This document shows, in pieces, positions 1 through 36,960 of a stretch of 36,960 nucleotides of DNA. The notes under the pieces were generated by a model. That model was not told where the DNA came from. It worked only from the letters and a program-made list of their open reading frames with translations, and did no database searches. Each line of letters begins with the position of its first letter. The stretch's first letter is position 1. The position numbers were made by a program, and so were the translations under genes. The stretch comes from Armatimonadota bacterium (GTDB lineage: Bacteria; Sysuimicrobiota; Sysuimicrobiia; Sysuimicrobiales; Humicultoraceae). The stretch lies in assembly GCA_031459715.1 (NCBI GenBank), contig JAVKIA010000023.1:1-36960 (forward strand), written 5' to 3'.

Positions 1-396
1 AGGGAAGGTGAAGTGGTGCAGGGTGACCATCGGGGTGATGCCGCGCTGCCGCAGCCCGGCCAGCATCTGGCGGTAGCGAGCCAGCGCCCGGCCGTCCCAC
101 CGCCCCGGCTGGGGCTCCAGGCGGCTCCACTCGATGGAGAGACGGTGCGCGTTCTGGTGCAGGGCGGCCATGCGGTCAAAGTCCGCTTCCGCCGCCCGCC
201 ACCAGTCGCAGGCCAGCCCGGAGCGGTGCCCGCAGGCAATGCGTCCGGGCTGCTGCTCCCAGGCCCACCAGTCGTTGTTGGTAGTGTTACCTTCTACCTG
301 GTGGGCGCTACTGGCAGTGCCCCAGAGGAACCCCGGCGGGAAGGGGAGCAGGGAGGGAGAGCGGTGCAGGTCATGGAATGGGTGCCTACGCCTCAT
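1..396 (-). CDS. Glycoside hydrolase family 1 beta-glycosidase, N-terminal part, cut by the window edge
   Basis: This is the first 132 codons of a GH1 enzyme (beta-glucosidase, beta-galactosidase or similar) that continues beyond base 1. Seen: the family's N-terminal block FLWGTASSAHQVEGN, then NNDWWAWE, NAHRLSIEWSRLEP and, at the edge, TLHHFTFP. These match the first three beta/alpha units of the GH1 barrel, including the Gln and His of the sugar-binding pocket. The reading frame extends back to ATG at 396-394 and no stop interrupts it. There is no good Shine-Dalgarno sequence before this ATG, so the exact start is uncertain. The catalytic glutamates lie outside the window. The enzyme has no obvious signal peptide and probably acts in the cytoplasm on imported oligosaccharides. 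It is divergent from the next gene. The family call is firm and the substrate is unknown. Confidence 0.85.
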   Translation of the reverse strand, partial: MRRRHPFHDLHRSPSLLPFPPGFLWGTASSAHQVEGNTTNNDWWAWEQQPGRIACGHRSGLACDWWRAAEADFDRMAALHQNAHRLSIEWSRLEPQPGRWDGRALARYRQMLAGLRQRGITPMVTLHHFTFP

Positions 397-485
397 GGGT
401 GGGCCGGGATGCCAATCCCTACCTGCCTATCTCTTGCTTCCTGCATGCGCCCCATCTCCAGCAGGTCTCCCGTTCGCGTCACCTC

Positions 486-502
486 CCTCACGCGGTGAGG
501 AG
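486..502 (+). promoter_or_regulatory. Ribosome binding site with small overlapping hairpin
   Basis: GAGGAG at about 497-502 lies 5-6 nt before the ATG at 508 and fixes that start. CCTCAC (486-491) and GTGAGG (495-500) can pair around a GCG loop, so the Shine-Dalgarno may be partly masked in the mRNA. The pairing is seen in sequence; any regulatory effect is inference. Confidence 0.4.
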
Positions 503-507
503 ACGGG

Positions 508-1266
508 ATGTCCAGCCACTTCGCTTGCATCGGGTTCCCCGTCCGCGAGATGCACGAGTACACGGCCCTGATGCGGACCGCGGCGGCCCGCGGGGAGCGC
601 CTGCCCCTGCCCGGGGGCGGGGCGTTAGTGCGCTGGGAGGTGGGCGGTGGGCCCGAGATCTGGGTGCTGGCCGACGCCCGGGGAGAGGTGGTAAACGCCA
701 CACCCTTCTACCATACCGGCACATGGCTGCGTGTGGCCATCACGGCGCATGGCGAAGATGTCGACGAGGCGGCGGAAGGATGGCTGGAGGGCTGGGTGGA
801 GCCGGCGGAGGCCGACGAGCCCCTTTCCGGGGCCTTCCCGGTGCGCATCGACCTGGTGAACTTCGCTCTGGCGCGGACACACCTGCGGGTGGGCGCAGTG
901 GTGCCCGTGGAGTTCTGCGGCATCGCCCATGAAGCAGCGCTCTATCCCGACGCTGCCGCTTACGGGGCGGCCAGTCAGGCGCAGTACCGGCCGCCCATGC
1001 GCTCGTTCCTCTCCGTGGCGCACTTCGCCGCCGACCAGCCGCCGGGGGAGCCGGAAGCCACAGCACTGATCTCCGGCGTGGTGGACGAGGCCCGCCTGTT
1101 GACCAACGGCGAGACCGGGGCGTCCTACTGGCGCCTGGGCGTGGCCACCGAGCGGGTCACGGTGTGGGTGCTGGCCGACGGGGAGACCCTGCCGGTGGAG
1201 CCGCACAGCGGCAACATCATTGCCGCCTCCTGCTGGATCATCGGCCGGGTCATTCTCCCTGGATGA
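508..1266 (+). CDS. Uncharacterised protein, 252 aa
   Basis: I do not recognise this family. The protein starts at ATG 508 after a good GAGGAG ribosome binding site. It has no signal peptide and no membrane helix. Two segments look related: PEIWVLADARGEV (about residues 49-61) and VTVWVLADGETLPVE (about residues 220-234), each a beta-rich stretch with the core WVLAD. This suggests an internal duplication or two similar beta folds. No Cys/His metal cluster or nucleotide-binding loop is visible. The last 17 bp overlap the 3' end of the convergent ndk. Codon use resembles the neighbours, so it looks like a resident expressed gene. A role cannot be assigned from sequence or context. Confidence 0.75.
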   Translation: MSSHFACIGFPVREMHEYTALMRTAAARGERLPLPGGGALVRWEVGGGPEIWVLADARGEVVNATPFYHTGTWLRVAITAHGEDVDEAAEGWLEGWVEPAEADEPLSGAFPVRIDLVNFALARTHLRVGAVVPVEFCGIAHEAALYPDAAAYGAASQAQYRPPMRSFLSVAHFAADQPPGEPEATALISGVVDEARLLTNGETGASYWRLGVATERVTVWVLADGETLPVEPHSGNIIAASCWIIGRVILPG

Positions 1267-1846
1267 GGACCTCGTCCACCCGCCGGTAGGTGAAAAGCTC
1301 CTCCGGACGGAACCACAGGCCGATCTCGAAGTCCGCCTCCTCCACGGTGCCGGAAGCATGGATGAGGTTGCGCACGGGACGGCGCTGCAGGTTGGCCACC
1401 GTGGGCGAGTCGATGGAGAAGTCGCCGCGGATGGTGCCCGGGGCGGCGCGGAACGGCAGCGTGTCGCCCACGAGCTTGCGCGCCGTGCCCACCGCCTGAA
1501 TGCCCTCCAGGACAAAGGCCACCACCGGGCTGCTGGCCACATAGTCGATGAGCCAGCGGCGCACAGCCCGGCCGATGGCCAGCGGGTCGTCGCTCCCGGT
1601 TTGCTCCTTCACGTCCAGCCCCGCGGCGGCAAAGGCCTCCCGGGTCTTGCCGCCCAGGGTCCGCAGGAAGTCCTCGGTCTTGGGGTAGTGCTGTTCCAGG
1701 AAGTCGGGTGTCGGCTGCACCATCTTCAGCCCGATGATCTTCAGACCGGCGCGCTCGAAGCGGCGCAGCACCTCACCCACCAGCCCCCTCTGCACCCCGT
1801 CGGGCTTGATGAAGATCAACGTGCGTTCATGTCGGACCCCAGGCAT
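1250..1846 (-). CDS. ndk: Nucleoside-diphosphate kinase, long form
   Basis: Transfers the gamma phosphate from ATP to nucleoside diphosphates through a phosphohistidine. Seen: the N-terminal TLIFIKPDGVQRGLVGE signature, SSPVVAFVLEG, the GDTLPFRAAPGTIRGDFSI block and the active-site segment RNLIHASGTVEEA with His163. At 198 aa it is longer than the usual 130-150 aa. About 30 extra residues lie after EQHY (roughly residues 58-92), a long-form arrangement. The usual Asp after the catalytic HxS is replaced by Gly (HASG instead of HGSD). The start is ATG 1846-1844, preceded by GGGAGG at a spacing of 7; an upstream in-frame ATG at 1951 has no such support. The gene is convergent with the unknown gene at 508 and overlaps it by 17 bp. 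Confidence 0.93.
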   Translation of the reverse strand: MPGVRHERTLIFIKPDGVQRGLVGEVLRRFERAGLKIIGLKMVQPTPDFLEQHYPKTEDFLRTLGGKTREAFAAAGLDVKEQTGSDDPLAIGRAVRRWLIDYVASSPVVAFVLEGIQAVGTARKLVGDTLPFRAAPGTIRGDFSIDSPTVANLQRRPVRNLIHASGTVEEADFEIGLWFRPEELFTYRRVDEVLIQGE

Positions 1847-1946
1847 GCCAGCCTCCCTTGCACGTGGGCGCGTCCGCGTCACGCGCTTCCCTGCGCCGGG
1901 CGCAGACTCCTGCCGCCCCCCGGGCGTGCCTCTTCGTTCTGTCCCC

Positions 1947-1993
1947 ACCACGTGTGTATGCGACGACGGTCCGTCGTCGTTTACACATGTGGT
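1947..1993. repeat. 47-nt near-perfect palindrome
   Basis: The two halves are reverse complements around T1970. Of 23 pairs, 20 are Watson-Crick, two are G-T (1960/1980 and 1952/1988) and one is a mismatch (1959/1981). The core is CGACGACGG-T-CCGTCGTCG (1961-1979), flanked by GTGTA/TACAC and ACCAC/GTGGT-type arms. There is no T-run, so it is not a typical intrinsic terminator. It lies between ndk (starting at 1846, leftward) and the mutY remnant (rightward). It could be an extended hairpin, a protein-binding operator, a REP/MITE-like element or a recombination site. The symmetry is read directly; the function is unknown. Confidence 0.85.
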
Positions 1994-2046
1994 TGCATCG
2001 GGAGCAGATGCCGACCGGAGGGGTCGGCGGCGGCTGTGAACCGGCT

Positions 2047-2343
2047 GTGGTGGTGAAGCGCCGGGAAACCGTCTTCACCCGCCGCCTGCCCCGCTGGTAC
2101 CGCCGTCACGGGCAGGACCTGCCGTGGCGCCGCACACGGGCTCCCTACCGCATTCCGGTCTCCGAGGTCATGCTGCGATAGACTCAGGTGGAGCGGGTGG
2201 TGCCCAAGTACCGGGAGTTCCTCCGGCGCTACCCATCCATCCGCCACCCGGCCCACGCGCTGACGGATTTCGGGGCGGCGGTATGCGCGGCGGGCTGTCC
2301 CCGGTGCTCTGCTTGCCCGATGCAGAAAATCTGCCGCAGCTAA
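2047..2343 (+). pseudogene. mutY: mutY remnant with amber codon and in-frame internal deletion
   Basis: Adenine DNA glycosylase remnant. The first part reads VVVKRRETVF, then WYRRHGQDLPWRRTR, APYRIPVSEVMLR, a TAG at 2179-2181, then TQVERVVPKYREFLRRYP. This is the MutY N-terminus, where TAG replaces the second Gln of the usual MLQQTQV. In the same frame the sequence then jumps to ALTDFGAAVCAAG-CPRCSACP-MQKICRS and a TAA at 2341-2343. That is the C-terminal iron-sulfur loop with exact Cys-x6-Cys-x2-Cys-x5-Cys spacing. The helix-hairpin-helix and catalytic Asp region between them (well over 100 residues) is missing. Without it there can be no glycosylase activity. The 5' limit is unclear: GTG codons lie at 2047-2055 and an upstream ATG at 2008. 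The stop overlaps the 3' end of nth. An assembly collapse is a possible alternative to a real deletion. Confidence 0.85.
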
Positions 2344-3122
2344 CCCCGCCTGGCCCGTGCAGCGCTCACGCGGCCACCCCGCCGCGCCCCCTGAGCGGAA
2401 GCCCGTTGGGCTGCACGCCGGGGCCCCGGCTGGCTCATCCACGGGGGCGCGCCCCGGTAGGTGGCCGAAGGGCAGAGAGGGTTCAGCGGGCAGGCTGGAC
2501 AGCGGGGGTTTCGCGCCGTGCAAATCTCCCGGCCCAGGAAGATCAGCCGCAGGGAGAAGGCGGTCCACTCCTCGCGGGGCACCAGGCGCATCAGATCTTG
2601 CTCGATCACGTCGGGATCGTCCGACCCGGTGAGGGCCAGACGCTGGCTGAGGCGACGCACATGAGTGTCTACCACAACACCCGGAACGCCGTAGTAGCCG
2701 CCGAGGACGACGTTGGCCGTCTTCCGCCCGACGCCCTCCAGCTGCAGCAAGTCCTCCATGGTGCGCGGCATCTCGCCGCCGAAGCGCTCCACCAGCGTGC
2801 GCGAGGCCGCCATAATGGCCTTCGCCTTCTGCCGGAAGAAGCCGGTGGGCCGGATGAGGGCTTCCAGCTCCCGGGGGTCGGCGGCGGCGAAGTCCGCCGG
2901 CGTCCGGTAGCGCTGGAAGAGGAGCGGGGTCACCTGGTTGACCCTGGCGTCCGTGCACTGCGCGGAGAGGATGGTGGCCACCAAGAGCTGGAAGGCGTTC
3001 TCATGGCGCAGGGGGATGCGTGCCTGGGGATAGTGCTGCCGCAACCTGGCAGCGATCTTCCGCGCCCGGGCGCGTGCGGCTGGGAGAGCCTCGCGGGTGG
3101 GCAGACGAAGGGGTTCGGGCAC
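2340..3122 (-). CDS. nth: Endonuclease III (DNA glycosylase/AP lyase)
   Basis: Base-excision repair enzyme that removes oxidised pyrimidines and cuts at abasic sites. Seen: NAFQLLVATILSAQCTD, the helix-hairpin-helix LEGVGRKTANVVL with the catalytic Lys, VVVDTHVRRLSQRL with the catalytic Asp, and the Fe-S loop CTARNPRCPACPLNPLC (Cys-x6-Cys-x2-Cys-x5-Cys). The start is GTG 3122-3120; a GGAG lies somewhat far upstream. After the Fe-S loop there is a basic, low-complexity tail of about 40 residues rich in Ala, Arg and Gly that is not typical of the family. It may be a run-on into sequence once non-coding. The gene faces the mutY remnant and their stop codons overlap. The core assignment is firm. 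Confidence 0.95.
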   Translation of the reverse strand: MPEPLRLPTREALPAARARARKIAARLRQHYPQARIPLRHENAFQLLVATILSAQCTDARVNQVTPLLFQRYRTPADFAAADPRELEALIRPTGFFRQKAKAIMAASRTLVERFGGEMPRTMEDLLQLEGVGRKTANVVLGGYYGVPGVVVDTHVRRLSQRLALTGSDDPDVIEQDLMRLVPREEWTAFSLRLIFLGREICTARNPRCPACPLNPLCPSATYRGAPPWMSQPGPRRAAQRASAQGARRGGRVSAARARRG

Positions 3123-3201
3123 GGCTCTATGCTACTCCGGGGGAGGGGGGACGGCAAAGGAGCAGGGATCCCGGAAGTCGACGGGCAAAATCCTTACCAT
3201 G

Positions 3202-4278
3202 ATGTCCCGCATCGAGCAGGCTCGCAGGCGGCTGGAGGCCGAAGGAGGCGGCGTGCTGGTGCTCCCTCCGGGCGACGATCTCTTCTACCTCCTGGGCTAC
3301 ACTCCTCATCCCGACGAACGTCCCTGCTACCTCTTCCTCAGTCCGGAAGAGGTGCTCTTCCTGGTGCCAGAGCTGAATGCCGCCGAGGCGGCCCCGCACG
3401 TGCCGTTCCCCACCATCACCTACGCCGACGCCCAGGGTCCCCGCGCCGCGCTGCGGGAGGCGCACAGGCGTCTGGGCGCGCCGCCGCTGGTCGCCGTCGG
3501 GGATACCATGCGCGCTGACGCCCTGCTGCTGCTCCAGGAGCTGTGGCCCCAGGCCCGCTTCATCCCCGGGGGGCGGGTGATGGCTCCCCTGCGCATGGTC
3601 AAGTCGGCGCAAGAGATCGCCGCATTGCACCGGGCCGCCGCCACGGCGGACGCGGCCGTAGAGGCCGTCTTCACGGCTGCCGGCCCTGGCATGCGGGAAG
3701 CCGACCTGAAGCGGGTGGCTGAGGATGCGTTTTACGCCGCAGGAGCGCAGGAAGTGCCTTTCGCCATCATCGCGGCGGGAGCCAACTCTGCCTTTCCGCA
3801 CCACTCCACCTCAACCGCCGTGGGCAGGGCAGGAGACCCAATCCTGGTGGACCTGGGGAGCCGGGTGGACGGGTACATGTCCGACATCACGCGGATGGCC
3901 TTTCTGGGGCCACCCTCCGCGCGCTACCGGGAGATTCACATGCTGGTGGAGGAGGCCGTGCGCGCCGCCCTGGAGGCGATCCGGCCGGGAGTCCCCATCC
4001 GCGAGGTGGACCTGGCAGCGCGGCGGGTGATCGAGCGGGCCGGCTACGGGGACCGCTTTACGCACCGCACCGGCCACGGCATCGGCGTATCCGTGCACGA
4101 AGCACCGTCTGTCACCTGCACGAACGAGCAGGCCCTGGAGGCGGGGATGACCTTCAGCGTGGAGCCGGGGATCTACCTTCCCGGGGAGTTCGGCGTACGG
4201 CTGGAGGAGATTGTCGTGGTCACCGCCCAGGGCCCGCAGATCCTGAGCCGCCTGCCCCGGGAAGTGCGGGTCCTCTAG
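3202..4278 (+). CDS. M24 family metallopeptidase (Xaa-Pro aminopeptidase/dipeptidase type)
   Basis: Cleaves peptides next to proline, or a related substrate, with a two-metal centre in the cytoplasm. The 358-aa protein has an N-terminal creatinase-like domain (about residues 1-130) and a pita-bread catalytic domain. Metal ligands visible: the two Asp in ILVDLGSRVDGYMSDITR, His in HRTGHGIGVSVHE, and the two Glu in FSVEPGIYLPG and VRLEEIVVV. ATG codons occur at 3199 and 3202; neither has a strong ribosome binding site. The longer reading frame back to 3097 overlaps nth and is not convincing. The gene diverges from nth and converges on the TetR gene with 45 bp between them. Whether it acts on proline dipeptides or longer peptides cannot be told. 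Confidence 0.9.
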   Translation: MSRIEQARRRLEAEGGGVLVLPPGDDLFYLLGYTPHPDERPCYLFLSPEEVLFLVPELNAAEAAPHVPFPTITYADAQGPRAALREAHRRLGAPPLVAVGDTMRADALLLLQELWPQARFIPGGRVMAPLRMVKSAQEIAALHRAAATADAAVEAVFTAAGPGMREADLKRVAEDAFYAAGAQEVPFAIIAAGANSAFPHHSTSTAVGRAGDPILVDLGSRVDGYMSDITRMAFLGPPSARYREIHMLVEEAVRAALEAIRPGVPIREVDLAARRVIERAGYGDRFTHRTGHGIGVSVHEAPSVTCTNEQALEAGMTFSVEPGIYLPGEFGVRLEEIVVVTAQGPQILSRLPREVRVL

Positions 4279-4323
4279 GGTGGTGGCTGCCGCGGAGGAT
4301 CAGGAACCGAATGTGCGGCGTCA

Positions 4324-4956
4324 TCACCGGCGCCGTCTACGTGGGACCGCGGTTGGCCGCCCGCCCGTCTCCACCGCACCGATGCTGCGCAGCAGCAGGG
4401 AGCGCAACGCGGGGAGCCGCGTGCGGAGGTCCTCCCCCTCCCCCACCAGCCACTGCGTAATCACCTCGACCAGGGCGCCGAACCAGGCCCGGGCCGCCAG
4501 GGCGGTGTCCTGCGGGGGAATAGATCCCTCGGCCACGGCACGGTCCAGGTGCCGCTGAATCACAGCGGCAAACCGGCGGTGGATCTCCAGTCGCTTCTGC
4601 TCCAGCTCCGGCCCCAGGCCCACTGCCTCCACCAGCAGAATTCGGGCCAGCTCCCGCTGTTGGGCGGCGGTCTCCAGAACCACCCGCAGCGCCGCCTCCA
4701 CCTTGGCCAGCGCTCCCCGTTGCGCGGCGATAGCCTCCTCCACGCTCTGCTCCACCATCCCTGCCAGCGTCTCCATCAGGGTGACGAAGATCCCCCGTTT
4801 GCTGGAGAAGTAGTGGTAAAACGCACCTTTGGAAGTGCCGGAGGCGGTTACGATGTCGTCCACACCGGCGCCGTGGTACCCCTTGGTGGCGAAGACATCG
4901 ATGGCCGCAGCCAGCAGGCGGTCGCGCGTGGCGCTCTCTGCGGTGGAGCCGGCCAG
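4324..4956 (-). CDS. TetR/AcrR family transcriptional regulator with probable CTG start
   Basis: One-component repressor. Seen: an N-terminal helix-turn-helix with RDRLLAAAIDVFATKGY, VDDIVTASGTSKGAFYHYF and SSKRGIF, then an all-helical ligand-binding region, 210 aa in all. An in-frame TGA lies just before CTG 4956-4954, and the only later common start (GTG 4863) would remove the first helices of the DNA-binding domain. GGAGG stands 7 nt before that CTG, so initiation at CTG is the best reading. A frameshift at the 5' end is the alternative. The C-terminus ends in a run of arginines. Upstream lie a promoter and an 18-bp palindrome that probably serves as its own operator. The ligand is unknown; the carbamate kinase gene is divergent from it. 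Confidence 0.88.
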   Translation of the reverse strand: MAGSTAESATRDRLLAAAIDVFATKGYHGAGVDDIVTASGTSKGAFYHYFSSKRGIFVTLMETLAGMVEQSVEEAIAAQRGALAKVEAALRVVLETAAQQRELARILLVEAVGLGPELEQKRLEIHRRFAAVIQRHLDRAVAEGSIPPQDTALAARAWFGALVEVITQWLVGEGEDLRTRLPALRSLLLRSIGAVETGGRPTAVPRRRRR

Positions 4957-4984
4957 GAGTCACCCTCCGGGGCAAATCAGGTGT

Positions 4985-5002
4985 AGACCGACGCGTCGGT
5001 CT
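4985..5002. promoter_or_regulatory. Perfect 18-bp palindrome, probable TetR operator
   Basis: AGACCGACGCGTCGGTCT reads the same on both strands. It lies between the CTG start of the TetR gene and its promoter, close to the expected transcription start. Short palindromes with a GACCGAC/GTCGGTC core are common for TetR-family operators. Binding by the adjacent regulator, and so autorepression, is inferred. Confidence 0.75.
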
Positions 5003-5009
5003 CGACCAG

Positions 5010-5039
5010 ACGATACTAGAGGAGAGAGGGGCCGGTCAA
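5010..5039 (-). promoter_or_regulatory. Candidate promoter for the TetR gene
   Basis: On the minus strand TTGACC (5039-5034) could be the -35 box. TATCGT (5015-5010, spacing 18) or TAGTAT (5018-5013, spacing 15) could be the -10 box. The predicted transcription start falls at the edge of the 18-bp palindrome, as expected for a repressible promoter. The -10 match is moderate. Confidence 0.45.
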
Positions 5040-5056
5040 CTTCACCGCGCAGGCAC

Positions 5057-5096
5057 GGCGTCTGCGAGCGGACGACCGGCAGGCCGCACAGACGCC
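5057..5096 (+). promoter_or_regulatory. Inverted repeat in the upstream region of arcC
   Basis: GGCGTCTG (5057-5064) pairs perfectly with CAGACGCC (5089-5096). Inside, GCGG (5068-5071) pairs with CCGC (5084-5087). In the arcC mRNA this could form a two-part hairpin. No known riboswitch matches. It may be a structured leader or an operator; the function is unknown. Confidence 0.35.
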
Positions 5097-5189
5097 CGGC
5101 GGAACGCTGGAGGGAGGGGGTGACGGGCCGTAGAAGGGCAGGGAATGATTGCTGCGGCGGACGCGATCCGCGCGCGCCCAGGAGGCGTT

Positions 5190-6131
5190 ATGGGGAGACT
5201 GGCAGTTGTGGCCATCGGCGGCAACTCGTTGATCAAGTCACCGGAGCGGCAAACGGTTCCCGACCAGTGGGAGGCGATGGCTGAGACCGCGGAGCACATC
5301 GCCGCCATGATCGCTCAGGGGTGGGACGTGGTCATCACCCACGGCAACGGCCCCCAGGTCGGCTTTATCCTGCTGCGCTCGGAGCTGGCCAGTCATGTGC
5401 TGCACACTGTGCCGCTGGACGTCTGCGGCGCGGACACCCAGGGGGCTATCGGGTACATGGCCCAGGTTACCCTGGACGAAGCCCTGCTGCGTCGGGGGGT
5501 GCGACGGCAGACGGCCACGGTGGTCACCCGCGTGGTGGTCGACCAGGCCGATCCGGCGTTTCAGCATCCCACCAAGCCCATCGGGCCCTTCTACACCGAG
5601 GAGCAGGCGCAGCGGTACCGGACAGAGCGAGGATGGGTGGTCAGGGAGGATGCGGGCCGCGGCTGGCGGCGGGTGGTCCCCTCGCCGCAGCCGCTGGAGA
5701 TCGTGGAGACCGCGGCCATCCAGACCCTGCTCGCCGCGGGATTCATCGTGGTGGGCGTTGGCGGCGGAGGGATCCCGGTGGTGCGGGAAGCCAACGGGAG
5801 GCTGCGCGGCGTGGAGGCGGTGATCGACAAGGACCTGGCCAGCAGCCTGCTGGCCCGCACCATCAAAGCCGACCTCTTCCTCATCTCCACGGCGGTGGAG
5901 CAAGTGGCCCTGAACTTCGGCAAACCCGGGGAGCGCTTCCTGAAGCGGATGACCCTGGAAGAGGCCAAGCGCTATCTGACCGAGGGGCATTTCCCGCCCG
6001 GCAGCATGGGCCCCAAGATCCAGGCGGCGATCGACTACCTGGAAGCCGGAGGCAAGGAGGTGCTTATCACCGCCCCCGAAGCGCTGGAACGTGCTCTGGC
6101 CGGCGAGACGGGCACGCGGATTGTGCATTGA
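5190..6131 (+). CDS. arcC: Carbamate kinase
   Basis: Makes ATP from carbamoyl phosphate and ADP, releasing ammonia and CO2, in the cytoplasm. The 313-aa length is normal for the family. Seen: VAIGGNSLIK at the N-terminus (phosphate-binding loop), ITHGNGPQVG, DVCGADTQGAIGYM, GVGGGGIPV, the VIDKDLASSLLA segment and the C-terminal HFPPGSMGPKIQAAI. ATG 5190 follows AGGAGG (5180-5185) and is preferred over an in-frame ATG at 5145. No arginine deiminase or ornithine carbamoyltransferase is nearby. With the purine genes next door, a role in harvesting carbamoyl phosphate from purine breakdown is plausible but inferred. It converges with the xanthine dehydrogenase operon. Confidence 0.96.
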   Translation: MGRLAVVAIGGNSLIKSPERQTVPDQWEAMAETAEHIAAMIAQGWDVVITHGNGPQVGFILLRSELASHVLHTVPLDVCGADTQGAIGYMAQVTLDEALLRRGVRRQTATVVTRVVVDQADPAFQHPTKPIGPFYTEEQAQRYRTERGWVVREDAGRGWRRVVPSPQPLEIVETAAIQTLLAAGFIVVGVGGGGIPVVREANGRLRGVEAVIDKDLASSLLARTIKADLFLISTAVEQVALNFGKPGERFLKRMTLEEAKRYLTEGHFPPGSMGPKIQAAIDYLEAGGKEVLITAPEALERALAGETGTRIVH

Positions 6132-6228
6132 GCGGAGGAGGGCGGCAGAGCGTAGATGTGCTGCGTGGGGGCGCAGGTTCCTGCCTCCGGCGGTGCTCAG
6201 GCCAGGTCGGCTGATGTCAGCCCGACAG

Positions 6229-8634
6229 CTACCCGGGGCCACGCATAAGCGTGGCCTGTCCGGCTGCCAGGCCCGCATAGTAGGGAATTGGTTCCGGTCC
6301 GGGGACCTGGGGTGAGGGGGGCGGGCCTGCGGAGGTGCGGGGCGGGGCCAGACCGATCAGGTCGTCCGGCCGCACAGGGACCCGGTTCAGCTCGCGGCCG
6401 GTGGCGTCGCGCAGTGCGGCCAGGATGGCGGGTGTGGAGACGATGGCGGACATCTCTCCCACCCCCTTGGCTCCGTAGGGGGCGTCCGGGTCAGGGTCCT
6501 CTACCAGGGCGGAGACTACCGGTGGCATATCCAGGACGGTGGGGATCAGGTAGTCGGTGAACGAGGCGTTCCGAATCCGGCCTTCCTCCAGCTGCAGCTC
6601 CTCCATCAGAGCAAAGCCCAGCCCCTGGGCGGTCCCGCCCTCGATCTGCCCGGTAACTCCCTGAGGGTGCAGCGCCCGTCCCACGTCCTGAGCCCCGGCG
6701 ATCTGCACCACGCGGACCAGACCCAGTTCCTCGTCCACCTCCACCACGGCCCGCTCGGCGGCGAAGCCGAAGGCCACATGCGGCTCGCCCTGGCCGCGCG
6801 CGTCGATGGGGGTGGTGCGTCGGTGGTGGTAGACGCGCGTCTGCTCGATAGGCGGCTCCAGGAACTCCTCTACGGGGGCCAGGGGATCGCCCGCAGCCAG
6901 CACCATCCCGCCTTCGATGTCCAGGGGCTCCCGGAGCGGCCGACCTTCCGTCTGCGCCAGGCGGCGGACGCGGGCCAAGAGCTCCTCTTTCACCGCGCGA
7001 CAGGCCAGCTGCACGGCGCCGCCGGACATCACCGTCTGCCGCGAGGCCGAGGTGGATCCGGCGGAGCCCACCTGCGTGTCCGGCGGGTGGAGCACCACCT
7101 GCTCGATACCCAGCTCCGTGCGCGCCACCTGCAGCAGGATGGTGTGGATGCCCTGCCCCACCTCGGCGGCGGCACTGTGCACTTCGGCCACCGCCCCACC
7201 CGGACCGCGGAAGAGGCGCACCCGGGCCTCCGCCGAGTCGTCAAAGCCGCCGCTGTAGGCGATGTTCTTGTAGCCCACAGCGAAGCCGACCCCGCGCCGC
7301 AAGCGCTCCCCGCGGGAGACGTTGCCTGTGCCCCCGGGCAGGAAGATGGGATGGCGCCCCTGCGGCGGTTCCTCCGGGGGCAGGGGAATGGCGGCGCAGC
7401 GGCGGATCACCTCGCGCACCGGAGCACTGCCCCGGATGACTTGGCCCGTGGGCAGAACGGAGCCGGGGGCCAGAGCGTTCCGCAGGCGCAGCTCCACGGG
7501 GTCTATACCCAGCGCCCGGGCCAGCTTGTCCATCTGAGCCTCGTAGCCGATGGCCGCCTGCACCGCACCAAAACTGCGCATGGCCCCGCAGGGCGGGTTG
7601 TTGGTGTAGACGCAGGTGGCCTCGATGAGCGCGTTGGGGACCTCGTACGGCCCCGTGGCGAAGGTGGCGGCGTTGTGAATCACCGCCGCCGAGGAGGAGG
7701 CGTAGGCGCCTCCGTCCAGGACTATCCGCGCGTAGACGTTGACCAGCCGCCCGTCGCGCCGCGCGCCGTGTCGCATCCAGATGCGGGCGGGGTGGCGGTG
7801 GACGTGACCGAGGAAAGATTCTTCCCGCCCGTAGGACATCTTCACCGGCCGGCCCGTACGCAGGGCCAGCAGGCAGGCATGGATGTGCATGTGCACGTCC
7901 TCACGGGAGCCGAAGGCGCCGCCCACTCCGGCCAGGTGCAGGCGGACTTTTTCCGTTGGCAGGTTGAGGCAGGGGGCGATCTGCTCCCGGTCCACGTGCA
8001 GCCACTGGGTGGCCACGTAGAGGTCCACCCCACCATCGGGCGCCGGGATGGCCAGCCCCGCCTCGGGGCCCAGGGGGGCCTGGTCCTGCATCCCCGTCTC
8101 ATAGTACCCCTCCACCCACACCTCCGCCTCCGCGCCGGGGTTGCCGTGCTCGATGCGGATGTGCCGCAGGACGTTGCCGAAGTCGTGAACCCGGGGAGCA
8201 TCGGGCCGCAGCGCCTGCTCCATGTCGGTGACGGCGGGCAGAACCTCGTAATCCACCACGATCTTCTCCGCGGCGCGCCGTGCCGACTCCGGGTCGATCG
8301 CCGCCAGGACGGCCACGGGCTCCCCGGCGTAGCGCACCCGTTCCCAGGCCAGCACCGGCTGGTCGGCGAACTCCAACCCGTAGGTCTTCTTGCCAGGAAC
8401 ATCCTCTGCCAAAAGGACAGCGGCCACTCCCGGGTGGGCCAGCGCGGCGGCGATGTTCACGGAACGGATGCGTGCGGACGGGTAGGGGCTGCGCAGGGTG
8501 TGACCCCAGAGCATCCCCTCCGCCCACAGGTCGCTGCCGAACAGGAACTGCCCCTTCACCTTGGGCACCCCGTCGACGCGGCGGACGCTTTCGCCCACCA
8601 CGCCGCGGGTGCGACGCACGGTGCGCACGCTCAC
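6229..8634 (-). CDS. xdhA: Xanthine dehydrogenase, molybdenum-binding subunit
   Basis: Large catalytic subunit of a xanthine dehydrogenase-type molybdenum hydroxylase that oxidises hypoxanthine and xanthine at the molybdopterin cofactor. Seen: the N-terminal RVDGVPKVKGQFLFGSD, GVGGAFGSRED, NPPCGAMRSFGAVQA, AEVGQGIHTILLQ, and YGAKGVGEMSAIV carrying the Glu that acts as base at the Mo site. It is 801 aa with a proline-rich tail. It starts with GTG 8634, which overlaps the stop of the upstream amidohydrolase gene by 4 nt, so the two are translationally coupled. It is the last gene of the operon. Naming of Mo, FAD and FeS subunits differs between organisms; I use the E. coli order (A = Mo). The exact substrate is inferred from the purine neighbours. 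Confidence 0.92.
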   Translation of the reverse strand: MSVRTVRRTRGVVGESVRRVDGVPKVKGQFLFGSDLWAEGMLWGHTLRSPYPSARIRSVNIAAALAHPGVAAVLLAEDVPGKKTYGLEFADQPVLAWERVRYAGEPVAVLAAIDPESARRAAEKIVVDYEVLPAVTDMEQALRPDAPRVHDFGNVLRHIRIEHGNPGAEAEVWVEGYYETGMQDQAPLGPEAGLAIPAPDGGVDLYVATQWLHVDREQIAPCLNLPTEKVRLHLAGVGGAFGSREDVHMHIHACLLALRTGRPVKMSYGREESFLGHVHRHPARIWMRHGARRDGRLVNVYARIVLDGGAYASSSAAVIHNAATFATGPYEVPNALIEATCVYTNNPPCGAMRSFGAVQAAIGYEAQMDKLARALGIDPVELRLRNALAPGSVLPTGQVIRGSAPVREVIRRCAAIPLPPEEPPQGRHPIFLPGGTGNVSRGERLRRGVGFAVGYKNIAYSGGFDDSAEARVRLFRGPGGAVAEVHSAAAEVGQGIHTILLQVARTELGIEQVVLHPPDTQVGSAGSTSASRQTVMSGGAVQLACRAVKEELLARVRRLAQTEGRPLREPLDIEGGMVLAAGDPLAPVEEFLEPPIEQTRVYHHRRTTPIDARGQGEPHVAFGFAAERAVVEVDEELGLVRVVQIAGAQDVGRALHPQGVTGQIEGGTAQGLGFALMEELQLEEGRIRNASFTDYLIPTVLDMPPVVSALVEDPDPDAPYGAKGVGEMSAIVSTPAILAALRDATGRELNRVPVRPDDLIGLAPPRTSAGPPPSPQVPGPEPIPYYAGLAAGQATLMRGPG
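6237..6256. terminator. Hairpin at the convergent arcC/xdhA ends
   Basis: GGCCACGC-ATAA-GCGTGGCC is a perfect 8-bp stem with a 4-nt loop. It lies in the last codons of xdhA and 105 bp beyond the arcC stop, so it could stop transcription from either side. No T-run follows. The structure is clear; terminator function is inferred. Confidence 0.5.
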
Positions 8635-9998
8635 CTGACCACCCTCCCCGCACCCCCGGCGATGCGCCGGGCCAACCTGCGCCCCGCCGCGGCAATCTCC
8701 GCCTCATCGACGCCGACCAGTCTGCCGGCACGCACCACCGGGCGGCCCTCCACGAACAGGTGGTGGACCCGGGGCGGGCCGCAGAAGAGCAACGCCGCCA
8801 CCAGGTCCGCCTCCGCCCCGGCGAAGGCCAGCCCGTCCACAGGGAAGAGGGCCACGTCGGCGCGCTTGCCTGGTTCCAGCGAGCCGACATCCTCCCGCCC
8901 CAGGCAGGCCGCTCCCCCGCGGGTGGCGATCCGCAGCACCTCCCGAGCGGTGATGGCGGCAGCGCCGTGCACCCGCTGCACCAGGAGACCCAGGCGGGCC
9001 TCCGCCAGGAGGTTCCCACTGTCGTTGGATGCCGAGCCGTCTACGCCCAGGCCCACCGGCGCCCCCGCGTCCAGCAGCGCCCGCACCGGGGCCACACCCG
9101 AGCCCAGGCGGAGGTTTGATGCCGGGCACCAGGCCACCCCTGTGGCGGTGCGGGCAAATGTGCTCACCTCGGAGGGGTTGACGTGCACACAGTGCGCCAG
9201 CCAGACGTCGGGTCCCACCCACCCCAGGTCCTCCAGGAGCTGGACCGGCCGCCGCCCGAAGGTGGCCTGGCAGTATGTCTCCTCCTCCATCGTCTCGGCG
9301 ATGTGGGTGTGCAGACGCACCCCCAGGCGCCGCGCCAGCTCCGCAGATTCCCGCATCAGCCGCGGTGTGACCGAGAAGGGCGAGCAGGGGGCCACGGCCA
9401 CGCGCACCATGGCCCCCGGCCGGGGATCGTGGAAGCGGCGCACCGCGTCTTCGGTCTCCGCCAGCGCGGTCTCCGTGTCCTCCACCAGGCTGTCCGGGGG
9501 CAGCCCGCCCTGCGCCTCCCCCAGGTCCATGGAGCCGCGGCAGGGGTGGAAGCGCAAGCCGATCTGCCGTGCCGCGTCGATCTCCGCCTGCAGCAGCCCG
9601 GGGCGGCCGGGGGGAAAGATGTAGTGGTGGTCGGTGGTCGTGGCGCAGCCGGAGAGGGCCAGCTCGGCCAGGCCCACCCGCGCCGCGGTCAGCACCCACT
9701 CCGCATCCAGCCCGGCCCACACCGGGTAGAGCGCCCGAAGCCAGCCGAAGAGGCCCCGGTCCTGAGCCCGCACGCGGGTCAGCGCCTGGTACAGGTGGTG
9801 ATGGGTGTTGACCAGTCCGGGCAGGGCCACGGTGCCACGGCCGTCCACCCGCTCCGCCCCCTCCGACCGCGGAGGAGCCCCACCGCCCACCCAGGCGATC
9901 ACCCCCTCATCCATGAGGATGGATCCCCCGGCAATCTCCGTCCCGGCGTCGTCCATGGTGGCGACGACCTCGCAGTGCTCGATGAGAATCCGGCTCAC
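8631..9998 (-). CDS. Amidohydrolase, probable 8-oxoguanine deaminase
   Basis: A metal-dependent deaminase of the amidohydrolase superfamily, 455 aa. Seen: LVNTHHHLYQALTR (first metal His pair), ATTTDHHYIFP, VRLHTHIAETMEEE (metal His and substrate Glu), LAHCVHV (His) and GLGVDGSASNDSGN (catalytic Asp). The HHHLYQ segment and overall pattern resemble 8-oxoguanine deaminases, which convert 8-oxoguanine to urate. Related enzymes include guanine deaminase, SsnA and hydroxyatrazine hydrolases. The gene sits between the FeS and Mo subunits of xanthine dehydrogenase, 24 nt after the first and overlapping the second by 4 nt. This supports a purine substrate. The superfamily call is firm; the 8-oxoguanine substrate is likely but not proven. 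Confidence 0.82.
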   Translation of the reverse strand: MSRILIEHCEVVATMDDAGTEIAGGSILMDEGVIAWVGGGAPPRSEGAERVDGRGTVALPGLVNTHHHLYQALTRVRAQDRGLFGWLRALYPVWAGLDAEWVLTAARVGLAELALSGCATTTDHHYIFPPGRPGLLQAEIDAARQIGLRFHPCRGSMDLGEAQGGLPPDSLVEDTETALAETEDAVRRFHDPRPGAMVRVAVAPCSPFSVTPRLMRESAELARRLGVRLHTHIAETMEEETYCQATFGRRPVQLLEDLGWVGPDVWLAHCVHVNPSEVSTFARTATGVAWCPASNLRLGSGVAPVRALLDAGAPVGLGVDGSASNDSGNLLAEARLGLLVQRVHGAAAITAREVLRIATRGGAACLGREDVGSLEPGKRADVALFPVDGLAFAGAEADLVAALLFCGPPRVHHLFVEGRPVVRAGRLVGVDEAEIAAAGRRLARRIAGGAGRVVR

Positions 9999-10022
9999 CT
10001 CCGAGCTCCGGGGTCCTGTCCC

Positions 10023-10496
10023 TCAGGTGGAGTTTTCCCGCATCCGCTCCGCCGCCAGGTGCACGGCATCCAGGATCTTCACGTAGCCGGTGCAGCGGCA
10101 CAGGTTCCCGGAGAGGGCCTCCCGCACCGTGGCCTCGTCGGGGTGGGGTTCGCGGCGCAGCAGGTCGGTCACGGCCACCACCAGTCCCGGGGTGCAGAAG
10201 CCGCACTGCACCGCGCCGGCTTCCAGGAAGGCTTCCTGCACGGGGTGGAGGCGCTCGTCGGCAGCCAGGGACTCCACCGTCTCCACCTCCCGCCCGTGCG
10301 CTTGCGCCGCCAGCACCAGGCAGGCACAGACCAGCTCGCCATCCAGCCAGACGGAGCAGGAGCCGCACTCCCCCTGCTCGCAGGCGTTCTTGGAACCGGG
10401 CAGCCCCAGGTGCTCGCGCAGCATGTACAGCAGGCTGGACCCGGGCCAGACATCCGCGGTGCGCCACTGTCCGTTGACCCTGGCCTTCACCAGCAT
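10023..10496 (-). CDS. xdhC: Xanthine dehydrogenase, 2Fe-2S subunit
   Basis: Small electron-transfer subunit carrying two [2Fe-2S] clusters. Seen: the plant ferredoxin-type motif CEQGECGSCSVWLDGELVCAC and the C-terminal motif QCGFCTPGLVV with SGNLCRCTGY. The protein is 157 aa, typical for separate FeS subunits of molybdenum hydroxylases. ATG 10496 is chosen: an AGGAGAGG ribosome binding site stands before it and its A overlaps the last base of the stop of the FAD gene. An ATG at 10523 lies inside the preceding gene. It passes electrons from the Mo subunit to the FAD subunit. Confidence 0.95.
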   Translation of the reverse strand: MLVKARVNGQWRTADVWPGSSLLYMLREHLGLPGSKNACEQGECGSCSVWLDGELVCACLVLAAQAHGREVETVESLAADERLHPVQEAFLEAGAVQCGFCTPGLVVAVTDLLRREPHPDEATVREALSGNLCRCTGYVKILDAVHLAAERMRENST

Positions 10497-11362
10497 CAGC
10501 CTCTCCTCTCCTGCAGCGCCCATCCCAGCGCCCGCCGCGCCAGTACCGCACAGGCGTGCCGGCGGTAGGCGGCCGTTCCCCGGACGTCGTCGATCGGTCG
10601 GGCCGCCGCGGCCACCCGCTGGCCGAACTCCTCAAGGACCGGCCCCGGTAGGGGCGCCGCCGGGTCGTCCCACACCCCGGCGTCCTCCAGCGCACCGGAG
10701 GCGTAGGCCTCTGCCGCCGGGGCACGCAACACCGTCGGCCCCACCGAGCCCAGGGCCACGCGCACCTGCCGCCTCTCCTCGTCCACCACCAGGCAGAGGC
10801 TGACCACGGCGATGACCATGGCATTCCGCGGCCCCACCTTGGAAAACGACCCGGGGCCCCGGCTGATACGCCAGCGTGCCCCCAGGATCAGCTCCGCCGG
10901 CTGCAGCGCCGTCTGCTTAGGCCCCACCAGGAACTGGTCCCAGGGCAGCGCCCGGGTCTGCCCGCCGGCCCGCCCCAGCAGGATCTCAGCATCGTAGGCG
11001 GCCAGCACCGGCAGGGCGTCGCCGGCCGGCGAGGCGGTCCCCAGGTTCCCGCCCACCGTCCCCCGGTTGCGGATCTGGGGCGAGCCCACACTGCGCGCCG
11101 CCTGCGCCAGAGGGCGGAACTGCGACAGCTCCCGCAGGATGCGGGTGAAGGTCACCCCCGCGCCAAGGAAGAAGACGCTGTCCTCCCGCCGCCACCGCGC
11201 CAGCTCGGGCAGGCGGCAGATGTCCATCAGGGCTTCGGGCCGCTGGCGGCCGAAGTTGAGCTCCACCATCACGTCTGTCCCTCCGGCGATGGGCACGGCC
11301 TCCGGCCGTTCGGCCTTCATCTCCAGGGCTTCCTCCAGGGTACGGGGCAGCAGGACGTCCAT
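10496..11362 (-). CDS. xdhB: Xanthine dehydrogenase, FAD-binding subunit
   Basis: Medium subunit that holds FAD and reduces NAD+ or another acceptor. Seen: an N-terminal PLPRTLEEAL-like start, VPIAGGTDVMVELNFG (FAD pyrophosphate loop), LGAGVTFTRIL, GSPQIRNRGTVGGNLGTASPAGD (the second FAD-binding motif), and a C-terminal CO dehydrogenase flavoprotein-type domain. At 288 aa it has the usual length. It is the first gene of the operon, transcribed leftward and divergent from the ABC importer with only about 93 bp between the starts, so both promoters must lie there. I see no clear sigma-70 boxes in that gap. Confidence 0.94.
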   Translation of the reverse strand: MDVLLPRTLEEALEMKAERPEAVPIAGGTDVMVELNFGRQRPEALMDICRLPELARWRREDSVFFLGAGVTFTRILRELSQFRPLAQAARSVGSPQIRNRGTVGGNLGTASPAGDALPVLAAYDAEILLGRAGGQTRALPWDQFLVGPKQTALQPAELILGARWRISRGPGSFSKVGPRNAMVIAVVSLCLVVDEERRQVRVALGSVGPTVLRAPAAEAYASGALEDAGVWDDPAAPLPGPVLEEFGQRVAAAARPIDDVRGTAAYRRHACAVLARRALGWALQERRG

Positions 11363-11455
11363 GGCTGCGGTAACGCTTCAACAGGCGCCTTCGGCTCCTC
11401 CTGCTGCTTGGAGGCTGCCCACAGCAGGAAGGAGCGGGGAAGGGGGGAGAACCCT

Positions 11456-12967
11456 GTGCATGTGGAGGCCTTCCTCGTCCTCCGGAACATCACCAAGACG
11501 TTTCCCGGAGTGGTTGCCAACGACCGCGTCACCCTGGAGGTGCGGCCGGGAGAGGTGCACGCCCTGCTGGGTGAGAACGGCGCTGGCAAGACCACCCTGA
11601 TGAGCGTCCTCTACGGGATCTACCAGCCCGATGCGGGTGAGATCGTGTTGCGGGGCCGCTCCGTGCGCATCCGCTCCCCGCACGATGCCATCACCCGGGG
11701 CATCGGCATGGTCCCCCAGCAGTTCCTCCTGGTACGCCGGCACACGGTGGCGGAGAATGTGGCCCTGGGCCTGGCCGGGACGCCGCCGCTCTTTCCGGCA
11801 CGGCAGGTGCAGCGGCGAATCGAAGAGCTGGGACAGCGCTACGGCCTGCTGGTCGACCCCCGGGCACCCATCTGGAGCCTTTCCGTCAGCGAGCAGCAGC
11901 GGGTGGAGATCATCAAGGCGCTGCTGCGGGGCGCAGAGATCCTCATCCTGGACGAGCCTACCAGCGTCCTCACGCCGCAGGAGACGCTGGGGCTCTTCGC
12001 CGTACTGCGGCGGATGAAGGAGGAAGGGCATGCCGTCATCTTCATCACCCACAAGCTGGACGAGGTGATGGCCGTCGCAGACCGGGTGACGGTCCTGCGG
12101 AAGGGGCGGGTGGTGGATACGGTCCCGGTGGCCCAGACGGACAAGCGGGCCCTGGCCCGGATGATGGTGGGCCGCGAGGTCGAGTTCCGCCTGCCCAAGG
12201 CCCCTGCTGCCACGGACGGGGAGGCGCTGGGCGTGGAGGACCTCTGGGCGCGCAGCGACCGCGGCCTGCTGGCCCTGCGCGGGGTCTCCTTCAGCGTGCG
12301 TCGCGGAGAGATCCTGGGGATCGCCGGTGTGGCGGGCAACGGGCAGCGGGAGCAGGTGGAGGTCCTGACCGGGTTGCGGCGGGCGGAGCGGGGCCGGGTG
12401 CGGGTGCTGGGCCGGGATGTGACCAACCGCTCGCCCCGCGAGATCTTCGAGGCGGGAGCGGCGCACATCCCCGAAGAACGGGTGCGCATGGGGATCGTGC
12501 CGCGGCTCTCCGTGGCCGAGAACTTGGTCCTGCGTCAGTACCGCTATCCTCCCTTCTGTCGCGGGCCGCTCCTCGATGCGGAGGCGATCCTGGACTTCAG
12601 CCACCGCATGATCGCCGAGTACGACATCGCCACGCCCTCCGCGCGCACGCCCGCTCGAGCCCTCTCCGGGGGCAACATCCAGAAGCTCATCCTCGCCCGC
12701 GAGCTCTCGGGGGAGCCGGGGCTGGTCATCGCCGCCCACCCCACCTCCGGTCTCGACGTCAGCGCCACCGAGCAGATCCACGCCCTCCTGCTGCGGCGCC
12801 GCCAGCAGGGGGCCGGTGTCCTGCTGGTCTCGGAAGACCTGGACGAGATCCTGGCGCTTTCGGACCGGATCGCCGTCATGTTCGGCGGCGAGATCGTGGG
12901 CACCGTGGCCGCGACGGAGGCAGACCGCGAGCGGCTGGGGCTGATGATGACGGGGCAGCGCGCATGA
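11456..12967 (+). CDS. BMP-type ABC importer, double ATP-binding protein (purine/nucleoside uptake)
   Basis: Energises uptake by the permeases encoded next. The 503-aa protein has two nucleotide-binding domains. The first has Walker A GENGAGKTT (residues 39-47) and Walker B ILILDEPTS, with a weakened signature (SVSEQQRVEI). The second has an intact signature LSGGNIQKLILA but a degenerate Walker A (GVAGNGQRE) and Walker B (AAHPTSGLD). This asymmetry is normal for the sugar/nucleoside (RbsA, YufO) class. GTG 11456 is chosen because GGGGGAGA stands just before it; a GTG at 11462 and an upstream ATG at 11408 are alternatives. Its stop overlaps the start of the first permease (ATGA). The purine substrate is inferred from neighbours. 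Confidence 0.92.
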   Translation: MHVEAFLVLRNITKTFPGVVANDRVTLEVRPGEVHALLGENGAGKTTLMSVLYGIYQPDAGEIVLRGRSVRIRSPHDAITRGIGMVPQQFLLVRRHTVAENVALGLAGTPPLFPARQVQRRIEELGQRYGLLVDPRAPIWSLSVSEQQRVEIIKALLRGAEILILDEPTSVLTPQETLGLFAVLRRMKEEGHAVIFITHKLDEVMAVADRVTVLRKGRVVDTVPVAQTDKRALARMMVGREVEFRLPKAPAATDGEALGVEDLWARSDRGLLALRGVSFSVRRGEILGIAGVAGNGQREQVEVLTGLRRAERGRVRVLGRDVTNRSPREIFEAGAAHIPEERVRMGIVPRLSVAENLVLRQYRYPPFCRGPLLDAEAILDFSHRMIAEYDIATPSARTPARALSGGNIQKLILARELSGEPGLVIAAHPTSGLDVSATEQIHALLLRRRQQGAGVLLVSEDLDEILALSDRIAVMFGGEIVGTVAATEADRERLGLMMTGQRA

Positions 12968-14115
12968 TGCGGGTGGGCCCCCTGGAGATCGAGCGGCGAC
13001 CTGATCCGCCGCTGCCCTGGGTCCTGGGCGTCTCCCTGCTGGCCATCCTGGCGGCCATGGCCGCAAGCGGGGTGATCTTCTGGAGTCACGGGGTGGAGCC
13101 GCTGCGCGCCTACGGGGTGATCATCCGGGGGACGCTGTTCAACCTGCGGGCGCTGCCCGAGGTGGTGCGCTTTGCCATCCCCCTGCTGCTGGCCGGGGTG
13201 GGGCTGGTGCTGGCCTTCCGGGCGCTGTTTTGGAACATAGGGGCGGAGGGCCAGATCCTGGCCGGCGCCACGGCGGCGACGTGGGTGGCGCTCTTCTCCC
13301 CGGTGCCCGACCCCCTGAAGCTGCCGGCCATGTTCCTGGCCGGGTTCCTGGGTGGGGCGGCCTGGGGCTTTCTCCCGGCCCTGCTCAAGCTGCGCCTGGC
13401 GGTGAACGAGGTCATCTCCACGCTGATGATGAACTACATCGCTATTTACCTGGTCTCGTGGCTGGTGCACGGACCGTGGAAGGGGCCCCAGATGCGGGGC
13501 TTCGCCTTCACCGACGAGTTTCCGCCGGCTGCGCAGATCCCCTTGCTCGCCGGCACCCGCATCCACTGGGTGACCCTCCTGGTGGGCATCGCCCTGGCCG
13601 TGGCTTTGGCCTTCATGCTGGCCCGCACCCGGCTGGGTTTCGAGATCCGTGTCCAGGGGGAGAGCCTGGATGCCGCGCGCTATGCTGGCATCGACCCCAC
13701 CCGCACCACGCTCCTGGTGATGCTCCTGGCCGGCGGGGCGGCGGGCCTGGCCGGCGTGGGCGAGGTGGGCGGCATCCACCACCGCCTCCTGGACCCGAAC
13801 CAGGTCTCCCTGGGGTTCGGCTACGCGGCCATCATCGTCGCCTGGCTGGCCCGCGGCAGTCCCATCGCCGCCATCCTCACGGCAATGTTCCTGGGCGTGG
13901 TCTTCACCAGCGGCGACGTGATGAAGGTGGCGCTGCAGATGCCGGCGCGGGTGACCGATGTCTTCAACGGCTTGATCCTCTTCTGGCTGATCGGCAGCGA
14001 GCGCCTCCTCTACTACCGTGTGCGCTGGGCGCCGCGGCGGGAGGTGCCCGCGCCGCTGCCCGTGGCCGACGCCGGGGCAGACCCGGGTACGAGGTGGGAC
14101 GCGGGCGAGGAGTAG
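12964..14115 (+). CDS. BMP-type ABC importer permease 1
   Basis: Inner-membrane permease of the YufP type (branched-chain/ribose permease superfamily). The 383-aa protein has 8-10 hydrophobic helices, for example WVLGVSLLAILAAMA near the N-terminus and FAIPLLLAGVGLVLAF. It carries the family segment FWNIGAEGQILAGA and the conserved NEVISTLMMNYIA, followed by ARYAGIDPTRTTLLVM. The ATG at 12964 overlaps the stop of the ATPase gene by 4 nt. It forms a heterodimeric channel with the permease encoded next. The C-terminal cytoplasmic tail is charged and Pro/Ala-rich. Confidence 0.93.
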   Translation: MMRVGPLEIERRPDPPLPWVLGVSLLAILAAMAASGVIFWSHGVEPLRAYGVIIRGTLFNLRALPEVVRFAIPLLLAGVGLVLAFRALFWNIGAEGQILAGATAATWVALFSPVPDPLKLPAMFLAGFLGGAAWGFLPALLKLRLAVNEVISTLMMNYIAIYLVSWLVHGPWKGPQMRGFAFTDEFPPAAQIPLLAGTRIHWVTLLVGIALAVALAFMLARTRLGFEIRVQGESLDAARYAGIDPTRTTLLVMLLAGGAAGLAGVGEVGGIHHRLLDPNQVSLGFGYAAIIVAWLARGSPIAAILTAMFLGVVFTSGDVMKVALQMPARVTDVFNGLILFWLIGSERLLYYRVRWAPRREVPAPLPVADAGADPGTRWDAGEE

Positions 14116-14118
14116 CCT

Positions 14119-14982
14119 ATGGAGGAGTGGGTCCTCAACACCATCATCCGGGGGCTGGCCCTGGGCACGCCGTTGCTGTGGGCGGCGCTGGGCGAGGTCT
14201 ATGCCGAGCGCTCCGGGGTGGTCAACCTGGGCGTGGAGGGCATGATGATCCTGGGCGCGTTCTCCGCCTTCGCCCTGGCGCAGACCACCGGGAGCCCGCT
14301 AGTGGGATTGCTGCTTGCCGCCGGAGCCGGCGCAGCCGCGGCTCTGGTGCACGCCTTCGTCACCATTACCCTTCGGGCCAACCAGTACGTCTCCGGGCTG
14401 GCTCTGACCATGCTGGGCCTGGGGCTGTCCGCGTTGCTGGGGCGGCGCTGGGAGGGACTCCCGCTGCTGGAGACCCTGCCCGAGGTCTCAGCCTTCACCT
14501 ACCTCAGCCTGCTGCTGGCGCTGGCGCTGTGGTTCGTCCTTTACCACACCCGCTGGGGCATGATCATCCGCTCCACAGGCGAGGCCCCGGCTGCTGTGGA
14601 CACCCTGGGCATCAATGTGGCCCTGGTTCGTTACCTGACCGTCGTCTTCGGGGGCGCACTGGCCGGGGTGGGCGGAGGGTTTCTCTCTGTGGCCTACCGC
14701 CCCTCCTGGACGGAGGGCATGACCAACGGCCTGGGGTGGATCGCCATCGCCATCGCCATCTTCGCCTCCTGGGACCCGCTGCGGGCGGTGGTCGGCGCGT
14801 TCCTCTTCGGTGCGCTTTTCCATCTCTCTTTCCGCCTGCAGACCTGGGTGGCACCGGAGCCGCTGCAGATGATGCCGTTCGCCTTTACCATAGTGGTGTT
14901 GGCCGCCGCGGCCCGCCGCGGCGGGCGGGCGCAGGGCGCCCCCGAGGCGCTGGGCGTGCCCTACGTGCGGGGGGAGCGGTAG
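14119..14982 (+). CDS. BMP-type ABC importer permease 2
   Basis: Second inner-membrane permease (YufQ type), 287 aa with about eight helices. Seen: GTPLLWAALGEVYAERSGVVN, the conserved NLGVEGMMILGAF, LRANQYVSGLALTMLG and GGALAGVGGGFLSVAY. The ATG at 14119 is three bases after the stop of permease 1, with GAGGAG just upstream. The set ATPase-permease-permease-binding protein matches the YufN-P/nucleoside transport operon type of Bacillus and relatives. Confidence 0.93.
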   Translation: MEEWVLNTIIRGLALGTPLLWAALGEVYAERSGVVNLGVEGMMILGAFSAFALAQTTGSPLVGLLLAAGAGAAAALVHAFVTITLRANQYVSGLALTMLGLGLSALLGRRWEGLPLLETLPEVSAFTYLSLLLALALWFVLYHTRWGMIIRSTGEAPAAVDTLGINVALVRYLTVVFGGALAGVGGGFLSVAYRPSWTEGMTNGLGWIAIAIAIFASWDPLRAVVGAFLFGALFHLSFRLQTWVAPEPLQMMPFAFTIVVLAAAARRGGRAQGAPEALGVPYVRGER

Positions 14983-15053
14983 CAGGAGGGAGGTGAGAGG
15001 AGACGGTGCGTGTGCGGCAAGGCGTTGAGTCCGGGAGCAGAGGGAGGATGACG

Positions 15054-16208
15054 ATGCGCTGGATGAGGACAGTTGCACTGGTGGCGCTGATGCTTCTGTT
15101 CGCCGCAGCCGGGCCCGGCCTGGCGCAGGCCAAGCTCAAGGCCGGGTTCATCTACGTGGGCCCCATCGGCGACTACGGCTGGACCCACGCCCACGACCAG
15201 GGGCGGCGGATCGCCGAGCGGACCCTGCCCATCGAGACCCTCTACGTGGAGTCGGTGCCGGAGGCCCAGGTGGAGCCGTTCATCGAGAAGCTGATCCAGC
15301 AGGGGGCGAAGGTGGTGTTCACCACCAGCTTTGGCTTCATGGACGGCACCCTGGCCATGGCCAGGCGGTACCCGAACATCATCTTCGGGCACGCCAGCGG
15401 TTTCAAGCGCAACCGCAACATGTTTACCTACATGGCCGACTTCTACCAGGTCTACTACCTGAACGGCCTGATGGCCGGCGCCCTCACCAAGAGCGGCAAG
15501 ATCGGCTATGTGGCGGCCTTCCCCATCCCCGAGGTGAAGCGGCACCTGGGGGCGTTCGCCCTGGGCATCCGGGCGGTCAACCCCACGGCCACAGTGCATG
15601 TGCGCTGGCTCTTCTCCTGGTTTGACCCGGCGAAGGCCAAGGAGGCCACCGAGGCGCTGATCGCCGAGGGGGCCGATGTTTTTGCCTTCACCGAGGACTC
15701 GCCTACGGTGATCCAGGTGGCCGCCAAGAAGGGGCTACCCAGCTTCAGCCACTACTCCCCCATGCAGCGGTTTGCCCCGCAGCACGTGATCTCCGGCCAG
15801 CTGGTGCACTGGGAGGTCATCTACATCGACTTCCTGCGGAAGGTGCTGGCGGGCAAGTACACCGCCGACAACCTGCAGGACGTCGACTACTGGTGGCTGC
15901 TGGCGGAGAAGGCGGTGGAGCTGGGCGGGGCGTTCGGGGTGCCCATCAACCCGGTCTGGGCGCCCAAGCTGCAGGCCGTCAAGGTGAGCACTCCGGAATT
16001 CGGGACGATCTCCGTGTACGACCTGGTGATGCGGCGCCTGGCGCAGATGTCCCGGACGCCCGTGGCCTTCGATCCCTTCACCGGACCCATCCGCGACCGC
16101 AAGGGCGTGCTGCGCGTGCCCGCGGGCAAGACCATGACCGTGCTGGAGCTGACCACCATGGAGTGGGCGGCGCCGGGCATCGTCGGCCCCTGGCCGAAGG
16201 AGCCGTAA
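15054..16208 (+). CDS. BMP family substrate-binding lipoprotein-like protein
   Basis: Extracytoplasmic receptor for the ABC importer. It has a signal peptide (MRWMRTVALVALMLLFAAAG, then PGLAQA, with cleavage predicted before KLKAGFIY). There is no lipobox cysteine, so it is likely secreted or anchored through the N-terminal helix rather than a true lipoprotein. The mature part begins with YVGPIGDYGWTHAHDQGR, a pattern seen in BMP proteins that bind purine bases or nucleosides. Other segments include VFTTSFGFMDGTLA and GHASGFKRN. ATG 15054 follows GGAGG with good spacing; ATG 15048 is too close. It is the last gene of the importer operon, followed by a strong hairpin. The ligand is probably a purine, by context. 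Confidence 0.9.
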   Translation: MRWMRTVALVALMLLFAAAGPGLAQAKLKAGFIYVGPIGDYGWTHAHDQGRRIAERTLPIETLYVESVPEAQVEPFIEKLIQQGAKVVFTTSFGFMDGTLAMARRYPNIIFGHASGFKRNRNMFTYMADFYQVYYLNGLMAGALTKSGKIGYVAAFPIPEVKRHLGAFALGIRAVNPTATVHVRWLFSWFDPAKAKEATEALIAEGADVFAFTEDSPTVIQVAAKKGLPSFSHYSPMQRFAPQHVISGQLVHWEVIYIDFLRKVLAGKYTADNLQDVDYWWLLAEKAVELGGAFGVPINPVWAPKLQAVKVSTPEFGTISVYDLVMRRLAQMSRTPVAFDPFTGPIRDRKGVLRVPAGKTMTVLELTTMEWAAPGIVGPWPKEP

Positions 16209-16209
16209 G

Positions 16210-16298
16210 CGGACCAATCGCGGCGGAGGCAGCGGCGGGCGGCCTGGACCTGGCCGCCCGCTTCCTGCCGGTGCATGACAGTGGCCAGGATTGGTCCG
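16210..16298. terminator. Nested inverted repeats after the ABC importer operon
   Basis: The outer arms CGGACCAATC (16210-16219) and GATTGGTCCG (16289-16298) are perfect complements. Inside is a second hairpin, GCGGGCGGCC (16235-16244) with GGCCGCCCGC (16252-16261) and a 7-nt loop. A further CGATTGG at 16306-16312 could compete for pairing with CCAATCG (16214-16220). The element fills the gap between two convergent genes and is probably a bidirectional terminator; it lacks a T-run. Confidence 0.6.
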
Positions 16299-16347
16299 TT
16301 CCTTCCGATTGGACACTCCTCGGGTCTGTGGGGCCGGCAAAGCCAGT

Positions 16348-16929
16348 CTAAGCGGATTCCGGCTCCGGCAGCAGCTTGAAAATCGGGAGGATTCCCAGGT
16401 TCTGGATGTCGGGTACCTCCTCCCCCTCCAGCAGGATCGCCGCCTTGGCCACGACGTTGCCCCCCGCCTGAGCGATCAGCTCCAGCATGGCCCGCATGGT
16501 CTCGCCGGTGCTGAAGATGTCGTCCACCACGGCCACGCGCCTGCCGCGCAGCTTCATGGCGTCCCGTCCGTCCATATACAGCTCCTGCTCCGTCTTGGCG
16601 GTGATGGGCTTGTAGCGGACCATGAGCGGTGAGAGCATGAACGGACGGATGCGCCGCTGGCAGACCACGTAGGGCTTAAGCCCCAGGTAAGTGGCGATGG
16701 CGTGGGCCAGGGGGATACCCTTGATCTCCGTGGTCACCAGGATCTCCGGATCGTTCAGCCGGGGCGCCAGCAGCTTGGCCGCGCGGTCAATCACCTCGGT
16801 GTCGCCCAGGCTGTAGTAGTAGGCGATCCAGGTGTCGGGAGCCACCTGGATGAGGGGCAGGGTGCGCACCATGCCGGCGACCTCCAGGTCGTAGGCGGGC
16901 TGGCCGCGGAAGGGCAGAATGTGAGCCAT
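16348..16929 (-). CDS. Purine-type phosphoribosyltransferase
   Basis: Type I phosphoribosyltransferase that joins a purine base and PRPP to give a nucleotide. The PRPP loop VAVVDDIFSTGETM is clear, as is TTEIKGIPLAHAIATYLG upstream. The 193-aa protein has an N-terminal extension and a long hood region (RRIRPFMLSPLMV) different from standard Apt or Hpt, nearer to xanthine/adenine-type enzymes. ATG 16929 follows GAGGTGA. It lies between the importer and adenine deaminase, consistent with salvage of imported purines. The exact base is not decided by sequence. Confidence 0.82.
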   Translation of the reverse strand: MAHILPFRGQPAYDLEVAGMVRTLPLIQVAPDTWIAYYYSLGDTEVIDRAAKLLAPRLNDPEILVTTEIKGIPLAHAIATYLGLKPYVVCQRRIRPFMLSPLMVRYKPITAKTEQELYMDGRDAMKLRGRRVAVVDDIFSTGETMRAMLELIAQAGGNVVAKAAILLEGEEVPDIQNLGILPIFKLLPEPESA

Positions 16930-16998
16930 AGGTCACCTCGGTTGCTCAACGATAACGCCACACCGCACCCACGACCATGGCCGGTGTGGCTCAACGGC

Positions 16999-18513
16999 TT
17001 ATTCCTTCCCGGAGGTGGGGGCCGTTTCCTCCACGCGGCCGCGGCGCGCCGCGTGCAGCCGCTGGGCGTGTTCCACTAGCAGCTCCCAGGCCAGGCGCAC
17101 GTGCGTCTCAGTGGTGCGCAGGTTCCCCACAGCCAGCCGCAGGGTGAATCGGCCTCCCAGCCGGGTGTGGGACAGGTAGGCACGACCTGTAGCGTTGACG
17201 GCGTCCAGCAGCGCGGTGTTAAGGGCATCCAGATAGGCTTCCCGCTCGTCGGCGCTGCCCTTCAGGTCGGAGGGGCGCGCCCGGAAGCAGACGACGCTGA
17301 GTGGGGCGGGGGCCATCCGTTCGAAGTCGGGGTGCGCGTCTACCCAGGCGGCGAAGGTCTGCCCCAGGCGGATGTGCTGGCGCAGGCGGGCGACCAGCCC
17401 CTCCCGGCCGAAGTAGCGGATGACCATCCACAGCTTGAGGGCACGGAATCGCCGTCCCAGCTGCACCCCGTAGTCCATGAAGTCCCGCACCCCGGCCTGC
17501 TCCGCTTCGGCGGTGCGCAGGTACTCCGGGACCAGGCTGAAGGCGCGGCGCAGCAGGTCAGGTCGTCGGCAGAAGAGCGCGCTGCAGTCGATGGGGGTAA
17601 ACAGCCACTTGTGCGGGTTGATCACCACCGAGTCGGCCCGGGCGCACCCGTCCAGGACCCAGCGGAACTCGGGGACGATAGCCGCCATCCCGGCATAGGC
17701 GGCGTCCACGTGCAGCCACAGCCCCTCCCGGGCACAGGTCTCGGCGATGGCGGGGACGGGATCCACACTGGTGGTGGAGGTGGTGCCCACTGTGGCCACC
17801 ACGCAGAAGGGCCTCCATCCAGCTGCGCGATCCTCCTGGATGGCCTGCGCCAGCGCCCCGGCGTCCAGGCGGAAGGCGGGATCGGTGGGGATCTTACGCA
17901 CCCCCTGCTGCCCCAGTCCCAGGATGATGGCCGCCTTCTCAATGGAGGAGTGGGCCTGCTCGGAGGCGTAAAGGCGCAGGCGCGGGCCTCCGGCCAGCCC
18001 CTCCTGGCGCACCGGGTACTCCTCTACCGCCTCCCGCGCCGCGGCCACGGCGCAGAGGCTGGCCACAGAGGCGGTGTCCATGATGATGCCAAACTGCGGT
18101 GGCAGGCCCACCAGCTGCCGCAGCCAGTCCAGGGTCACCTCCTCCAGCTCCGTGGCCGCGGGAGAGGTTTTCCAGAGCATGGCGTTGACGTTGAGCGCCG
18201 CCGCCAGCAGCTCCCCCAGAATCCCCGGAGCCGATCCGGTGATGGCGAAGTAGGCAAAGAAGGCGGGATGGTTCCAGTGGGTCAGGCCGGGGACGACATG
18301 CCGCTCGAAGTCCGCCAGGATGGCGTCCATGGGCTCGCCGTGCTCCGGCGGGCTGGCCGGCAGGGCACGGCGCAGCCACCCCGGTGCCGTGCGCGCCAGG
18401 ACGGGATAGCGCTCGGGGTGGGCCAGGTAGTCGGCGATCCAGTCCACGGCCCGGTGTCCGAAGTGGCGGAACTCCTCCGGGTGCATGTCCGCCGCTGGAG
18501 CTGTAGCTGACAT
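16999..18513 (-). CDS. Group II PLP-dependent decarboxylase, aromatic-L-amino-acid type
   Basis: Removes the carboxyl group from an aromatic or related amino acid to give an amine. The 504-aa protein shows LTHWNHPAFFAYF (substrate pocket), ASEQAHSSIEKAA, VGTTSTTSVDP, LHVDAAYAG (Asp to the PLP ring) and VINPHKWLF with the PLP-binding Lys. These match DDC/TDC-type decarboxylases. Start ATG 18513 has GGGAGG upstream; an upstream in-frame TTG/ATG region to 18546 is less likely. It is 69 bp upstream of the phosphoribosyltransferase gene on the same strand. The protein is divergent from adenine deaminase. Its substrate and its reason for being in a purine cluster are unknown. Confidence 0.9.
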   Translation of the reverse strand: MSATAPAADMHPEEFRHFGHRAVDWIADYLAHPERYPVLARTAPGWLRRALPASPPEHGEPMDAILADFERHVVPGLTHWNHPAFFAYFAITGSAPGILGELLAAALNVNAMLWKTSPAATELEEVTLDWLRQLVGLPPQFGIIMDTASVASLCAVAAAREAVEEYPVRQEGLAGGPRLRLYASEQAHSSIEKAAIILGLGQQGVRKIPTDPAFRLDAGALAQAIQEDRAAGWRPFCVVATVGTTSTTSVDPVPAIAETCAREGLWLHVDAAYAGMAAIVPEFRWVLDGCARADSVVINPHKWLFTPIDCSALFCRRPDLLRRAFSLVPEYLRTAEAEQAGVRDFMDYGVQLGRRFRALKLWMVIRYFGREGLVARLRQHIRLGQTFAAWVDAHPDFERMAPAPLSVVCFRARPSDLKGSADEREAYLDALNTALLDAVNATGRAYLSHTRLGGRFTLRLAVGNLRTTETHVRLAWELLVEHAQRLHAARRGRVEETAPTSGKE

Positions 18514-18617
18514 GGGGTCTCCCTCCCTGCGGGGTCTCCTCAACACTTTTCGGCTCCCATCCTCCTGCGCCTCCTTCCCACGCAGGAAGCCCCGTCGGCG
18601 GCAAGGAAGGTGAGGGT

Positions 18618-20333
18618 GTGGACCTCTCCCGGCTGATCCAGGTGGCCCGGGGCCTCCAGCCCGCCGACCTTCTGCTGCGCCACGCCCGGGTGGTGGACCT
18701 GTACAACCACGAGATCATCGAGGCCGACGTGGCCATCGTGGAGGAGCGCATCGCCGGCATCAGCACCATCCCCGGCGCCTACCGCGGCCAGGAGAGCCAC
18801 GACCTGAAGGGAGCCTACCTGGCCCCCGGGTTGATCGACGGGCACGTGCACATCGAGAGCGCCATGGTCAGCGTGCCGGAATTCGCCCGCGCCGTCGTCC
18901 CCCGTGGGACCACCACCATCGTGGCCGACCCACACGAGATCGCCAATGTCCTGGGAATGAGCGGCATCCGCTACATGCTGCAGGCGGCCAAGTACAACCC
19001 CCTCAGCGTCTTCATCATGGCTTCTTCCTGCGTCCCCGCCGGCCCCATGGAGAGCGCCGGGGCGGAGATCACGGCCTACGACCTGGAGACCTTGATGCAG
19101 GACAAGTGGGTGCTGGGCCTGGCTGAAGTGATGAACTACCCCGGACTGCTGGCGGGGGACGAGGAGGTGCTGGCCAAACTGCGGGCTGCCGGCCGCCGGC
19201 CCGTGGACGGCCACGCCCCGGGAGTGCGTGGCCTGGACCTCAACGCCTACGTTGCCGCCGGGGTGGGGTCGGACCACGAGTGCACCACGGTGGACGAGGC
19301 CAGGGAGAAGCTGCAGCGGGGCATGGTGGTGATGATCCGCGAGTCGACGCCAGCCCGTAACCTGCGGGACCTTCTGCCGCTGGTCACCCCGCAGAACGCG
19401 CGCCGTTTCGTCTTCTGCACCGACGACCGCAGCCCCATCCACCTGCTGGAAGAGGGGCACATCGACTCCATGGTCCGACAGGCCATCGACCTGGGGCTGG
19501 ATCCCTTCCTGGCTCTGCAGATCGGCAGCCTGAACACAGCGGAGTACTTCGGCCTGCGCGACCGGGGCGCGGTGGCTCCGGGGAAGCTGGCCGACCTGAT
19601 TGTCTTCGACGACCTGCTGGCCCCGCGGCCGCGGCTCGTCTACCGGCTGGGCCGCCTGGCGGCGCGCGATGGTGAGCTGCTGCCCTACGACCGGCCGGAG
19701 CGGCTGCCGGCGCTGCGCGGCTCCGTCAACGTCCCCCGGGCCACGCTGCACTTCCGCATCCCCGCCCGCGGCCGCCGCATCCGGGTGATCGACGTCATCC
19801 CCGACCAGATCGTCACCGCGGCCGGGGAGGCAGAGGTCACCATCGCGGACGGCGAGGCGGTGGCCGACCCGCAGCGGGACCTGCTCAAGCTGGCGGTGAT
19901 CGAGCGACACACCGGCAGCGGGCGGGTGGGGTTGGGCTTCGTCCGGGGCTTCGGGCTGCGCCTGGGGGCGCTGGCCTCCACAGTGGCGCACGACGCGCAC
20001 AACATCATCGTGGTGGGAGCCAGCGATGATGCCATGCGGGCGGCGGTGGAGCTGATCCTGGAGATGCAGGGCGGGCTGGTGGCTGTGGCCGGACGGGAAG
20101 AAGCGCGGCTGCCGTTGCCCATCGCCGGGCTGATGTCCGACGAGCCGGTGCCAGTGGTGGCCGATCAGCAGCGGGCGCTGCTGCGGATGGCGCGGCGCAT
20201 GGGCTGCCCGCTGCAGGACCCCTTCATGACCCTCTCCTTCCTCACCCTCACCGTGATTCCGGCGCTGAAGCTGACCGACCGGGGCCTGCTGGACGTGACC
20301 CGGGCCGAGCTGGTTCCTCTGTTCATCGACTAG
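18618..20333 (+). CDS. ade: Adenine deaminase
   Basis: Amidohydrolase-superfamily enzyme that converts adenine to hypoxanthine and ammonia with a metal pair. Seen: APGLIDGHVHIESAMVS (metal His-x-His), GTTTIVADPHEIANVLG, GLAEVMNYPG (ligand/catalytic Glu), GHAPGVRGLDLNAYV, FCTDDRSP (catalytic Asp), and the C-terminal adenine deaminase domain with ASTVAHDAHNIIVVG. At 571 aa it has normal length. Start GTG 18618 follows an AAGGAAGG-like site. Its 3' end overlaps a convergent small gene by 11 bp. With xanthine dehydrogenase and the importer it gives a route from adenine to urate. Confidence 0.96.
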   Translation: MDLSRLIQVARGLQPADLLLRHARVVDLYNHEIIEADVAIVEERIAGISTIPGAYRGQESHDLKGAYLAPGLIDGHVHIESAMVSVPEFARAVVPRGTTTIVADPHEIANVLGMSGIRYMLQAAKYNPLSVFIMASSCVPAGPMESAGAEITAYDLETLMQDKWVLGLAEVMNYPGLLAGDEEVLAKLRAAGRRPVDGHAPGVRGLDLNAYVAAGVGSDHECTTVDEAREKLQRGMVVMIRESTPARNLRDLLPLVTPQNARRFVFCTDDRSPIHLLEEGHIDSMVRQAIDLGLDPFLALQIGSLNTAEYFGLRDRGAVAPGKLADLIVFDDLLAPRPRLVYRLGRLAARDGELLPYDRPERLPALRGSVNVPRATLHFRIPARGRRIRVIDVIPDQIVTAAGEAEVTIADGEAVADPQRDLLKLAVIERHTGSGRVGLGFVRGFGLRLGALASTVAHDAHNIIVVGASDDAMRAAVELILEMQGGLVAVAGREEARLPLPIAGLMSDEPVPVVADQQRALLRMARRMGCPLQDPFMTLSFLTLTVIPALKLTDRGLLDVTRAELVPLFID

Positions 20334-20652
20334 GCGGGGGTACCTCTGCCGTCGTCAGCGCCCGGGCCGAGGGGTGGATGGTCCGGCAGGGGAGCCCAGC
20401 CTCGGCCAGCAGTTCCCGTGCAGCCTGGAGGGCCCGGGAGACGTCCTCCGCCCACACCACCAGCTTTGCCTGCAGGACGTAGCGTTTCTCCTTGTACACT
20501 GCGGGTGGGTTCACCACGGCCCGCATCACGTGGGATCTGGCGCGGCGCGCCTGCTCGATCTGTTCACCTACGCGCATGATATCTCTCTCGGCAGGGAGTC
20601 CGGGCAGTTCGCATTCAGCCACGATCTCAAACGGCTTGCCTCCCATATTCAT
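20323..20652 (-). CDS. Small uncharacterised protein, 109 aa
   Basis: I do not recognise this family. The protein begins MNMGGKPFEIVAECELPGLP and has no signal peptide or membrane helix. It alternates beta and helix (FEIVAECELPG, then an acidic/basic helix RVGEQIEQARRARSHVM, then KRYVLQAKLVVWAEDVSRALQAARELLAEAG). This beta-alpha-beta pattern could be a small ferredoxin-like or dimeric alpha/beta fold. ATG 20652 after a purine-rich stretch is preferred; an in-frame TTG at 20697 is the longer option. The last 11 bp overlap ade from the other side. Confidence 0.65.
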   Translation of the reverse strand: MNMGGKPFEIVAECELPGLPAERDIMRVGEQIEQARRARSHVMRAVVNPPAVYKEKRYVLQAKLVVWAEDVSRALQAARELLAEAGLPCRTIHPSARALTTAEVPPPSR

Positions 20653-20981
20653 CCCCCCGTACCTGACTGTCGCTCTGCCCCGTATGGTCAAGGGCAAAGG
20701 ACCGGCCTCACCCTACTCCTCATGGTACAAGGAGCCCGCGGCCCAAACATCAGTTCAAGGGTGCATCTGGAGGGCCGCACAAACCAGAGGTGGTGCGGGT
20801 GGCCTCGAGGGTGGAGCTTCATCGGTGCTGCCGCGCCGGCTTGACCAGAGTGCTGCTTCACCACCCGACCAGACCGCGATCAGGAGCCCGGCGGCAGCGC
20901 CGCCCGGCCGGAGGAGTCGGTGCGGTGCCGACGAAAACCCCGCAGGGACCGATCCCGGCTGACGCCGTTCCGGACAGCTTG
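20653..20981. other. Divergent intergenic region with hairpins
   Basis: No gene or known RNA is recognised in these 329 bp between divergent small genes. Structures seen: CCGCAC (20775-20780) with GTGCGG (20793-20798) inside GAGG/CCTC arms (20770-20773 and 20803-20806); GGCGGC-AGC-GCCGCC near 20890-20904; and GTCGG (20916-20920) with CCGAC (20928-20932). It must hold promoters for both neighbours, but no clear sigma-70 boxes were found. Confidence 0.4.
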
Positions 20982-21281
20982 ATGATCCTGGTCCGCACCT
21001 GGTTCCGCACCAAGTGGGGGGCTGCCAGCACCGTGGTGGAGCTGCTCAAGGGCATCTCGGCCACGCTGGAGCCGGAGCGCCGGGCCCGGATCTACACCGA
21101 CCTCTCCGGCGAACTGTTCACGGTCACCTGGGAGACGGAGTGGCCCAGCCTGGCCGCCTACGAGATAGCCTTCGATGAGATGCGCCAGAACCAGGAGTAC
21201 CGCGAGCTGATGGCGGAGATCGTCGATCTGGTGGAGACAGGAGGGCGGGAGTACCTCCTGCTGCGCTGGCCCGAGACCTGA
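20982..21281 (+). CDS. Small NIPSNAP/ABM-like dimeric alpha-beta barrel protein
   Basis: A 99-aa protein starting at ATG 20982 (MILVRTWFRTKWG). Its order is strand, helix (STVVELLKGISATLEPE), strand (RIYTDLSGELFTVTWETEW), helix (SLAAYEIAFDEMRQNQEYRELMAEI) and a final strand. This resembles the NIPSNAP/antibiotic biosynthesis monooxygenase-type ferredoxin-like fold. No catalytic residues can be named. The reading frame is open back to 20790, but that stretch is arginine-rich and unlike protein, so the later start is used; the ribosome binding site is weak. It is followed 37 bp later by the zincin gene on the same strand. Confidence 0.7.
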   Translation: MILVRTWFRTKWGAASTVVELLKGISATLEPERRARIYTDLSGELFTVTWETEWPSLAAYEIAFDEMRQNQEYRELMAEIVDLVETGGREYLLLRWPET

Positions 21282-21318
21282 CGCCTCGCCGGGAGTCCCA
21301 TCGGGGGTCGCGTGCACT

Positions 21319-21699
21319 GTGCCCATCCGGTTGAGCCGCGCCCGCTTCGAACGGCTGGTGGAGGAGGCGCTGGCCAGCATCCCCGAGCCGCTGCGGCAGC
21401 GCATGGACAACGTGGAGATCGTGATCGAGGCCTGGCCCACCGCGGAGCACCTGCGCACGGCGGGGCTGGAGCCGGGCGAGTGGTTGTTTGGCCTCTACGA
21501 AGGGACGCCGCTCCCCCAGCGGGGGATCACATCCGAGCCGCTGCTGCCGGACAAAATCACCATCTTCCAGGGTCCCCTGCAGGAGGCCTGCGGCTCGGAG
21601 GAGGAAGTGCGGAAGGAGGTGCGTACAACGGTCATTCACGAGATCGCCCACCATTTCGGCATTGACGAAGCGCGCCTGGCCGAACTGGGATATGACTGA
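21319..21699 (+). CDS. Zincin-fold metallopeptidase family protein
   Basis: A small (126 aa) protein with the zinc motif HEIAHHFGIDEARLAELGY, i.e. HExxH followed by GxDE. This is the hallmark of the possible zinc metallopeptidase family once called DUF1025 (Zincin_1). The N-terminal part (FERLVEEALASIPEPLRQRMDNV) is the family's conserved helix. The start is GTG 21319. The stop is directly followed by the ATG of sppA, so the two are co-transcribed. The family's substrate is not established. Confidence 0.87.
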   Translation: MPIRLSRARFERLVEEALASIPEPLRQRMDNVEIVIEAWPTAEHLRTAGLEPGEWLFGLYEGTPLPQRGITSEPLLPDKITIFQGPLQEACGSEEEVRKEVRTTVIHEIAHHFGIDEARLAELGYD

Positions 21700-23388
21700 A
21701 TGGGCCTGATCATCGACCTGGTGGTCAACCTTCTCCGGCTCCTGGGCAATCTGCTGGTCCGGCTGGCCGGGCGTCCCCCCGACTATGTGCTCCTGGACCT
21801 GGCGGGCGCCTACCCGGAGCGGCGCACGCCCCGCCCGCGCTTCCTGCCCTTCCGCGGGGTGCTGCCTTTCGGGCTTCCGGCTCCCGAGGAGAGCCTGGAA
21901 GAGCTGCGCGAAGTGCTCGATCGCCTGGCCCGGGCCCCGCGAGTCCGCGGGGTGGTAGTGCGTCTGGGGGAGCTCAGCGCTGGCCTGGCCACGGCCCAGA
22001 GCCTGCGCGCCGCACTGCAGGACCTGCGGCGCCGGGGGAAACGTGTCGTCGCCTACCTGACCTCGGTCTCCACCCTCCAGTACTACCTGGCCACGGCGGC
22101 GGACGAGATCCTGCTACCGGAGAGCGCCGTGGTGGCGCTCACCGGGCTGCGCACCGAGGTCACCTTCCTGCGCGACGTCTTCGACCGGCTGGGCATCGCC
22201 CCCGAGTTTGACCGCATCGCCGAGTACAAGACGGCCGCCGACCCCTTTCTGCGGCGCTCCATGTCCCCGGCGCACCGGGAGATGCTGGACGCCATTCTGG
22301 ACGGGCTGCTGGAGGAGATCGTCGCCGACGTGGCGGCGGCGCGGGGCCTGGAGGCGGCCGCAGTCCGCACGGCGGTGAACCGCGCCCCCCTGCCGGCGGC
22401 GGAGGCGCTGGGCCTGGGCCTGGTGGACGGCCTCCTGTATGAAGACGAGCTGCCGCGGCGCCTGGGCACGGCGTGGCGGGAGGCGGTGCTGCGGCCGTGG
22501 GTAGCTGCGCGGCGACGTATCCCCTTCCCCTACCGCTGGCCTTCTCTGCAGGATGTGGTCGCCGTGGTGGTGCTGCGGGGGATGATCGTCCCCGGAGAGA
22601 GCCGGGAGTTCCCCGTCTCCCTGCCGCTGGTGGGCCGGCACCTGTCGGGCTCCAGCACCGTCGCCCGTGCCTTCCGCGCCGTGGAGCGGGCGCGCCGGGT
22701 GCGGGCCGTGGTCTTCTACGTGGACTCCCGTGGCGGGTCGGCCCTGGCCTCGGACCTGATCTGGCGGGAGGTGGAACGGGTGAAGCGGCAAAAGCCCGTG
22801 GTGGTCTACATGGGCGACGTGGCCGGATCGGGAGGATACTACGTGGCCTGTGGGGCGAGCCGGGTAATCGCCCAGCCCGCTGCCATCACCGGATCCATCG
22901 GGGTGGTGGTGGGCAAGCTGGTCCTGGCCGACCTCTTCCGCAGGCACGGGTTGAACCGGGAGATCCTCACGCGCGGTGCGGCTGCCGCCATCACCTCTCC
23001 CTTCAGCCGCTACAGCGAAGAGGAGTGGGCCCGCGTCCGCCGTGAGATGCAGGACATCTACCGCCGCTTCATCGGGCGGGTGTCGCAGGGGCGCGCCCGA
23101 GCGATGGAGGAAGTGGAAGGTGTCGCTGGCGGGAGGGTGTGGACCGGGAGGCAGGCGCTGGCGCGCGGGCTGGTGGACGAGCTGGGAGACTTCACCCTGG
23201 CCGTGCGGCGGGCGCGGGAGCTGGCCGGTATCCCTCCCCAGCGCGAGGTCGCCGTGGTTACAGTGCGGCCGCCGCGCGCTGCGGGAATCCCGGCCTTTCC
23301 CACGACCCCGGCGGAGATGATCAAAGGCCTGCGGCAGGTGGCGGCGCTGGCTGCGGAGCGCGCCCTGCTACTGATGGCGCTGCCATGA
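21700..23388 (+). CDS. sppA: Signal peptide peptidase SppA, long form (S49)
   Basis: Membrane-associated serine protease that clears leftover signal peptides. The 562-aa protein has two tandem S49 domains like the 67K E. coli enzyme. The Lys general base is K177 in EYKTAADPF (N-terminal domain) and the nucleophile is S377 in GDVAGSGGYYVACGA (C-terminal domain). The N-terminus (LIIDLVVNLLRLLGNLLVRLAG) is a membrane anchor or amphipathic helix. The ATG directly follows the stop of the zincin gene, and the 3' end overlaps the MBL gene by 4 bp (ATGA). Confidence 0.93.
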   Translation: MGLIIDLVVNLLRLLGNLLVRLAGRPPDYVLLDLAGAYPERRTPRPRFLPFRGVLPFGLPAPEESLEELREVLDRLARAPRVRGVVVRLGELSAGLATAQSLRAALQDLRRRGKRVVAYLTSVSTLQYYLATAADEILLPESAVVALTGLRTEVTFLRDVFDRLGIAPEFDRIAEYKTAADPFLRRSMSPAHREMLDAILDGLLEEIVADVAAARGLEAAAVRTAVNRAPLPAAEALGLGLVDGLLYEDELPRRLGTAWREAVLRPWVAARRRIPFPYRWPSLQDVVAVVVLRGMIVPGESREFPVSLPLVGRHLSGSSTVARAFRAVERARRVRAVVFYVDSRGGSALASDLIWREVERVKRQKPVVVYMGDVAGSGGYYVACGASRVIAQPAAITGSIGVVVGKLVLADLFRRHGLNREILTRGAAAAITSPFSRYSEEEWARVRREMQDIYRRFIGRVSQGRARAMEEVEGVAGGRVWTGRQALARGLVDELGDFTLAVRRARELAGIPPQREVAVVTVRPPRAAGIPAFPTTPAEMIKGLRQVAALAAERALLLMALP

Positions 23389-24206
23389 TCGCACGCGGCG
23401 GAGGGATCCTGCGGGTGCGCGTCCTGCGCAGCGGTAGCGCGGGGAATGCCATCCTGGTGGAGGCCTGTGGCACCCGCCTGCTGGTGGATGCCGGCATCCC
23501 TGTGGACCTGGTGGAGCGGGAGCTGGCGCCGCTGGGCCTGGAGGCCGCCGACCTGGATGCCATTCTCCTCACCCACGAGCACGACGACCACACCCGCGGC
23601 GCCGGGGCGGTGGCGCGCGCCGCCGGGATCCCTGTGCTGGCCAACGAGCGCACGCTGCACCAGGCGGCGCACGTCCTGGGCGCGGTGGCGACGGAGCGTT
23701 TCACCACGGGAGTGCCCTTTGCTCTGGGAGCCTTTACCGTAGAGCCCTTCCCCGTTCCTCACGACGCGGTGGAGCCGGTGGGATTCGTGCTGCAAGTGGA
23801 CGGCCTGCAGGTGGTGGTGGCTCATGACCTGGGTGCTGTGGACGGTGTGCTCCAGGAGCGCCTCCCCGCGGCGGACCTGATCCTGCTGGAGGCCAACTAC
23901 GACCCACGGCTGCTAGGCGTCTCCGGGTATCCCTGGTTCCTGAAGAACCGTATTCTCAGCCCCACCGGCCACCTCTCCAACGAGAGCGCGGCCCAGGCCG
24001 CGGTGTGGGCCGCGCGCGGGGGAAAGGCTCAGACGTTGTTCCTGGTCCACCTCAGCGAGGTGAATAACCTCCCTCCCCTGGCGCGGGACGTGGTGCGCTG
24101 GGCGCTGGAGCGCGAAGGGGTGACGACGACCCAGGTCTACGCGGTGCGCTCCCCCGCCGGAGGGCTGCTGTGGGAAGCCGGCCTTGAGTCTGCGCCTGTT
24201 CCCTGA
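23385..24206 (+). CDS. MBL-fold metallohydrolase (WalJ/YycJ-like)
   Basis: Two-metal hydrolase of the metallo-beta-lactamase fold, 273 aa. Seen: SGSAGNAILVEACGTRLLVDAG, the metal motif LLTHEHDDHTRG, a metal His in PVPHDAVEPVGF, VVVAHDLG and a C-terminal SPTGHLSNESAA. This pattern is close to YycJ/WalJ, a 5'-3' DNA exonuclease-like protein linked to cell-wall and mismatch functions. The ATG overlaps the sppA stop (ATGA). Its 3' end overlaps the glycerate kinase start by 23 bp. Confidence 0.88.
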   Translation: MIARGGGILRVRVLRSGSAGNAILVEACGTRLLVDAGIPVDLVERELAPLGLEAADLDAILLTHEHDDHTRGAGAVARAAGIPVLANERTLHQAAHVLGAVATERFTTGVPFALGAFTVEPFPVPHDAVEPVGFVLQVDGLQVVVAHDLGAVDGVLQERLPAADLILLEANYDPRLLGVSGYPWFLKNRILSPTGHLSNESAAQAAVWAARGGKAQTLFLVHLSEVNNLPPLARDVVRWALEREGVTTTQVYAVRSPAGGLLWEAGLESAPVP

Positions 24207-25569
24207 GGCTTTCTTCCACGCCGGGGACTCCCCGGCGCTGCGTCGGGCGGCGGTGCGCTGCCTGCAGGCGGCGCTGCGGGCGGCCGACCCACAGGCCGCG
24301 CTGGCCCGCGCCGTGACCCTGCAAGACCATCTCCTCCGAGTCGCCGGGGAGGCGTACGATCTGAACCGCGTACGCCGTCTCTTCCTGCTGGGCGGGGGCA
24401 AGGCCGCGGCGGCCATGGCGGCGGCGCTGGAGCATCTCCTCGGCCCGCGGGTTACTGGCGGCGTGGTCAGCGTGAAGTACGGGCACACCGTGCCCACATC
24501 GCGGGTGCGCGTGTTGCAGGCGGGACATCCCCTGCCGGACGCCGCGGGTGTCGCCGCCGCGGAGGAGGTGCTGGCCCTGGCCCGGGAGGCGGGACCCTAC
24601 GATCTGGTCCTGGTGCTGATCTCAGGAGGAGGCTCCGCTCTGCTGACTGCGCCGGCGGAGGGGGTCACGCTGGAGGACAAGAGCGCCGTCACCCGTCTGC
24701 TGCTGGCCGCGGGCGCGCCCATCGGAGAACTCAACGCCGTGCGCAAACACCTCTCCCGAATCAAAGGCGGCCACCTGGCGCGCGCCCTGGCCCCGGCCCG
24801 CTCCGTCGCCCTGATCCTCTCCGATGTCCTGGGGAATCCCCTGGACGTGATCGCCTCGGGCCCCACCGTGCCGGATCCCACCACCTTCGGCCAGGCCCTG
24901 GAAGTCCTGCGCCGCCGCAACCTCATGGAGGCAGTGCCGGCCGCCGTGCGGGAGGTGCTGCAGCGCGGTGCCGCCGGGCGTCTCCCGGAGACACCCAAGC
25001 CGGGCGATCCGGTCTTCGCCCTCACCCGCGCCGCGATCATCGGCGATATCCGGCAGGCCCTGGAGGCGGCGGCGGAGGAGGCGCGCGCACAGGGATTCCG
25101 CCCCGTGTTGTTGTCCGCATCCATCGAGGGAGAAGCCCGCGTCGTGGGCGCCGCCCTGGGGCGGATGGCCAGGGAGGCGCGCGCCGGTCGCTTCGGTCCG
25201 CCTCCTGTCTGCCTGCTGCAGGGAGGCGAGACGACGGTGACCGTGCGGGGCCAGGGGCGGGGCGGGCGGAACCAGGAGGTGGCGCTGGGCGCGGCGCTGG
25301 AGGTCGCCGGGATGCCAGGAGTGCTGGTCCTCTCCGCCGGCACCGACGGCACCGACGGCCCCACCGATGCCGCCGGCGCAGTGGCGGACGGGACGACCCT
25401 GCGGCGGGCTGAGGCGCTGGGGCTGGACCCGCACGACGCCCTGGCTCGCAACGACGCCTACCCGTTCTTCGCCGCGCTGGGGGACCTGCTGATTACCGGC
25501 CCGACCCTGACCAATGTGAATGACCTGATGCTGGTGCTGGTGGAGGACCCACACGCCCGGAGCGCTTAA
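24184..25569 (+). CDS. Glycerate 2-kinase, MOFRL type
   Basis: Phosphorylates D-glycerate to 2-phosphoglycerate, linking glycerate to lower glycolysis. The 461-aa protein shows the N-terminal GGGKAAAAMAAALE, SGGGSALLTAPAEGVTLEDK, GELNAVRKHLSRIKGG (Lys/Arg active-site region), ASGPTVPDPTTF, and the MOFRL domain with RGGRNQEVALG and GTDGTDGPTDAAGA. TTG 24184 is used because the protein begins naturally there and GGGAAG lies upstream; it overlaps the MBL gene by 23 bp. No other start is as good. Confidence 0.92.
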   Translation: MSLRLFPEAFFHAGDSPALRRAAVRCLQAALRAADPQAALARAVTLQDHLLRVAGEAYDLNRVRRLFLLGGGKAAAAMAAALEHLLGPRVTGGVVSVKYGHTVPTSRVRVLQAGHPLPDAAGVAAAEEVLALAREAGPYDLVLVLISGGGSALLTAPAEGVTLEDKSAVTRLLLAAGAPIGELNAVRKHLSRIKGGHLARALAPARSVALILSDVLGNPLDVIASGPTVPDPTTFGQALEVLRRRNLMEAVPAAVREVLQRGAAGRLPETPKPGDPVFALTRAAIIGDIRQALEAAAEEARAQGFRPVLLSASIEGEARVVGAALGRMAREARAGRFGPPPVCLLQGGETTVTVRGQGRGGRNQEVALGAALEVAGMPGVLVLSAGTDGTDGPTDAAGAVADGTTLRRAEALGLDPHDALARNDAYPFFAALGDLLITGPTLTNVNDLMLVLVEDPHARSA

Positions 25570-25598
25570 TTGACGCTGCAGATGGCCCGTGCTATAAG
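25570..25598 (+). promoter_or_regulatory. Strong sigma-70-type promoter for glgA
   Basis: TTGACG (25570-25575) and TATAAG (25593-25598) are separated by exactly 17 bp. Each box matches consensus at 5 of 6. The expected start of transcription is about 25605. That leaves at most about 3 nt before GTG 25608, so the mRNA is probably leaderless. Confidence 0.8.
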
Positions 25599-25607
25599 GG
25601 GGTGGCC

Positions 25608-27077
25608 GTGAAGGTCCTCTATGCCGTCTCGGAGGCCGTTCCCTTCGTCAAGACTGGCGGCCTGGCCGATGTGGGCGGTGCACTTCCTGCAGCCCTGGCG
25701 CGGATGGGACACGACGTGCGTCTGGTCCTGCCGCGCTACCGGGCCGTCGCTACTGCCGGACTCACCCCGCGGTTTCCCCTGCGCCTTTCCCTGGGAGAGG
25801 GCACCATAGAAGGCGCGGTGCTGGAGGGGCGCGCTCCCTCCGGCGTCCCGGTCTTCTTCATCGAGTGTCCCCCCCTGTTCGACCGGGAGGGCCTCTACGG
25901 GCAGGATGGGGTCGACTACCCTGACAACCTGCTGCGCTTCGCCTTTTTCAGCCAGGCCGTGGTCGCTGTCGCCGCCCAGGCGCACCAGCCGGAGGTGATC
26001 CACTGCAACGACTGGCACACCGGCCTGGTGCCGGCCTACCTGCGGCTGCGGGAGCGGGCGCGGCAGCAGGGCGCGTGGCCGACGCTGTTCACCGTGCACA
26101 ACATCGCCATGCAGGGCATTTTTCCCTCCGAGCAGTTTCCCCTTCTGGGTCTGCCGCGGGAGTTCTTCAGCCCCGAGGGGCTGGAGTTCTGGGGGCAGGT
26201 GAACTGCCTGAAGGCGGGGCTGGTCTATGCCGACCTGCTGAGCACCGTCAGCGAGACCTACGCCCGGGAGATCCAGACGCCGGAGTTCGGGGCGGGGCTG
26301 GAAGGCGTGCTGGCCTCACGGCGGCATGATCTTCATGGTGTGCTCAACGGCGCGGACTACACCCAGTGGGACCCGCGGGTGGATCCCTACATCCCCGTGC
26401 GCTACGGTCCCGAGGATCTGGAGGGGAAGCGGGCCTGCAAGCGGGCGCTGCAGAAGGAATCTGGGCTGGAGGTCCTGCCCTACGCGCCGCTGCTGGCTAT
26501 GGTCAGCCGGCTCACCGACCAGAAGGGCTGCGACCTGGTGGCCGCGGTGCTGCCGGCGCTGGTGGAGCGGGGGGCACAGTTCGTCCTGCTGGGGATGGGC
26601 GAGCCCCGCTACCACGCCCTCTTCACCCACCTGGCTCGCCAGTACCCGCGGCAGATCTGTGTCGCCATGCGCTTTGACGAGGCCCTGGCGCACCGCATCG
26701 AGGCAGGAGCAGACATCTTCCTCATGCCCTCGCGCTTCGAACCTTCTGGCCTGAACCAGCTCTACAGCATGCGCTACGGGACGGTGCCGGTGGTGCGGCG
26801 CACCGGAGGGCTCGCCGACTCGGTGACGGACGCCACGGAAGAGACTATCCGCGCCGGCGTGGCCACGGGTTTCGTCTTCGACGCCTACGACCCCCTGGCG
26901 CTGCTGGGCGCGCTGGATCGGGCCCTGGAGGCCTTTCGCGACCCCCTGATCTGGCGGCGGATCCAGCTGGCCGGGATGCGGGCGGACTTCTCCTGGGAGC
27001 GCTCGGCCCAGCGGTACCTGGCCTTGTACGAGCAGGCGGTGGGCAGAAAGGTAGGGGGTCTGGCTGCCGGCAGCTAG
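25608..27077 (+). CDS. glgA: Glycogen synthase (ADP-glucose type)
   Basis: Adds glucose from ADP-glucose to glycogen (GT5). The 489-aa protein shows KTGGLADVGGALPAAL (ADP-glucose loop), YPDNLLRFAFFSQAVV, HCNDWHTGLVPAYL, TVHNIAMQG, NGADYTQWDP, SRLTDQKGCDLV and RFEPSGLNQLYSMRYGT with the catalytic Glu. The start could be GTG 25602 or GTG 25608. The -10 box at 25593-25598 makes 25608 the better choice, as translation from 25602 would begin upstream of the predicted transcript. Probably expressed alone or with galT downstream. Confidence 0.95.
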   Translation: MKVLYAVSEAVPFVKTGGLADVGGALPAALARMGHDVRLVLPRYRAVATAGLTPRFPLRLSLGEGTIEGAVLEGRAPSGVPVFFIECPPLFDREGLYGQDGVDYPDNLLRFAFFSQAVVAVAAQAHQPEVIHCNDWHTGLVPAYLRLRERARQQGAWPTLFTVHNIAMQGIFPSEQFPLLGLPREFFSPEGLEFWGQVNCLKAGLVYADLLSTVSETYAREIQTPEFGAGLEGVLASRRHDLHGVLNGADYTQWDPRVDPYIPVRYGPEDLEGKRACKRALQKESGLEVLPYAPLLAMVSRLTDQKGCDLVAAVLPALVERGAQFVLLGMGEPRYHALFTHLARQYPRQICVAMRFDEALAHRIEAGADIFLMPSRFEPSGLNQLYSMRYGTVPVVRRTGGLADSVTDATEETIRAGVATGFVFDAYDPLALLGALDRALEAFRDPLIWRRIQLAGMRADFSWERSAQRYLALYEQAVGRKVGGLAAGS

Positions 27078-27102
27078 GACGTGGGCGAGCCGGAGGCGCG
27101 AA

Positions 27103-27120
27103 CGGGTGGATCCGCACCCG
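27103..27120 (+). terminator. Hairpin between glgA and galT
   Basis: CGGGTG-GATCCG-CACCCG forms a 6-bp stem after glgA. It has no T-run. It may slow or stop transcription or be a minor leader structure of galT. Confidence 0.3.
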
Positions 27121-27157
27121 AGGCGCAGTTCCTTCGAGGAGTGGAGGTGGTATCGCC

Positions 27158-28189
27158 TTGCCTGAGCTGCGCAAGGATCCCATCACCCGGCGCTGGGTGA
27201 TCATCGCCACGGAGCGGGCGGCGCGGCCGACCGACTTCCTGGGGCAGTTTGGCCAGGAGCCGACCGACCGGGACCGTTGTCCCTTCTGCGAGGGCCGGGA
27301 GGCGCAGACTCCCCCGGAGATCTTCGTCCTGCGGCGGGAAGGGACGTCGCCCAACAGTCCGGGGTGGTGGGTGCGGGTGGTGGCCAACAAGTATCCCGCG
27401 CTGCGTATCGAGGGCGACACGGCCCGCACCAGGGAGGGGATGTTTACGCGGATGGATGGGGTGGGCGCCCACGAGGTGATCATCGAGACCCCGACACACG
27501 ACACCCACCTGGCGCTGCTGCCGGAGGAGCACATAGCCGATGTTATCCGCGCCTACCAGGAGCGCTACCTCGACCTGGACCGCGACGAGCGCTTTGAGTA
27601 CCTGTTGCTGTTCCGCAACCACGGGCGCGCCGCCGGGGCTTCTCTCTCCCACCCCCACTCCCAGCTCATCGCCCTGCCCATGGTGCCCAAGCGCACCAGC
27701 GAGGAGATGGAGGCGGCGCAGCGCTACCTGGAGCGGCAGGGGACCTGCGTCTACTGTGACCTGCTGCGCCAGGAGCTGGCCGCCGGGAAGCGGGTGGTTC
27801 ACGAGAACGCTCACTTCGCGGCGGTGACGCCCTTTGCCGCCCGCTTCCCCTTCGAGACGTGGGTCGTGCCCAAGGAGCACCAGGCCTCCTTCGGCGCCAT
27901 CTCCCCCCCGCAGGTCCCCGCCATGGCCGCCGCCCTGAAGACGGTGTTGCTGAAGCTGGCCGTCCTCCTGGGCAATCCGCCGTACAACTACATAGTGCAC
28001 ACCGCGCCCTACACCGCGCCCCAGGCTCCGGCCTACCACTGGCACCTGGAGATCATGCCCCAGCTGGTGCGGACGGCAGGATTCGAGTGGGGCTCCGGCT
28101 TCCACATCAACCCCGTGGCCCCCGAGGACGCAGCCCGCTTTCTGCGGGAGGTGGAGGCGCGGCCGGAGGTGCCCGCGCCCGGCCCTTGA
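27158..28189 (+). CDS. galT: Galactose-1-phosphate uridylyltransferase family protein
   Basis: HIT-superfamily nucleotidyltransferase that exchanges UMP between UDP-glucose and galactose 1-phosphate in the Leloir pathway. The 343-aa protein shows the zinc-site cysteines CPFC and CVYC, the segment VANKYPALR, the catalytic GASLSHPHSQLIALP and the C-terminal HWHLEIMP. TTG 27158 after GTGGAGGTGG is the likely start. Some proteins of this type use ADP-glucose or act as phosphorylases, so substrate is not certain; the neighbour is glycogen synthase. Its TGA stop is overlapped by the TTG start proposed for the next gene. Confidence 0.87.
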   Translation: MPELRKDPITRRWVIIATERAARPTDFLGQFGQEPTDRDRCPFCEGREAQTPPEIFVLRREGTSPNSPGWWVRVVANKYPALRIEGDTARTREGMFTRMDGVGAHEVIIETPTHDTHLALLPEEHIADVIRAYQERYLDLDRDERFEYLLLFRNHGRAAGASLSHPHSQLIALPMVPKRTSEEMEAAQRYLERQGTCVYCDLLRQELAAGKRVVHENAHFAAVTPFAARFPFETWVVPKEHQASFGAISPPQVPAMAAALKTVLLKLAVLLGNPPYNYIVHTAPYTAPQAPAYHWHLEIMPQLVRTAGFEWGSGFHINPVAPEDAARFLREVEARPEVPAPGP

Positions 28190-30429
28190 TCCCCTCACCG
28201 GGATTCTCCTGGCGGGGAATACGACGCGGCTCAAAGCACGCACCTTCTGCGCTAATAGCCCTCTTCTGCCTGGTAGCGCAATCCTTTGCGCAGGAGGGAT
28301 GGTTCCCCACTCCGGTGTTCTGGGACGACGCCCGGCCAACCGTGACGCACGTGGGACGGCTGGTTCTTGATCCTCCTGCGGGAAAACGTGGGTTCGTCAT
28401 GGTTGAGGGCGAGGGGTTTCGATTTCAGGACGGGACTCCTGTCAAGTTCTGGGGTGTTAACCTGTCAGCGGGGGCAAACTTTCCCCAGCACGAGGTCGCA
28501 GAACAGGTTGCTGCCCGCCTTGCCAAGCTGGGATTCAACCTGGTCCGTCTGCATCACATGGATTCGGCCTATGAGCCGAGGGGCATATGGGACAGGAACT
28601 TCACGGACACAAGGCACATCAGTCAGGAACAGCTCGAACGGTTAGATTACCTCATCGCGCAGCTGAAGTCCAGAGGGATCTACGTTGACCTGAACCTCCA
28701 CGTCGGCCGCCCCTTCGCGGTGGCGGACGGAGTCGTGGAAGCAGCGCTCATCCCCAGGCTGGGCAAGTTTGTGACCCTGTTTGACAGGCGGTTGATCGAC
28801 CTGCAGAAGGAGTATGCGAAGCTAATTCTCACCCACCGCAATCCATACACAGGCAGGGTCTACACCGACGAGCCAGCGATTGCCTTAGTCGAGCTGACGA
28901 ACGAGAACTCCCTTTTCGCTGGCTGGCTCAGCGGCGCGCTGGACAGAGAGGAGCTGGCATCGACGCGGCCGGAGGATCCATGGCGGGGTCCCCTTCCACC
29001 CTCCTACCGGAGGGAGCTGGATGCGCTGTGGAACACGTGGTTACTGGATCGGTACCGTACCCGCCAGTCGCTGGAGGCTGCTTGGCGCCCGCAGGAGGTG
29101 GGGGAGAGCGGGCTAAGGGTGGAAGAGGATCCTGCCCGGAGTACGGTCGGCAGGACCCCCTGGGCGGAACGAGAACGGGTGTCCGCGGCACGTCTTGCCG
29201 ACCTGGCCAGATTCTACGCCTGGGTCGAAGCCGCCTACTTCCGGGAGATGATCAGCTATCTGCGGAAGGAAGTCGGTTTGAAAGCACCCATCACCGGAAC
29301 GAACAATTATTATGGGCTCCCCAGCATCCTGGCCCAATCCGCTGCGGACTACATGGACACCCACGGGTACTGGGACCACCCCACGTTTCCGGGGCGTCCG
29401 TGGGATCGTACGGACTTTCGGATCACCAATCGATCGCTGGTCCTCACCCCTGCGCTGATGCAACGTTCTGCCTTCAACTCCAGTCCCATTCCTCGTTGGA
29501 CGCTGTCGGCAGTGTGCGGCAGGCCTCTCACCGTGAGCGAGTGGAATCAGCCATTCCCCAACGTCTACGAATACGAGATGCCCCTCCTGGTGGCCGCGTA
29601 CGGTGCGTTCCAGGGGTGGGACGGCCTTTTCGCCTACACCTATCGGCACGACAGGGAGAACTGGGGTCGCCAGGGGATCACGGGGTGGTTTGACCTGGAT
29701 GCGAACCCGGTCAAGCTGGCTCTTCTCAGCATCGGGGCTCTTCTCTTCCTCAGAGAGGATGTCAGCCCAGGGAGGCAGACGGTGAGGCTCGTGCATGAAG
29801 AGGCCGAAGTGTTCCGATCGTTCCGGCAGATGGGTGGGACGCCCAGTTACGGTCCTTCCGGGCTGCCGATGACAATTGCCCTGGAGCACCGCGTCTGTCA
29901 GATGTTTGTCCCGGGACGTCCCGGCCAGCCTGAAGGGGAGTCCCCTCCCATGGGGCGTGATCCCTTCACCTCCGATACGGGTCAACTCATCTGGGATGCT
30001 GAGGTGGGGATGGTCCAGGTCGATACCCCCAGAACGCAGGGTGCCGTTGGATTCCTGTCGCGAAAGCCGGTGGTCCTTCAGGACGTACAGATCCGATCGG
30101 AAACCGACGCGGCAATTGTCATTACGTCTCTGGACGGCAGGCCGCTTGAGCGGTCGCGGCAGATGCTCCTCGTCGCCGCGGGGGGACAGATGAACACGGG
30201 GCAACAGTGGCGCAGTGACGGCAGAGGTCTGGCCACCTGGGGCACCGGTCCTGTCCTCCTGCAGCCCGTCCGTGCGGCCATTACCGTGTCGGGAGCGAAT
30301 CGCCTTCAGGTCTTCGCCCTGGACGGACGAGGGGACCGGTTGGCGGAGGTGCCTGTCGTCTGTTCCGGATCTCGGTGTAGCTTCTCTATCGGTTCATCCG
30401 GTGCCGTATGGTTCGAGCTGGCCCGGTAG
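28186..30429 (+). CDS. Secreted clan GH-A glycoside hydrolase (cellulase/mannanase-like)
   Basis: Probable extracellular polysaccharide hydrolase, about 747 aa. Seen: a signal peptide (RRGSKHAPSALIALFCLV, AQSFA, cleavage before QEGW), FWGVNLSAGANFP, GFNLVRLHHMD, then VELTNENS with acid/base Glu240 (Asn-Glu pair) and TVSEWNQPF with nucleophile Glu452. This places it in clan GH-A, closest to GH5/GH42-type enzymes; I cannot fix the family. The C-terminal 200 residues look like beta-rich accessory domains. No ATG or GTG is available; TTG 28186 overlapping the galT stop (TTGA) is the best start. The codon use is less GC-extreme than neighbours (many ATT, GAT, TTT), a sign of horizontal acquisition. 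Confidence 0.78.
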   Translation: MIPSPGFSWRGIRRGSKHAPSALIALFCLVAQSFAQEGWFPTPVFWDDARPTVTHVGRLVLDPPAGKRGFVMVEGEGFRFQDGTPVKFWGVNLSAGANFPQHEVAEQVAARLAKLGFNLVRLHHMDSAYEPRGIWDRNFTDTRHISQEQLERLDYLIAQLKSRGIYVDLNLHVGRPFAVADGVVEAALIPRLGKFVTLFDRRLIDLQKEYAKLILTHRNPYTGRVYTDEPAIALVELTNENSLFAGWLSGALDREELASTRPEDPWRGPLPPSYRRELDALWNTWLLDRYRTRQSLEAAWRPQEVGESGLRVEEDPARSTVGRTPWAERERVSAARLADLARFYAWVEAAYFREMISYLRKEVGLKAPITGTNNYYGLPSILAQSAADYMDTHGYWDHPTFPGRPWDRTDFRITNRSLVLTPALMQRSAFNSSPIPRWTLSAVCGRPLTVSEWNQPFPNVYEYEMPLLVAAYGAFQGWDGLFAYTYRHDRENWGRQGITGWFDLDANPVKLALLSIGALLFLREDVSPGRQTVRLVHEEAEVFRSFRQMGGTPSYGPSGLPMTIALEHRVCQMFVPGRPGQPEGESPPMGRDPFTSDTGQLIWDAEVGMVQVDTPRTQGAVGFLSRKPVVLQDVQIRSETDAAIVITSLDGRPLERSRQMLLVAAGGQMNTGQQWRSDGRGLATWGTGPVLLQPVRAAITVSGANRLQVFALDGRGDRLAEVPVVCSGSRCSFSIGSSGAVWFELAR

Positions 30430-30440
30430 TACCTCTGGCG

Positions 30441-30478
30441 GCAGCTTGAACCGCTCCACGAACCCGTGCAAAAGCTGC
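30441..30478 (+). terminator. Weak inverted repeat between the glycosidase and mscS
   Basis: GCAGCTT (30441-30447) pairs with AAGCTGC (30472-30478) across a 24-nt loop. No T-run follows. It is a possible terminator of the glycosidase transcript or part of the mscS leader; low confidence. Confidence 0.25.
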
Positions 30479-30503
30479 GCGACCGCAGAATGGAGGTGCT
30501 GTC

Positions 30504-31571
30504 ATGCCGTTATGGGAGTCGGTGCTCTGGCAAAACAGGGTAAGCGCCTGGGTCGCCGCGCTGGCACTGGCGGTGGGGCTGGCCGCCCTGCTGCTGCTCG
30601 CCCGCGGTTTGACCGTCCGCTGGCTGCGGCGCCTCGCCGAGCGCAGCCGTACCCGGGCGGCCGACCTGACGGTAACCCTGGCCGGCCGGACCCACGTCCT
30701 CTTCCTCCTGGCCCTGGCGGTCTATGCGGGGGCGGCGCTGCTCACGCTCCCGGGGCGGGTGGAGCGGGTGCTCACCGTGACCCTGCTGGTCGCCTTCCTG
30801 GTTCAGGTGGCGCTGTGGGGCACCACGCTGATCTCGCTGTTGGTCTCCCAATACGTGCAGCGGGCCGCCGAGGATGCGGTGGCAGCGACTACGGCAACAG
30901 CCTTTGGCTTTTTCGGTCGGCTGCTGCTTTGGGTCGTGGTGGCTCTGCTGGCCCTGGACAACCTGGGAGTCGACATCACCACCCTGGTGGCCGGCCTGGG
31001 CGTCGGTGGCATCGCCGTGGCCCTGGCCGTGCAGAACATCCTGGGGGATCTCTTCGCCTCCTTCTCCATCGTCTTCGACAAGCCGTTCTCCATCGGGGAC
31101 TTCATCGCTGTGGGCGACTTCCTGGGGACGGTGGAGCACGTGGGGTTGAAGACCACCAGGGTGCGCAGCCTTTCCGGAGAGCAGATTATCTTCTCCAACA
31201 GCGACCTGCTCCAGAGTCGCATCCGCAACTACAAGCGAATGGCCGAGCGGCGCGTGGTCTTCACGCTGGGGGTGACCTACGAGACCCCCTATGAGGAGCT
31301 GCGGGCGATTCCGGGCATCGTGCGCCAGGTGATCGAGGGTCAGGCGCAGGCGCGCTTCGACCGGGCCCACTTCAAGGCCTACGGTGACTTCTCCCTGGTC
31401 TACGAAGCCGTTTACTACCTGCCCACGCCCGACTACACCACCTACATGGACACGCAGCAGGCCATCAACCTGGAGATCTACCGCCGCTTCAAGGAGCGCG
31501 GCATTGCGTTCGCCTACCCCACGCAGACGCTCTATCTCCGGGGCGCGGCACCGGCGGCTGTGGTAACATAA
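30504..31571 (+). CDS. mscS: Small-conductance mechanosensitive channel, MscS family
   Basis: Membrane channel that opens under tension to release solutes on osmotic downshock. The 355-aa protein has about five predicted membrane helices, with the pore-lining TM3 segment GLGVGGIAVALAVQNILGDL and the following SIVFDKPFSIGDFI. The soluble beta and alpha/beta vestibule follows (IIFSNSDLLQSRIRNYKR). ATG 30504 has GGAGGTG upstream at a good distance. It lies right before a c-di-AMP riboswitch and the trehalose enzyme, which fits an osmotic stress block. Confidence 0.93.
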   Translation: MPLWESVLWQNRVSAWVAALALAVGLAALLLLARGLTVRWLRRLAERSRTRAADLTVTLAGRTHVLFLLALAVYAGAALLTLPGRVERVLTVTLLVAFLVQVALWGTTLISLLVSQYVQRAAEDAVAATTATAFGFFGRLLLWVVVALLALDNLGVDITTLVAGLGVGGIAVALAVQNILGDLFASFSIVFDKPFSIGDFIAVGDFLGTVEHVGLKTTRVRSLSGEQIIFSNSDLLQSRIRNYKRMAERRVVFTLGVTYETPYEELRAIPGIVRQVIEGQAQARFDRAHFKAYGDFSLVYEAVYYLPTPDYTTYMDTQQAINLEIYRRFKERGIAFAYPTQTLYLRGAAPAAVVT

Positions 31572-31578
31572 TGAATTG

Positions 31579-31703
31579 GCGCCGAGTCCCGGTATTCCGG
31601 GAGCGGGGGACCCAGTGAAGGTGGGGCGCATCTCGCCGCGGGGCGAGTAGGGTAGCTCTCGGCCCGAGCCCGTCAGCTAACCCCGCAGGCAACGAGAGAA
31701 GGT
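31579..31703 (+). ncRNA. ydaO/yuaA-type cyclic di-AMP riboswitch
   Basis: The conserved blocks of this aptamer appear in order: GGAGCGGGGGACCCAG, GGGGCGCATC, a short hairpin TCGCCGCGGGGCGA, GTAGGGTAGC, then CCCGAGCCCGTCAGCTAACC, CGCAGGC and GAGAGAAGG. These match the known ydaO consensus (compare GAGCGGGGGACCCA, GGGGUGAAUC and CCCGAAUCCGUCAGCUAACC). The aptamer binds c-di-AMP and usually turns genes off when c-di-AMP is high. It lies between mscS and the fused trehalose enzyme gene. TAACATAAT at 31564-31572 could supply a -10 box, but no -35 is clear. Confidence 0.92.
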
Positions 31704-31716
31704 GGTCTGGGGAATT

Positions 31717-31744
31717 GCGGCCCGGGGAGCCTTCTCCGGGCCGC
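31717..31744 (+). promoter_or_regulatory. Strong hairpin after the c-di-AMP riboswitch (expression platform)
   Basis: GCGGCCCGGGGAG and the facing CTCCGGGCCGC form a stem of about 12 pairs with a tiny loop, just downstream of the aptamer and upstream of ATG 31787. No T-run follows. It could be a terminator-like structure or block ribosome access. Which one applies is inferred. Confidence 0.6.
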
Positions 31745-31786
31745 CGCACATCCCGACCCAACGGTCCATGCGGCGCCGCTGCTGCC

Positions 31787-34144
<2,358 letters not shown>

Positions 34145-34153
34145 GAGCGGGGG

Positions 34154-35032
34154 TCAGCCGCTGCCCACCTCCTGCGGGTAGGGGCGATCGATCTGCGCGG
34201 CAAGCTCGGCCCCGAAGAGCAGAATCGCCGCCGACAGGTACATCCACACCAGGAAGACGATGATGCCCGTGAGCGACCCGTACACCAGCTGGTAACGGGC
34301 AAAGGTCTGCAGGTACCAGAAGAAGGCGTGCTTGATGCCCTCGAAGAGCGCCCCCGCCGTCACCGCCCCGGCCACGGTGCGTGACCAGGGCAGCCTCACG
34401 TTGGGCAGGTAGCGGTAGATCACCAGGAAGGTCAGGCTGCTCAACCCCAGGGGGACCAGGGCGGAGGCCAGCCGCGCCAGCGGAGTGCCGCCGACCGTGG
34501 CCATGGCCCGGACCAGCCCAGGAAAGGCCGCCAGCACCTGGAGAAGGGCCGAGGTGAGGAGGGAGAGGAGGATGAAGGCGCCGGCCATTACGATCAGTCC
34601 CAGGTCCAACAGCTTCCCCAGGAGGAAGGAGCGGCGGCGCGGCACGCGGAGGAGGCGGTTGAGGGCGTTGCGCAGGGTGGCCGCCACGGCGGTGGCGCTC
34701 CAGACGAGGCCGACGATGGCCAGGGCGCCGAACGTGCCCCGCAGGCGGACGGTCTCGGCGACGTTGCGGTCAACGAACTCTGCGGTGGCGGGCGGCAGGT
34801 AGTGGGAGAGGGTCTCGGCGATAGCCCGACGCACGTCGATCTCGTTGACCACCAGGCCGGCGGCGGCCACGATGGCCAGCAGCAGCGGGAAGATGGAAAA
34901 GAGCGCCGAGTAGGCGATGGCGGCGGCCAGCTCAAACGCCCCGTCCTGCAGGAACCGTTTGTAGGCCTCCGTGACCACCCAGAGCGGCCGGATGCGGGGA
35001 AGAGCCGGCGACCGGCTCAGCGAGAGGCGCAC
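34154..35032 (-). CDS. YihY/virulence factor BrkB family membrane protein
   Basis: Inner-membrane protein of unknown exact function; the family was once misnamed RNase BN. The 292-aa protein has about six helices, e.g. FELAAAIAYSALFSIFPLLLA (family motif AxAISYYxLFSIFPLLL), FGALAIVGLVWSATAVAAT, and the C-terminal YGSLTGIIVFLVWMYLSAAI with LFGAELAA. The start is GTG 35032. TACAAT lies 9 nt upstream, so the mRNA may be leaderless. It converges on the otsAB fusion gene. Confidence 0.9.
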   Translation of the reverse strand: MRLSLSRSPALPRIRPLWVVTEAYKRFLQDGAFELAAAIAYSALFSIFPLLLAIVAAAGLVVNEIDVRRAIAETLSHYLPPATAEFVDRNVAETVRLRGTFGALAIVGLVWSATAVAATLRNALNRLLRVPRRRSFLLGKLLDLGLIVMAGAFILLSLLTSALLQVLAAFPGLVRAMATVGGTPLARLASALVPLGLSSLTFLVIYRYLPNVRLPWSRTVAGAVTAGALFEGIKHAFFWYLQTFARYQLVYGSLTGIIVFLVWMYLSAAILLFGAELAAQIDRPYPQEVGSG

Positions 35033-35041
35033 GGTCTGCCC

Positions 35042-35050
35042 ATTGTATCA
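35042..35050 (-). promoter_or_regulatory. Extended -10 promoter for the YihY gene
   Basis: On the minus strand TGATACAAT reads TG-n-TACAAT, an extended -10 element. No -35 box is seen, which is normal for this promoter class. Only 9 nt separate the box from GTG 35032, leaving a leader of about 3 nt or none. The element overlaps the stop codon of the arsM gene. Confidence 0.6.
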
Positions 35051-35791
35051 AAGGGCGGCCGGCTTGCGCGCGCGCAGCGTGATGCTGAAAACCTCGCCGC
35101 TACCGCGGGCCAGCACCTCCACCGCGGTGAACCCGGCGCGGCGGATGCGCTCCAGGTAGGCTTCCTCGACCTCGGCCCCGTCCACGCAGGCAGCCCACCG
35201 CTTCGGGTCCACGGGCGAGCCTGAGGGGCGGGGACGCTGGCGGACCAGGTCGGCCACGACCATTCGGCCCCCCGGCCTCAGGACGCGGAAGGCCTCACGG
35301 AACGCCCGCTCCTTGTCCGGCACCAGGTTGAGCACACAGTTGCTGATGACCACATCCACGCTGGCCTCGGGCAGGGGCAGCGCTTCGATCTCGCCCAGGC
35401 GGAACTCCACCTGAGGATATCCCAGGCGCGCCGCGTCGGCGCGGGCGCGCCAGACCATCTCCGGAGTCATGTCCACGCCGATAACCCGTCCTCGCGGACC
35501 GACCCGCTCGGCTGCGCGCAAGGCGTCAAGACCACGTCCGGAGCCCAGGTCGAGGACCACCTCGCCCGGCCCCAGGTCCGCGGCCTCCACCGGCGAGCCG
35601 CATCCCAGCGAGGGGATGCCGGCGAGGTGGGCTTCCTCGGCCAGGAAGGGGTAGCGGCTGTCGACCAGGTCGGCGTCGCGACTGTCGGCGGAGGTGCTGC
35701 AGCACTCCTCCACCAGGGTGCCGCAGCAGCCCCGCTCTGCCGCTTTTGCGTAGTAGTCACGCACCACCAGCTTGATGGCGATCTCCTCCAC
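35048..35791 (-). CDS. arsM: Arsenite methyltransferase
   Basis: S-adenosylmethionine-dependent methylation of trivalent arsenic. The 247-aa protein shows the SAM-binding VVLDLGSGRGLDALRAA and VIGVDMTPEM, with the family segments LGCGSP and SNCVLNLVPDK. Cys64, Cys152 and Cys202 match the three conserved cysteines that bind As(III). The N-terminus also has GCCGTLVEECC. GTG 35791 has AGGAGG upstream at a normal distance. It is the last gene of the arsR-arsN2-arsM operon, which lies on the minus strand. No efflux pump or arsenate reductase is in the window. Confidence 0.93.
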   Translation of the reverse strand: MEEIAIKLVVRDYYAKAAERGCCGTLVEECCSTSADSRDADLVDSRYPFLAEEAHLAGIPSLGCGSPVEAADLGPGEVVLDLGSGRGLDALRAAERVGPRGRVIGVDMTPEMVWRARADAARLGYPQVEFRLGEIEALPLPEASVDVVISNCVLNLVPDKERAFREAFRVLRPGGRMVVADLVRQRPRPSGSPVDPKRWAACVDGAEVEEAYLERIRRAGFTAVEVLARGSGEVFSITLRARKPAAL

Positions 35792-35929
35792 GGACGTTCC
35801 TCCTCGTCATTGAAACTCAGAGTCCGCTCTCCTCCGCCCGCAACGTCGCTGTGCCGCCAAGAGGGCACTACCCCCGCGCTTCAGGGCGGCGATGCTTGGA
35901 CAGCCGGCGCCTGGACAGCCGGCGTCCGG
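35792..35929 (-). other. arsN2-arsM intergenic region with a 15-bp tandem repeat
   Basis: TGGACAGCCGGCG occurs at 35897-35909 and 35912-35924, a direct repeat with a 15-bp period. The rest shows no ORF and no clear terminator. The arsM ribosome binding site AGGAGG lies at the left end. The repeat's role is unknown. Confidence 0.5.
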
Positions 35930-36394
35930 TTAAGGTGTCCCCAGCCGGCGGCGCATGGCTACCGCGGAGGCGCAGCATTCGTCCCCCAGCTCCGCTGAGG
36001 CGAAGAGGCGGCGGTCGAGCCTCTCCCTCGCCACCTGGTGGAAGCCCAGGCGGGCGAAGAAGCGTGCCGCCCCAGTGGTCAGCAGGGCCAGTTCGCGCAC
36101 CCCGCGCCGCCGCGCCTCCGTAACTGCTGCAGCCACCAGCGCCTGCCCCAGCCCGCGCCCGCGGCGCGGCGCCGCCACCGCCACCGAGCGGAGGAGCGCC
36201 ACGTCGCCGTATATCTCCAGCCCGGCGGCGCCGGCGATCCCCCCACGGTCCTCGGCCACGAGAAACGTCTCCAGGTGTTCCTCCACCCCTGTCAGGGGCA
36301 GGCCGGCATCCCGCAGCAGCGCGACGATGGCCTCGTAATCTGCCCTGCGGGCCGGGCGGATCGCCGTGCCAGAAGATCCATCGACAGATGTCAA
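35930..36394 (-). CDS. arsN2: GNAT acetyltransferase, ArsN2-type
   Basis: A GCN5-related N-acetyltransferase of 154 aa. The acetyl-CoA motif is VAAPRRGRGLGQALVAAAVTE, followed by LALLTTGAARFFARLGF. This pattern and the position between arsR and arsM match ArsN2, a family found in arsenic operons and thought to acetylate an arsenic-containing compound. The start is TTG 36394 with GAGGAAA upstream; no ATG is in frame. It starts 13 nt after the arsR stop. Confidence 0.85.
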   Translation of the reverse strand: MTSVDGSSGTAIRPARRADYEAIVALLRDAGLPLTGVEEHLETFLVAEDRGGIAGAAGLEIYGDVALLRSVAVAAPRRGRGLGQALVAAAVTEARRRGVRELALLTTGAARFFARLGFHQVARERLDRRLFASAELGDECCASAVAMRRRLGTP

Positions 36395-36407
36395 TGCATT
36401 TCCTCGC

Positions 36408-36773
36408 TTAGACCAGTGCCAGCAGCTCCTGCACCAGCCTCTTCACCCCCGGTCTGGCCAGCGGGTAGTAGGCCCGGGTCCCGCGGCGCTGCACCTCTAC
36501 TAGCGCAGCCTCCCGCAGGACCCGGAGGTGATAGGAGATGGTCGGCTGTCCCAGGTCCAGGGCTGACTCAATCTCGCAGACACACAGCGCCTGGTAACGC
36601 ACCAGGAAGTGCATGATACGCAGGCGGGCCGGTGCGGCCAGCGCCTGGAGCATCTCCCCCAAAGCCGCCAGGCGCTCCTCGTCGAACCGGGTGCGCGCCG
36701 CCTCCTGCTGACAGCCCCCCGGGCAACACGTACGCACATCCCCGGGGATGGCCTTCTCTGCGGTCACCACCAT
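36408..36773 (-). CDS. arsR: ArsR-family arsenic-responsive repressor
   Basis: Winged-helix repressor released by As(III). The 121-aa protein has LALAAPARLRIMHFL-like helices, the metal motif LCVCEIE (Cys64, Cys66) at the start of the recognition helix, DLGQPTISYHLRVLREAALV, and RGTRAYYPL in the wing. Extra Cys16, Cys17 and Cys21 (TCCPGGC) near the N-terminus could form part of a second metal site. ATG 36773 has GGAGGG upstream. It is the first gene of arsR-arsN2-arsM, behind a consensus promoter. Confidence 0.94.
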   Translation of the reverse strand: MVVTAEKAIPGDVRTCCPGGCQQEAARTRFDEERLAALGEMLQALAAPARLRIMHFLVRYQALCVCEIESALDLGQPTISYHLRVLREAALVEVQRRGTRAYYPLARPGVKRLVQELLALV

Positions 36774-36847
36774 GCTCTCGGCCCTCCGCCTGGTCTGTCA
36801 ACTTGCGCTGGCAGGATCGAGCCAGTGATCTGAATTGACGGAGACCA

Positions 36848-36876
36848 CTTAAAGCTCTTCTCCGGTGCTGTGTCAA
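36848..36876 (-). promoter_or_regulatory. arsR operon promoter
   Basis: On the minus strand a perfect TTGACA (36876-36871) is separated by 17 bp from TTTAAG (36853-36848). Transcription would start near 36841, giving a leader of about 68 nt before ATG 36773. An ArsR operator is expected here, but I cannot point to a convincing palindrome. Confidence 0.75.
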
Positions 36877-36960
36877 GTCCTTCGGGCAGGGTCGGGCGTG
36901 TTAGAATTGCTGCAACAGGTCGGCGTGGTCGCCGCCGGAAGGGACAGAAACCTTTCACTT
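36877..36960. other. Right edge, no gene seen
   Basis: These 84 bp hold no recognisable gene. On the plus strand TAGAAT at about 36903-36908 could be a -10 box for a gene beyond the window, but no -35 is clear. Confidence 0.3.

Follow-up and report, generated by a model that had tools for sequence, protein, structure and literature searches.

What is a near-perfect palindrome of 47 nt doing in the gap between ndk and the remnant of a mutY gene, i.e. is it a scar beside a damaged gene, a mobile repeat, or a site that a protein may bind? We analyzed it within a window of 36,960 nt (the whole stretch of DNA under study) from a draft genome of 75 contigs (G000), and compared it with a congener (G001, the MAG "Armatimonadetes bacterium CSP1-3") and with a member of another genus, g6, of the same family (G006). 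The features of the window are as follows:

1250–1846, minus strand: ndk, nucleoside-diphosphate kinase, start 95 bp from the site; conserved in relatives
1942–1998, no strand: full site of about 57 bp, from comparison with relatives (alignments A3-A5, models R1-R3)
1947–1993, no strand: 47-nt palindrome of the original prediction, 20/23 Watson-Crick
1950–1956, no strand: left outer module ACGTGTG (consensus ACRTGTG), k14-20 conserved, G000 and G001 copies
1964–1976, no strand: central module CGACGGTCCGTCG, a palindrome about position 1970 and the most conserved block (k1-6)
1984–1990, no strand: right outer module CACATGT, k14-20 conserved
1994–1997, no strand: outermost TGCA, from copy comparison
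2047–2397, plus strand: mutY pseudogene, TIGR01084 match of its first 44 aa, end estimated from alignment, start about 50 bp from the site

The palindrome in the window

A scan for inverted repeats over the whole window places the strongest one at this locus, with arms at 1947–1969 and 1971–1993 and 1 base between them. The arms pair at 20 of 23 positions by Watson-Crick rules, with 2 G-T pairs and 1 mismatch, just as originally described, and when the window was shuffled 300 times by a first-order Markov model, no odd palindrome of 20/23 arose (maximum 19, reached once). It was also correctly placed outside genes and credited with no T-run: it sits between ndk and the mutY remnant, and we find no match to an intrinsic terminator there. 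Folded as RNA, the palindrome reaches −38.5 kcal/mol (z = −5.3). The far left of the full site (1942–1946) is decayed in this copy. The window holds no tRNA or tmRNA, and another inverted repeat, of 15 nt with 93% complementarity and a loop of 15 nt, lies at 34119–34163.

Related copies occur in three genomes

The search for copies elsewhere that had been proposed proved positive. Used as a DNA query, the ndk-mutY stretch returns 5 further matches of ~50 bp in its own genome, at 78–84% identity, and pattern and profile searches bring the G000 total to ~10 copies (C23, C6:8.1k, C2:7.5k, C2:135k, C2:159k, C1:122k, C1:68k, and C1:39k, plus the weaker C36:17.5k and C3:39.7k). G001 carries ~11 copies, with exact-pattern matches in LDXQ01000024 and LDXQ01000005, and a broader model recovers 5 copies of a diverged form in G006. 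With ~25 related copies over these genomes, the palindrome is not a one-off.

The survey covered 61 genomes, i.e. G000 and 60 relatives, and the first model was strong only in G000 and G001. Among the 61, no confident copy was found outside G000, G001, and G006; weak matches there had E above 0.001, were mostly of the core only, and were treated as chance. As far as seen, the site appears confined to two genera of one family. The exact pattern is present in no viral contig of IMG/VR, and the phage matches were spurious and outside the palindrome; a phage origin was rejected. No description of such a site was found in the literature.

Eight of the 10 G000 copies lie on C1, C2, C3, and C6, although clustering of the sites is weak, in G000 as well. 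On contig C5 of G001, sites at 44.0k, 58.2k, and 73.0k fall within 29 kb, ~14–15 kb apart.

The copies share a rigid architecture

Copies have a constant build, in which a core rich in CGAC is followed by a rigid spacer, ACATGT on either side, and then TGCA, and the genus consensus reads approximately yTGCAnCGACATGTG-n-GCAnCGACGGWCCGTCGnTGC-n-CACATGTCGnTGCAr. The central CGACGGWCCGTCG and the outer CACATGT are conserved, whereas the intervening 7 bases lack conservation. The distance from outer to core centre is constant at 17.5 bp in copies of the genus, compared with 16.5 bp in G006, where the core is CGACG-TAT-CGTCG and the spacers differ from those of the other genus, being constant within G006 (CAGGATT).

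Some copies depart from this build. For example, G000 C1:39k is a degenerate tandem of ~3, and G000 C3:39.7k (L042 1501–1570) carries the 15-bp core CACGGTCCGTGGnnG as a triple direct repeat adjoining one outer module. In the degenerate orthologous site on C30 of G001 (L130 2192–2244), the core has changed symmetrically to CGACC-ATC-GGTCG; no other copy shows so clearly a change on one arm that is matched on the other.

Copies lie between genes and mostly upstream of one

All copies examined are outside predicted genes, and nearly all are upstream of a gene (the predictions are from our own codon-score script, with approximate exact starts). Of the 18 distinct loci, ~9 are flanked by divergent genes, 1 (G001 C3:12.2k) has convergent neighbors, and the rest are upstream of the downstream gene. 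Neighbors include ndk/mutY, a GAF-domain protein, Thioredox_DsbH (DUF255), asparaginase, GNAT/DUF1800, an ArsR-type regulator, an aldehyde dehydrogenase, and the sdh operon, with no obvious single pathway among them. The regulator gene, of ArsR/SmtB type, adjoins the G000 C2:135k site, and an HTH-TPR gene adjoins C1:39k. Both species have a site at the sdh operon: in G000 it separates sdhC from sdhD, i.e. lies inside the operon, and in G001 it is upstream of sdhA (L127/L128). The sdhC-sdhD gap measures ~105 bp in G000 vs 14 bp in G001; this difference of ~92 bp is larger than the element, and the junction is not clean.

Positions are shared between species and genera while sequences drift together

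For six of the 10 G000 sites, G001 has a counterpart between the orthologous genes (G000/G001 pairs C6:8k/C5:58k, C2:135k/C13:15k, C1:122k/C40, C1:68k/C25, C3:39.7k/C5:73k, and the degenerate C1:39k/C30), and these counterparts were all also recovered by whole-genome searches blind to position. The C3, C24, and C126 copies of G001 have no counterpart in G000. Beyond the genus, the DUF255 site is common to G000, G001, and G006, and the ndk/mutY site, absent from G001, is found in G006, where mutY is intact, between that gene and ndk. In G001, two genes named by eye as Gfo/Idh-like and PfkB-like separate ndk from mutY. Because the site is present in G006, its position predates the genus, and the insertion between ndk and mutY probably happened on the G001 side. 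The two intervening genes (L087, G001:C65, 2548–4699, reverse complement) are in neither the window nor G006, and the ndk-mutY gap of other relatives holds different genes.

At four shared positions, 79 of 96 motif bases are identical (82%) vs 62 of 128 (48%) for the rest of the element, a contrast that is inflated by picking the motif columns from the same data, although the sharing of positions is independent of that choice. The intergenic flanks there are largely unalignable. We find that orthologous copies resemble each other no more closely than nonorthologous ones do (36.25 vs 36.25 of 57), while copies within a genome agree at 39–41. Orthologs that are no closer, together with within-genome copies that are closer, fit sites that track a species-specific binder.

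An operator-like site is the favored reading

The comparison shows dispersed copies in intergenic places, a rigid architecture, positions common to species and to genera, and sequence that drifts in concert. These findings are consistent with a long operator-like DNA site for a putative symmetric, probably multimeric DNA-binding protein, a reading that we consider probable. A dyad-symmetric motif recurs at several promoter-region sites, and position and motif are conserved at orthologous genes where flanks are not (6/10 with G001; ndk/mutY and DUF255 with G006). We infer protein binding, a role in transcription regulation rather than in chromosome structuring, and the sign of the effect. The candidate protein would contact the three modules together on duplex DNA, each of them a palindrome composed of CGAC/GTCG half-sites (outer ACATGT, core CGACGnnnCGTCG, outer ACATGT), and ~10 such sites per genome in promoter regions, many of them between divergent genes, would control neighboring genes. 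At the window site, these would be ndk and the former mutY.

Transcription-factor operators resemble these sites in being intergenic, promoter-proximal, and dyad-symmetric in their half-sites, with conservation of the motif only, fixed spacing, and turnover of sites between species. The site described here differs in its three palindromic modules, matched here to no described operator, and in its ~57 bp, more than a bacterial operator usually spans. Evidence against the operator reading comes from this length, the lack of a single pathway, the convergent-gene copy, and the sdhC-sdhD copy inside its operon, and several sites are species-specific, which fits a mobile repeat too. The weak arm covariation of G001 and the choice of motif columns from the same data also count against it.

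If the sites are operators, what began as an isolated palindrome becomes one of a set: each genome has ~10 operator-like sites, and the phylum has, to our knowledge, almost no known regulators. The set supplies a consensus and candidate targets (ndk, DUF255, the GAF protein, asparaginase, DUF1800/GNAT, the ArsR-type regulator, the sdh operon, and aldehyde dehydrogenase), and it offers a natural two-genus comparison of a site set changing together with its putative binder. More tentatively, the ~57-bp three-palindrome site may be bound by a protein of this lineage that is new to description, either a global regulator or one that structures the nucleoid, its specificity and module spacing (17.5 vs 16.5 bp) having shifted between genera while several site positions stayed, i.e. 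cis-trans co-evolution across the site set.

Mobile repeats, chromosome sites, hairpins, and chance

Among the alternatives, it seems unlikely that the site is a mobile repeat of the MITE or REP kind, short and palindromic, that multiplied within the genus, has since begun to decay, and would have any function only secondarily, even if multiple intergenic copies, species-specific ones (sdhC-sdhD in G000; C3, C24, and C126 in G001), the tandem at C1:39k and the triple 15-bp cores at C3:39k in G000, and a consensus that differs by species all speak for it. REPs are sequences of 20–40 bp with a stem of 5–13 bp, a loop of 2–20 nt, and, at the foot of the stem, an unpaired tag (GTAG or CGTC), the GTAG types being associated with a Y1 tyrosine transposase (RAYT) and the CGTC types not (PMC3733652). 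The sites described here are likewise dispersed, extragenic, lineage-restricted palindromes, but they span ~57 bp, have no terminal loop and no tag in the consensus, and number ~10 copies in a genome with no Y1 transposase (PF01797, which did match control genomes).

With MITEs they share short length, inverted repeats, intergenic location, and partly species-specific positions. In contrast to MITEs, no parent transposon or IS with the site's ends was found, and a search for half-elements gave paired copies only, i.e. no isolated ones flanking a gene, in the two incomplete drafts of G000 and G001. Flanking direct repeats of 4–9 bp are in no excess over random places. Conservation is module-wise and confined to motif columns at positions common to species and even genera, and copies are nearly absent between convergent genes. 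Of the readings originally put forward (REP/MITE, recombination site, or strong operator), the operator is thus favored by fixed module spacing, orthologous intergenic conservation, and little arm covariation, whereas REP/MITE is disfavored by the lack of a REP tag, a Y1 transposase, and target duplications. Sites could also have spread by mobility and later been kept as operators.

We give still less credence to a site for a chromosome-organizing or segregation protein. Such parS-, matS-, or Noc-type sites are also short palindromes, at roughly ten per genome and with mixed neighbors, and ~10 sites per genome, functionally mixed neighbors, and mild clustering would suit this role. Known ones are, however, single palindromes of 13–16 bp, whereas the sites reported here are biased toward promoter regions and favor divergent gene pairs; their clustering is weak, on draft contigs that preclude ori/ter mapping.

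A hairpin acting in transcripts (an attenuator, an mRNA stabilizer, or a bidirectional terminator) is very improbable. The strong fold of the window copy would suit it, but the arms covary little or not at all, the match within a copy being no better than between copies (pooled P = 0.15; G000 P = 0.88, G001 P = 0.04, which is weak, and G006 P = 0.48). A hairpin would tie together the arms of each copy, so the missing excess argues against RNA or DNA hairpins, and it is what one expects when a protein reads the half-sites in double-stranded DNA. Unlinked arms would also arise if a perfect palindrome decayed neutrally, but decay by itself would not lose the spacers and still preserve modules and spacing. 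Further evidence against a hairpin includes the lack of a T-run and of a terminator match, an Rfam search that returned no family and only sub-threshold microRNA matches, the many copies that pair at only 12–18 of 28 positions, and the several located upstream of divergent starts.

Finally, the nearby pseudogene might point to a palindrome that arose by chance or as the scar of a single rearrangement next to the mutY deletion, but this reading is refuted by the ~25 copies and by the G006 site beside an intact mutY.

The mutY remnant

The predicted internal deletion of mutY is real: in the remnant, a stop at 2179–2181 ends the likely frame after 44 codons, and ~338 bp are missing near 2241/2253 relative to the intact G001 gene. 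We find no evidence that the palindrome caused this loss, because the deletion ends lie ~245–260 bp away from it. The suggestion that the palindrome promotes deletions in nearby DNA is not supported for mutY and was rejected, as the breakpoints are too distant and the G006 gene is intact with its own version of the site directly upstream. The mutY gene is apparently intact in G001, G004, G006, and G011.
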